Origin: Naegleria lovaniensis
Lineage: Eukaryota; Heterolobosea; Eutetramitea; Acrasida; Naegleriidae
Assembly (NCBI RefSeq): GCF_003324165.1
Contig: NW_025407837.1
Coordinates: 652,357 to 716,356, forward strand
DNA: 64,000 nt
Direction: 5' to 3'
This document shows positions 1-64,000 of this stretch, piece by piece (position 1 is the first letter of the stretch; the number at the start of each line of letters is the position of its first letter). The position numbers and the translations under genes are program-made. Under the pieces are notes generated by a model. The model made no database searches and was not told the DNA's origin. It worked only from the letters and a program-made list of their open reading frames with translations.

Positions 1-1541
1 GTTTTACTGCATGTCCTGTAAACTGCCAATCATGCAATTCCACTCAATGCGTTCGTTGTAAAGACGGTTATTATGGCAACGATTGTGAATATCGAGAGGA
101 GCGCTGTGACTCGTTGTCCTTCAGCATGTTCCCAACATTGAGCTCAAGAGATGTTGGAAATGGACAAATTGAATACACCATTTCTGTGTCCAAATTCTTC
201 CAACCCAATATGCAGAACTCAACCATGAGAGTTGCTTTAAAGAACATTCGAAATTGTTCTTCTGAAAACGTCCCCTATGAAAGTGAAATTTCAATCATGA
301 CTTATAACGAGACAAAGTGTGAATGGATCTACATGTTTAGAGTGGATATTTCCTCAATGATGAGCGATCGAACGGTCTCTAAACAATTGGATGCTTCTGG
401 AAATATTTATACCTTAAAGATTCCATTCTATATTGCCATAGAAAGACCTCAAGAAACGCCAGGATATTGCAGTATTGTGAATTACAACATTAATCATGAG
501 ATTAAGATCCTTCTTGATTCTCATCAATATATTGAGATGAGTTATACCGCACAGAATTTAACTACCGTTAGTTATCGCCGAGACGTCATTGCAGTCCAAA
601 ACAAAACTCTCACTGTTGAAGGTAGATTATTCATTTCCAAAGGAGATTTAACACGAGTGACATTTGTAGAATCGATACCGGTTCGTGATTATGGCTTTGA
701 TGTGACCTTTTATCTTGTTAAAACAGGAGAATACTATCTCGCATTAACAACAACAAAAGCAGTGAGCTCAGTTTCTGGTACATTTAGATTTAATCTTGAA
801 GTGACCATTAATGGAACTGTTGTGCCTATCGATTTAGTGTTAGATCTTCAATATTACATGCCATACGATCCTCCATCGACGAATTTGCAACTCTCGACTC
901 GCCTCGCTCTCTACGATGAGAATTTCCAACACTCGAAACTCTCCTTCTCGAGCACAGAAACTCCCAATGTATTGGTTCAATTAGTCTCATCATCTGGTAA
1001 TGTCATTCCAAATGGAGTTGGCCTTACTTTGAAAAATGCTTATTTATGTTGCATGAAGAATGGATATCGAATGCCAACCTTTGATCTCAGTACAGGACAA
1101 TTAGGATGTACCGTTTCAAATAGCACGACCATGAGTGCTTGGTTGAAAATTATTGACAATCATGTACCTGTCTCTATGCATAACACTCGACTTGTTTCAT
1201 TCCCCAATGTGAATTTCCAAATTGGTTTTGCCTTCACACCAGCACCCTTGTCCATTCCAGTTGGAACTCATACCTGTTTCATTCATACCGAATCGAAATT
1301 ATTAATCACTGCACAACAACGAGCAAGTAGAGAGAGTCGAGCATCAAGTTCAGAGCTTCATAGTTATGAAGTGATTCAATTCACACAGAAAGAAATTATT
1401 CCAGTAGTGTCATCATCCTCCAACTCTACACGTCCTGTGAAGAGTCATGTGAATGGAGCTCATAGAATGGACAACACTTCAATGATTTTGTTTTTGATGA
1501 TGAGTGCTCTCTTGGGATTGATCATTTCTCTTTGGTATTAA
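1..1541 (+). CDS. Cys-rich extracellular, single-pass membrane protein, 5' end missing
   Basis: The reading frame is open from the window's edge (first full codon at position 3) to the stop at 1541, about 512 residues, so the true start lies outside. The first 37 residues hold seven cysteines in CxxCxxC-like spacing, ending in a GYYGNDC segment typical of EGF-like or furin-like repeats. About 400 residues of beta-rich sequence with many N-glycosylation sequons follow. A 20-residue hydrophobic stretch (MILFLMMSALLGLIISLWY) lies at the extreme C-terminus, with no cytoplasmic tail. This fits a type I surface or secretory-pathway protein, or a GPI-type tail signal. I do not recognise the family and propose no ligand. 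Confidence is high that it codes and low for any role. Confidence 0.85.
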   Translation, partial: FTACPVNCQSCNSTQCVRCKDGYYGNDCEYREERCDSLSFSMFPTLSSRDVGNGQIEYTISVSKFFQPNMQNSTMRVALKNIRNCSSENVPYESEISIMTYNETKCEWIYMFRVDISSMMSDRTVSKQLDASGNIYTLKIPFYIAIERPQETPGYCSIVNYNINHEIKILLDSHQYIEMSYTAQNLTTVSYRRDVIAVQNKTLTVEGRLFISKGDLTRVTFVESIPVRDYGFDVTFYLVKTGEYYLALTTTKAVSSVSGTFRFNLEVTINGTVVPIDLVLDLQYYMPYDPPSTNLQLSTRLALYDENFQHSKLSFSSTETPNVLVQLVSSSGNVIPNGVGLTLKNAYLCCMKNGYRMPTFDLSTGQLGCTVSNSTTMSAWLKIIDNHVPVSMHNTRLVSFPNVNFQIGFAFTPAPLSIPVGTHTCFIHTESKLLITAQQRASRESRASSSELHSYEVIQFTQKEIIPVVSSSSNSTRPVKSHVNGAHRMDNTSMILFLMMSALLGLIISLWY

Positions 1542-1707
1542 TTGGTGTAACAAATTTCAATAAATAGTTTATCTTTTAAATTTCATAAATTCTTATAATT
1601 ACAACAAAAGAAAATTTGTTATGAGATGGTAACAATACGTTGTTGACACACATCGATGCTGATCGTTGTTTTGAATCATGAATAATACTTGACACCACCA
1701 CCACCCA

Positions 1708-1920
1708 TTATTTCCTCATTTCCGAAACTTGTTGCTGCAATTCCAATTTCTCTCGTTCAACTTCTCTCAGCTTGGCTTGAAGACAACTCACTTGCATTTC
1801 ACAATCACAACACTCCTCTTGAAGCCTCTTATTTTCATAGGTCATACACATTTGTTGTTCCTTCAACGCTTCAACTTCCAATCTCAATTGTTCGACTTGA
1901 TCCGACGTAACCACCATCAT
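1708..1920 (-). CDS. small coiled-coil protein (70 aa)
   Basis: A 70-residue frame opens with two ATGs in tandem at 1920. Nearly the whole product is one coiled coil: residues 8-66 show leucine or other hydrophobic residues at heptad spacing (VEQLRLEVEALKEQQ, then LQAKLREVEREKLELQQQV). A Cys-rich kink (ECCDCEMQVSC) sits in the middle. This amphipathic pattern is unlikely in a chance frame, and overlapping plus-strand frames lack it. It diverges from the F-box gene across only 27 bp. It could be a dimerising adaptor or an inhibitor-like zipper lacking a basic region, but no function can be assigned. It could also be one exon of a longer gene, although no good splice site is obvious. Confidence 0.55.
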   Translation of the reverse strand: MMVVTSDQVEQLRLEVEALKEQQMCMTYENKRLQEECCDCEMQVSCLQAKLREVEREKLELQQQVSEMRK

Positions 1921-1947
1921 GAATTTTTTTAAAATCTTTTTTTAAAA
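1921..1947. promoter_or_regulatory. 27-bp divergent intergenic spacer
   Basis: Only 27 bp of almost pure A/T (TTTTTTTAAAATCTTTTTTT) separates the ATG of the coiled-coil gene (minus) from the ATG of the F-box gene (plus). Any shared promoter and both 5' leaders must fit here or extend into the opposing coding regions. Confidence 0.4.
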
Positions 1948-3300
1948 ATGAAGAGATGGAAGAGGCTGTTATTTGGTTATCGGGATGGTAACAATAACAA
2001 CAGTGGAAGTCGTTTGGGTGGTACACTCGTGAACGGAGAAGCAACATCATCATCAAAGGACATGATTTTTCCTTCTGAAATTCTGTACCTAATATTTCAA
2101 TTTGTAGATTCATACCAAGACATTCTCATATCGTTCAAAGGAGTTTGTAAATATTGGTATCGAGTGGCAACGAAAGTACCTCTAGCAATGACTTTATCAA
2201 AAAATACATTGGCTTCCAAGAGTACAACAAGCCATCCCATTCTCATGCATACAAATATAACAAGTGTTGAAATTGTATCGGGAGGTGTTGGGATGAGCAT
2301 GGAAGAAATGAAAATCATGATTAAAAAATTGAAAAGCGTGGAGGATCCTGAAATTGAGAAGCAAGTGATCAAGTATTGTGGTAATGAAATGAAACGAGAT
2401 GAAAATTTGAGTATTTGGAGAAAATTATTAGAGTTCAAATTTGGAGCGAATAGAATTGGAGATGTGGGTGTCAAGTTATTAATGACAGAAGCTTTTGGAT
2501 CTTTTGCAACTCCACGGAGGAGTGTCTTATCAAATGTGTCCTATTGTTTACAAGTTTTAAGCTTAAATGCGAATGACATTCAGTTGGAAGGTGTCAAAGC
2601 CATTGCAGGAAATCCAAGTATGAAAAATCTATCGTATTTAAATTTATGGTGGAATAGAATTGATAATGAGTGTTTACAAGTGATAACATCAAGCGAGAAT
2701 TTACAAAATTTAACAGAGTTACATATTGGCTCGTGTCAATTTGACGCCATTGGCGTGAAATATATTGCGGAGAGTAGCTTTATGAAGAAATTAACAGTGC
2801 TGGATCTCACGTGTAACGAAATTGGAAAAGAAGGTGTCAAATACCTCTCGCAACAAGGAACAAGTTTACAAAATTTAACAAGTCTGTCGTTAAATAACTG
2901 TCTGATTGAAGATGAGGGATTGGAGTTTCTCATGGACGGATATTGTATTCAAAACATGACCAAGCTAGAGTTGATGGAAAATATGATTCTCAAGGGATTG
3001 AATTATTTAGCAAGCAAAAAACAACCATTCAAGAAATATTTAATAGTGCTAAAAATTGGAGCAAATAAGGTTGGTGACGAGGGAGTGAAAGTATTAGCTG
3101 GTGCATCGAATGAACAATTACACAAACTCGAACGTTTGAATTTAATTTTCACCGATATTAGTGATGTAAGTGTGGAAGTCATTGTGAATTGTGAGCGATG
3201 GAAAGGCACACTACGACGAGTTGATGTCACGAAAAATGGAAATGTCACCACAAATGGTTTGGAGCTGTTACGACTGCATGGAATCAACATTCGGAAATGA
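1948..3300 (+). CDS. F-box/LRR (RNI-like) protein
   Basis: This is a 450-residue single-exon gene. Residues about 40-76 form an F-box-like motif (FPSEILYLIFQFVDSYQDIL, ending in VCKYWYRVA), which normally binds Skp1 in an SCF ubiquitin ligase. Residues about 155-445 carry RNI-type leucine-rich repeats of the pattern LxxLxLxxNxIGxEGVKxL, for example VLDLTCNEIGKEGVKYL. By family analogy the repeats would select a substrate for ubiquitylation. The start has an A-rich leader (TTTTTAAAAATG). No intron is needed. The family assignment is firm at the domain level, but the substrate is unknown. Confidence 0.85.
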   Translation: MKRWKRLLFGYRDGNNNNSGSRLGGTLVNGEATSSSKDMIFPSEILYLIFQFVDSYQDILISFKGVCKYWYRVATKVPLAMTLSKNTLASKSTTSHPILMHTNITSVEIVSGGVGMSMEEMKIMIKKLKSVEDPEIEKQVIKYCGNEMKRDENLSIWRKLLEFKFGANRIGDVGVKLLMTEAFGSFATPRRSVLSNVSYCLQVLSLNANDIQLEGVKAIAGNPSMKNLSYLNLWWNRIDNECLQVITSSENLQNLTELHIGSCQFDAIGVKYIAESSFMKKLTVLDLTCNEIGKEGVKYLSQQGTSLQNLTSLSLNNCLIEDEGLEFLMDGYCIQNMTKLELMENMILKGLNYLASKKQPFKKYLIVLKIGANKVGDEGVKVLAGASNEQLHKLERLNLIFTDISDVSVEVIVNCERWKGTLRRVDVTKNGNVTTNGLELLRLHGINIRK

Positions 3301-3335
3301 GTTTTACAATTGCAACTTTATCTTTCGGCAATAGA

Positions 3336-6300
3336 TCACACTTTAACTCCATGAACAATGGAGAAATGATAGCAAGGTGTCATACTTTTTCCTTCCTTGT
3401 GAGAAGATGTCATCATGCCATTTTCCACATTATTCTCGATCGTGTCACAATGACATAAAAATCGCAAATGATGATTCAACACCAAATCTCTTGCTTGCTT
3501 GTACGTTTCATTTCCTGAGACTGGTAATTTCTTATTTTGCTTGGTTGTTTGCTTGTAAGAGAACATTTGTTGGATGGCTAATGTGTCAAGAGTGAGCACA
3601 ACGCTATTTCCAATTTTAACTTTGAAATAGAGCTCAAATTGTGGCTTGGTGAATGTAGCAAAACAATGCATACACATTCGTTGTCCTTCTTCTGTCTCTC
3701 TCCAATTGGGAGAATCATCGGTATGATCATGTAGTGATCGATGACAATGTGGACATAATGAAATGGTTGGACCTCGATTCGCTTCTTCGATCACTTCAGT
3801 GACATAGCCTTCAACCAAACCAATGGAATTGTTTGTGCATGTGTATTCATATTCTAGACCTTTGACTGCTGTCGAATCATTCATTCGATGAACAAGTTTC
3901 TTTTGTTGATCCATTCCTCTCAATTTCACACACCATGGAAGTAGTGTTTGAGTTAAATCTATCATGAAATTGGTATTTCCTTCTCCTTCGGAAGAATTCT
4001 GTGTTGGTAGTGCATGATTTGGAAGATACAGCATTGAGAATTTGTCGAGAATTAATTCTGTATGAATTGCTTCCTTTTCAGCGACATGTCTCTTCACTGA
4101 AACATTCTGTAAAATAATCTCACGATTCGTTTGTTGAATGGCTTTAGCAACAGAATACAACAAAGAAGATCCTGTTGAAACACTACTGTCCAATTTCAAT
4201 ATCATGCTTGAATGTTTTTGCAACAAGTACAGAGTGAATAACGTATTTTCGTGATGACCGTTCTGAGTTGTTGCGATGGAATTTTGCGTCTCAGTCCAAG
4301 GTACTTGATCTGTTTCCTTAATAAACAATACAGATCCCTCAATGTCGCATCGATGAATTCTCAATTCTCCTCCTTTCTCACTGTCGTCATCCACCATCAT
4401 GGTGACATCTTCCACGCCACCATTCGATTGTTGAGTATCGCCTGAAATGGGTTGATCAAAACTATAGAACAATTGATGTTTGTACGAGGAGTAAGGAGTA
4501 ATATTTTCCACTAGTGGATCAAGTAATAGGGAAGAAGCTTCATTGCTACACAAACTTGATTGAATCACCCCCGTATGATTCCTTGGAATGACATATTTAC
4601 ATGTACTATGTTGCGAGTTTGTGGTAAAGAAGTAGAGTGGAATGAGTGGATTGGTCGTCGTCGATGAAGAATTTTCAGAGCATGTCGATCTATGACTATG
4701 TTGTGAATCTGACATGGTGTCTTGTTGTTGATTGTGGTGATACAGTGGTGCAATAATACTGTACAATTCATCTTCTGGTCCAATATACACACGATCCTTG
4801 AAAGAACACACATGAAATTGAATTACCTTGCCTTGAGAAATGTTGTAATCAAAAATTGATTTCCAATACGAATATTCAGTATCACCTGATGGCAACAATA
4901 AAATACAGAGACTCTTTGTGGAGACACATTGAATGAGTACGGTATTGGAGAGTTGAGCTTCAGCACTTGTCAATTGTGGAATGTGAAGCGTCTTGTAATT
5001 GTTTGCTAGAATATTCTTCATGAAATCAAAACTCCAAACTCTCTGAATGACTCCTTCAATATTTAAATAATAAGAAGGAAAGAAGGCAGAATGTAGATGT
5101 CTATATACGGTTTCAAATTTCTTTGTGAGAGGTCCAGAGGTAATTCTTGAAATCAGGTGATAATTTCTTTCAAATGATGATGTTGTCTCTTGATTGTCAC
5201 TGAAATCGAGTCGTTTTGGTGTGGCAATGACATTTCTCTGACGAACATGTGAAGGTGTGAGAAAGTCAGGAGTGTTCGTTCGAGATTTGTTGTTGGCCCG
5301 TGGAGGTGTTGTTGGTAACGATGCTCCATTCGATTCGTTGTCGACCATCATGCTGGATCTATGCTGTTGTTGATGATCGTCTGACGAAGATGACAGCATT
5401 GGATAACTGAACTTGGTTTGAAGATCCTTAATGTCTTGAGAAAGTTCATTGGCATCAGATGTCTGAGCTTTACATTTCATTTCAAAGAAATAGCTCAATA
5501 CAGGCCTAGGTCTGTAAATGAATATTGGTTCATTGCATTGCGAAGGTTGACCTGAATGCAAACCAGGTATTTCTTGAGGTGGAGTGATATGGAAAAGAGT
5601 TGAAATTTCAACAATGCTTCCTGGTCTCAAATTCCATTTTTCTTTCATTTCCTTCGCAAAATAGACGTCAATGAAATCATTCTCATGAAGAACTTGATCC
5701 AATCGCTCATTATCAGAAGACTGAGGTCTGCTCACTATTTTACAAATTCCAATCACCAAATGAGGATACGCTTGAGATAAGGCTTGATTGAATACTAGAA
5801 TTTTGAGTACAAGACCTTCCTTGGTCGGTTGTTGACTCAAATTAATTTCAGAGCTGAATTTTTGAAATACCTTCTCGTTCATACCTCCATTGATAGCTCT
5901 TTTAAGTTTTGAAACAAATCTACCTTGTGAACGAGTCGAGAGAATTTTCTTCAAATGATCCCATTGAGAAAAGAATTGGTCACCATTGCCTTGATTTGAT
6001 TGTTGTGAGAGAGTAATTCCTGGAACATTCGATCCACCATGTTGATGTTGTTGCTTTGAAGATTTTCTAATACTATCCAACCAACTCGATCCAGTTAGTA
6101 TTTGGGTCGGATGAGTGGCAGTAGTGGTAGAATTGTCATCTTCAATCATGTCATCCGAGTGAGCAAGGGAAGACGATTTTCTCTGTTTGCTATTGTGGAA
6201 CAACAATCTTTCAACTTCATTTTCATTGACTGACTGACGAGTACTTTTCCTTCTGATACCTTTCAATCGTTCGTCGAGATCAAAACCATCCTCACCTGAC

Positions 6301-7913
6301 AAAATTAAATCCTTTCGGGCACTACTTGCGTCGGTAGTCTTTTTCTTTGAGGCTGTACTTGATGTCGAAGAGGGGTGAACTGTTGCAGTTTTGGCTGGTG
6401 TTGTTTGAGCATGTTGTGACAAAGAATTAGTTGCTGCAACCATTTGACTAAATCGTTGATCCATTTCAGAGCTCGTGTCTGCTGCATTTGATGGTTCTTC
6501 ATCGCTATCACTCTCAATTAAATCGTCGACATTGATTGATTTCGACTTGGGAGTAGCGTTGTTGTGAACATGCTGTTGTTGAGCAATATAGGAGGATAGC
6601 ATGGCCGAATTTTGCATTAAATTCTGTTGAGGAACATTGGAAAATAAGGCACCACTCGAGCCCATTGCAACTAGAGCTGGTACAGGAAGGATATTATCGT
6701 CATCATCTGAAAATTCGTCAATGTCGTCCTCTTCTTCAATTTCTTTTGGTAAAATATAAGAGATATTATTAAGAGTAGCTGCTGATTTTCTTTTTGAAGT
6801 TGAAGATTGAGGAGTGAAATATTTGGATGTGTTGAGGGATGATGACAATGTGCTTTTGGCGGCGGTTGATTGCTTCTTTTTTGTAGCCTTGTATGTCCTC
6901 TCTGGTGGTGTCAAGGGTTGAGAAAATTCGTGTTGATACGATGAGCTGGCTGATTCAGTACCTGTGGCAGATGATGACGAATCATTCTCGGTTGTGATGG
7001 CTGCAGATCGTGGTTGTGAGTCCTCATGGTCAAAATTCATAATATCATTGAGGCCATCAATATCTTGATCATCATCGGAATGATAAATTCCAGAAATTTT
7101 GTCTGGAAGTTGGGTTGTTTTCTTTCGTCTCTTAGTTGAAGAAGCTTTCTTTTGCTTCTTCTTGCCACTGCTAGAATTTAAAGAACTAGGCAAACTCCCA
7201 CCAAAATATTTTTCAAAGTCGTCGTCATTGACAGAAAGCTCATCATCTGAGCTTTGGTCATCTGTTATTAATTTTGAAGTAGTACTGCTGGATTTTTTGT
7301 TTTGCGTGCTCGTGCTGCTCTTTTTTGATGTGAATAAGGCTTGGCTTGCCAATGATGACAGTGACGATCGAGCGTGGTGTTGAATCGTGTCGTTGTCCTC
7401 ATCATCAACCATTCGGTCTCCAATCGGAACGGAAGAAGTTTGCGAGCTAGCAATAATGTTCCTAGAAAATTGTTGAATAATTTCTTTCTCTTGACTGTGT
7501 AGAGGACTGGTTTTTTCCAATAACAAATTTTCATTATTCGTTGATGTGTCATCGTCTTTACTTTCATCCTCATAGAAATCTTTTTGTGAGTTATGAGCCT
7601 CTTTCTCAAACGAGATGAAATTGGCTAATTGCGGATTAAATATAACATCGTCCTCATCATCGTCATCATCCTCCTCATAATTATTATAATGTTGTTGAAA
7701 ATTATTATTTCGATGTTTGGATGATGCAACGATCGGTTGTGGTCGGGCCGAGAGAGCATTCTTCAAAATTTGATGTTGTTGACTCTCAAAGAAGAGAGGA
7801 TTTTTTGGGCTCGGAGCCTTTGCTCCTGTTGGAGCTAATGCTGAGGCTGCCGTTGGTTTGTTGTTGGTGTTGGGTTTCTTGGCCGCGATTCGGGATGACC
7901 AAGCTTGCCACAT
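3336..7913 (-). CDS. 1525-aa acidic low-complexity protein with C-terminal zinc ribbon; possible DNA-repair scaffold
   Basis: One uninterrupted 4.6-kb frame starts at ATG 7913. Residues 1-600 are low-complexity, Ser/Asp/Gln-rich and acidic, with basic clusters that look nuclear (KKKQKKASSTKRRKK). Folded sequence begins near residue 640. Around residues 670-790 is a segment (LKILVFNQALSQAYPHLVIG, then WNLRPGSIVEISTLFHI) that reads like an OB-fold-type domain. Near the C-terminus CPHC and CMHC pairs, about 30 residues apart, form a probable zinc ribbon, followed by more beta-rich sequence. The overall order is reminiscent of SPIDR-type homologous-recombination scaffolds or RPA-like OB/zinc modules, but I cannot confirm orthology. 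The gene diverges from the EEP-fold gene over 179 bp. Confidence 0.85.
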   Translation of the reverse strand: MWQAWSSRIAAKKPNTNNKPTAASALAPTGAKAPSPKNPLFFESQQHQILKNALSARPQPIVASSKHRNNNFQQHYNNYEEDDDDDEDDVIFNPQLANFISFEKEAHNSQKDFYEDESKDDDTSTNNENLLLEKTSPLHSQEKEIIQQFSRNIIASSQTSSVPIGDRMVDDEDNDTIQHHARSSLSSLASQALFTSKKSSTSTQNKKSSSTTSKLITDDQSSDDELSVNDDDFEKYFGGSLPSSLNSSSGKKKQKKASSTKRRKKTTQLPDKISGIYHSDDDQDIDGLNDIMNFDHEDSQPRSAAITTENDSSSSATGTESASSSYQHEFSQPLTPPERTYKATKKKQSTAAKSTLSSSLNTSKYFTPQSSTSKRKSAATLNNISYILPKEIEEEDDIDEFSDDDDNILPVPALVAMGSSGALFSNVPQQNLMQNSAMLSSYIAQQQHVHNNATPKSKSINVDDLIESDSDEEPSNAADTSSEMDQRFSQMVAATNSLSQHAQTTPAKTATVHPSSTSSTASKKKTTDASSARKDLILSGEDGFDLDERLKGIRRKSTRQSVNENEVERLLFHNSKQRKSSSLAHSDDMIEDDNSTTTATHPTQILTGSSWLDSIRKSSKQQHQHGGSNVPGITLSQQSNQGNGDQFFSQWDHLKKILSTRSQGRFVSKLKRAINGGMNEKVFQKFSSEINLSQQPTKEGLVLKILVFNQALSQAYPHLVIGICKIVSRPQSSDNERLDQVLHENDFIDVYFAKEMKEKWNLRPGSIVEISTLFHITPPQEIPGLHSGQPSQCNEPIFIYRPRPVLSYFFEMKCKAQTSDANELSQDIKDLQTKFSYPMLSSSSDDHQQQHRSSMMVDNESNGASLPTTPPRANNKSRTNTPDFLTPSHVRQRNVIATPKRLDFSDNQETTSSFERNYHLISRITSGPLTKKFETVYRHLHSAFFPSYYLNIEGVIQRVWSFDFMKNILANNYKTLHIPQLTSAEAQLSNTVLIQCVSTKSLCILLLPSGDTEYSYWKSIFDYNISQGKVIQFHVCSFKDRVYIGPEDELYSIIAPLYHHNQQQDTMSDSQHSHRSTCSENSSSTTTNPLIPLYFFTTNSQHSTCKYVIPRNHTGVIQSSLCSNEASSLLLDPLVENITPYSSYKHQLFYSFDQPISGDTQQSNGGVEDVTMMVDDDSEKGGELRIHRCDIEGSVLFIKETDQVPWTETQNSIATTQNGHHENTLFTLYLLQKHSSMILKLDSSVSTGSSLLYSVAKAIQQTNREIILQNVSVKRHVAEKEAIHTELILDKFSMLYLPNHALPTQNSSEGEGNTNFMIDLTQTLLPWCVKLRGMDQQKKLVHRMNDSTAVKGLEYEYTCTNNSIGLVEGYVTEVIEEANRGPTISLCPHCHRSLHDHTDDSPNWRETEEGQRMCMHCFATFTKPQFELYFKVKIGNSVVLTLDTLAIQQMFSYKQTTKQNKKLPVSGNETYKQARDLVLNHHLRFLCHCDTIENNVENGMMTSSHKEGKSMTPCYHFSIVHGVKV

Positions 7914-8092
7914 GATAACGATCTCGAAGGGTTTTGTGGTATTTTTTTTTAAATTTGGACGTTTCTATAAATCACTGGAATTTAATTTTTCTTCAACGAA
8001 TTTTATTCTTGAAATCCCCATGTAAACTGCAAAGCTCTCGAAATCTTGGAAAAAGATTAGTAACACCCAATTTATTGATCATCCCATAAAAA

Positions 8093-9082
8093 ATGTCTTT
8101 GCAAACCTCTTCGTCATTGAGCAGCAACAAACCGCAGACTCCCGTTCAATTTTCCATTCTCAATTACAACGTAAATTTTGTGTATACTAGGGATGGACTC
8201 GGAGATTCCAATTCCATGATGGTATATAAAGCCATCTTGGAATCCGGTGCAGATTTAGTTTGTTTACAAGAAACTCATCAAGGATATGAACAATTTCTTT
8301 TGAATTATAATAATCAAGAATTAGCTCGGTTGTATCCGTATCATGTGTTTTATACTCATGGCGGTTCGGGTGGAATGGCATTGTTATCAAAATTTGAATT
8401 TGTTGAAAATTCGGAAGAATGTTTAACGTTGAGAGAGAATGGAGTTGAGGGAAGTTGGTTTCCCATGCATTTGAATCGAGTAAGAGTGCCAATCGGAAAA
8501 CACAGTACTTTGAATCACAGTACTGAATTTGTTGAAATTCAATTGGTAAATATTCATTTGAGACCTCCTTTGAATGATGATGGCTCAGCAACACTGTGGA
8601 CAGCGTACATGACCAACCAATATCGATTGAATGAGGTTCAATATTTAGTATCACATTTTGAGAAGAAGAAAATATTGCAATCGAGTACTGAGCCACTGAC
8701 CAGTGGTGATCATACGAAAATATTCAAACAACCACGCATTCCAATCATCATGTTAGGTGACTATAATGAACATGATCATGATCCAGCATTGACATTTTTG
8801 ACCAAAGAGTGTCTGTATCGAAATGAAAGTACGGAGACATTAACTCCATTATTTCGAGACGCACTGAATGAATTTGTTCCTCAGACAAGAGAAACACACA
8901 GATGGCCTTTGAAATTTTTATGGGGAAAAATTACTTATTGGTCTTACAAGAGATTGGATCACTGTGTATATTCAGTGAACAATTTAAAATGTACAAGTTG
9001 TAAAGTCATGGATGGTTATGAAGACAATGCAAGTGATCATCAACCAGTATTGTCAACTTTTGCATTGGAGTTTTTTCAATAA
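8093..9082 (+). CDS. endonuclease/exonuclease/phosphatase (EEP) family protein
   Basis: A 329-residue single-exon protein. The conserved EEP motifs appear in order: LNYN near residue 24 (motif with Asn), LVCLQE with Glu60 (metal ligand), HLRPP in the core, LGDYNEHDHD near residues 220-229 (the Asp/Asn pair), and ASDHQPV near residue 315 (catalytic Asp-His). The set is complete, so a metal-dependent phosphodiesterase is expected. The fold includes sphingomyelinases, inositol phosphatases and Mg-dependent nucleases, and the sequence does not decide the substrate. There is no signal peptide or membrane anchor. The start is preceded by CATAAAAA. Confidence is high for the fold and low for the substrate. 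Confidence 0.88.
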   Translation: MSLQTSSSLSSNKPQTPVQFSILNYNVNFVYTRDGLGDSNSMMVYKAILESGADLVCLQETHQGYEQFLLNYNNQELARLYPYHVFYTHGGSGGMALLSKFEFVENSEECLTLRENGVEGSWFPMHLNRVRVPIGKHSTLNHSTEFVEIQLVNIHLRPPLNDDGSATLWTAYMTNQYRLNEVQYLVSHFEKKKILQSSTEPLTSGDHTKIFKQPRIPIIMLGDYNEHDHDPALTFLTKECLYRNESTETLTPLFRDALNEFVPQTRETHRWPLKFLWGKITYWSYKRLDHCVYSVNNLKCTSCKVMDGYEDNASDHQPVLSTFALEFFQ

Positions 9083-9206
9083 GCCTTAATATATTTAATG
9101 ATAGTTTTATGAGATGATGGTATTTAAATAATGTAAGATCTTACATATTGCCCATTTCATGTGAAGAGTTTAATGCATGAGTACATATTCTCGTTGTTTC
9201 CACGTA

Positions 9207-10677
9207 CTATATATTACTGACTTCACTCTTGGCATCATCAAATTCTCGACCACTGCCACCCTCTCCATTTTGTTGAGATGATCTTGGAGTATTTTCAACA
9301 TTACTGTCAGAGTTCAATGACAATGCACTGACACTCATGGACTTTTCATATGCAATACTTCTTATTCTGGGAGACGACATTTGGCTCCCAAGACCTTTCT
9401 CTACTAATTGTCGATCCCGTTCCTGTTCTGCGTACATGTCCATATTGAACTTGTCTTGAGCAAACAATGGATTGTACAACATCACGACACAAACTGCAAA
9501 CAACAAAATTCCAAACGAGTTCAAAAAGTATGAAATGGTTATAGTGTCACCTGAGAAGGATGAAGACAACACGGAAGCAATTGCTGACAAAATTTGAATG
9601 AATGTTGACAAGCACATGGACATGGTCAATATCAACACTTTGATGAATGGTTTTTGAATGGCATTAATGAATGCATTTCTATTCGTTTCTTGTTTCAAAT
9701 TGAGAGATCGTTGACGAATGGTTCGCATGACTCTAATTCCGAAATATACAAATAGAATCGATTGCATGGATACGAGAATTAGATAGATGAGAAGAGCTGT
9801 CGCATAGAGAGGAATTTGATCCGTAACGAGAACACTGAGTTTCACAAGAAGATTGGTCGCAGCAATGGCAATGACGATGGAAAGTGTGATAAAGGAAAAG
9901 AGAAAGGTTGAAATATTCGAGAGGTAGACGAGGATGATGAATACTCTCTTTTTCATGGTTCCTGCTCTGTAAGCTGTTTTTAAGCTACGTTATTTCATAA
10001 CGATTGTGAAAATTGGCGTTTCACAAAATTCCAAAAATGTAAATGGACACACAACACATCCGCGTGATGATTCCACATTTTCAAGAAAGAATATTCAGAG
10101 ATCATCCTACAGCAGCAACAAACACTTACAACACATTTTGAATGAAGCACATGATGATGAATATAGTCACCGTCTGTACTTCAATCAAGAAGTTCTCAAT
10201 CATTCCAAACACTTGTGTCACCACAAAATATTCATCAAATACCACCTCTCGATGTTGCAAATTATAACCCAGTGAAAATCCATTGTACAGAACTCGAATC
10301 ATTAATCCACAAATTTGAATGAAAACCATAGTACATGTCAAGAACAGAAGAATCTTTTGGTTACGTTGAATGGATCGTTTCATGACGTACGACGGAGACG
10401 ATGATTTTGCAACAAGAAACATTCCAATGACAACTGCAAAAAACAACACAAAAGCAATGATAAAGATGAAGGAATTGACGAGAGAAGAGACATTGACTGC
10501 AAAGGATGGAATTATGGAAAGCAGATTGGATGTGTTGGACGAGGATCTTGCTGGTGTGGTCTCGAAAGGGAAGTCTTCTTGTAAATAGAATTGAGAAACC
10601 AAGGGGTGAATGTGAATTCGGGAAAGTGAAGCATGATGATGGTGTGGAACACTTGAAGAGGAGGTAATCATGGCCAT
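9207..10677 (-). CDS. multi-pass (about 7 TM) membrane protein, two exons
   Basis: Exon 1 is 10677-10130 and exon 2 is 9966-9207. The 163-bp intron opens with GTAAGT and ends in CTTACAG; phases agree and give 435 residues. Exon 1 supplies about three hydrophobic helices (for example FIFIIAFVLFFAVVIGMFLV) and exon 2 about four. A Ser-rich cytoplasmic tail (SVSALSLNS) follows. The layout resembles seven-TM receptors or THH1/TOM1/TOM3-type proteins, but no diagnostic motif is visible. I chose Met at 10677 because the 31 extra residues of the longer frame (to 10770) look non-coding. The gene at 26890-28716 has a similar plan. Confidence 0.75.
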
Positions 10678-10930
10678 GCGTTTCGTTTCAATTTTTGTTT
10701 TGTTGAAAGCGTCATCCTTGTAGGTTTTTGAATTCAACAAAACAAGACAATGTTCGACATTTAATGACACGAGTGAAATTCATGAAAAGAGAAAGATCAC
10801 AAGTTTTTTTGGGCCTTTCAAAAAAATCGTGTGCGTCGATTGTGGACATCCAACACAAACATTGGAATACTTTGGTGCAGAGAGACTATTGGGAGTGTTT
10901 GTTTTGTCGAATTATTATTTCATGATTTAT

Positions 10931-13541
10931 TTACACACTCTCTAATTCACCATTCTTCTTTTGTTGCTTCTTCTCTTTCTTGTAACACTTTTTCAACAAG
11001 TACACTGCACAAGCATCTTCTTGATGAGGAGATGCAGCTCCATGCAAATATTCCTCAAAATGTTGAATGGCTTGATCGTATTGCTTTTCCATGTAATGAT
11101 TAACAGCAACATGATACGTCTTCCATTTCTCTTTTCTTTCTTTATGCTGGAGTTCATACATCCACTCATCTTGAATATCATTATTATTGGATTCTCCAAT
11201 TTCATACAATTTTGTTTTCATTAACTTGTCATTCATGGAGGAATTGGATTTGAATTTCACAAGAGATGGTGGATTGGTAAATTCTGGAGGATATAATTTT
11301 CGAGTTCCAACATAACGCATTTGAAATGATTTTGAACACTTGTCATGAATCACATCTGAAGCAACGATGGAAATGTTCAATTTGAAAGCATGTTTCAAGA
11401 GAATTTCTAAATTGTGAATGTAACTTCCGACAATGGAGAAGGACTTGACTTCTTGAGTTCCGACATTTCCTGATTTACAAATTTGTGACACGATGGCAGC
11501 TTTGAAATTTACCACATTCAAGAGATCCTTCTTGACGAGACTTTCCTTATTCTTCCATTTTGTGGAGGTGAGTTGTGTCAATTTCTCCATTATTTGTTTT
11601 GTAGAAGCCAATCCTTTTTCTTCATGATACGGAATGTCACTGGTCGAATTCCAAGAAATGGTCATTTCATTATTTTCAAAATTACCCAATTGACCACCAC
11701 TCATTCTTGCGATTTTCTGAATAATATCAAAGAAGTCAGACATGATAGGAACCAACTCTGAGTCATTCAACACTTCCATGCATGAATCCAAACCTCCAAA
11801 ATGAATACATGCAATGGTCAAGGGCTTCTTTTCCAAACCCAATCGAAACAATGATTTGGAAACTTGTTGCTTCATGGAAGAAGCTCGTCTTGAACATTGT
11901 GAACCACGAGAAGAAGGTGCATCTTGTGACATGGAAGGTCGTGATGGAGCTGATCCGTCACCTGTTGGATCTTTTTTGCCAGTTTCATTTCCTTCTTCAT
12001 CTTGAAGAGAATCTAATTGAGCCAACAAGTGAGGTGGAATGAAACATCGATATTTTCTAATTTTTCGAACCATTGTATGAAAGTGTTGTTGCAAAATATA
12101 CACTTCCTTTAAATGACTCAAATTCGTGTCATCATTGGAAACTGTATCCAAATCCATATTGGAAACACTTTCAAACAAGTAGATTAAATTTTGGAAAGGT
12201 TTCACAATACGCAATGAAGCAAACACTCCCAAAACAATTCCCACTCCAATAATGAAAATACTCGAAACAGAAGCTGCAACAATGGCAATGATCATGGTTT
12301 GAATGTAATTCCATTTTGGAACACTGAAAATGAAGATCCAGTCAATATTTGCATCGTTACACATTCGATGGATATTGACATAACGATCTTGATATTGTTT
12401 GAGGAGAAAGGAATTACATGGAATGGAAGAGAGATTTTGGGAGAGTTCAGAATAGACAAATTTTCCAATATCGTTCACGAGAGGAATGTCAAAATCGAGA
12501 GCTGTTTTTCGTTTTTGATTTCCGTTGGCATCCCAAATGGTGACAGCTATGGTTGGGAAACTTGCTGTTGAATGGATACATGAAGAGTCAACCTGAATGA
12601 CAGAAAATATCTTAAAACTTACATGCAACAATATAATCAGTAGAAGTTTCAATTGCAAAAGCCATAGAACCTCCAATATCATCTGTAATTTGTTTGAAAT
12701 ATTCAGAAATGGTGGTCACAGTAATATCAAAACCAAAATACCATTCAAAAGCAGGTTTTCCATAAGCAATAGGAGCTTGAGCAGGTTTTGAATTGACCAA
12801 ACTCAAAAATGTAATGGTTGGTAATGTTGGATCTGTATACGACATGGTAAATCTTGGTCGATTGGCATGATTTTGAGCAATTTCTAACAAACCACTCATA
12901 TCGAATGGAGGTAGAGTGACATCTGGCGTTGAGGACTTGGTCAAACATTGTTCATGCATTTGAAAGTTGTCACAATAGGTCCAATATTGACCACTTTCAT
13001 TGACTAGCAAAATACTCGGAATTCCATTCATCATCATGATTCCCTTATTTCCTCCTTTAGGATCTCCAATATAGGCATCAATCATTAAAGTGGATAAAAA
13101 TTGATAGGCAGATTTAAAGATTTTAAAAGTCGTTCGATTGATATAATCCGTGTTGTTATAATTCAAATCGAACCACATGGTGTTTTTGGCGCTTTCAGAT
13201 GTCATGATGACTTGTTTGAATGTTTCATCGGTAAAGGTAATGATTTTGTAGAAATGTTGTGACATTAAATCTTGACTCATGGTTGAAACACTTGAGCTGA
13301 AACAAGAAATCCAAATGGACGTGAGAAAGGCCACTGCAGCAACAATGGCAGTTGTAACTAGAAGAATGAGCATGCATTTGATGGAAGAGATGGGTGGTTT
13401 CGTATTGAGGTGTTGTTGAGAATGAGAAACCAAACTTTGATCATCATCTTCGTCGTTGTGACTTAGGTCCACTGAGGATGAAGAGTCTTCGGTGCTTGTT
13501 TTGACAGGAAGCACACGCCTAGAGGAAGAAACCGTTTTCAT
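10931..13541 (-). CDS. receptor-type adenylate/guanylate cyclase relative with degenerate catalytic domain
   Basis: Exon 1 is 13541-12623 and exon 2 is 12564-10931. The 58-bp intron runs GTAAGT to TTCAACAG, and a nearer AG would introduce a stop. The product is 850 residues. Order: cytoplasmic Ser/Asp-rich N-terminus, TM1 (about residues 55-80), a large Cache-like sensor region, TM2 (MIIAIVAASVSSIFIIGVGI), a HAMP-like segment with the RKYRCFIPPHLL linker, then a class III cyclase-like domain starting at LTIACIHFGGL. Active cyclases have Asp in that first strand (F/L-A-D) and a second Asp before the WN motif. Here the positions read IHFGG and NFENNEMTISWN, so both metal-binding Asp are missing. 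A TPR-like helical pair closes the protein. It is probably a signalling pseudo-enzyme or regulatory subunit. Confidence 0.8.
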
Positions 13542-13914
13542 GGGTTGTTTGATTGAGAGAGAAAGCAGAGATTTGATTTTGTATTCAGTTGAGGACAGTC
13601 GGTTTTTTTTTGTTTGAGTAAAACAACTGGCACGACAACCAATTCAGAACATCTCTTCAGCTTGACCAAAACAAAGCCTATGTAACGATATCACATCTCT
13701 TTCATAATAACACTTGATGACATTTGAAAGAAATCTCGCTCACGTTATTGAACTGGAGACATGCAACGTTAATTCCAAATTCGTATTCAGTCCAACACTA
13801 TTTCTACAATACACTCATTATTTCGTTCATGATCTCTTTCAAATGTACCATTGCGGAAAAACAATAATTCACACATCTCTGTTACTTCCCATCGTTTTTT
13901 ATTTCTTCCAATTA
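13542..13914. other. intergenic, 373 bp
   Basis: This is the 5' flank of the cyclase relative plus the 3' flank of the WD40 gene. It is AT-rich with a T8 tract near 13603. I see no RNA gene or further coding signal. Confidence 0.5.
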
Positions 13915-16706
13915 TTATTCATCCTCCACTGTAATTGTCTTCCAACAAGTAATCACCAAAATTTTCTGAAGCATCTCCTTGATTCGATTTAGCTTGTTTC
14001 CTCTCTTCAACGAGATTGGTTGTGACGTTGTTGATGTATTCTGAATACATTGGTTAATATCATCCATGAGTTGCTGCTTGTCAACCAGAGTTTCCTCTTC
14101 GAGATTAATCTCCACCAGAGACGATCGATGATATTCCAAGTGTCTCAAACCATCTCTCTGAACGTTGTTGACAATTTCTGGAGATGATAAGAAATCGAAC
14201 GAGTCGTCTTGAACGGTCGTTGGATTCATTTCTAATTTTGAATCAATGATCATGGATGGATGTGTATGGTCTTCAGAGACAAGTTTCAATGGTTCATTTC
14301 CATGATTTGAGAATGTTGTTCGATTCAATCGTTTGGTTTTTTCGTCGTCTTGCTTGATGTCATCCATCAAATGTTCTTGATGATCGTCAAAATACAATTC
14401 GTGAAAGATGGAACTTTCATCAAATCTACCCTCAAACAATGGTGAACAAGACAAATCTCCCTTAATTGGTGACCATTTGAAAGGATCTGAAAGGCAGGAG
14501 GACATTTCCTCAACATTTTCTTTTAAATCATCAAAATCTTGTTGTGTTTTTGAAAAATCAATTTCTTCCTCAAATAGTTGTTCCAAAGGTTCTTCGAAAT
14601 CCATCAAATCAGAAGCACAAGTACTGAATTCACTACTTAATCGACGAGAAGCAGACACTCGTTTTCTTCGAGTGAAATGAGTTTCTTGACAAGTATGTTC
14701 CAAATTGTCATGACGATCATGTAATTTGTAAACTCGGATGGATTTATCACTGCATGCAATCCAAACAGAATCTCCAACTGTGGAAATACATGTCACAAAT
14801 CCTTCAATTCGATACTTTCCTAATAGTTTCTTTTCTGTCACGTTCCATACAGAAATTTCTCGATGAGTGGCAATCCAAATATTATCATCAGCAATGTGCA
14901 TGCAATTCACAAAAGATGGAAATTCAATTCTCTTCTCGCATTGAATTGACGAGTTGGTACTCCATATTTTTACACAAAAATCTCGAGAGGCACTCCAAAC
15001 TGTGTTTGTTTTGGAACAATAACAAAGTTGAGTGACACCATACATGGGACGTTTCGAACAAGTAGTTTCCACTGAGTTCGACATCTGACTTGAATCTAAT
15101 GACAACTCATTCACACTCGATTCTTGATTCATGAGCGATGATGCAATAGGTTGATTTGAAATTTCATTCACGGGTGAGGTTCGATCCTCCAACACATTCC
15201 AAACTCGAATAGTAGCATCATCAGATCCACTCCATAACAAACTTCCAACCGAGCACAAAGTATTCACCCAAGATTTCAATCCGACATAACTATTCTTACA
15301 TGAAAAAGTGGTAGCATCCCAGAGTCGAATAGTAAAATCAACCGAACAAGTAGCAATGAGATTTTCGTTCAAACCAACAATGGACGTGACAGTTCCTGTA
15401 TGTCCAACAAGAGTCCTTAATAATTGTCGTTTGGGTTTGATGGAATAAATGTTAATCGTTCCATCGGCCATTCCTGCCCACATGAGAGGTAATGGTTGTT
15501 GTGAACCATTATTGTTCGATGGATTCGATGAACAACAACACATACATGAAACGTAAAGTCGTTTCTTTTCACGAATGGTTTGAATGACATTACATGAATT
15601 CATATCAAAGATCTTTTTGAATGTTCATTGTTTGAACAATAACTCAAAATTGTGTGTGAACATCACACTCTACTTACCACAATGACTCCCTTCTTTTCTC
15701 CACACCAAACTTCGGTAGGTGTTGCTGTTGCAAAGGAAATGGCTTCAATGTTTGTAATTCTTTTAAACGCATTATATTGACATTCATCATCGAGAGTTTC
15801 AAGCATCTCAAATGAAGGTTGCTTTCTCACTGATTGTGGTTTTGTTTGTTGTAACGGAGTATTCATGGAATTGTTGTTGATTCGAATAGGAGTTTGAATT
15901 TTCGTTCCAGAAGGTGTTCGTACTCCAGCAGTAGTGTTACGTCTCTTCAATGAGTTGGGTGTTGTGGATAGAAGGACGCTTTGATTACTTCCATTTTCAA
16001 TGGCAGAGTCCTTCTTTGGAGTGCTTAATGTTTGTTGTTTCATCAGAAGAGCTGCTTTGACAAGTGGCAACTCATCTTTCCATGTTGGACTTAATAAATT
16101 TTCCTTTTCTTCATGAGCATTTTCTTGATCATGATGCGAACGATAACCATAACATGGTGATGTATACATGAGTTCACTATTCCTGATGGATTGTATATAA
16201 TTCTGTGAAGGAGGAACAACTGAGCTTAATCTGTTTGAAGTTAAAGCACTGCCATTCTTGATGGACTGTCTATTCTTACTTGTAATGATAATTTCAGTAG
16301 TAGATCCAATTCCACAAGAAGAAGCGCTTACATTGACGGATTGGGGAGGATGATGAAGTGATTTGGAACGAGTATGCAATGGTGTTCTTCTTGGAATGGA
16401 TGATGAAGATGGAATTGGCAAATGATCCACATGTACCGTATCTTGTTGAGAATGAATTTGCGATTTTGATGAAAAACTTGTTGAGGAAGCAGATACTACT
16501 CGACCATTCTTATTCACAGAGGATGAACAATTGGTAGAAGAAGAATGAGAGTTGACCCGAAGGCTGGAACGCAACTGAACAGAAGAACTATTCGTTTTGG
16601 TTTTGGGCCAACGGAAAGTACTGTTATTTGCCCCAAGGTGTGAATGAGCCAATATTGACGAGGATGATGAGGATAAGGACGGATGGTTGTTTGGATGCAA
16701 CGACAT
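13915..16706 (-). CDS. WD40-repeat protein with disordered N-terminus, two exons
   Basis: Exon 1 is 16706-15678 and exon 2 is 15612-13915. The 65-bp intron runs GTAAGT to AAAAAG in phase 0, giving 908 residues. The intron splits the first propeller blade (EVWCGEKKGVIVV continues into exon 2), which confirms the two frames belong together. Residues 1-310 are Ser/Asn/Gln-rich. Six to seven WD40 blades follow, with clear motifs such as GHTGTVTSIV, SVDFTIRLWDA, WSGSDDATIRVWNV and SASRDFCVKIWS. The C-terminal 260 residues are acidic and disordered. WD40 propellers scaffold protein complexes, and the partner here is unknown. The start is preceded by nine A residues. Confidence 0.85.
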
Positions 16707-16773
16707 TTTTTTTTAAATTTCTTTTCAAACAGTAATTTTGGGCGGGAGTACAAATTGCTCAACCGTTTTGCAT

Positions 16774-18270
16774 TCAAAATGCTTGACAATCCAATTCCAA
16801 TGTACACGCATAAAACTTTCCATTTCCCAATGAATAGAATGCAAATTGAGCAAGTGTCGTTGCAGCATATTGTTTTGGAACTGTCTTGACAATCACCTTA
16901 TTCATATAATCGACATAATCATAGGAATGAAGATTAGACAACGCCACTACTGAATGATCCTTCGATACGGACACGATTGGACCTAAATAAACGTTCGAGG
17001 CGAGCAAATGGGTGGGTATTCTTGTTTTTTCCGATGCATCATGTTTCTTTTGAATTTCATGAGTAAAAATTAAATCCTTTTTCAATTCATAATGAATGTA
17101 AGGTTCTCCAAGTTTTGGAATTTGACCAACTCGAGCAGCTCCAATCGAAAATGAAAGGAAATAAACTCCTCCTCCTGTATTGGTACTGGTTCTACTTCTA
17201 CTACTACTACTACTTGGATTTGAGGAATAATTGGAACACAAGACACTCGATTTAAAAAAGTATCGATCGGCAATGGCCATGTCTAATTTTCCAATGGGCA
17301 TGGAACAATCCTTCATTCCAAAATTGGAAAGGGATAAAGATTTTCCAACAATGTTTTTCAGTAAATCACCAGAGGAGAGAAAGTATTCGAATTTGTCATT
17401 GACAATCAAGACAGTGACATAACCTGGAATTTCCATATATCCAACATGCATGTACATGGCATTGAAACTATAAAAGGAAATACTGGAAGCAATGTGTCCA
17501 GTTTGCATATTGATTCGATAGACTGTGTAGGAGAGAGTAGCGTAGGCATAATCAATTCCGTTTCCTTCCTCATTGGAGACAAGTATAACATTTCCTAATG
17601 AGGATAAAGAGGTTGAAATGGCATTTGAAAATCGAATGGTCATGGTTGAGATATCAATTCCATAAAATCCACTATTCGTACTCACGAGAATGGTATTCAC
17701 AGAATTGGACAGGACAAGACCTCCCACCATTTTCACAGAACTGTCAAACTTCAAAACCATACTTTGTAAATTTTGTAATGAAATTTTCACCAAACAAACA
17801 GGAGAATTGGCATCAACACCACTACTGCCACACATTCTCACAACAAAATAGTTATTTCCCACAGAATCATACAATGCCGTAAGAACATTATTCATGGCAC
17901 TCAATGGTCGTCGTGTTTGGAATGGTAATTTCATGAGAATTTTCCATAAACCATTTTCTGCGGATACGGAAGCTAAATATGAATCCAAAGATGAAGAAGA
18001 GTTGGAATGATCCATGATCATTAACAATTGTCCAATTCCTCCCTGAGAAGAATTGACAGCAAAGAGCATGGAATTGGGATCTAATGATAGTTTCATTGCG
18101 GAAAGAGAAGGTGAATTGAGAGAGAGCCACGATGCGTGATTGGTGAAATAATCTGGAATAGTGTTGGAAAAGAAGGGATCGGAGAAGGCTTGATTCCATG
18201 AAGAGCAGCTGGCAAGGAAGGTTGAAGAGGAGATCACAACCAAGATAAGAAGGATTTTGAGTAATGACAT
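16774..18270 (-). CDS. secreted or lumenal beta-rich protein
   Basis: A 498-residue single-exon protein. The N-terminus is a strong signal peptide (MSLLKILLILVVISSSTFLA, then SC). The remainder consists of repeated beta-hairpin-like segments with Gly/Ser turns and many N-glycosylation sequons, as in secreted beta-propeller (NHL/kelch-like) proteins. I see no repeat motif strict enough to name the fold, and there is no C-terminal anchor. It lies 67 bp upstream of the WD40 gene on the same strand, and its ATG follows an A-run. The export call is firm but the role is unknown. Confidence 0.8.
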   Translation of the reverse strand: MSLLKILLILVVISSSTFLASCSSWNQAFSDPFFSNTIPDYFTNHASWLSLNSPSLSAMKLSLDPNSMLFAVNSSQGGIGQLLMIMDHSNSSSSLDSYLASVSAENGLWKILMKLPFQTRRPLSAMNNVLTALYDSVGNNYFVVRMCGSSGVDANSPVCLVKISLQNLQSMVLKFDSSVKMVGGLVLSNSVNTILVSTNSGFYGIDISTMTIRFSNAISTSLSSLGNVILVSNEEGNGIDYAYATLSYTVYRINMQTGHIASSISFYSFNAMYMHVGYMEIPGYVTVLIVNDKFEYFLSSGDLLKNIVGKSLSLSNFGMKDCSMPIGKLDMAIADRYFFKSSVLCSNYSSNPSSSSSRSRTSTNTGGGVYFLSFSIGAARVGQIPKLGEPYIHYELKKDLIFTHEIQKKHDASEKTRIPTHLLASNVYLGPIVSVSKDHSVVALSNLHSYDYVDYMNKVIVKTVPKQYAATTLAQFAFYSLGNGKFYACTLELDCQAF

Positions 18271-18394
18271 TTTTTTATCTTGTTTTATTGTTTCTTGTTG
18301 GACAGACTGATCAGGACCGAGTTCACAACTCCGAGCAAAGAACTATATCTCCGCGCTGGCTCTTTAGAACTTCCTGACCTTAAATCCAAATGAA

Positions 18395-21026
18395 TTAAAG
18401 TTCATCCTTCTCTGAAGGAACCTCTGTTGCTTTCACTTCCTCTACGGATGGGCCCTTCTTTTCAGCTTGAGCATTCTTATAGGACAAGCCAGCAGTCACA
18501 ACATTGACCAAACGATCAGTGAAGGCCTTCTTATCTTCCAAATCATAACCAGAAATCAAGGAAGCAGTATCGTATAACAGAGTGATAGCTTCAGTGAGAG
18601 TATTGTCATTAATATTGTTCTTCAAAAGATTATTCATGTTTTGAACCATTGGGTGATTGGCATTGAGCTCAATAGTTCTCAATTTCATCATCCAATCCAT
18701 GTGAGATTGTTCTTGTCCCAAAGCTTGAGCCTTCATGATACGTGCCATGTTAGCAGAAACACCAAAGGACGAGGCAACGAGAATGGCTGGAGCATTTGAA
18801 GTTCTTCGGCTAATGGTGACCTTTGAAACCTTTTCCTTCAACAACAAATTCATGACAGAAATGAGACTGTCATATTCCTTTGTCAATTCCTCGGTTTCCT
18901 TCTTCTTTTGTTCCTCATCTTCGTTAGGGAATTTGACATCTTCCTTGGCAATATTTTGCAATTTCAGCTTTTTAAATTCGTTGAGTTGTTGAACCATGTA
19001 TTCATCGAGTGGATCAATCATGTAAATCACTTCCAAATCTCTCTTCTTGAATTCTTCCAAGAGTGGAGAACTTTCAACTTCCTTCATATCTTGACCAGTG
19101 ACAAAGTAAATTTGTTCTTGATTTTCCTTCTTTCTCTCGACATATTCTTCCAAACTAATAGCCTCATCAGTAGACTTGGAAGTAGTGAAACGCAACATTG
19201 AGACAAGTTTGTTACGATTTCTGTCATCCTCAATAACTCCCAATTTAACATTCTTCCCAAATTCCTTCCAGAATTGTTCATACTTGGTGAGAGTCTTTTC
19301 CTTCTTTTCTTCCTTCTTCTCTTGCTCCTCTTCCTTCTTTTCTTTTCGTTCCTTTCTTTCAGTCTTATCCTTTTCAGACAATTCATTCATAATTTGAATA
19401 GCCTTTGCCAACAACTTCTTTCTAATCATGGCCAACAATTTGCTGTGTTGAAGAGTTTCACGTGAGACATTGAGAGGTAAATCCTCACTGTCAACCAAAC
19501 CCTTAATAAAGTTCAAATAACGTGGTAACAATTCTTCAACAGCTTGATCAGTAATGAACACTCTCTTCACGTACAACTTGATGTTATTCGATTTTTGAGT
19601 AAAATCAAACATGTTGAATGGAGCCTTAGATGGGAAATAGAGAAGTGACTTGAATTCGACTTGACCTTCAGCACTGAACAATTCCCAGAACAATGGATCT
19701 TCAGTGGCACCAGTCATGGCCTTATAGAATTGAATATATTCCTCATCAGTAATGTTGGATGGAGATCTCAACCACAATGGTTTTTGTTCATTCATAATGT
19801 TCCATTCCTCAACAGTCTTCTCAACCTTCTTGGTCTTCTTTTCTGGAGTTGTCTTGGATTCTTCCTCAACCTTGACTTCTTCCTTGGTTTCATCTTCAGT
19901 TGGCTTGGTCTCACTTTCAGTTTGAGCAGAGGCAGTTTCTTCCTCGACTGGCACTTCTTCAAATTCAGTTCTCACTTCATGCAAATAAATTGGGAAGTGA
20001 ATGAAACTACTATACTTCTTAATGAGTTCCTTCAATTTGGATACAGTGGCATATTCTTTAGCGTCATCCTTCAAATAGATGGTCAATTCGGAACCTCGTC
20101 CCAATGTGTCACCTCTTGGATCTTCAACAATGGTGAAAGTATTGTCAGCAGTACTAGTCCAAATATATTGCTTGTCATCGTTGTGCTTGGTAGTGACTGC
20201 AACTTTTGAGGCAACCAAAAAAACACTGTAAAAACCAACACCGAATTGGCCAATCAGAGAATTATCAGGAGAAGACGAAGCTGCTTCCTTTTGAAGCTTT
20301 TCAATAAAAGCTTTAGTGCCGGACTTGGCGATGGTTCCCAAATTTTGCATTAAATCTTGCTTGGTCATACCAATACCAGTGTCTCGGATCTTGAGAATGT
20401 TAGCCTTTGGATCGGCCCAAATACGGATTTCAAGATTTGGATTGGATTCGAGAGCCTTTCGATCAGTCAAGCTCAAGAATCGAATCTTGTTGAGAGCGTC
20501 AGAGGCATTGGAAATTAATTCTCTCAAGAAAATGTCCTTGTTCGAGTAGAGTGAGTTGATAATGATTCCTATTCACATCAATTTTGTGAATGCCATGTGT
20601 TAAAATCACAATGATGATGATGTAATATAAATAATAATTATTTTGATGGAAACCCAAATATGATGATGATTTAATTACAAGAATTAGCACGATATATCAC
20701 AATGATAAACACACCCAAATATGATGATGATTTAATTACAAGAATTGATTAATAAGAAAAACCCAAAAGATGACACCTACCTAGTAATTGATTAATTTCG
20801 GCTTGGAATTGATGTTGCTCTCCAGTACTCTCTTGCGAATTCAAAATTTGTTCCAACTCATCGGCAACAGTCGAGGTACCAGAACCAGGTACATTTACTG
20901 ATGGAGTCTCCTCGGCATGAATCATGATGAGCCTTCCATCAAAAACATTTGGAAGGTCAATGTACCCACCAAAAGCAACAGTAGAGTTGCTAGTAAGACC
21001 GAGCGAGTGGTGATGGTCTTGTTCAT
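18395..21026 (-). CDS. GRP94: endoplasmin (GRP94), ER-resident HSP90
   Basis: Exon 2 is 20568-18395 and exon 1 is 21026-20781. The 212-bp intron runs GTAGGT to GTGAATAG, phase 1, joining QLL-G-IIINSLYSNKDIF. HSP90 hallmarks are present: ELISNASDAL, IRDTGIGMT, GQFGVGFYSVF, the charged linker, and the client-binding region with NVSRETLQHSKLL. The C-terminus is KDEL and the N-terminus (MNKTITTRSVLLATLLLLLV) is a signal peptide, so this is the ER paralogue rather than cytosolic HSP90. Exon 1 as written shifts frame near the T5 run at about 20945. Either one T is missing, which would give 806 residues (a normal length), or a short intron of about 60 bp lies there. It folds secretory and surface proteins with ATP. 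Confidence 0.93.
20652..20746. repeat. 34-bp perfect direct repeat inside the GRP94 intron
   Basis: ACCCAAATATGATGATGATT and the following 14 bases occur identically at 20652-20685 and 20713-20746, a period of 61 bp. It lies wholly within the intron and accounts for part of its unusual length (212 bp against mostly 45-115 bp elsewhere). Confidence 0.85.
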
Positions 21027-21464
21027 GTTGTTCAACGTTTTGTTATTGTTTTGTTGTTGTTGTTAAGTGGAGGAAATGATGATCTCGGAACGAGAGAACA
21101 ATCCCGTGCTATCAAATCCAAGTTGTTGTTGTTGATTTTTTCAAAAAGGCTACAGCACGGAAGTGAAATTCAAAAGGCTTTGCTGCACTTGGAAATTCCG
21201 ATAGACACGTGTTCGATGGAGAGAGAATGACTCTCCAATCAAGGACAGTATTCAATCTCTCAGAAACTCCATGAACACAATTTGATTTTCAAATCGAATA
21301 CCTCTTGTCAATACGAAATATTGGAATGCCGTTTTCATGAATCAACAGACAAACGATGCTGTTTATTCATTGCATTGATTCATTTGGATGTGGTGCGTAC
21401 AAGAGTAGTAATGTTGAACAATTATTAATTTCAACCACTCTCCTTCTCAAGTTGCAAGTCCTTA
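21027..21464. promoter_or_regulatory. upstream region of GRP94; possible stress-response box
   Basis: 438 bp lie between GRP94 and the next gene. The palindrome ACACGTGT sits at 21205-21212, about 180 bp before the GRP94 start, and contains the ACGTG core bound by bZIP factors of the Hac1/XBP1 type in other eukaryotes. One occurrence is weak evidence. No clear heat-shock element is seen. The T/G-rich tract at 21030-21065 is the GRP94 leader. Confidence 0.25.
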
Positions 21465-21986
21465 TCAAAATTGCATGTTATTACTACGGAGAGGAGGCAC
21501 AACAACACTCAATTTCGGGCTCGTGCTCAATGTCAATACTCTCTTGTTTCGATTGCTCACATTATTCAACTTCTTCTTGTTCTTAAATGAAGTAGGCAAC
21601 ATGAGTAGAGTCGGATTTCTTAAACATGGTCGTAATAATATGTACTCATCCTCCAGATAATCTTCCAATTCTTGACATTCATCGTCTGCATGATGAGGTA
21701 TATAATGGCTGACAAAATTTGTGGCTGCAGCATTTGCAATATCTGGAGATTTGTGAAAATGGTGATACTTCGGTGACGAAAATGATGCAACAGGAGACTT
21801 TGGACGCTCAATGACAAGAGGACTGTGAGGATACATGGAAGTACGGAGTGGGCTTTTGTGTCCTCCACTGCCACCTCCACCTCCACCACCACTACTTCCA
21901 ATGGAGCCGCTATTAGGTGAACGCTCAATAATGATTTTAGGATTCTCAGAATAAGGTAATTGCAAAGTCATGCTTGTTTGATGCAT
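21465..21986 (-). CDS. hypothetical Ser/Gly-rich protein (173 aa)
   Basis: A 173-residue frame with an A-rich start context (GAGAAAATGC). It has a poly-Gly tract, repeated Ser-Pro sites (ERSPNS, HKSPL, PHSPLVIERPKSP, HKSPD) that look like proline-directed kinase targets, an acidic patch (ECQELEDYLEDEY), and a basic C-terminus. The recurring I-E-R-x-S-P phrase suggests short linear motifs. No folded domain is recognised. Composition resembles the disordered parts of neighbouring real proteins, so I think it codes, but with moderate certainty. Confidence 0.55.
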   Translation of the reverse strand: MHQTSMTLQLPYSENPKIIIERSPNSGSIGSSGGGGGGGSGGHKSPLRTSMYPHSPLVIERPKSPVASFSSPKYHHFHKSPDIANAAATNFVSHYIPHHADDECQELEDYLEDEYILLRPCLRNPTLLMLPTSFKNKKKLNNVSNRNKRVLTLSTSPKLSVVVPPLRSNNMQF

Positions 21987-22490
21987 TTTCTCAAAAAGTG
22001 TGTGTTTGTTGAAGAATTGGTTTGGGTGAAAAATTGGTTGTTCAAAAAACGTGTTGGTTCTTTTGGTTTGAAACGGAGTTGTTGTTGCAAAAATTCTCTT
22101 CTTGGTGATTGTTTAAAGTCAACGTCACGAATGAAGAAGATCTTGTTAACGTATTGTTTTTGTTGAATGTATCGGTTACTTGTTTCTTCGCTGAAATTAT
22201 AAATTCATAAATAAAGGCCTCAATATTCATAGCAAGACAAGCCAATAGACCCAGTTGCAGGATGGATTTGGCAATCCGGAATTGAAAAAAAATAAAATGT
22301 TTGGGACGCTACCATGTCGCTTGCAAGAACAATCGAAACAAAACAAATATAAACGGTCACCCCGATCAACCATCATCAGCACTTCTTGATCAGCATCATT
22401 CACAACCTCATCTACTTACCATCAACTTCATTGCTTCAACACCGATCACTGATCGCATCATCATTAACAGCAACAACACTCTCCAGCACA
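21987..22490. other. intergenic, 504 bp
   Basis: Divergent 5' flanks of the 173-aa gene and the gene at 22491. It includes an A-rich block at 22286-22297. I see no RNA gene or convincing terminal inverted repeat here. Confidence 0.4.
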
Positions 22491-23203
22491 ATGCCAAAAG
22501 AGCAATCAAAGAAGATCACACCTTCCCAACCTTCAAAGATATCAAGTACACCAAAAAGGCAGCGTCGTCGTTACAAATATCATCCATTGGAGGCCTTTGT
22601 TAAAGTGGATAAGATACCAATCACCATGCATCCAAGCCCCCTCAATTTAATCCATTTTACTCACAACTCCCNNNNNNNNNNAATTTAATCCATTTTACTC
22701 ACAACTCCCATCGGAAACAAGCTGCTCGTATGGAACTCAAGCTTTTCAACTTTTTGTGGGACATGAATTCTCCTTGCAACGGCCCAGCACGGACTCGATT
22801 GCCAATAGGTGAGTGTAAAGAATCCGTTTTTGATATGTATATGTGTAAGACTATGGGGCCCGAGAAGTATGTTCGTGTGGAGCAATATTCTCCTTGGATC
22901 AACCGAGAAGGTGACATTGAACGGACTCGTCACATCATTTACGAATTCAATTATCCAAACTTTCCTTCTTTCGGGGATGGGACTTGGGCAAAGAATTATA
23001 TGAGTGTCGACCAAAAGCATGTAATTGACAGCCTTAGAAAGAGATTCAACAGGCCCATTCGCTCAGAACTTGAAACTGTTCAATATCGTTGCATTGCATC
23101 CAAGTTGATCATTTCCTACGACACCTCATTCGAATTATATTATGCACACCTCAGTCATTGGGTACAGTCAAAGAATGGAGATTGTTGGATTGAAAGTTTT
23201 TGA
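22491..23203 (+). CDS. unknown basic protein, interrupted by a false assembly gap
   Basis: From ATG 22491 the frame runs into ten Ns at 22672-22681. The 28 bases before the Ns (22644-22671) are repeated exactly after them (22682-22709). Removing the Ns plus one copy (38 bp) makes the frame continuous to the TGA at 23201-23203, about 224 residues. The N-terminus is Lys/Arg/Ser-rich (TPKRQRRRYKY), suggesting nuclear or DNA-binding behaviour. The rest is compact, with FPSFGDGTWAKNYMS and conserved-looking Trp/Tyr/Cys. I do not recognise the family. It ends 2 nt from the stop of the convergent transposase-like gene, so it may be the second gene of that element. Confidence 0.65.
22644..22709. other. 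spurious 10-N gap between identical 28-bp contig ends
   Basis: Copies 22644-22671 and 22682-22709 are identical and abut the Ns on either side. Two contigs overlapping by 28 bp were apparently padded rather than merged. Confidence 0.9.
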
Positions 23204-23205
23204 TT

Positions 23206-24762
23206 TCATTCATCATTGCTAGGACATCCTTTCCGTTTCTTGTGTGACATTGTTGCAGTTACTCTCCCAGCGAAGGCATTGGTGTCTGTATCTTTGGAAG
23301 TTTGCTTCTTCCTGTTCTCCTTGTCATTTTCTTGGATCTTTTGAATCATCATGTTCAAATTATCACGATCCGTAATTATGGTTGGGTCCACTAAAGAAGC
23401 ATCATACCATTGATACAATTCCTTTTGTGGTTTGACATGACTTGCATCCCAAGAATAAAGCTTTTTTAAACGTTTTTCATGCCAATATGTTTCTCCTGTT
23501 TTTTCCTTCAAGTCAATTGCGACTAATACCTTTCGCCATTGCCACAATAGCAATTGTTTGGTTGGGTGTATTTGAGTACGACCTCCTCCATTGTTAATAA
23601 TTCGATTAAACACTGCATGGTGAAATAAATGAGACCGTTCGAATCCCTGATTACTCAAAATCGAGAGTGATAATTTTTCTTTGAAAAGAGAGCTCATTAT
23701 TGAGGGTACATGAATTATAAAATGGAAATAATGAGCTTTAATTCCTTGAGTCCATATTGAAAAACACGCAACTAAGAATTGCATTATCAGTTTGTCCAAT
23801 TCCACAATCTTATTTGCTGTCAATACATTGTCATTATTTTCGTTATCTTGATGCATTTCAATAATAATGATAATATTTCGCAACAATTTCAGAATTTGTA
23901 AATATTTTTGTTTGGTGCTTGGTTCAATATTATCAACAACTTTCTCAATATTTTGTAAAATAGTGTTACAATGATCTCCCGACAGCATACATGACTTGAT
24001 TGATGATCGTGCTGAGGTTTGAGAAATTCCATAATTCGATACTCGTTCGTGGAACTCTTTCCAATTAAATGTTTCCAATCCATGTAATGTTTGTATATTT
24101 TTCTGAATCTCATATTTGTAAGTTGTTGATGCCATATAACCAATAACATTTTCTACTAGCCTCTGTTTGATATGAAGAGCACATAGTATTGTTTGTGGTG
24201 GAGAAAAAGGTAACTGGCCGTCAAGAGAGTCGCGTGGAGTTGATGCAAAATCTACAATAGTTTGAGCCATACAATAGGGACATAAATCAAATGAGAACGT
24301 CATGCCTACATTATGCATGTCTGAAACATAAAAAAGACAAACTTGATGCTTCCCAAAATATTGTTTTTGCAAAACACGCTCAATCTCATCGTGAAGCGTT
24401 CCAATTGTTTCTTTGATACTTTCTTTTGTTTCCTTCATCTGAAATAACCCAATATAAAACACAGAATAAACAGCCTGCGATGGAAATACATCTCTTAAAT
24501 TGAGTGGAACCAATGCAACTGCAACTTGTTTAACTCCATTAATTTCTCTACCATCTACCCCAATTTTAAAAAATATTTTCTTGGGTAATTTTTTCCCTAA
24601 TGACATACATAGCTTCAGAATATAAAATATGGCTTGATCTAAGTCTATAATATATCCAATGTAGTTTGAACTTGGACATCGTAATTTGAAAGTTTTCTCA
24701 ACTTGTTCATTTAGTGATTGTTTCGATGTTGTCATCTCTTTCCTTGTCGGGAGTAATGTCAT
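23206..24762 (-). CDS. RAG1/Transib-like DDE transposase core
   Basis: 518 residues from ATG 24762. The order of signatures matches the RAG1 catalytic core: Asp70 in KIGVDGRE (like the DG strand of RAG1 D600), Asp148 in FYVSDMHN (like LADESDHE, D708), a CPYC pair at 161-164 (like CTLC), ALHIKQRLVENV at 195-206 (like ALHCD..GN), SGDHCNTIL, then HFIIHVP at 347-353 (like the RAG1 HKTLAHVP zinc histidines) and Glu375 in NQGFERSH (like GNES, E962). All three acidic positions are kept. The C-terminal tail is basic. The first 20 residues (LLPTRKEM) look like the continuation of the upstream frame rather than a natural N-terminus. A DD-E recombinase fold is my inference from pattern order, not from a search. 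Confidence 0.6.
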   Translation of the reverse strand: MTLLPTRKEMTTSKQSLNEQVEKTFKLRCPSSNYIGYIIDLDQAIFYILKLCMSLGKKLPKKIFFKIGVDGREINGVKQVAVALVPLNLRDVFPSQAVYSVFYIGLFQMKETKESIKETIGTLHDEIERVLQKQYFGKHQVCLFYVSDMHNVGMTFSFDLCPYCMAQTIVDFASTPRDSLDGQLPFSPPQTILCALHIKQRLVENVIGYMASTTYKYEIQKNIQTLHGLETFNWKEFHERVSNYGISQTSARSSIKSCMLSGDHCNTILQNIEKVVDNIEPSTKQKYLQILKLLRNIIIIIEMHQDNENNDNVLTANKIVELDKLIMQFLVACFSIWTQGIKAHYFHFIIHVPSIMSSLFKEKLSLSILSNQGFERSHLFHHAVFNRIINNGGGRTQIHPTKQLLLWQWRKVLVAIDLKEKTGETYWHEKRLKKLYSWDASHVKPQKELYQWYDASLVDPTIITDRDNLNMMIQKIQENDKENRKKQTSKDTDTNAFAGRVTATMSHKKRKGCPSNDE

Positions 24763-25373
24763 TAAATTGACTTCTTTTCGAAGTTATGATATGTAACATC
24801 AGAAATCAAGTTATTATCTCGCCAATATTGCACAATAGTTACATCTTTCTTTTCAATTAGATATTCTTTCAGTTTTTGATAACGATGGCTGTATCTAATA
24901 TTTTGCTCTAATTCTTGGATTACTGTTTTAATACCTTCATCAGTTTGAAGATAACATTCCAGCCATGCATGTACATCATGTCCTAAATTACCTAACATTT
25001 TCTCAAATATAGACACTATTTCTTTTGCTCGATCTTTCGCTCCACGGTTGTAATTGTCTTGATTTGATTGAATACCAGGGTATTTGTGAGGACATGCTTG
25101 GACTTTTTGGTGTTTACAACAAGCACATTCCCAATATTTCAATTCTACTTGTTGATCATTATCAGATTGTGCTTGAGAATGGTTGAATGAGTCACATGTA
25201 TTGGATTGTAAAGCGGTATCAGTTGTATAACAATTTTTCCATTGTTCAATATTATATTGTTGAGAGCAAATTGGTTGTGTTGGGAATTGTTGAGGCTGTG
25301 ATTGCTGTTGAGGCTTGAAATAGTTCCAAAGTGCAAATTGGGACAAATATGTCTCACAAGTCTGGTCTGCCAA
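24762..25373 (-). CDS. middle segment of the transposase-like gene (zinc-binding, Gln-rich), frame-shifted
   Basis: About 203 residues, open from roughly 25484 with no ATG, ending in TAA at 24764-24762. The stop overlaps the next ATG as TAATG. It contains a Gln-rich stretch, a Cys/His cluster (ECACCKHQ, then CPH), and a helical segment ending ISDVTYHNFEKKS. A one-base shift at CGAAAAG would continue it directly into the core frame (RKEVNLMTLLPTRKEM), which reads more naturally as one protein. I therefore treat this as the N-terminal part of the same gene, broken by an indel, an assembly error or true recoding. Confidence 0.5.
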   Translation of the reverse strand: MADQTCETYLSQFALWNYFKPQQQSQPQQFPTQPICSQQYNIEQWKNCYTTDTALQSNTCDSFNHSQAQSDNDQQVELKYWECACCKHQKVQACPHKYPGIQSNQDNYNRGAKDRAKEIVSIFEKMLGNLGHDVHAWLECYLQTDEGIKTVIQELEQNIRYSHRYQKLKEYLIEKKDVTIVQYWRDNNLISDVTYHNFEKKSI

Positions 25374-25392
25374 AATGAATGGTTCGACATAC

Positions 25393-26097
25393 TTAAGCCC
25401 AGAATATTGTATACAATTGAGAAGCGTTCCATTGATCGTTCCACTGTTGAGAAAGGTTAGGATTAGTGTTTGCTTTTTCCATGCTATCTACTGTTTGAGA
25501 GTAATCTTGTGAGGTTGTATTAAGTTCATGTTGCTGACTTGCATCATTAATTATATCAGAAGCTTCTACTATAATATTATTTTCATAAATATCATCATCA
25601 TTTTCATTAGAGTTCTCGTCAACAAAATAGGATGCAGCATCAGCAACCAATTGATTGAAAGCTTCATCTTGGTCCTCGACTTGAGGCTGATTGAAAATTT
25701 CTTCCATTGAATTATCAAATAATTCATCGTCATCCATACGTGTATCATAGTGATCACTGTTGTGATTGGGATGCGTTTGGAACAGGTGTTGAATTAATAA
25801 ATCATGATGATCTTTCTTCGACAACTTTAACAGAGTTCCAATAACGGCTGCCAAGCTTAACAAAATTGCGGACTTTTTTACCTTTGGAAACCCAATCTCT
25901 TGCTGTTGGCAATTATTGATCGTGATGTGTTTGCCATAGCTTCTTTCGATAATATTGCAGATTTTTTGATTTTTCTCCTTTTTAAAGAACGATCCAACAA
26001 TTTCATCGGCAGAATAATATTGATCGCCTTCGTATTGATAGGTATGTAAAGAATGAAGTGCAGGAAGGTGTTCTTGAATCTCTAAAGTTTTACCCAT
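25393..26097 (-). CDS. N-terminal segment of the transposase-like gene
   Basis: About 234 residues from ATG 26097. It has a folded-looking start (LPALHSLHTYQYEGDQYYSA), a basic helix with KVKKSAILLSLAAVIG, and an acidic Asn/Asp-rich tail. It ends at a TAA just where the next frame, shifted by +1, is already open, with about 90 bp of overlap. No GT-AG intron of this organism's style joins the two in phase. It may be a separate small gene, but spacing and strand suggest it is the start of the same unit. Confidence 0.5.
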   Translation of the reverse strand: MGKTLEIQEHLPALHSLHTYQYEGDQYYSADEIVGSFFKKEKNQKICNIIERSYGKHITINNCQQQEIGFPKVKKSAILLSLAAVIGTLLKLSKKDHHDLLIQHLFQTHPNHNSDHYDTRMDDDELFDNSMEEIFNQPQVEDQDEAFNQLVADAASYFVDENSNENDDDIYENNIIVEASDIINDASQQHELNTTSQDYSQTVDSMEKANTNPNLSQQWNDQWNASQLYTIFWA

Positions 26098-26889
26098 CAC
26101 GATGAATTTTAATAATTTTTAATATATAAATGATGATGAACTCTACACGAATTCTAGGAAGCCAATTTTTGTAATATTGTCAACAACATGGCTGTAATAT
26201 AACAATTCCGAAGTGTGATTCAAAAAGGAAATTACATGACGTGTTTTCGTTTTAGTTGAAGCATAAACTACAGTTTGATCAGGTAGTTAACATTACCCAT
26301 TTTTTTGTCGAGTATGAAATCTTAATACTCGAAGCCCGGAAGTTTGTTTCGCTGGCAGTTTTGCTATGATCATGATCCTATGGATATCCGTTATGGATGA
26401 CGATACCTTGGGATCAAACATGTCCTTTTCACATTTTTGAGCAAAATGCATTCATTTCGAGACCGCTGCGACTCTTCATCCCTCAAAGCGAATAAACTTC
26501 AATGGCTCGTCATAACTCTTGCCGAGATCAGCTCTAACACCTATCAATGGTTAATGTAGAATATTTGGTAATGTATGGAAATTCAACATAATTAGCATGG
26601 TGCTAAAGCTCAACATTACATTGTATCAAGCTTGTTCTTGGAAGGGCAAGTTTGGTAAATTGTACAATGCTCAATTTGATATCGCTTTTCAAAAATAACA
26701 TGTTGGTAACATGGTTCCGTTGTATTGTTCGTTACAGAGAGTGGCCTTATGAATGGCCAGATTACGCATGAATTCAATTTTGATGTGAACAACATAAAAT
26801 TGGAAAACATACTAACACACAATACTAATGCATGTTTTGAAAGAGCCACTCGATATATAAAGGTTATGCACAGACCATATTGAGCTGTT
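26098..26889. other. intergenic, 792 bp
   Basis: Upstream flank of the transposase-like gene and 3' flank of the multi-TM gene. The stretch 26310-26560 is GC-richer than its surroundings and could be a relic or the element's end. I found no tRNA fold and no matching inverted repeat at the other side of the element. Confidence 0.35.
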
Positions 26890-28716
26890 TCAATCTTGTT
26901 CTGCGGCATGTGGCTCTTGAACTTGATCTGTGATGTGCTTAGGGTGAGCCGTTTTGTGTTGGTGACTGTAGTTACTTTCAGTACTTTCCTCGTTGTGATG
27001 ATCGAAGGAAGAGGTTGAATAATGATTATCAAATACATGCTGATGTGAGGAAGTATTTGAGGCGTCACTGATCTTTCTTACTGCATGTATGGTTTCATGA
27101 TGACCATGATGATAAAACGCGCTCGTATCATGAATTTCTTTTTTTCTCCTGTGACATATTCCACAGAAAGCATTCGCAAATAGAGTATTGTAGAATTGCT
27201 TGATGCAGAACCAATCTGAAAGGAAATAAAATCGATTGCAATACGAGAGTAAAATAAAAAAGTGTGTAATGACCCATGGATAAACTGTCATAAATCGATC
27301 TCCAATATTATTAAATGTAAATAAAAAATAGGGATATGAAACTATAAAATAGATCGTGTAGAATGTGAAGTAGAGATAGGTGAGACTTTCAAAAATTAAA
27401 TATTTTGTGAACTATAATTACAAAACATGACGCTCATGAAACAAAGAGTCTGACCGTCACACACTACTTACTTTGAATTGAAAAAATCGAATCTCCTTAT
27501 TCTCCCTTAACACTCTAAAATAGACCTTAATACCATAAATGACTAGTAATGGGAAAATAGTAATAAAGTAAAGAAATAGAACCACCATCATGATATATCT
27601 TGCAAGTAGGACTCTTGAGTACCCTGTTACAAATATCACAGTCAATATGTATCCAATGAATAAAAATAGGGTACACATGAAAACGAACAGACTCAAAATT
27701 TTGATATTGTTACTTGTGTTAGTGCTGGTGTTGTGCGTGATAGAGTCCTTATTCTCCATTGTTCTCAATACAACAAGCCACTGAAATACAATTGGTATCA
27801 ATCCCATCAATGAAAGAATGCAGTCGATACTGATCAGCACCAATCTTGCATCGTAGGGCAATATGGATATCAAGCTAATGAATCCAAGCAACAAGTTGCA
27901 TATAGAGATTAAGGTTGCAATAATTCTGAAATCAGATATTGATTTGATTATGGAGATTAATGCTTGCTTCAGACGACTAATCTTTGTTTTCTTACTATAC
28001 ACCTTTTCGCTCACGAGAGAAACGTGTGACAAGTTGTCATCAGTTTCATGCTTGTCATGAGTGCTGTAGTATAGTGCTCGTGAATGGCTTTGTAAACCAG
28101 TTTCTTCATTGGGAGAAGAGGGAATGGGATCTGTATGTTGAGGATTTGGTTGAGGTGGTGATGATGATGATGTATTGGCTGTATGGGATTGTGATGGATC
28201 CGAATGAAGATGTGAATTCAAGAGAAGAGAGTCTGACAAGGATGAAAGTCCTCTTGATCGAGTTCGAATTCGATTGCCATAGGACTTCTTGACGACATAT
28301 TTTCGAATATTCGAAGAGTCCAGTCTGAACGAGGTTTCCATGGCTGGAGGATGGCCACTAGTGTTGTCACTGCCATGTGCATCTGCACTATGTTCATCGA
28401 TGCTACAATTCGAATCGTCTGTGAGAGAGTCTGTGTTGTTATGAAGGGCAGCCTGGTGGTCATAATCCGTTTCTGTTTCCTGATTATGAAAGCATTGTTT
28501 TCGTCTTGCAAGCTCTTTAGCAAGTTTAAGCTTTTGACTACTATGCCATCCCATGACATGCTTAAATTCGAGAGGTAGCAACACCATCAGTATAATGACA
28601 ATCAATTCAATAATATATAGAGTAATAAAGATTGATCGAATTCCGTTTTGAAAATCATTGAGATGTGGTTGGATGAGTTTCTTGCCGTGGTGGTAAATGG
28701 ATCGAAACACGGCCAT
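26890..28716 (-). CDS. multi-pass membrane protein with long cytoplasmic loop, two exons
   Basis: Exon 1 is 28716-27472 and exon 2 is 27411-26890. The 60-bp intron runs GTAAGT to AATTATAG, phase 0, giving 588 residues. TM1 (IFITLYIIELIVIILMVLL) is followed by a roughly 190-residue hydrophilic Ser/His/Asp-rich loop. Then come about six more helices (for example LISICNLLLGFISLISI and FLYFITIFPLLVIYGIKVYF). A His-rich C-terminal tail (FYHHGHHETIHAVRK, DNHYSTSSFDHHN) could bind metal. The plan resembles the protein at 9207-10677 and seven-TM receptors generally. No transporter or GPCR signature is clear. Confidence 0.75.
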
Positions 28717-29056
28717 GATGATCGTGATGATGGTAGGAAGAATACAGAGACAAGATCGTGATGATGCTTCCTCATGCCGATGTTGCTGTTGGAGGAAAGG
28801 GAAAGTTATTTTTTTTGTAACATCAAGCTCGCGAAGAAATTTCGCGTTGTGGGCTGAAAGTTGATGATCTTGAAGGAATGATATTATTCAGAGGAGCTTG
28901 TTGATCCTCAATGATTTCCAAATTCAATTCTGTTGGCATGTGAGTACGCTTTCCAAATCCTTTGTCATGATGCACAAAAGAAAATACTCGCGTGAGACAA
29001 TGATGAAATCCCGTTTTCTACTATCATGAACATTATGTTTAATTCACACAATACAA
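28717..29056. other. intergenic, 340 bp
   Basis: 5' flank of the multi-TM gene and 3' flank of the Zn2Cys6 gene. No further coding or RNA signal is visible. Confidence 0.4.
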
Positions 29057-32000
29057 CTAGGGTTGAAATGGGTATTGATTCTCAAACACATCAATATCTT
29101 CAGAATGCGCCAACAGAGGATCAAAAAATCCATCTCCATAATAAGGTTGATTCATATTGGATCCCATTGGATGATTATTTGAGGTTGCATTTAATCCCAT
29201 TGCATGTTGTGTCGATGACGAGTAATAATAGGATGGGTGATTTTGTGGCAAACCCAGAAAACTATGTGGTGACATGTATGGCACATGATGATGTTGTGGT
29301 TGTGGTTGTTGGAAGGATCCAGAACTCGTCGTCGTTGCAGAACTCGAACAAGATGAAGAACCTCCTCCTGTTGTGTTCGTTCCTTGGCTCGTTGGTGTTA
29401 AAGCTTTTGGTCCTCCATGATTATTATTCGTCGTCATGGTCGGTGAAGGATGTTGATTTTGCATGGAACTAATTTCAGCCAACAGTAATTCCAAATCAGA
29501 TAAAGATTCCACATTGGCCTCTCGTAATTTTCGTTCTAAATATTGAGTGCCGTCACGAGGTGAAGCGGAATGAGTGGCCGTTCCTTCAAATGCATCCTCT
29601 ATTCGATTATTAAATTTCAATAAAAAGTCTCTCATTTCATTGTAAAACGTTCCCACTCGATTCATCTTCTTTTCTTGAGCTGTATTGAAAACTCCAGAAT
29701 CATAGAAGGAGGAAGAATGGAAGGATGATGACAATGGTTGATTCATTAAATGACTTGCTCCAAAAAGTTGTGAAATTTGTTCCGAATACTCGTGATTCCT
29801 TCGACTCAGAAATTCTTCGAGTTCTTTGGTGTGTGGAGCGACGTATCGATAGCGTTTGCTTAATACTTGGAGAGCTCTTAAATCTTTGGCAACCACAGCA
29901 TAGTAATCAATTAATTCATTCTCGTGATATTGTTTCACAATATTTGGAATGGTAATTCGTTCTTTTTTGATAATGACAGGTCGTAAATTTTCTCTCTCTC
30001 CACGATCGATCATTTTACAAATTTCCAAATTCGTTCTCACTGCCACCAAAATGAAAGATATTAAGTAAGGACTCACAAAAACGAATAATTCATCTTCAGT
30101 AATTTTGCTAATGGCCAATGCTGAGCTTTCCAATAATTGAATATGCTCTGGATTATTTTCTGTAGCACATGCAATGTTACATCCAGCCAACAATAAGAAT
30201 AAAATTCTCAATCCATTCATGAGTAATAAATAATTCAAATGATGAATCTTCACAGAGAATTCTGACTTGAATGTGGGTTTCACGGAATAGTGCAGCAATG
30301 AGACAAATACTTCAAAAGTTTTCAACATTTCATCAATATCGTCTCGTGAAATGTGTTGACGTTTGAAAAATTCTTTGAGTTTGGGTGGCAATGAGGAACC
30401 TAATAAATCGAGAGAAATCTTTTCAAACGTTGCAATATCTGGAACTGGATGAGTTTCACAAGAAATTAATTCGACCACCATTTGTTGAACTCGAAGATTT
30501 GAAATGCTTAATGAAATTCCGTGAGCGTGTGACTCTACAAATGGAGATTCTGTTGTGACCACAGTGACCATGTTTTTTTGTTTCCAATTTGCAATGAATT
30601 GATCTGTGAGATGAAGATATCCTCTTGCTTTGGAGGGCTTTCCAATAGTAGCATTAAATAATGCAATGATACTGTACGTAACAGCCGCGAATGGATTGTC
30701 AAAGTCATCAAAATAATGCATGATGATATTTCGCGACTTGTTAAAAGATTCCTCTGTTACGTAAATTTCAAAGTGAATACAACACGAAAGGTTAAATGAT
30801 AAATCGTTATCATAAAAAATAATCCTTCTACTTACCTGCAAGATCTGCAAATCCAAAAACCATTTCTACCGATCCCTGAATGGCCAGCATTAATGCCAAC
30901 ACATCTCTTCTTCTTAATAATTCTTGTGAACCTGTCAGTAATAATTTTGTTAAATCTTCTTGTCGAATGGGTGGACTTCCATTACATACAATCAAACAAT
31001 AGGCTTCAATGGTATTTTGTTTGATTGATTGAATTGCTATTCGTGCACTTTCGTCTAGATCTTGAGTAGCTGAATTGAATATAGAAATGACATCGATGGA
31101 TTTCTTTGAGATATTTTCAGAGGCGTTATTCGTTGTGTTGGCATTTGACGTGTTGGCAGTTAAATTCATCAAACCAGCTTTTTTAAAGACTGGTTCTTTA
31201 TATTCGCAATGAATTCCCTTTGTTGAACATCGAGTACAAGTGGGTAGTTTTTTGTCTAAATGGGCAGATAGTATAAAGATTTACAAATTTGGAAAGAGTT
31301 ATCATATTTCAGAAAAAAGTTGTTGAACTGCATGAGATCATGAATTTTGTGAACATTGAGCAACAAATTGAAATCCATAAAATATTGTTGCATGAAAAAA
31401 ACTTACCATACCACATCGTTTGTGAACTTTTCTACAAGCTAAACATGCAATAGGATGAGTGAGAGGAGCATTGGTCGTTGTTGTTGTGGACTGTTGTGCA
31501 CCAGTTCCCGAATTATCTTCGCTTGGTTTTTGCTGCTGAGTGTCAGATGTCAAACTGCCATTCGATGGCACGACATTTTTCGAACCAGAACCAACAGTGG
31601 TGAAGCACCCACAAGCGTAGAATTGGAATTTGTATTAAATTGATTCGAAGAACTTGTCACACTGTTCATTCCCAATAGTGCGCTCGCATTAGTATTATTC
31701 ATGATCGTATTTAAAAGATAGTTATTCGTTGGATTCGCCAACGACGAATTTGCATACACATTGTTCATCATGGCGTTTCCAAGTTCATTGGTGTTGGCAG
31801 TTGACAAGTGATGTTGTTGTTGGGAGGTCATGACATTGAACGTGTGATTATTGTTACTACCACCATTTGTCGTTGTCGTAGATGATGATGAAGGCAACAC
31901 AACATTTGGTTGATTTCGAACAAGTAAAGAATTCAACTCTCCATTCCGCATCAACAATTCCAATAAATTTAAAGTTTCCTGATTCGACAGCATGGTTGAA

Positions 32001-32227
32001 ATGGTTGGATTTTGATCCATTGTAGAGTTGCGATTAATTTCCATTGAAGTTATAGGAATGGTTGTGTTCGGAGGAGGATGAGAAGAAGTAAATGAAACAT
32101 TTTGAAAAGATGATGAATTTCCAGAAGACGGAATGGAATGATTGATATTCGTTGTTGTTGCAGGAATATTGGAATGATTGGAAGTCGACGATCGAAAGGC
32201 TGATGATGATGAAGGAAGATGATTCAT
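29057..32227 (-). CDS. Zn(II)2Cys6 transcription factor, four exons
   Basis: Exons are 32227-31613, 31535-31412, 31255-30836 and 30753-29057. The last two introns (156 and 82 bp) are firm. Splicing at GTATGG rather than the adjacent GTAAGT rebuilds the exact binuclear cluster: CLACRKVHKRC, Asp, then LPTCTRCSTKGIHC. The first junction is uncertain: a 77-bp GTGGGT intron fits in phase (951 residues in total), but a single missing base also would. Residues 1-235 are Ser/Asn/Thr-rich; the zinc cluster is near 235-265. A long helical region similar to fungal middle-homology domains follows, with a Gln/His/Pro-rich C-terminus. It should bind CGG-type DNA sites as a dimer. This family is best known from fungi. 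Confidence 0.8.
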
Positions 32228-32990
32228 TTTTTGATGTTGAAAAGAATCGGTGCTTGACGGGACAACTTGTCAGAACCAACGGTCAATAAGAGAGAGATAA
32301 TGCGGGTGTGGAATTGGAAATGGTCAACGAATCGTGTGGACGGTGGCACAATGAAAAAGTGAATTTGTTTTTTTTGTGAAAAAATGCTCGAGAAAATTTG
32401 GAAAGAGATGGTTTTGAGAATTAGTTGCTAGTTACTGCATTCATTTCTAATTGTGGAAAGTTGAAGAATGAAAAAAAGATTTTGATAGCGAATCGTATTG
32501 AATGGATTTGTTTGAATCAACACGAGTGAGAATGAGATGGTGTGTCATGGAATTATCTCACAACACATTGGAAGGTCCACAAGACGAGTGATGGAAGGGT
32601 CATTGTTAAATCAAGTTAAAAAGAACGATCATGAGAATGTGAAACGTCCCAAAGTCTTTGACTTTACGTAATACGTTCGTCATTGTGGGGAAATGCAAAG
32701 TTGTAGATTCAAAAATTAAACATTACGTATTTATATTTCAAAATGATTTTTCAAATTCTTGAGAGCTCATTCAAACATCATTGGTACTGCTTGTGGTTTG
32801 CAATGTATCATCTTCAGATTTGAGGTGATCCTTGAAGTGACCTTACGTCGAATTCCAAAGAAATTTTCACTCTCAAATCGTCATTCCATACTTTTCAAAC
32901 CAAATTATTACCTCATGAACTTTTTGTGCTCTATGTGATACTTGTCGTAATATATATTTTGGATGTTGTTGTCCACTAGCAAAAATACAT
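32228..32990. other. 763-bp region: promoter of the Zn2Cys6 gene and 3' region of the selenoprotein candidate
   Basis: On the minus strand this follows the stop of the selenoprotein candidate, so a SECIS element is expected in it. A perfect 6-bp hairpin (AAAGTC, loop AAA, GACTTT) lies near 32651-32665 in minus-strand sense, and several ATGA tetramers occur, but none gives a full SECIS core by eye. Confidence 0.3.
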
Positions 32991-33341
32991 CTATTGTTCT
33001 TGATACTGAGCCAATTTCTTCTCCAATAAGGCTTTTACTTTCTTTTCAGTATCAGATTCTCCCGATGGATAGAATTGATATAATCGTGCTTCTCCGATCA
33101 TGTATTCATCCAATGGCATAATGACAGCACCAGTTGGAATCAAGTAAATCACCACATTTCCATAAGTTTCAATGGGTGAAAGGACGACTTGATAACCAGC
33201 TTTTCTGCACCGATCCACCAAGCCAGAGATTTTCGAGCTCGAGTGAACCGGTGGGCTTCCTCAGCATGCAGTGAGTCCGTAACATAACAGAACGGTTGGT
33301 TTTTCTGCAATGGATGGTTGGGCTTTGTGACTTTTGAACAT
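32991..33341 (-). CDS. candidate selenoprotein (in-frame TGA, Cys26-Sec27)
   Basis: ATG at 33341 sits after an A-run (AGAAAAAATG). The frame runs 26 codons to a TGA at 33263-33261, then continues open for 89 codons to TAG at 32993-32991, 116 residues in total. Sequence on both sides is protein-like: PTVLLCYGLTAC, the TGA, then GSPPVHSSSKISGLVDRCRK, and further SPIETYGNVVIYLIPTGAV. No GT-AG intron can remove the TGA, because no plausible donor lies just upstream. The TGA directly follows Cys, making a Cys-Sec pair as in redox selenoproteins. Selenocysteine machinery has been reported in Naegleria. I see no certain SECIS and do not recognise the family; a nonsense mutation or base error are the alternatives. 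Confidence 0.65.
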
Positions 33342-33561
33342 TTTTTCTATCTAATGTTTAGTGGAGTTTGGATGGTTCAATGATGAAAACCGAACGAAGG
33401 AGAGATGCGGTCTGAAAATGGGCTTTATGTAACGCCGGTTTTTAATTTCGCCGATGTTTTTTGGAATGAGAACGACACAACTAATTTTCTACTGTCATAT
33501 GCCATGAAAATGTTGATCTTCACCATTCATTTGCCAAACTCAGTGGGATCTGTTTACGCGT

Positions 33562-36204
33562 TTAGTTATTCATTCTGAATGCACCTAAATTCTGTAACTC
33601 CATGCATAACGAAATGAAGATGGAATCGGTATTCAAAGCAGTGGAATCTATTTCACTTCTTCGTTTTCTGATTTGTAACAACTTGGACGCAATATGTTGT
33701 TCATAAGCTGCTCATCATTAAGGGAATTCCTTTTCCAAAAAAGCTTAATATTCCACACTTACCATTTGAATCTTTCAGATATTTTCTCAACATGTACATT
33801 CTTAATTCGCATCGCTCTCCTTGAACTGTTGACCTGTAAGGTATTGTTTGTTTGTAAAAACATAGAAACATGTTTGAAACCTTTTGATACACATTCTCAC
33901 ATAACAGGACCTCGTTTTGGCCACAATGTTCCAACAACACTTCACAAACAGCTACTGTGTCTCCAAAGCAAGAAAAACATATCCTAGAGATTGTGGATCC
34001 AGTGAAACCTAAATCTATCAAACCTGATGCAAGGACCACCTTAAAGAAAAGATTGATATTGGAACAGTGATATTCTTTTTTCACCATCTCGATCTTATTC
34101 TCTACAATCTCCTTGATCTCTAAAGCTGCAGCTGTTGCTTTTGTTTCATGATTTTCCACCGGAGCAGTTGCATCATTCCACAACCCGTAAATTTTTAATC
34201 CGTTTTTTACAGACACCTCGAACACAAATCCTTCGTTGTATTGAACGGAAGAGGTCACTTCAGTGAGGATTTTGCTTAAAATTTGACTAAATGTCACATT
34301 TCCCACTATCTTTTGTAATTCCGTAAAATCGTTCAAATCCAGTACTACAATGCTCATAACTTGTCTTTTCACTGTTAACAATTCTGACTCCGAGTCATTG
34401 TTACCAAGAAAATATTTCACAACATGATCTGGAATGAATAGAGAAAAATATAAAAGTGCTTTTCTAAACGTCTCAACGGATAATTCCATTTGTTTTACAT
34501 CTCGGAAAAGAGACGTTGCTTCAACTCCAACTGATCTTGTTCGGTCCAAACGTAAAATATTTGTCATTTTCTAAATGAAGTGTGTGATGGTTAAAATACA
34601 GTATTCTAAGGTAATTAATACTAACTTTTCCCAGTCGCTGCAAAGGATGTGTGATTGTTTTCAAAACAATCAACAACAGTACAACAGAAAGGCTTAATAT
34701 CAAAATTAACATCACCCATGTCGTAACTCTGGTATTGACACTCGATATCAAAAATTGAACATGTTCAGTTAATATAATTAGTTTCACAACGATATTATTG
34801 GTTGGGACAAAGCTAATCGAGTAATAGTAAAAACCAATCATGCCTTTTCTTGTGTGTAGCTGAGTTACTTTTCCTTGTGAAGCAATATATAGTTCTTCCT
34901 CTTGCATTATACTGAAAATGGTTTGAAACAGTGTGTCATTATTGAAATCCAAGGGAAACGACTGAATGTTTGTAATGAAGGAACAAAGGAGGGAAACTTG
35001 CTTAGCTTTAAACATGCACCCCAAATATGATTCTTGTCATCTAGGACAATAATAGAGTGAGGTGTTTCTTTTGGCAACAAATTTGTCAAGTATTCATTCA
35101 AATCAGCAAGCCCATACTCCAAAGCTGCAACCCCAACAAACGCTCCGTTTTTAGGTTCTCGTATCAATAAGGAGACGAACGTGGAGAGATTACCGTTGTT
35201 GGGAGATTGAATAATATTACTCCAAATTGAATACTTTTGACCTAAGGGCAAGTGTATTTCATGAGTGGATGAGGAAAAGTTTAAAGATTTGGTAATCAAT
35301 TGAAACCATTCCGCGTTTGTGACGTTCTTTAGATAAAAATCCTTGTGTTGACTTTCGCTTGAAATAATGATTCCTTCATCAGTTACTTTGTACATTAAAT
35401 GAGAGGAGCGACATGTAGGAGCATAGGAAAGAGTAAGGGTGGCGTTAGGTCCATAACAAGGTACCATCACAACCGAGTTTCCTTGCTTTCGTTTTTCAAA
35501 TACTGATACGCGATTTAATTTGTCTGCAAAATACATGTTCGTAATTTGAGAGTCCAAGACCCGTGCTACAGCCATGAGCCTGGCCCACGTGGTGTGGCAT
35601 GTTGAATCAAGGCCAAATGCAAGAAAGTGGTTGTGAAAGGTTGTCGTCACTGCTTCCGAAGGTGACATGAATTGAGTGAGAGCGTTCAACACCTTCTCGT
35701 AGGCCTGCCCGTGAGCTGACTCTTCTGCATTTATGGTGATCTTTATGAAACAGTCATGATCGTCTTTTCTAAAACCTGATCACAACTTACCAATGTACCT
35801 TCACTGCTCAGAACTATAAACACAGTTCCAACGCTGATGAAGAATTGTAGAAGAAAAAAAACAACAAGAACGTTCATTATGGTCACCAAAGAGGATATTC
35901 GTGGTAACGGATGGCAAGCTCTTGATGCATAATTTTTCACCGGAGATAGAACCGTTTTCATTAAGCAATTGCAGTCTGGGTATGCTTTATGACGTTGATG
36001 ATAAGGCTTGTTTTTTTCCTTAGTGTCGGACAAGGACGAAGATGAAGGAAGTTGATAGGATGCTTCAGCTTGCGAGCGGTTGTGTTGAACGAGTGAATGG
36101 AATGGATGATCATCGGAAGGGCTGTGTTGCTGCATGTGAGTTGTGGAGGGATTTTTTAGATTTTGACCAAAAAGTTTGCCAATTCTTCCTAAATAGTTCG
36201 TCAT
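33562..36204 (-). CDS. second receptor-type cyclase relative, frame interrupted once
   Basis: Exons are 36204-35791, 35740-34626, 34570-33763 and 33707-33562. Introns of 50 bp (GTAAGT), 55 bp (GTTAGT) and 55 bp (GTAAGT) all fit in phase. Within exon 2, at about 35018-35021, the GGGG run of ATTTGGGGTGC shifts the frame by one missing base; otherwise the product is about 827 residues. Order: N-terminal tail, TM1 (IMNVLVVFFLLQFFISVG), Cache-like sensor, TM2 (VMLILILSLSVVLLLIVL), HAMP-like linker, class III cyclase-like domain with VVLDLNDFTELQ (first metal Asp kept), but KNGLKIYGLWN lacks the second Asp. A helical tail in the last exon closes it. It is probably inactive or dimer-dependent, and is a paralogue of the gene at 10931-13541. 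Confidence 0.75.
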
Positions 36205-36490
36205 TTGTTACCGTGAAGGAAGGAAGGGAAGGAACGCTTCTAAATACCCCACATGATTCACCATACCCATAACTACTAGTATCTCAATTACTGCAAGTAC
36301 CTGACTTCTCTCGATCTCTGTTTCTTGAGCTGAAAATTGGTCCAGTGAGTTCCATCACCTATCAAACCAAAAAAATTCGGCAAAGGACAGCCTGCATCAT
36401 ACCTATCAGGCTAAAGCCACGAGTTGATCTGCACTGACACATTATTCTTTGAGATCATCTCATCATCATCAACCACGATTCATCAACACC

Positions 36491-39400
36491 ATGTTATCCT
36501 CGGCTTCCTCTTCCCGACCATTATCCATGACACCCTCGGCCAGCAAAGGCTCATCATCACTGCGATCCCATAACAACAACAACAACAAAAAACAACCCTT
36601 TTCCAATGTTTTTACGTTCTTTGATCATTCAAGACTTGATGGCTGGCAAAAGAAGAGCAAACAATATTATCATCCACAAGTATCACCTCTTCTTCTTCCA
36701 CCGGGTGTAACTCCGTATGGAGTTTCATCATTGAATGGCAACCTATCGACAGGAGGATCATCCTCGAACAATAGCAACAAGAGCAAGAATTCTCTCGGTG
36801 GCACACAACCTTTGAATAATAATTTAATTTTGAACTCACCTCTCCTTCAGAATACTCCACTTGCCACTCTCTATACAAGTACCACAGCTATGGACTCTCA
36901 GCGATTGGACAAGACCAACATTTCAAGTGTTGCAGCAAGTAAGAATATTCTCTTCTTTTCAGATGATCACGGAAATATCCATACCATTGATACTCATAAA
37001 AAAGAGCATACGTGTGTTGTGGGTGTCTTCTCGAAAGCTGTCTTTTCGATTCGAGTGGTCACTCCAAAGAGCGGATCTGAATATAAGGGTGGATCGAGTG
37101 GAAAGCAATCAAGCAGTGCAGGTCAACATGAAGAACAAAAAGTTAAAAGCAACTATCTCATTGCCATTGGAAGCGACTACAACATGTCCATTCTTCAGAC
37201 TCTGGTTGCCTCCACAGAGAACAATGACGATGGTGCTCACAACAATAATGCAAGCTCACAACAAAATGGAAACACATCATCAAGTGCTTTGAAAGATCTT
37301 ACCATCCAGGAAGATGTAAAAATTAAAGTATTCGAATGGAAGGGAGCTTTCAAAATTTCTGATCTATTGACCATTCCAAAAGCCGAAATTACTCTTCCAA
37401 GATATGACAAGGAGGACAAACTCATTAATTCCATTGATCAATTTGAAGTTACCAGCGATTTGAAATATCTTGCAATTCCGAGAGGAAAATATGTTTACTT
37501 GTACAATGATGTTGGAAAGAGAAATACGAGTTCAAATCAATCGGGTGTTGTATCTGCATCAAAAACCTCAACTCAAACAGGATTCTTTAGTTTTACTTCG
37601 TCGAGTGACAGACGAGCACCGAGCATTCAAGCACTGCCATCGAACAGTCAAATTAATTCCCTCGGCTTCCTTTCAAATCAGGACAAACAAGGAAATTGGG
37701 TACTCTATGCCACTGATAAGAATGATGTATATAGATGGGATTTAGCTCGTTCTTTGGGATCAGGCTTTGTAAAAATCCCCTTCTCATCTTCATCACTTGT
37801 GTCGACAACAGCAAGTAATGCGTCAAACTCTGCTCAAGACTCCACATCAAACACAGGAGCCAATTTTGTTGGAAATTCTGATCCCATTGAATTTGGTTGT
37901 GCCTGTATTTCAAATCCATTTTATGCTTCATCGTTTTTAGAACATCAAGAGGCCAAGTATAATTCACAACGTTCGCTGCAAAATCAAAACCTTCTCTATG
38001 ACACAACAATTGGAAAATATCATTCGGCATTTATTGTGTTGAAAGGTGATGAAATTCATGCTTTCAAATACAATCACAATCCAAATATTATAGTTTCCTC
38101 GAGCACTAGTTCTGGTGACAGTTCATCAAATGCCAATGATAAACTTGTAAAGCTTCCTCCATCACATACCACTCATCACAATCATAACATTATTCGTAGG
38201 AAATTATTCTGGTATCAAAATTATTTGGGCATGGTCCGAGTTGAAAATCATTCACCATTACCAATTTATGGCAACAATGTAACCAATAAGAAGGGAAATG
38301 TCATTCTCAACATGTATGACATTAATAATGCATACATTACATATGATTTCCGTACTCAAAATCTTCATATGGCAAACAATGTTCCACAAAATGGTGTTGC
38401 AAATCAACAGGGAAGTAATACGGTATCATCCATTGAGAAGAATAGAAAATATCAATTTATTGATGTGGTTCCAGTGTATCAACAAGGTGTTGATACTGGT
38501 ACTATTTTCCTCATTGTCAAGAGAGAAGGTCCAATGGGTAAAGAGAGCGGAAGTGAAAATTACATTTATCAACTCAAAGAGAAACCTCCTCAAAGCAAAT
38601 TAGAATTACTCATCAAGAAGTATCAATATCGTTATGCAATTGAACTCGCAAAAACAATTCAACAACTCGACTATGACGCCTTCAACTCTGAAACTCGTCG
38701 TAAATATGGTGACTATTTATTTCCCAAGGAAGATATCAACAAGCTGTTCGTCAATATATGCAAACCATTCCTTTGGTAGAACCTTCATATGTCATTAGAA
38801 AATTCCTTGACTCACAAAAGAATGCCTATCTGATTCAATATTTGTTAAAGCTTCATATAGAGCGAAAGAACAATCGTGATCACACAACACTGTTACTGAA
38901 TTGTTTTATGAGATTGGATGATTTGAGTGAGGAACAAATACAACTCATGACTAATCCATCAGGTCTCAACATGTCCAACATGTCTTCTAAAGACAAAGAT
39001 ATGATAGGAATGGACATGTTACTGGATGATGATGATGGTCAAGAAGATGCAGAAATAGCTGAGGAAGAGTCCGAAGTGCAACTAATGAATCGATTTATGG
39101 AACTTGTAGAGATGAGAGACAAGTCAAAAATTTTTGAAGAATTTATTCATCCAAGGAATAGCAAACTATTGAACTATGATGTTGAAACTGCAATTAAAGT
39201 TCTCAGAGAGAATGGTTTCAGAGATGAAGCACTTAAACTCGCAGAAAGTAATGCTCCCCTATTTGCCAATAATCCAGAAAAACAGAAAATACTTAATGAC
39301 TGGATTATTAGAATTTACATTGAAGACTTTGCAAAATGGAATGAAAATCCAAAATTACCAGAGCACAAATTGAATTACAAGAAGGCTCTCCGACACATTG

Positions 39401-41058
39401 AATCTCTCAACTTGGAGCAAGCAAAGGAATTTATGCGAAAATATGGAAGAAAATTGGTTGCTAACATTCCAGAGAGAGCAACCAACTTTTTGATCAGAAT
39501 GTGTACCAACTATAGAGCAATTCCATCCAAGAAACAAGTCACGGGAGTAATTCCTCAAATATTTGAAGTTGCAGATAATATTGATGATAAGAGAAGAATA
39601 TTCTTGACACAATCAGCATGTGAGGAGCTTCATATTACGGATCCTGATCTATTGAACATTTCGGTGAGCTCTTCATCTACGCAATTCGACCAGTCACCAG
39701 AGGATTACATTTTCTGTTACTCTGCCGATAAGGATCACACACAAAATCAATACTGGTTGATGGTTTTATTGGAGGTTGTCACCAGTTACCACAAAGATGT
39801 TCATTTCAATATGGACAAAGTGGTATACAATACTTTACTTGAACTTTATCTTTATTTCTGGTCCAAAGACAATACTGTAAATAATAGAAATATGGCCAGC
39901 GCTGATATCGATCATACTCCTGAGGAAGGTTTCAACATTACTAATGGTCAATATTATGAATATAAGGGAAGCCTTGATTCCAACACTCCAACTCCAACTT
40001 CACCTGCAGGACAAGGCGGCACTACATCCTCAGTGGATACTCCTAACAGTTTATTACTTCCAAAAATTGATGATGGAAACGATCATTACAAAGTATATCC
40101 TGTTCACTCCTCTGACATGACCACATCCTATAGACTTAAAATTATGGACATTTTATCCCAGAGATCTCACGGTGATGATAGCAAACCAAAATATGATCGG
40201 GAACATGCACTTGTACTTGTTCAATCTGCAAAATTCAGAGAAGGAATTTTATATCTGTACCAAGTTCTTGGTCTTCATTATGACATTATTCAGTATCATA
40301 TGGATAAGGATGGAGTTGATCCTGATAGAAAATTCCAAGATATTCTTTCTCGATGTAGAGAGAAGGAATGTAAAGATGATCGAAATGTTTGGATACAAGC
40401 ACTTTCATTTTATGCCAAAGGCCCTGGAAGTGAAGAACCAAATTCTGAGAAATATCTAACTTCTCTGTTAGAAGAAATCAAGGACAATGATGTCATACCA
40501 CCTCTAATGGTTGTAGATATATTGTGTCAAAACAGCAAGATCAAACTCTCCACTATCAAACAATATCTTCAAAGTAAGCTGAAATCTGAACAAGAAAGTA
40601 TCAAAGATCAAACATCCACCATTCGAGAGTTACAAAAAGAAACTCAAAAATTGAATTATGAAGTTGAGGAGTTAAGGACAAGTGCCAAAATTTTCCAACT
40701 CACCCAATGTTCACTCTGTAACTCTCAATTGGATTTACCTGCAGTTCACTTTATGTGTATGCACAGTTATCATCAACGATGTCTCGAGAAGGATGAATGC
40801 CCAAAGTGTGCCGAAAAGAACAAGTCTTATTTGAATGAAATGGAAGTTTTGAAACGAGCAAAGGAAGCTGGTGGACGATATGGTGCCTCAGGTGGCACTC
40901 TTAGCAAACAAGAACAACGTGATAATTTCTTCAAACGTCTTGCAACGAATGGTTTCAGTGTAGTTGCCAGAGAATTTGGTATGGGTACAATTAATAGTAG
41001 TTTGGCAAGTTTTGGAGGAGAGTTGAATCCTTACGACGATTTTGATGACAAGCTGTAG
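36491..41058 (+). CDS. VPS11: VPS11 (HOPS/CORVET core subunit) with one frameshift in the assembly
   Basis: Start is ATG 36491 (ACACCATGTT). The N-terminal part is a beta-propeller with long Ser/Asn-rich inserts, followed by an alpha-solenoid and a C-terminal RING-H2 (CSLCNSQL, FMCMHSYHQRC, CPKC) near the end. Diagnostic VPS11 text: LVEPSYVIRKFLDSQK, DHTTLLLNCF, YHMDKDGVDPDRKFQDILSR. At about 38728-38733 the run in TTATTTCCC is one T short: adding one base joins YGDYLF to SQGRYQQAVRQYMQTI. That gives about 1522 residues, longer than animal or yeast VPS11 because of the inserts. It tethers endosomes and vacuoles for SNARE fusion. Such an essential gene being broken points to a sequencing error. 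Confidence 0.93.
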
Positions 41059-41172
41059 AATGCATAGTGTCCAGTTGTAAGTGTTGCAAGAAGGTCGAAC
41101 GATTCCAATAAAAGAGAACAAACAACCAATTCAAAGCACACAGTAAAAAACTGTAATAAGATTTTTGAAAAA

Positions 41173-42794
41173 ATGATTTCGTTCATGACCTCTTCATCAT
41201 CATCTCTCTCGGAGAGAATAAAAAACGACAGGCAAAGCTTGCTCAATAACCCACTCTCCCTCATGACTCTTCTTCATGATGAATTCAAAACTATTTCTGA
41301 TAAAGGAAAACAAATTGAAAAATTATTCCATCAAAAATTGCTTGATCCAAAGACCAGCGTTTTCGGAGATGTTTCTCACATGATTCAGTCTGCGAACACG
41401 CACGATACGAACAGCAACACTGATGAATCATCTTCCAAGATCATTAATCCAAACGAAATTGATATTGCTGCTAATGACAATGATCAAAATTCGAGCAGTT
41501 CAACAGGCTCTAAATCCCCTCTCACTATGATCCAACATTTCGTGGAAGCATGTAGTGGAAGTAAGTACAAACATTTCAATGTATATAGATAAATGTCGTT
41601 CACTCAATATCATGTATAATATTAATAACCATAAATGAATGGACACACGAACTTGTGTCAACACCAATATCAGAAGCTTCGGCAGAATTTTTTTCTTCAG
41701 AAAACATTTCCTCTATTAAGGACATGACTCAAAAACTATTAAATAGCTTGGATCAATTGAAAGATCACTTGAAAGATGGTGATTCAATGATTCCTAGTGG
41801 GTGCCTATTCAGTTTGGTAGCCTGTTGTGTCGCTGCACTATTGAGGGAAGTCGAAAATAATGCGAAAAAAGAATGGAATGCCTTCTACCAAGACGCCAAA
41901 CAAACCATTCATGAATTTTATACTCAGTTAACGGGTTCAGTCCTAGAAGCCTTTTCAAAATTGAAAGATCTAACTGTTTCAACTTTTAAAGAAATTCAAC
42001 AAACCATTTTAAAAACCATGGAATGTGCCAAAGGGTTCACAAAAGAAGTGGTTCACGAGACGGAGCAAATTTCAGAGAGACACTTGTTGGGTTTACTCAA
42101 CATGGGAAACATTTTGAAAGGTTTGAAAGAGAAGAATTTTTTGACCTCACAATTCGAACAACTTCATGAGGAATTTAAACAAGTATTGAAACACTTTTCA
42201 ACTTCATTTATTACTGGAATGATACAAAACATGTTAGAACCTGTTGTGAAATTTGCACAAAGCGTTGGTGAAATTGTGAAAGAGTTATTGAGCAGTTCAT
42301 TGAGTGCCATGATTCAACTCTTCGAGAAATTTATTGAATTGGTCAAGTCCACACCTGACCGAGTGAAGAATATTTTTGATTTTTCGCATCAACATTGTGT
42401 GGCTGCTTTGTGCTTGAGCAAACCTCAGGAAATGATTGATGCAGCTGTTGACACTGCCGGAAAATTGCTCTCATCCGTACCTCTGGAAAGCATTGTGAAT
42501 GCATTAAAAACGTTGAAAGAGTCCGTAGAAAAGCAATTTTCAACAGGAAATGTTGTGAGTGAATGGGCTGATCAATTGAAGGAGGTGGCAAGTGAAATTT
42601 CCAATGCCATACATGAACAAGACTCTCTCCTCTCGAAATTGGATGCAAATTTAGATGACATTAAGCAGATTGTTTCCGAGATTGAGGAGAAGGGAATGAA
42701 TACAGTATTGGACAAGGCCGAACATGTCATAGATAAGGTAACGGATGCTCTTCATGTACCTTCCCCAGTTCCTTTAATCAAAAAGTTCTTTTAA
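41173..42794 (+). CDS. alpha-helical protein of unknown function, two exons
   Basis: Exon 1 is 41173-41560 and exon 2 is 41674-42794. The 113-bp intron runs GTAAGT to ATATCAG, phase 1, giving 502 residues. After a Ser/Asn-rich linker (residues 70-125), residues 135-500 are almost wholly amphipathic helix with repeating L/V/F and K/E spacing (VSTFKEIQQTILKTMECAKG, VVKFAQSVGEIVKELLSSSL). This resembles perilipin, apolipoprotein or dispersed-helix lipid-binding proteins. One hydrophobic Cys-rich piece (LFSLVACCVAALL) may insert into membrane. No family is recognised. It lies 114 bp downstream of VPS11 on the same strand. Confidence 0.75.
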
Positions 42795-42862
42795 ATGAAA
42801 ATTGTTGACCGTTACAAAAATTTCGCGCCAACAAAAAATCTTTTAAAAAATAGTAACGCACA

Positions 42863-45800
42863 ATGACCACTACCAACACGGAGCAAAACAACATTATGAA
42901 ATCCGATCTACAGAAAATAAAGGACCTGTTATCGGAATTGGAAAAATCATCGAATGACAACCACACGACGACGGAGGCGCGAGAACCTCTCTTTCAACAA
43001 TTAGTAGTCTTGTTAAAGAAAAACTCACAAATTATTTTACAATTTGTTTCTGACAAGTTGAGTTTGCTGTTAAAATTACTGGAACATCAAATTCAATTTG
43101 GGGAATTGTAGGTAGTTTCGGAATGATATGACAATTTACATGTGATCACACCATCCTCAAAATTATTTCAATAATTCTAATTGCATTCATCATTGACACA
43201 CAGCTCACCTTCCGCTTACACAAGTTATGGATATTTGGCACATCATGAAACAATATCAAAATTATTCACATCATCCAGTATTCAACAATTCTTTCAAATC
43301 ATGTTTGAACAAACCAAAATCTCCAAAAAGTCGCTCTCACTCGCCGTGTGGTGTCTCGGAGTTCAACGATTTGTGTCTTCCCATCACTCCAATATTCATA
43401 ATGCGACAAGCACAACGGCTCTTTCACAACAACAATCATCATCGAATCCTATAGAACCTTTTGCCGCAGAAATTTTCAAATGCATTAGTTATGGAATTAA
43501 TAATCCGTATCAATCACATACGACCACAACGGAGGCACTCAATACACTTCTTGTGATTATCAATCAACTTCAAGAAGTGAGTGCAAAACATGCCAATGTG
43601 TGGCTCGTGGATGTACTTGAAAGTCTAATTTCTCCTCACAAAAAGTATGTTTTGGTGATATAATTATCGAAAAATAGTTTAATTCATGGTATTGCTGAAT
43701 TTACAAACAAAATTTTAGTATTTGCATTGCTGCAGAAAAAGTGATTGACCTCTTCATATTCAAACAAATGCTTCCTTTTCACAATAATAAGAAATTTCAA
43801 TTTTCTGAGGAGATTTTGAAAACCATTTCACAAACCTTAATGGACCGTCATGAAAAGATTTATGTAGCTCTCAAACAAAATCTAACTATTTCAATCTACG
43901 ATTCATCAATCACACTTCCACAGCAACCACTCACATCATCTGCAACAACCACCACTCATAATTCATGGCATTACTTTTTACCCGAATTTTCCAATAGGTA
44001 TGTTTGTTATGTATTTTACACAATATTGAAAAAAAACTATTGCATTGAAATTTGTTTCTTTTTGTCATGATATACTATAGACAATGTATTATTGCATTGA
44101 AAGCATGGGGATTAATTGTATACTTTTTAGGAAAGAATTTAGCCAAAGACAATATTTGCACACAATATCATGAACTGTTAAAATCCAAGCTCTCTATTAT
44201 ACGTACTGTTGATAATGACTCATCACAATCTTCCTCAAGTAATAACACTTCGTTTGCTCAATCCACAAGTCAACCCTCATCATCCACATGGTCGTCACAA
44301 CGACACAACGAAGCAATTATTGGAGGCATATTATTTTGTGAATGTATCGATTATGCTTGGTCCATGCTCATTCAAACTTTCCAATCCCACAAACCACTCT
44401 ATTTTCACACTTCGAAAGGAAGACTCTCGTTAATTATGAAACCTCTTTTTGCAGGTTTAAAAGTTCTCGCAAATAGCCCAAATACTACATTGGGACTTGT
44501 GGATAAGAGAATTCATGAAATGTGTTATCGTAGAATTATTTTTCAAATTTTGCCAGACGCTGCAAAGAATACTACCTTACTCTTTGAGCTTGTATTGAAG
44601 CCGTTTTATGATGCAATTTCATCGAAAGAATTGACCGAGCATGGTGTCAGAGAACAATTAATTTTGTTTTTGAGTCAATGGCTGTACAATGATCAACGAG
44701 AGACACTCAAGAAAACAAAGAAGCGAAAAGATTCGCTTTTAGATGACGATAGTGACGATGAATTTAGAGAAAAACGAAAAGATTCACCATCAGAAATGTG
44801 TAATAATGATCATAGAGTGGCTCTAAATGATATTTCATTCCTTGTGAAGAAGCAATATTCAAGTTGGTTTGAAGCTCCATGCTTAAAACAAGAAGGAGTA
44901 TTAATGTGCACTCAGTCCTCTTCTGTGAACAAAATACTTAATACCTCTTCTTCAAATCCATCTGGTAGTGTAGACTACACATTGAGTCCACTTCAAAAGT
45001 TGGAATTTATTTTCACAAATTTCAAGTGGATGTTTGAAGGATTTTTAGAAAAGTTATTCAAACGATTTTTAGTATCATTCAAATTGAATTCGACGGAAAA
45101 TCAAGACATAGCTAATCGATTCTCAAAAGTACTTAATTGCTATTTTCGATCACTATGTCAAGTGGTGGTATCTTACATTCAACATTTTCCTAAAACTTTG
45201 AGCGAAGAAGAAAAAGAAAAATATTCCTCACTTGTACGCCAATTAATTTCTCGATTAGCCACATTTTGTTTAGAAAATGTCGTACAAAGTTTTCAACCAT
45301 TCTCAGAAGTTGATTCTAGTGGAACGATGCTTCAGAATTGGACACAAGAAATGACTCTACTCTTTTTAAAGAGTTTCTTTGAATGTATACCATTGAATAC
45401 GTTAATGACTGGACACATGAATGGGCACATGGAACACGACCATATGCTTCCGATTACTTTAGATTTGAAGGATATTTTCACCAAAATATTTAAAACAAAC
45501 GTGGTTGAAAACAGTGAGAAGAAATCACCGTTATTTGCAATACTTCATGGATTATTTGAGATTTCGTTGAGGGGTATTAAGGGAAATTCTGTCAATGTGA
45601 CCAAAGCTACTGAGATTATTTTTGAAATTCTCTCTGCACTTGCAGATCGGTTGTTTTCTGATTCGTTAGAAATGCCTGACTTGTATTATGATCATACAGT
45701 AAGTTTTTCAATAATCAATTTGTAATGTCATTTGCCTGGATAATTTTGAAAATTTCAATTACACAATAGAGAACCTATTTGGAATTAATATTCTCCGAAT

Positions 45801-48433
45801 TACTATTCGTTCAACAAAAGGTCTTTTGTAACATTCCACAGAACACTGTCGAAATGATCTCTCTCACCAAAGTTATTGAATGTCAAATGTTGGCTTGGCA
45901 AAAATTTTGCACTCTATTTCGAGATTCCATGCGAATTATTGACTCATGTTTCTCTTTGATGAGTACTTCTTCAGAAGATGATCATCAGTCACGATTTGCC
46001 CATACGTCCGCCGAAATCATCCAAAAACGAAAATCTCAAGCACAACAGTTAAAAAACTATCTCGCTAAACATGTCTCTGACGGTCAACGAAGCACATCAG
46101 AGTCTAGCTTAACGAGCAAAGCTGTGAAGCCAGAATTTGTGACATGTTTGATGAAGCTGATCTTTTTTCCATTTGATTTGTTGGGATCCTTTCCTAAGTC
46201 TACATCTGGGCAACAAAATCAAGAACAATTACCCAATGATATGAAAGATGTTACAAATTTACATTTCACCATAATGAACGATTTATTTTCAAATGATGGT
46301 AAATTACTCCACACCCTCAAAGATGTAGTTTTGCTGTATGGAAGTATTTATTCCTCAAGCAATTTACCTCCGTTCAATTACATTAGCAAACATTTGAAAA
46401 CAACACTTACTCATGCTCATTTGCAACATATTTGCGAGGATTTATCTGATAAGCTTCAATATCAATATGTTTGCATTTTGAGCAATTTGAATGCTGACAT
46501 GAATGATGGAATGATATCCTCTTCATTTACTAGTATGAGAAATTGGTTTTTGTATGGAACCAAGATACTTTCATTGATATGTACATTATGTCACGAATCT
46601 CAACGATTTAAAGGTTCGATTTTAACATCATCTTCAGGAAAAACGGCAGTACATACTTTGCAAAATTTGCTTAAACACTTTGTTTGGATGATATTTGACT
46701 ATAGAAGGCAACAGCAATATACTCCTCAAACTGAACCACTGTTTTCAAATGTAGTGCAATTAATGACAGAGCTGAAGAAATTACTGTCACTCTCACGGAG
46801 CATGCAGCACGCGCTTCAATTTGCAATTGAATACTCTGAAGAAATTCTTTTCGATAAGGACTTTACAAATTTATTTGAATTTAAAGGAGCAATGAAATCC
46901 AAGTCAATGCCTTATTCAACTGATGAAATGCTGCAGTTTGCATCTCTCTGTGAAAATATTTGGGAGTGTGTATTTTCTCAGTTGTCCAAATGGGCCACTC
47001 AGGACAGTGTCAAATTTGATCAAATTTTATTGAATCAAATGGAAAATATCTTTATTTTAGGAATGAATGGTCAACGTAATTCCAAGTTGAGAAAGGTTAC
47101 CATTCAATTTTGGAGAAATACTTTTGCAAAAAGCTCGTGTACTTTATCATTATCACAAACCTTGAAAGAAACGTTTTTGAATTTACTGAAATTAAGGGAA
47201 ATCAATATGGAAGAATTAATGTTTCCTCTTCCTCAAAACACACAAAATACCACCATGCCACTGATTGAAGATGTTCCTACTTCAAAAATTGTTTCACATG
47301 GACTTGACGATAAAAAACCAAATGATGACAATTCCACAGATTTGAAGAAACGAAAACGAGGAGTTGATGCAGGTGTCGTCAGCAGTCACTCTTCATCAAT
47401 GAAACAAAACCAAGCAATCAAAGAGGACTCACAGAAAACTAAAAAGGTTAAACTTACTAAATCACAAAAAGAAAAGTTCAGAGAACGGAAAGAAACACGA
47501 TTGGTAGTTCCCGAGATGAATCCAAGTTTACTATCTTCGTCCATGCTCTCAACAAGTGACATGAGTGATGATGATGATTATGATGACAATACTCCTCCAA
47601 TGAACATCACGTTCAACAAGGCAGAACAATCCACAAACCTTGTAAACATTAGTGACATTGTTGCTGATCATCCAAAAAACAACATTTCCAATTTAGATGA
47701 CAGTTCATTATTGGATATTAAGAAAGATATTGTTCGAATGACACCCGTTAAATCAAACAACAACAAGAATTCTGTTATCGATTTGATTACGCCAGATTAT
47801 TTGCAAAGACCACCAGCACCTGCTTTGCAATTATCACCCATTCGACTCGAAGAAGATGAAGAAAAGAAAAACACGAGTTCATCAGTGGAAGATTTGTTTG
47901 CCAAGTTGGAATCTGGTTGCACTCCACAAAGCAACAAGATGAAGGTATCGAATGAGTCGCTTTCAATTTCCTTCACGGTAGCTTCAGAACCAATCATTCA
48001 AAAACAGCAACCCTCTACAAATGATGAAGATAAGTCTACAACAGTATCTCCCTCCACAACTTGTACAAGAAATTATCAAGATGATAATACTCAAATTACA
48101 CCAATTCTTAAAAAGAGTCCAACAAATCACACTGAACCACTTTCATTATATCACGAAGCAACTGGAGGAATTGTGAAAAAACATGTTCGATTTGAATCTT
48201 TACAAGACTCGAATGAAACGAATGAACATCATTCTCCACCTCCTCCTCCAACGAGTAATGTTCGAAACGAATATTTATCAACAACAAGCTCAACATTTAT
48301 GAAGCAATTGGAATTGTTACACGACATGATTTCAACACACAAAACTTGCATTGGATTGAATAGAGAGGAAAGGAAATTAGCCATTCAAAAAGTATATTCC
48401 ATGTTAGGATGTTTGTTACAAGAAGATGAATAA
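42863..48433 (+). CDS. RIF1: RIF1-like HEAT-repeat protein with PP1-docking motif, five exons
   Basis: Exons are 42863-43107, 43204-43644, 43719-43997, 44081-45698 and 45770-48433. Introns of 96, 74, 83 and 71 bp all have GTAGGT/GTATGT/GTAAGT donors and matched phases; the product is 1748 residues. The first about 1100 residues are HEAT-like helices with the RIF1 N-terminal flavour (ALKAWGLIVYFLGKNLA, then FCECIDYAWSMLIQTF and GRLSLIMKPLFAGLKVL). The tail is disordered and basic/acidic, with KHVRFES near residue 1665 as an RVxF PP1 site. The last about 40 residues are helical. RIF1 recruits PP1 to control replication timing and limits telomere elongation and resection. Orthology is likely but needs a profile search. 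Confidence 0.7.
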
Positions 48434-48558
48434 TCAACTACGAGAAAAACATTGATGAATGATCAACCACGAGGAAAACACACAATGTGATTGTGGTTGG
48501 GATAAACACAATGTGATCGTTATGATTGAGATAAACACAATAATATCCACACCACATG

Positions 48559-50834
48559 TTATTGTCTTGGTTCTCGTTTTAGAGATAATTCATAAAGGTA
48601 GTCCTCGTTGAAGGCAGCACTGAAATGGATGGCATTGAGTTTTGTTGACAATTCACCACGTGTAGGAAGATTATAAGGAGTTTTTTGGTACTTTTGAATT
48701 TTCTTAATGACCGATGCTAATTGTCTTCTCTTGAAAAAGTTAATTTTGGTACCATCTTTCATGTCACAATTTCCTTCTTCACAAAATGTTAAATCCGACA
48801 GAAAAACACCGATATAAGGCAAACTTGGTAGATGAGTGTGTTTCATACATTCTCGCAATGCCTTGAAATTTGACTCGTGAGAAACCAGCTTTGAAAGCTC
48901 TTCGAATTGCTGTCGTTTCTTTTCTGTAACCAATTCCCAAGATTTTTTCAATCTAAAGACACTATTCGAGTTGAGTGCCATCATGATTCCTTTAAGTGTG
49001 TTAAAGTTGTTCAAATTCCTCAGTTCTTGAGCAATGTTAATAAATTTTTGAATGACGTTGGCTCGTTCTTTGGCATTTTCTGGATTAAGAATATGCAACG
49101 AAACAAAGGTTACCATGTGGTTTGTTTTTTGAATTTGAGCGTAAATGTTGGGAGCCATTTTTCGTTGGTTCTCTTTTGACCAAGATTGGTTGAGACATTC
49201 CTTCAAGTCCAAAATGTAGATAAGCAGATTAAACCTCAGCTTTTTCAACTTACCTTTGGCTGGATTCTATTGAAAATTTCCATCTCAATCATGGTCAAAT
49301 GCTTGGCAATTTCAGATGCCTTCTCTATAAGAGGGTTGTCCTCCAACAATTGTTTGGAAATGCTCGAAAACGCTTCTGATTCTGATTTTGAAGTAAAGTT
49401 GAAAATAGATGAGATTTTGTTTGTCTTTTTTTGTTTAGGAGATGTCTCCTCGGCGTATTGTCTTTTGAGTAATTCTACTTGTCGTTGTTGCCTCTCGAAT
49501 TGTTGAATCGTGAATGTATTTCTTTCCTTTCTCTTGTTGTTCCATGATGATCTAATTATTTGCGCTGCTTTTTCCATCTTGGTATTCTCGATCAGTAAAA
49601 TGAATTTGTCCATTTTGTGTTGAAGTACGGGTTCAGATCGAAAATTGTAAAAATGTTTGTCAATCCAAAAGAATACAATATTGCAAATTTTCAATCTCAC
49701 ATCATACAATTGTGGTTTCCATGTCGAGTGAAAATTATATCGAATATTGAGATTGGGAGGAGGTGCTGTATTGTATCGTGTCATGAGATAGTCCAATAAA
49801 TCTTCCGATGTTGTAAATGATTTGTAAGTCAATAAAAATGTAAAGACAAAATTATTGTCATGTTCTTCAGGATCAGTCAAGTGTTGAAATAACTTTTGTA
49901 ATGTAGCAAAATTGACCTCTTGAGTCAATCCATTACTAAATTCAATAAATTCACAAGTATTCTTAATTGGAACATGGGGTGTCAATCCTGATAATGGTTC
50001 GTCATAATACTCTTCGACACTATCTGTTGTATCATTTAAATGTTTTTGAATGTCATCCAATATTTTCTTTTTGTCACTCTCTGAAAAGAAAGGTGGTTCA
50101 ATAATATTCTTAATTTGATCAATCCATAACTGTCTCAAGTGACTTTCATTGGTCATGAACACTTGAGCATTATCTCCTTTAAAATCCTGCAAACAGAATG
50201 CATTTTGAAATTCTCCAGAGTTTGGAATGGCTCTCACTGTGATATCATCATGAAATTTTACAATTTTATAAAGTGGAGGTGAGGATGGTATTTGTAGAGC
50301 CAAAGGTTGTGAAATTGTGTTAGGAGTGTTTGTTTCAAGTGTCAGTTGTTGTGTCAAACTTCCACTCAAACTATTCACCAAACAACTACTACTCAAACTC
50401 TCACTCAATGCAAACACCTCATAGGTGTTATTACTTTTTGCAATCAACACCAATGCATGACTAAACAAATATCCCTCATATTCCACCTGTAAATTTCCTT
50501 CTATCAAATGTGTCAAAGTACTCGGACCAAATATGAAACGTAATTCACTCTCGTTTTCATGAATAGCTTTGGCGTGTAGACAAAAATCATCAAATTTGGA
50601 ATTAATATCTTTGAGAATTTGTTCGGTTTTCGGATCTAGAAATTGTTGTGAAATTTGTTGGAGTGAACCATTCATCATCACCTGAGATGTTGTGGTGTCA
50701 TCCTCATCACGGTATTCCGATGATGAAGTGGTTGAAGTATTGAGAGTGAAGGATTGAGAGGAGAGAATTGAGAGAGGGGAGTGGATGGCAGCATCTCCAT
50801 TGTTCAACATGTTGATCGAGGATGCTCTTCGCAT
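48559..50834 (-). CDS. RasGEF (CDC25-homology) protein with PH-like domain, two exons
   Basis: Exon 1 is 50834-49254 and exon 2 is 49200-48559. The 53-bp intron runs GTAAGT to TTGAAG, phase 0, joining IQPK to ECLNQSW; 740 residues. After a Ser/Thr-rich start, residues about 95-245 look like a PH domain (YEGYLFSHALVLIAK, closing helix with RQLWIDQIKNII). The RasGEF N-terminal motif is near 285-420 (FVFTFLLTYKSFTTSEDLLD). The catalytic CDC25 domain spans about 495-735, with MAPNIYAQIQKTNHMVTFVS, FNTLKGIMMALNSNSVFRL and LPSLPYIGVFLSDLTF. It exchanges GDP for GTP on Ras-family GTPases, probably at membranes. Confidence 0.92.
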
Positions 50835-51077
50835 TTTTTCTTTGTTCTGTCAAATGTCATTGTGATCATTTTCTCGAAACAATTTAGCAAGACCTAAAGG
50901 TGATACTGAGACCGGTTGAAAAAAATGACGTGAGTGGGTTTTACGTTTTAAAGTCCATTGGTTAGAATTATCAAACCACACAACCCAAATTAACACATTT
51001 CAAAACGGTTCAACAACTCAATTCTGATTGGATTGGAGAGACAAGAATTTACAGTGCTCCCCATTAAAAAATTTCTC

Positions 51078-54000
51078 ATGTCCACCATGAAAAGAACAGG
51101 CCTCAGTCGCATGTTGCAAGGATTAAATTCCCATAGCAACACAACATCGAGCATCATCAATAGCAATCGTTTCAATGTTTTTAATTCTTCTTCAACAATG
51201 AAAGCAAACACCTTATTTTTTAATTCGATGCTGAAACATGTTCCGAAGAACAATAACAAATGGTTGAATTGTCCAATAATAACAGCAGCTGAAACAATTG
51301 GCCAAATACGTTCCTACACCACCACAAATTGGTATAAGGAAATCGATACTCTAACACTGTCATCCTCCGAGCCAATCACTCTCAATTTTACTGATTACGA
51401 GAGTTGGAACGCGCAACAAGTAGCATCAGTGTTCACTTCTCCTAAATCATTGGGTGGTGCTGGTTTGTCGGTTGATGATGTGAAGCCTTTGTATGAGGCT
51501 GGTTTTAAAGGCTCATCACTCCACAACATTGTTGAGAATACCAAGAGGGATGGGGTACCGTATGCTGTTGATCAACTTCAAAGTACTTTTTACAAGAGTA
51601 GCGCTCCTCAACTCTCCGAAGTACTTGTAAAACTGTTGTATTTTGGGTGCTCGATCAATTAATGACCAGACAATATTCACTATGGCAATTGGAGCCAGTG
51701 AGCACAAAAATCAAACAAAAATTGTGCGAACCAATTGCAAAAGGAGGTGCTGATTTGAGTCTGGATCAAGTTTCTTCATTAGATGGCAAAACTCTTTACT
51801 CCATTGCAAAAGATGTAGTCTCTTCCAATGGTGAATCATCTGGGGTCATTAGAAATCTTGATATGAATTTGGTTACAACAATTGCTCAGTGGGTCAACCA
51901 ATTTCTACTACAAAACAATATAATTCAAATTGAACTTCGGAATTTCGACGTTCTTGCTGAATATATTAACCACAAAATTTCTTCCATTTTCGAACATTCT
52001 ATAGCTACATGGAAAAATAAGACATTGAAAGAAGAGAAACGTCAAAAAGAAATTTTACAAGACTTGTATAAATCTCCTCTCCTTCCAGACCACCTTAACG
52101 GGTTCCAAGAACATGATTTTAAGAAATGGACTTCACATTGGGACTCTAAACGAATTCCAGAAAACAAAGGAGAAGAACTCAGAAAATTGCTATCAACAGA
52201 CGCACCGGTTGGGCGAGGTCATGACTATGGTTACTCGCTTCTTTGCTTTTTAGATTTGACAACATCAGGGAAAACTTATACAATTTTCAATTTGGCTAAT
52301 TCAACGCCAACTGAAAAGATGTATCAAAAGTTTTTTGTGTTGTACGTGACCTATAAATCAAGGATATTCGATGCATTGGCGTACACTCAACGTGCTCATG
52401 TATGCTCACCAGAAGAAGCTGTTTCTTTTCTGGCCTTAGCGAGTCATATAGTCATGAAACATCTTGCAACTCGTCATCCAAACATTACATCCTTAGAATT
52501 TCTTCAGTAAGTATAAATTATAACAATATTAATTGAACCACTCAAACCTCGAAGATTTATGAGAGATGGAGGAGAAGAATTGATTGTTGATATTTTTAAT
52601 GTATTACTTCAGACAAAACCAACATTTGATTCTCAAAGACAAAACGTAAAATACACAGACGAACTACGGGACCTTGGAATTAAGGTTGTTTTTGCTTTTG
52701 ATGAAGCGAGTAAGCTATTGAAATTGCACCAAACACTGTACCGTTAAGTGATAGCCATAAGAAAAGCTTGTTCCATGCTGTTTACAAGACAATTCACAAA
52801 TTCAATAATTTGGTCTTTTTAGGGACAACCTACAACATTACCAATGCATCTATTAACATCACAGGCGATGGAAGAGAGTTTGTTAGAACTATTACTGGTA
52901 CTTTGGATCCATGGTTTTTCGGGAATGTCAAGGAAATGTTGTTTCACAAATTCAATTTAGAAACTTGGGTGAAACAATATCCCAAACTCTTTGATATGAT
53001 ATGCTATTTGTTAGCAGGATCTCCTGACAAGGTTTCATTATTTCATAGACATTTACTCGAATCTAACAAAGAGTCTGTAACTGAAAAATTAATGGACAGC
53101 TTAGATCAGGTTGTTATGAGTTACAGGGAGCTGATGAAAGACCGTGTGACAAAGTTTTTAGACGATTCTTCTCTTGTCGATAGATTTGATGTGTTACTGA
53201 CATTAATTTTTGGACAGGGATTGGTTTTCCGGTCTGAAAATGTTCAGAATAATTGTAAATTTGTCTCTGCCCTTATTGAAAAAACCATTGCTCCTGTTGT
53301 CAAGGTTGGACAGAAAAAGCAAATATTTGAAATTATTGATCCAATTGCTTTTGCAACATATTTTACTCATATTTTTGAGAATAATAGACAACTAGTTTGG
53401 AATTTTCTTAAAGAAATGATTTGCGTACAAAATGGCAAACCTGCCCTTGGAGATGGCTTTGAAGCGTTTATTGTGTTGTTATTACTTGAAGAAAGCGAGA
53501 GGTTACAAAAGTCCCAGCTACCAATGACACAAAGTCCACTCTTTTCAAAGCTAAAGGGAATTGGAGATTTCGATAATTACTATCTTGACCTAAAGACATT
53601 CATTAAGAACAAGGTACAAAGTTCTTTAGCCCAAGACACAGGTATACCAGGAGCGTGGTTTTCTTTACTTAATGAAGAATATTTGAGCAGCAATTGGCTA
53701 TCAACAGCTATTGTTAAACCAAACAATCAAATGAGACCAGATGGAATATTTTTTTTAAAAAGAGGTGAATTAACAAAGCACTCAATTTGCTCACTCTATG
53801 CTTGCACGTTAGTTGCAGATCCTGTTTCAGATGTAACACAACCAAACAAAGCCATTCATAGCTTCATGATAACAGATCCCAAAAATATTGGAACAACAAA
53901 AAAAGGAGACACCTTTTTGGAAGGGTTAAAAATCGATACACAAGACAATCTAAAACATCTTAACATGGAAGATATGTCTTGCTGGGTTTTGGGTTTGGTT

Positions 54001-54221
54001 TATTCTGCCAACATTTTGCCCGATTATTGGGTTCAAAAAATTAAAGTAATCTTTATTCAAGTCTTCTACACTTTCCAACTCTCTTGTAGGAAAAATGCGT
54101 CGGCACTCAAAAAAATTTTCAAATCGCTCGGAGGTGGTCCCTCAAGGACTCACTCAAGGACAGCAACCAATTCAGCATTTTTGGTAACTCTGAGTGGATA
54201 CCTAGTGATGATGACTCGTGA
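51078..54221 (+). CDS. Crinkler-like P-loop ATPase with nuclease-like C-terminal domain
   Basis: Exons are 51078-52506, 52555-54045 and 54090-54221 (introns of 48 and 44 bp; the last acceptor is a clear pyrimidine tract, CTCTCTTGTAG). Two single-base losses, near 51641-51647 (TTTTGGG) and near 52712, shift the frame; allowing for both gives about 1017 residues. The N-terminus (MSTMKRTGLSRMLQ) resembles a mitochondrial presequence. Two related helical repeats follow (GGAGLSVDDVKPLYEAGFKG and GGADLSLDQVSSLDGKTL). Then come a Walker A-like TTSGKTYTI near 397, Walker B VVFAFDEASK near 525, GTTYNIT near 566, and a C-terminal part with GDGFEAF and MRPDGIFFL, possibly PD-(D/E)xK-like. Crinkler-type ATPase/nuclease proteins are known in many eukaryotes. 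The role here is unknown. Confidence 0.65.
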
Positions 54222-54410
54222 ATGAAGGATCATTTCAAACTCTCTTGGGTGGGTGATGCTGTGAGAGCTTCCAACTGACACTTGTTATGATGAGGATGAT
54301 GACGGTTGCATTTGATGTTGAGGTATTTTTTTCAGAGAAATTTTTAAAAAATCTTGGTCAACCAAAGTGTGTGTTTTACAATGAGAGCCGTTCGCACCAC
54401 ATTCCTTACG
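54222..54410. other. start of gene-free subtelomere
   Basis: No convincing gene is seen from here to the telomere. Open frames are short, lack introns with good phases and have non-protein-like composition. Confidence 0.6.
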
Positions 54411-54605
54411 TTGGATTGCAAGATGCCGAAGGCAGCTGCAATTCAATGAATTGATTCCAACGTCCTTTTTACGAATTGCAAGATGCCGAAGGCATCTGCA
54501 CCCTCTCAAATTGATGATTATTCCTTTTGACGAATTGCAAGATGTCGAAGACATCTTCACTCTCTCGCAGTGATAATTTTGCGTGGTCCATTCAATTGCT
54601 AGATG
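54411..54605. repeat. about 60-bp tandem repeat carrying a conserved hairpin
   Basis: ATTGCAAGATGCCGAAGGCA-like units begin at 54415, 54475 and 54534, with a decayed fourth at 54595; periods are 60, 59 and 61. Each of the first three centres on a hairpin with a GAA loop. Arms are GATGCC/GGCAGC (one mismatch), GATGCC/GGCATC and GATGTC/GACATC, so copies 2 and 3 differ by a paired change. On the minus strand the repeat can be read as a CLRHLAI-containing 20-residue unit, a possible relic of an LRR-like gene. Confidence 0.75.
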
Positions 54606-55159
54606 GTGATGTTGAATTTTATCCAAACACCTCGTTTTATTGGAAGAGGGTTATGACGTTGGAGTGCATCTCTCGTTCATGGTCTTGTTCTGATTTGCTT
54701 GTTGCAGTGAAGTAGTGGGTGGATGTTTGAAGGCAGAGATGATTTCATCAAAAAATGCCTCGTTCCCACTTCTCTACAACTATCATCATCAATGATTGAT
54801 TCATCCATCTTTCAATTTCATACCTCGGAATTGAAGGCACTCCATCCACAGATCATCATCCATGAATTGTATTCATTATCAAGTGTTTGGAATGAATGTT
54901 TCTTGAAATTGAAACTGAATGATCAAATTTTGAGTGCTGATCAAGTCTGAACTCGACATTCACTTGACAAGAGTATCACTCCAACGAGTTGTGGTGATCA
55001 TACCGTCCACAATAACAACAATGATCATGATTGGAGTCATTGATGGAGTTAATTCATTGAATGGGAGTTGTTCGGAAGTTCCGAAGGTGATCCCTATGGT
55101 GATACGGTCAAATGAGATCGGCATACCTACTTGACAGATTCTTCAACAACTTGATAGGA
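54606..55159. other. subtelomeric sequence without recognised features
   Basis: Rich in TGATGA and CATCATC runs. The open frames at 54723-54950 and 54934-55134 are short and unconvincing. Confidence 0.4.
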
Positions 55160-55600
55160 TTATTGTGCTCGATGAGTATGATACATTCATGCTAGTTGTG
55201 CTCACTGAATCATCATGTTTGCACAGTAGTCTCCCACCGATGCAATGAAATTTTCTTTTTCACATCACTGTTCAACAGAGGATGACACTTTTCTGATTGT
55301 AATAATATTTTATGATAGTGCATGGTATGATGATGATATACTGTAATTTGTGGGAATTATTAATTTGAGTGGATTTTAATGTCAACCACCTGAGAATACG
55401 AAGAATAATTTTATTAATAATTTTTATATTATTTACGGAAGAGTGAAATCAATGGTATATTATGATAGAAGACATTACGAGGAGTATATTGATATGAATT
55501 TTATGGATTGAATATGAAAGAGTTGAGCATGGTTGAGCACCTGAGATGACATTGTTGGTGAGGACAATTCGGAGAAGATCTCTCTCATTTCATGTGCATG
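55160..55600. repeat. old, diverged copy of the 1.1-kb subtelomeric repeat
   Basis: It shares ordered islands with the two better copies: GATGAGTATGA, CTCACTGAATCATCA, TTTTCTTTTTCACAT, TTATGATAGT, AATTTGTGG and GAGCACCTGAGA. Spacing is altered by indels, so alignment is by eye only. Confidence 0.5.
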
Positions 55601-56086
55601 TACAGTGTTTTTTCAATAAATATACATGTATTTATGATGATGATCATGTTTATGTTGTTTGTTTGAGGAATGATTCAATATTCATGGAGTATGACCCTCA
55701 TGGAGGAGGATCTTTGTCAATTTTCTTCGACATTGCTGCGAAAAATGAAATTCAATAGAAAAGTCCAGCGAAAATGAGAAATATGTTTCGTTCACAACCA
55801 ATGTACAATATTAAAGAATGAAACTTTCAGAATTGAAGTTTTTCAGTCAATTGTATCTAATTATTATGTTGAACCGTGTTGTACAATGTTGGATGACTCG
55901 ATCACATTGAATGTGAATATTCTTCTGTACAGTGCATTCATGAAGAGGAACACCATTTCAGCCATTGCTTGACTTTGAATTGATGATGTGTTGTTCGTGG
56001 TGAGTGTTGGTGTTTGTTCATTGTGGAGTATGGCTTGTTGAAAGACTGTTCATTTTTCTTTGACAAGTAGTTGTGAAGTTGATCGT

Positions 56087-56432
56087 GTGTGTCCGTGAGG
56101 GTGATGCTGCTTGGCATGATATTCTCCTGATACTTAAACGTAGAGTGTAAGTGTGTATGAGATCTTTGTAGAGTATTTGTATTGTTTGTGGCATGAACAG
56201 TGATGTACCTGTTGAATGAATCAGCTCCTATGTTTGAGAGTCGATTTTTCGCTGGAGGTGGAATATTTTTAAAAAATTTCAAAGTTCAAAACGATAGAAA
56301 AGTCAAGCCAAAACTTGAAGTGAGGCTCTATTTCGATAAATACTGATTGATATCATCTTTAATTTAAATATATTGTATAACTCACTGTGTGGAATATTGT
56401 TATTAGATTTAAATTGATGAGAATGACTTGTG
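56087..56432. repeat. subtelomeric repeat S, copy 1 (about 346 bp)
   Basis: From GTGTGTCCGTGAGGGTGATG to GACTTGTGA it matches 61051-61392 with scattered substitutions and small indels, in the same orientation. A shorter fragment of the same family lies at about 60865-60950. Confidence 0.85.
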
Positions 56433-57990
56433 AAAGAACCATGATCAGAGTGGAAGCAGTGAACATGACAATGTGTGTTGTAGTGAAGAGTACAACCATG
56501 AATTTGCTTAAAAAGCAATACTATGTGATGTCGAAGATGTCTACATGATGATGAATCGATTATGTGAGTTGTTCTGTAATATTTTTAAAGACGAAAGCGC
56601 TGTACCTATCACCTACTCAAAATCACGAAGAAATTTTTCAAGGGTGAAACGAACATTTGGAGATTTCTCCATGAATAGTTGCTATCAAGGAATGCAATCA
56701 GGAATACCCTTGTTTTTGATGTTGTAGAGCTGAACTAACAAGTTAATTTTTGTTGTTGACGTCAAAGATTACATGAGTTGTTGGATATTGTGAGATTTTT
56801 CAGAGGACGAAGACAACAAACGATTACGTTGAAGAACACCACAACGTGAAAATGATATGAATGCATCTACATGGTGAGGAGTTGTAAATGAAGAAAATTC
56901 TCGAACTGAAGTGATGGATCCATGAAACTGGAGGAGTGCTATCATTCTGAGAAAAATGTTATTGCAATACATGAAAATTTGAAAGTGCTTATTTTTGAGT
57001 TATTCTTCGATGTTGTGTCATATGGTGTGATTCTATGAGTTTATGAACAAGATTGACACAATTTACCGTTTCATTCATGAGGCTATTCCTCTTCGACTTG
57101 TTCAAAGAGAACCCTACACATGGTGGGAAACATTCTATGTGAATCTTGTCACCATATTCAACCTAATATCATGTAATAGTGTGTTGATGACATGGAACAA
57201 GTTGTGAGTAACTATATTTGAAAATACTCCAGATGTCAAAAGTGGTGAACACAACAATGAATCTCAAAATTCAGAAATTAAAAATCCTTGATACTGATAT
57301 ATGTTTGAGATGACTACAAGTTAGACATATTCTGTTAAATTGAATGCTTAACACATATTTTTTCATGAGATGGAGCTGACTCTGTCATTGTTACCTTAGT
57401 TGTGTAGGACATGACATGAGTTGTGAGTGATGATCAATGTCATTCTCTCAGTTGTATCTCATCATGGAGAGTAGATTGATATAAATTTTACCAGATGTAG
57501 TTTCAAAAAGTTTCATGATGTTGACTTGTATAAATTTTTAGCATAACGAGTTACTCAATGACATAAAGTATTTCAAAAATTTGTCAAAATTTGTCAGTGT
57601 TTATGAGACTGTGATGATGTCATGTTGATGTAATTTCAGGAGTCGTACATTGATATTACGAAAGTTATTTCTAAACACTGTTGTGTGAGTTCATGGTGGT
57701 GATGTCATCACGAGTGATATGAAAATTTTAAATAAATGACATATTCATGCATACAACACATAAATCTATTGATGATATGAATTGTAGGTGTTGATTTTAT
57801 TTGTTTGTGTGATGGTGTGAAACATTGTGAAAAAATTGTGATAATATATGTATATATTGATAATGAAGAGTGATGGTATCATGTAATTAACAATAACTGT
57901 ACTATGACATGAGTGTTACATGGTGGTAAAGTTTTATTCATTGTGTATTTATAGTTGTGGAGTAAATTGAAAAATGGTGATCTGAGTGAG
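56433..57990. other. subtelomeric sequence, no feature seen
   Basis: About 1.56 kb of AT-rich DNA with many TGA/ATG words. Frames at 56545-56727 and 56769-56972 (minus) are too short and uncorroborated to call. Confidence 0.4.
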
Positions 57991-58140
57991 TAAGGGTTAT
58001 AAAAAATAAACAAAGTCTAAGGTATTGAGGGTTCATAAAAAATGTTTAAGGAAATGAGGGTTGATTAAAATTTATTAAGAGTTTGAGGGTTATTTAATTT
58101 TATTAAGATTTTCATAACCTAGATAAGGGTTAATTAAAAA
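57991..58140. repeat. degenerate GGGTT-containing minisatellite
   Basis: Five units of the form (T)RAGGGTT followed by A/T-rich sequence have GGG at 57994, 58029, 58058, 58087 and 58127 (spacing 29-40 bp), directly before the internal telomere-junction copy. Confidence 0.6.
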
Positions 58141-58174
58141 AGATTAAGGATTTTTTAAAATTAACAAACCTTCT

Positions 58175-58221
58175 TGGTCTTAGTCTCTTTTCATGGGTTT
58201 GATGAAAATTCTTGGGTTTGG
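58175..58221 (+). repeat. internal copy of the telomere-junction sequence with telomere remnant
   Basis: TGGTCTTAGTCTCTTTTCAT, then GGGTTTGAT and CTTGGGTTTGG. The same TGGTCTTAGTCTCTTT-CATGGGTTTGAT block sits at 63506-63535, immediately before the terminal arrays. This looks like a former chromosome end now internal. Confidence 0.75.
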
Positions 58222-59396
58222 ATAGGTGCCCAGCTTGACTTTGAATCTTAATTTTTCGACATGCTTAACGATGGGATTTTTAATTTTTATGAAATCGTCG
58301 GGGATGGAGGTATATCTATGTGTTGATATAACTTTCATCCATTAATTATGGGTAATTATTGAACTGTACTCGCTTAAAGTAGACCTCTCGTGCATGGTCG
58401 GGGTTTTCGTCATCTTTGATGTTGAGCTTGATCCAAGCATTTCATTCGATAGATTGTGAAGAGTAGTACATTCGTGCTAGCGACATCATTGGATAGTGAG
58501 CTAAGTTGGTTGAGTCGTTCAACAAATGGTAACAGGTGTCAAATTTTTGATAGAATTTAAGCGACACCATTTTTGTAGATCTCACGAAAATAATGGGGGT
58601 CATGATAGAGCATTCGATCAGGTTTAGGGTAGTTTTCGAGAAAATCAAGTTTGAAGGAGTTTCAACGAGGTCAAAAATGACATGAAAATTTTTCAAAAAA
58701 AAATTAAAAAAAAATGAAGCCAAACTTCCCTGCATTTTTGACAGGATCATCATCAACATCGGGTCATGTTTCCATTCATCATCATGTCATATTCATATTG
58801 ATCACATCAAATGTGCACATCATGATCAACATTTATGAGGAATATTTTGTGTGTATGAATACACATGGAAATGATAATCATCAAATAGTACTGGTTGGAA
58901 TTGTAGTGAACTGCTCCCGTTGGATGTGATGATCATGGAATGAATCTGATGATCGGAATGTTGTTACAGTGATCAGAAACCATGGAATTGATCGTTGGTT
59001 CAATTCAAAATGATGGTCATTTCATGACTTTGTGTGATGTGAAGTGCGATGGTGGCTCTATGGTAGAGCTGAAAAGTACGATCGAGACAAGTACTTCACA
59101 GAACTACATGAAATTGATATGGATGGATGTTCTGATCATTCAAATAACAAATCATCAGTTTTATTGATTGACATGATTGTTTCATGGAATGGGAGCACTT
59201 CGCTTTTCTCGGAAAACATCATTTCTTGAGGAAGGGTACAACTCTCCTCTCTTGTTCATGTCATTCATTCTATCACCATTACACGTTGTGATCATCATTG
59301 TAGAAGTGTTTCATGTGATTGTGAGTGTTTGAAAGTGATCATGATGAATTGTTGTTGGTATATCTTGTTGTATGATTGAATGATTATTTTATAACA
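58222..59396. other. subtelomeric sequence, no feature seen
   Basis: About 1.2 kb. It contains A-rich tracts (58695-58714) and only short open frames. Nothing supportable as a gene. Confidence 0.4.
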
Positions 59397-60481
59397 ATTG
59401 ACTGATTCAGTTTTTCGATAAACCAATGATTGCAATGTTGTATAATACATTGTGAAGAGCATTTCTATGACTATTGATGATGGATGTGATCATTATTGGT
59501 GGAGTATCATGATGAATGTTGTGGTGGTGTGACACCATGTTTTTCCGAGAGTGAGTGTGCCCTGAACACTACATATCAACATGTTCATCATGATGAGTAT
59601 GACACATCCATGTTGGTTTCACTCACTGATTCATCAATTTGTGGAAGTGGTGTCTCATTCTTTCAATTCATTTTTCTTTTTCACATGATATTACGATACT
59701 GAATAATTTTAAGAATATCACAGTGACTTTATATGATAGTATATAGTGTGATATTGTTATTTTGAAATTTGTGGAATTTATCTATATGAATTGATTTTGT
59801 TATGAGGCACATGAGCTGTGTTGAAAATGATTATTAATTAATTTTTGAAGAGTTGTCAGGAGAGTGATACAGATAGTTTTTTATGGTTGCTGGGATGGTG
59901 TTCAACACATTGACATTAATTGTTGTATTTGTTCATGTCTAGAATGTATTGTTGTTGAGCACCTGAGAAGATTTCGTTATGAAGTGGATTACTGTATGAG
60001 ACATTGTTTTTTTCCTAGAGTTGTTGCAATCACCCATGTGTTGATATTGTTCCATTGTGTTATTATTGATTGTGTGGAGTGATGTGGTTCATTGTATGAT
60101 GGAAGGATTCTGTCAGGTCATGTTTGACACTTTTTCATGGATAGCCTGTGTTGATTTATGATGGCTGCATTGAAAATAAAGAGTTAATTCATTGATTTTC
60201 ATGATCAGTACATATGAAATGTATGGTGTATGTGGTTGATATGCGTCAATGTTCAAGTCATCTTGATTTTGAATTTTGTCTGGATTTACTGACCCTATAC
60301 TTCCGCATTTAGAATTTATCCAAAAAAATGTTGTTGTGATTGATCAGTGTTGTTTGATGTTGTGATGACGGAATCATGATTGAAATCATTTGTAGTGATC
60401 GTAGATGTGTCTTTCAACCGTATTGGATACGTCTACCATGTTTGTTGTTATCACCAAATGGATGAGTGTTCAAAGTTGTTC
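59397..60481. repeat. subtelomeric repeat R, copy 1 (about 1085 bp)
   Basis: From ATTGACTGATTCAG to GTTCAAAGTTGTTC it aligns with 61974-63045 over its full length in the same orientation, with substitutions and small indels. Each copy holds a 68-codon frame (59496-59702 here) differing at many residues, which I do not call as a gene. Confidence 0.9.
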
Positions 60482-60490
60482 TTGGGTTTG
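60481..60490 (+). repeat. telomere-like remnant at the edge of repeat R copy 1
   Basis: CTTGGGTTTGG begins exactly where copy 1 stops matching copy 2 (copy 2 continues with ATGAAGAG). A ten-base match is short, but its position at a breakpoint is suggestive. Confidence 0.45.
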
Positions 60491-61050
60491 GCTCCACCTA
60501 CTCTTTTTTTTGAGCCATTTTAACGACTTTACTATCAAAAAAAAATTTTGATTTCAATAAGTCCTGTCCACGGTCCGAAGTTAACTGCTGAGGACGAGAT
60601 ATACTCAAATCCTAGGCTAATTTTCATTTGCTTTCTAATGGTGTTGAAATTTCTAAGAGATGTGAAGTGGTTGTTGAGTTATTTCACTCTGAATTTTGAA
60701 GGTAAATTGGCCCAAAAAAAAATTTAATGTTGTAAATGAAGAGAGGATGATTATTTATTATCGGACTGGTATTTCAAACTGTAAAACCAGAGAGATGCAT
60801 GACATTGGAATATAAGGTTTTTGAGGACTTGGAAATTTTTTTTGACAATATTTTGGACTCAACAATTCCAAGTTCAAAATGATAGAGAGGTCCAGCGAAA
60901 ATATGAAATATAGCTCTTTTTCAATAAATACTGATCAATTGAACCTCAAATTGATATATGAAGTGTTATTCACCATGTAGAACACTAATATTATGCTTGT
61001 GTGTCGATGGATGACTCCTGACGTGGAAATGTGGTACTCCTATCCTCTGA
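60491..61050. other. unique subtelomeric sequence between repeats
   Basis: Includes a fragment related to repeat S at about 60865-60950 (CAAGTTCAAAATGATAGA and TTCAATAAATACTGATCA). No gene is seen. Confidence 0.4.
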
Positions 61051-61392
61051 GTGTGTCCGTGAGGGTGATGTTGCTTGACATGATATTCTCCTGATAATTA
61101 AACGTAGAGTGTAGTGTGTATGAGATATTTGTAGAGTACTTGTATTGTTTGTGACATGAACAGTGATGTATCTGTTGAATGAATCAGCTCCTATGTTGGA
61201 GAGTCGGTTTTTCGCTGGTGGGGGAATATTTTTAAAAAATTTCCAAGTTCAAAATGATAGAAAAGTCAAGCCAAAACTTGAAGTGAGGCTCTATTTCGAT
61301 AAATACTGATTGATATCATCTCTAATTTGAATATGTTGTGTAATTGGGTGAAATATTGTTATTAGATTTAAATTGAAGAAACTGACTTGTGA
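61051..61392. repeat. subtelomeric repeat S, copy 2 (about 342 bp)
   Basis: Matches 56087-56432 (see that entry). It lies 582 bp before repeat R copy 2, whereas copy 1 lies about 2.96 kb before R copy 1, so the blocks were shuffled independently. Confidence 0.85.
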
Positions 61393-61973
61393 GGAAGTGC
61401 ACGTTTCTCTCCAGAGGCTTTTTTCATGATGATCTTTGATTTCTAGGTTACATACTATATATCAACAATTAGGTATTGATGTTATCTAGATGTACATTTT
61501 GAAAATTTTAATATTTGTGAAGTAGTTGTTGAGATATTAAGGATCAAAATGAGCTTTCCCGGTCAGATCACGTCAAATGTCCCTCTCGACCAAAATATAT
61601 AAAATAACGATTCCATTTCTTGGACAGATATTAGGTTTTAATCCATAGAATATGGAGAGAGTTGAATTTTTGGTTGTTACTAAGTAGTTATTGAATTACA
61701 CTTTAATACTTCTCACCAGTCCGAGAGTTGTTATAACAAATTACCCATTACGATTTAAGGATTACTTTTTTCACGTATTGATAGAGCCTGACCCCTAGAA
61801 CGTAATCCACATCTCTGTTGAGGAAACTATGAAGTAAGTTTTTATCATGGTCGAGTTAAATCAGGAAAGACGATTTTGAGGGCTAAGGCTTCTTCAAAAC
61901 AAAAAAATAAAAAAATGCTCAAAATGAATCGGAAGAAGAAATAATCGGATACGACTCTTCTGTTTCTTTGGAG
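61393..61973. other. unique subtelomeric sequence
   Basis: 581 bp, no repeat partner in the window and no convincing frame. Confidence 0.4.
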
Positions 61974-63045
61974 ATTGACTGATTCAGCCAGTGATTTCTA
62001 TGTTGTATAATACATTGTGTAGAGTATTTCTATGACAATTGATGATGGATGTGATCATTATTGGTGGAGTATCATGATGAATGTTGTGGTGGTGTGATAC
62101 CATGTCCTTCCGAGAGTGAGTTTGTCATGAACAATACACATCAACATGTTCGTCATGATGAGTATGACACATCCATGTTGGTTTCACTCACTGATTCATC
62201 AATTTGTGGAAGTGGTGTCTCACTCTTTCAGTTCATTTTTCTTTTTCACATGATATTACGATATTGAGCAATTACAAGAATATCACAGTGATTTTTTATG
62301 ATTGTGCACACTAGGATACTGTTATTTTGAAATTTGTGGAATTTATCTATATGAGTTGATTTTGTTATGAGGCACATGAGCTGTGTTGAAAATGATTATT
62401 AATTAATTTTTGAAGAGTTGTCAGGAGAGTGATGTAGATAGTTTTTTATGGTAGATGAGATGGTGTACAACACATTGATATTAATTGTTGTATTTGTTTA
62501 TGTCTAGAATGTATTGTTGTTGAGCACCTGAGAAGATTTCGTCATGAAGTGCATTACAATATGAGACATGGTTCTTTCCTTGAGTTGTAGCAATCATTCA
62601 TGTGTTGATCTTGTTCTATTCTGTTATTATTGATGTTGTGGAGTGTTGTGATTCATTGTGTGATGGAAGGATTCACTTATGTCACATTTGACACTTTTTC
62701 ATGGATAGCCTGTGCTGATTCATGATGGCTACATTGAAAATAAAGAATTAATTCATTGATTTTCATGATCAGTGCATGTGAAATGTATGGTATATGTGGT
62801 TGGTATGCGTCAGTGTTCATGTCACCTTGATTTCGAATTTTGTCTGGATTTACTGACCCTATACTTCCGCATTTAGAATTTATCCAAAAAAATGTTGTTG
62901 TTACTGAGCAGTGTTGTTTGGTGTTGTGATGACGGAATCATGATCGAAACCATATGTAGTGATTGTAGATGTGTCCTTCAACCGTATTGGATACGTCTAC
63001 CATGTTCGTTGTTATCACCAAACTGATGAGTGTTCAAAGTTGTTC
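61974..63045. repeat. subtelomeric repeat R, copy 2 (about 1072 bp)
   Basis: Matches 59397-60481. The 68-codon frame at 62061-62267 corresponds to the one in copy 1. Beyond 63045 the sequence is unique up to the telomere-junction block. Confidence 0.9.
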
Positions 63046-63505
63046 ATGAAGAGTGATGAGATGAAACATAGTTGTTTGAATGTTCATTCAAGTTGATAAA
63101 CATGCTTGTCATGATGATGTGATAACGTGATAGTGATTGTGTTGATCCATCTATTGTATTTGTAGAGTAATGTTTCGGTCATTTGAATAAAGTTTGATGT
63201 TGTAGTGGATGACAACTTTGTGTTGAATGTTAAATATTCTATCATTGTCATGTAGTAGTTATGTCATAGTGTGAGTCCTATCATTTAGAAGTGTTGTGTA
63301 TTGTTGTGTGCTTGGTGTGATATGAAACTTTGAAAAAATTGTAACATTTTCTTTATATGATGTGATGATGTTCACTACTCTTTGTGAAATTGATATATCA
63401 TGTTTGCCATGTATATGACAACATATCTATGAAGTGTTATTGAATGTATATTGATACTTGCTGAGATAATTGATAAATGTTAACTTTGGAGTGTTTGAAA
63501 AATTA
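63046..63505. other. telomere-proximal unique sequence
   Basis: 460 bp of AT-rich, TGTTG-rich DNA with no gene, leading into the junction block at 63506. Confidence 0.4.
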
Positions 63506-63542
63506 TGGTCTTAGTCTCTTTACATGGGTTTGATACAATTCT

Positions 63543-63672
63543 ACTCTTTGGGTTTACTCTTTGGGTTTACTCTTTGGGTTTACTCTTTGGGTTTACTCTT
63601 TGGGTTTACTCTTTGGGTTTACTCTTTGGGTTTACTCTTTGGGTTTACTCTTTGGGTTTACTCTTTGGGTTT
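63543..63672 (+). repeat. 13-nt variant telomeric array
   Basis: Ten exact copies of ACTCTTTGGGTTT start at 63543 and every 13 bases to 63660. Each unit is one telomeric GGGTTT plus ACTCTTT. The array passes without interruption into the 6-nt telomere. Confidence 0.95.
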
Positions 63673-64000
63673 GGGTTTGGGTTTGGGTTTGGGTTTGGGT
63701 TTGGGTTTGGGTTTGGGTTTGGGTTTGGGTTTGGGTTTGGGTTTGGGTTTGGGTTTGGGTTTGGGTTTGGGTTTGGGTTTGGGTTTGGGTTTGGGTTTGG
63801 GTTTGGGTTTGGGTTTGGGTTTGGGTTTGGGTTTGGGTTTGGGTTTGGGTTTGGGTTTGGGTTTGGGTTTGGGTTTGGGTTTGGGTTTGGGTTTGGGTTT
63901 GGGTTTGGGTTTGGGTTTGGGTTTGGGTTTGGGTTTGGGTTTGGGTTTGGGTTTGGGTTTGGGTTTGGGTTTGGGTTTGGGTTTGGGTTTGGGTTTGGGT
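63667..64000 (+). repeat. telomere, (TTTGGG)n
   Basis: About 55 perfect TTTGGG repeats reach the window's last base. The G-rich strand runs 5' to 3' toward the end, as expected for a right-hand chromosome end. The unit differs from TTAGGG by one base. Confidence 0.97.

Follow-up and report, generated by a model that had tools for sequence, protein, structure and literature searches.

A probable RAG1/CMCT-type transposase gene copy, interrupted twice, in Naegleria lovaniensis

We analysed a 64,000-nucleotide stretch of Naegleria lovaniensis DNA (the window) and found a 518-aa frame that carries the motif set of RAG1-type DDE recombinases in the same order and aligns with a presumed cnidarian-type transposase. 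The locus probably (probability about 0.76) represents a single gene copy for a cut-and-paste DNA transposase of RAG1/CMCT type, spanning about 970 codons and interrupted twice. Most likely this CMCT-type transposase has decayed or, failing that, has been domesticated.

Coding frames and residues of the core

The preliminary description had given the locus as 23206-26097, with the motifs in one frame. These motifs do all lie within 23206-24762, but the whole interval up to 26118 consists of three long frames.

23206..24762, minus strand: ORF c, 518-aa frame with the DDE transposase core
24765..25487, minus strand: ORF b, coding-like, upstream of ORF c and in a different phase
25396..26118, minus strand: ORF a, open frame further upstream

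ORF c runs from an ATG at 24762 to a stop at 23206 (518 codons), and the frame is already open from 24783. With the local base composition and independent bases, an open frame of 525 codons has a chance of about 1e-18. GC content declines over codon positions 1, 2 and 3 of ORF c (0.425, 0.309 and 0.288) and also from position 1 to position 3 of ORF b, and it is highest at position 1 in ORF a. ORF b contains a Cys-rich segment, ECACCKHQKVQACPH, at 25086-25130. Pfam and PHROG searches returned no match for the part of ORF b that begins at a start codon (24762-25373) and only weak, chance-level rows for ORF a (25393-26100). Two frame breaks separate the transposase core from the upstream coding-like frames, the middle one, ORF b, being off-phase. 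ORFs a and b would form the N-terminal region of the protein, with ORF a probably its N terminus and ORF b probably a DNA-binding part, both presumably belonging to the same gene as ORF c.

The motifs quoted in the preliminary description were recovered in a single frame, with the residues as reported and in RAG1-core order: VDG begins at residue 69, SDMHN at 147, CPYC at 161, ALHIK at 195, GDHCN at 262, HFIIHVP at 347 and NQGFERSH at 371.

24553..24555, minus strand: D70 codon (VDG), first putative catalytic Asp, inside predicted strand 1
24319..24321, minus strand: D148 codon (YVSDMHN), second putative catalytic Asp, three residues after predicted strand 4
24271..24282, minus strand: CPYC (C161, C164), putative C(2)C zinc ligands
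24172..24174, minus strand: H197 codon (ALHIKQRL), corresponding to the conserved LH of the class
23956..23979, minus strand: GDHCNTIL (G262-L269), equated in the pooled block model with NGNFARKLM of RAG1 and DGNTARRFF of Transib
23710..23724, minus strand: HFIIH (H347, H351), a putative zinc-binding pair with H(3)H spacing; VP comes next, as in RAG1
23638..23640, minus strand: E375 codon (NQGFERSH), putative catalytic Glu

We infer that the 518-aa part would be a DDE nuclease with an RNase H fold, in which D70, D148 and E375 would coordinate two metal ions for cleaving the ends of the transposon and joining these to a target, while C161/C164 and H347/H351 would bind zinc within a large insertion between D148 and E375. 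An AlphaFold2 model of residues 55-215 (mean pLDDT 40.4) places three strands, a helix and a strand in RNase H order. The mean pLDDT of the full-length model was 36.8, and D148 lies in a region below 50. By their titles, 27 of the 50 Foldseek matches listed (of 629) are RNase H-like, and none of those listed reached E<=0.001. These models only suggest the RNase H strand order of the core.

A presumed cnidarian-type transposase and the possibility of chance

The best-matching sequence was a transposase that we take to be cnidarian; both its sequence and its host are presumptive. In a free-end global alignment with residues 139-430, the score of 129.5 exceeded the shuffle maximum of 109.5 (0/400), and D148, C161, C164, H197, G262, H347, H351 and E375 each fell on the corresponding residue. 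One of 400 shuffles reached the local alignment score, and BLASTP gave E 0.004 in a single comparison. The two proteins are 24% identical in a MAFFT alignment compared from D148 onwards and share V-x-D-M, Q-G-x-E and W-Q-x-R stretches. They differ in that the C(2)C of the window protein lies six residues nearer the Asp and its histidines are spaced H(3)H, whereas the cnidarian-type protein has H(4)H.

The cnidarian-type protein appears weakly RAG1-like itself. It matched Pfam RAG1 with E 0.029, under the curated cut-off, and zebrafish RAG1 (3jbw) in the right register with E 0.2, an unrelated PDB chain ranking first (E 0.16). A joint profile of the window core and this protein had a single PDB match at E<=10, RAG1L 6b40 (whole-sequence E 0.019), formed by two colinear stretches over C(2)C and H..H..E, each weak by itself (i-Evalues of 3.3 and 120). 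Mouse RAG1 scored 11.9 bits with the cnidarian-type protein alone, 11.1 bits once the window protein was added (reached by 2/60 shuffled partners) and -1.6 bits with the window protein alone (reached by 6/60 shuffles). The joint profile thus owes its RAG1 signal to the cnidarian-type protein.

The motif series was also scored as an eight-block chain pooled from RAG1, Transib and the presumptive CACTA and cnidarian-type sequences, with blocks and spacing bounds picked post hoc, the motifs having already been seen, and with the 'DG' of the cnidarian-type row assumed. The window scored 79.5 against a shuffle maximum of 47.0 (0/1000), through D70, D148, C161, H197, G262, H347, H351 and E375. No other ORF reached this score, whether among 20 from the window or among 28 from E. 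coli (300+ codons, counted from stop to stop), and neither did any of 49 reversed sequences. Removal of the cnidarian-type row left 74.0 against 55.7 (0/1000), and removal of the D70 block left 67.5 against 42.8 (0/2000) with the other blocks at the same places. With RAG1 and Transib combined, 1/1000 shuffles reached the window score, and D148 and G262 were misplaced. Among the four single-family models the Transib one was weakest (11/2000). The RAG1 model (0/2000) placed G262, H347, H351 and E375 correctly and misplaced D, C(2)C and LH; the CACTA model (0/2000) found D148, C161 and H197 and misplaced the four later blocks. Without spacing limits, the shuffles reaching the window score numbered 1 (RAG1), 4 (Transib), 0 (CACTA) and 11 (cnidarian-type) of 300, with many blocks wrongly placed.

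It is extremely unlikely that this is an unrelated protein with coincidental motifs. Such a reading could draw on the post hoc choice of motifs, on single-family chains that are weak or misplaced, on database scans that yielded no relative and on a presumptive comparison sequence. The shuffle results of the pooled models, a motif-blind alignment that registers 8/8 tested key residues and the predicted strand order all argue against it.

Family membership within the CMCT clade

According to passages of PMC12730594, members of the entire CMCT clade (EnSpm/CACTA, Mirage, Chapaev, Transib, Plavaka, ESTA and Lanisha) and RAG1 alike have the residue series D, D, C(2)C, H(3-4)H, E as their hallmark, and CMCT ends are mostly 5'-CA..TG-3' with a target duplication of 2-5 bp. 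The window protein has the putative D, D, E in order, C(2)C between the second D and E (C161-C164), H(3-4)H (H347/H351, spacing 3) and a third conserved His (H197); CA..TG ends were not found around the core, and the sequence here does not assign it to a named lineage. As far as the sequence shows, the preliminary description was accurate as to a putative DDE-type core, putative zinc ligands and a RAG1 layout; its proposal of a divergent member or sister of RAG1/Transib was not supported. The same residues mark the whole clade, and nothing links this copy to RAG1 specifically.

We consider it unlikely that the protist here carries a genuine member of the RAG1/Transib family. The window protein shares with RAG1 and RAG1L (mouse 4wwx, lancelet 6b40) the motif order, YFH...HVP with its HVP after the second His, and the Glu region, and with HzTransib (6pqn) the order D-G, D, C(2)C, LH, G, H..H, E. 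RAG1L is the joint profile's only PDB match, though the PDB is not known to contain a CACTA or Chapaev structure that could rival it. The RAG1-only chain exceeded all shuffles with some blocks misplaced, and in global alignment H347 and H351 fall on the RAG1 histidines; however, 139/400 shuffles reach that score, and the HzTransib score, reached by 3/400, comes with a wrong register. The histidine pair does precede the last Glu, as first described, but its spacing is H(3)H, not the H(4)H of RAG1 and Transib alignments. E-x-x-N-K is absent, the window protein having E-R-S-H at the putative catalytic Glu where RAG1/RAG1L has E-S-G-N-K and Transib its S-E-E-A-x-E-A-R-N-K-D signature. Alone, the window protein showed no significant similarity: phmmer against the PDB returned neither RAG1 nor Transib at E<=10, Pfam did not list RAG1 (HMMER filters drop most weak matches), BLASTP against RAG1/Transib gave nothing significant, and 53/150 shuffles reached the hhalign score against a RAG1+Transib profile (21/150 for the tail alone). 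Local alignment scores were reached by 76/400 (RAG1) and 44/400 (Transib) shuffles, and plain MAFFT of the three misaligned the motifs. No Pfam match to RAG2 was listed among the 3 + 8 neighbouring proteins searched.

The copy might instead be a relic of a tnp2-type transposase of EnSpm/CACTA (CMC) proper, which we consider possible but doubtful. The comparison sequence, presumably CACTA, is Transposase_21 by Pfam (E 1.1e-82), whereas the window protein matches neither Transposase_21 nor DUF4218. H(3)H, CPxC and F-E-R at the Glu agree between the two, and BLASTP aligns ALHIKQRLVENVIG with VMHVEKNVCDSLIG and FER with FER in register (E 4.3 and 96), yet its best stretch (E 1.0) is in the wrong register. 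In the global alignment H347 and H351 pair with the histidines of CACTA while the remaining key residues are out of register, and 18/400 shuffles reach its score (243/400 for local alignment). The CACTA-only chain, which no shuffle reached, also speaks for this family despite its later blocks, as do the 38 CMC-EnSpm repeats given for N. lovaniensis in Table 3 of PMC6125883. The closest family is probably a less-described CMCT lineage rather than RAG1/Transib proper; Chapaev would be a guess.

Surroundings, present state and range of the lineage

RAG1/Transib ends begin with CAC and have a 5-bp target duplication; CACTA-type ends go with 3 bp. Neither type was found when 22000-23205 was compared with 26100-27459 (pairs with N skipped), and a truncated copy would lack ends. 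No convincing pair of terminal inverted repeats stood out with a target duplication: the top inverted pair scored 13.4 (shuffled tops 11.3-13.0), without target duplication, and the top CA-start pair 11.4 (shuffled tops 9.1-11.8; 8 shuffles each). The 64,000 nucleotides hold no second copy, and Rfam (gathering threshold) and tRNA scans of the window found nothing. No locus was confirmed in viral contigs with the window protein, a window-led alignment or a motif pattern, or in viral and genome contigs with the cnidarian-type sequence. Transib (genome contigs) and CACTA (viral contigs) queries were equally empty, indicating that these collections contain hardly any eukaryotic transposases, so that the negative result says little. 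Tblastn against phage records gave four matches, all with E of at least 3, and Pfam and PHROGs gave nothing relevant for the window proteins searched.

The gene may have been domesticated from such a transposase and be expressed, with introns at the frame breaks. This is a minority reading that overlaps with the preferred one, which allows either state. The key residues are kept, clear transposon ends and a second copy are missing from the window, and possible GT..AG introns (40-399 nt, no stop) number 16 between ORFs a and b and 75 between b and c. GTAAGT and GTATGT are strong 5' splice sites; none of the candidates listed (16/16 and 40/75) starts with either, and a decayed copy, which would have lost its activity, explains the breaks more simply. 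A narrower version, in which protists hold RAG1-plan recombinases sister to RAG1/Transib and this one, with its active site conserved, its transposon ends gone and its apparent breaks spliced, became a host gene, is very unlikely. If true, a unicellular eukaryote would have independently recruited a RAG-type enzyme for a function of its own.

The preliminary description had also proposed an extension of the lineage well outside animals. A passage of PMC9435367 reports homologues of RAG1 and RAG2, linked to each other, from the pelagophyte alga Aureococcus, and Table 3 of PMC6125883 includes CMC-EnSpm repeats of N. lovaniensis, a repeat class to which the window core may belong. Both the algal RAG-like elements and the CMC-EnSpm repeats of a Naegleria had thus been published before, so the extension is not new.

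The case shows that the RAG1 motif series characterises a broad clade of transposases and, alone, is no sign of RAG1 ancestry. A separate protist lineage, if borne out by relatives, would provide an extra point for rooting the clade that gave rise to Transib and RAG1.

Open frames and ordered motifs

Three open frames lie together on the minus strand:

25396-26118, minus strand: frame a, upstream on the same strand; GC by codon position 0.469, 0.253, 0.315
24765-25487, minus strand: frame b, upstream of frame c; GC by codon position 0.456, 0.311, 0.261
24762-23206, minus strand: frame c, the core of 518 codons, open from 24783; GC by codon position 0.425, 0.309, 0.288

In a window of 36.5% GC, GC declines from codon position 1 to 3 in frames b and c, and position 1 is the highest in frame a. 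Frames a and c share one phase and b is in a different one, so that the three could represent a gene of ~970 codons that is twice broken, a gene with introns, or the result of assembly errors. Frame c holds the recombinase motifs at the positions, and with the residues, reported in a preliminary description of this DNA.

We scored the core against ordered motif blocks from four sources: mouse RAG1 and HzTransib, with sequences taken from PDB alignments; a plant CACTA transposase, which matches Pfam Transposase_21; and a transposase that we take to represent coral and Hydra proteins, with provisional letters and a putative host (the cnidarian-type protein). Under the four-source model, the window scored 79.5, compared to a mean of 26.5 and a maximum of 47.0 in 1000 shuffles, and this score was attained by 0/20 other window ORFs, 0/28 E. 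coli ORFs and 0/49 reversed sequences. The top-scoring chain (D70, D148, C161, H197, G262, H347, H351, E375) was unchanged without the cnidarian-type row (74.0 vs a shuffle maximum of 55.7; 0/1000). With RAG1 and Transib only, the window score was attained in 1/1000 shuffles, and D148 and G262 were misplaced. Single-family models were matched by 0/2000 shuffles each for RAG1, CACTA and the cnidarian-type protein and by 11/2000 for Transib; every single-family chain misplaced some blocks, and the Transib chain misplaced all. Leaving out each known family gave z values of 8.1 (RAG1), 7.4 (Transib), 6.5 (cnidarian-type) and 2.1 (CACTA, 8/300 shuffles), indicating that the block model is a class model, poor at detecting CACTA. 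The motifs were already known when blocks and spacing limits were fixed, and the 'DG' of the cnidarian-type row was assumed; the test supports the motif set but is not blind.

Motif-free alignment and predicted fold

An alignment given no motif information is a stronger test than the block model. In a free-end global alignment with the cnidarian-type protein, window residues 139-430 scored 129.5, which was attained by 0/400 shuffles (maximum, 109.5), and D148, C161, C164, H197, G262, H347, H351 and E375 paired with D, C, C, H, G, H, H and E, respectively; identity was 24% (MAFFT). The same procedure was unremarkable for RAG1 (139/400 shuffles; among key residues only H347/H351 paired in register), weak for CACTA (18/400; H347/H351 in register), and gave 3/400 for HzTransib in the wrong register. 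None of the sequence collections searched returned the cnidarian-type sequence. In favour of this protein being genuine, it leans toward RAG1, matching Pfam RAG1 at E 0.029 (under the cut-off) and zebrafish RAG1 at E 0.2, with H..H and the Glu in register, behind an unrelated chain at E 0.16.

AlphaFold2 without relatives gave a pLDDT of 36.8 at full length and 40.4 for residues 55-215, with block means of 40-59 over the first 90 residues and under 32 thereafter. The model of residues 55-215 has, in order, three strands (62-74, 77-86 and 102-108), a helix (113-135) and a fourth strand (140-145); D70 falls within the first of these strands and D148 lies three residues past the last. In this low-confidence model, the succession fits the RNase H order. 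A structure search with it produced 629 matches, none attaining E 0.001. Judged by title, the best 50 comprised 27 RNase H-like entries (Argonautes, counting four SPARTA chains with chain identity unstated, retroviral integrases/intasomes, endonuclease V, RNase H1, poxvirus resolvase, Hermes and ISCth4) and 10 acyl-CoA ligases.

Neighbourhood and right end of the window

The stop codon of frame c ends two bases away from a 157-aa ORF on the opposite strand (22730-23203, plus strand), which has no Pfam match at E<=1 and may be either a host gene or part of the element. Nearby, a 28-bp exact direct repeat (22644-22709) on either side of 10 N (22672-22681) resembles overlapping sequence left unmerged at a scaffold gap. 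An HSP90 family protein (18395-20527, minus strand) ends in KDEL and is thus probably the ER-resident (GRP94-like) form, and a 419-aa ORF (27457-28716, minus strand) has a sub-threshold DUF6526 match (E 0.0021, 18.5 bits vs a cut-off of 23.7).

At the right terminus, a perfect tenfold array of the 13-mer TACTCTTTGGGTT (63542-63672) stands ahead of 56 perfect TTTGGG copies (63664-64000). These arrays are telomere-like, with the G-rich strand toward the right end, and may mark a chromosome end. No closed ORF of at least 150 aa occurs in the ~9 kb ahead of them (54300-63500), where GC skew from 56 kb onward is 0.20 to 0.46; this region may be subtelomeric and poor in genes, or may carry genes rich in introns.

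Relation to RAG1 and Transib and nature of the locus

Searched against 177,635 PDB sequences, a joint profile of the core and the cnidarian-type protein had RAG1L 6b40 as its sole match at E<=10 (whole-sequence E 0.019), through two colinear stretches (C(2)C and H..H..E), each weak singly. The PDB contains RAG1, RAG1L and Transib structures but, to our knowledge, no CACTA or Chapaev structure, so that this search cannot separate RAG1 from the rest of its clade. Against mouse RAG1, the cnidarian-type protein scored 11.9 bits alone and 11.1 with the window (shuffled partners: mean 1.6 bits, 11.1 attained by 2/60), and the window alone scored -1.6 bits (6/60 shuffles); against HzTransib, the joint profile scored -0.4 bits (7/60). 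By these controls, the window fits the RAG1 pattern but contributes nothing to it. Moreover, H(4)H and E-x-x-N-K, common to RAG1 and Transib in PDB alignments, are both missing from the window protein. The RAG1/Transib membership proposed earlier was not upheld; according to Kojima, the signature on which it was based belongs to the whole CMCT clade, which includes EnSpm/CACTA and Chapaev (PMC12730594).

Tao et al. describe a RAG1 homologue linked to a RAG2 homologue in Aureococcus, and they also report Transib-like proteins from fungi, plants and bacteria (PMC9435367). For N. lovaniensis, 38 CMC-EnSpm repeats appear in Table 3 of the genome paper (PMC6125883). None of the titles and abstract openings listed from open-licence PMC papers on Naegleria transposases and transposable elements, or on CACTA, EnSpm, RAG1 or Transib, points to this gene.

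No transposon ends were found: the top inverted pair between 26100-27459 and 22000-23205 scored 13.4 (shuffled tops, 11.3-13.0) and had no target duplication. The main alternative to a decayed element is a domesticated, spliced host gene; candidate GT..AG introns of 40-399 nt that would bridge the breaks numbered 16 (a to b) and 75 (b to c), and inspection covered every candidate of the smaller set and the first 40 of the larger. Given the two frame breaks and the lack of ends, the locus is most likely a decayed transposase copy. The probability that frame c encodes a DDE transposase with the RAG1/CMCT layout is about 0.76, slightly lowered by the uninformative negative database scans and by the finding that the window alone contributes nothing to the RAG1 score. 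By homology of layout, such an enzyme would use two metals on D70, D148 and E375 to nick and cleave the ends of the transposon and then rejoin them, and its zinc ligands would shape the insertion domain ahead of the Glu.
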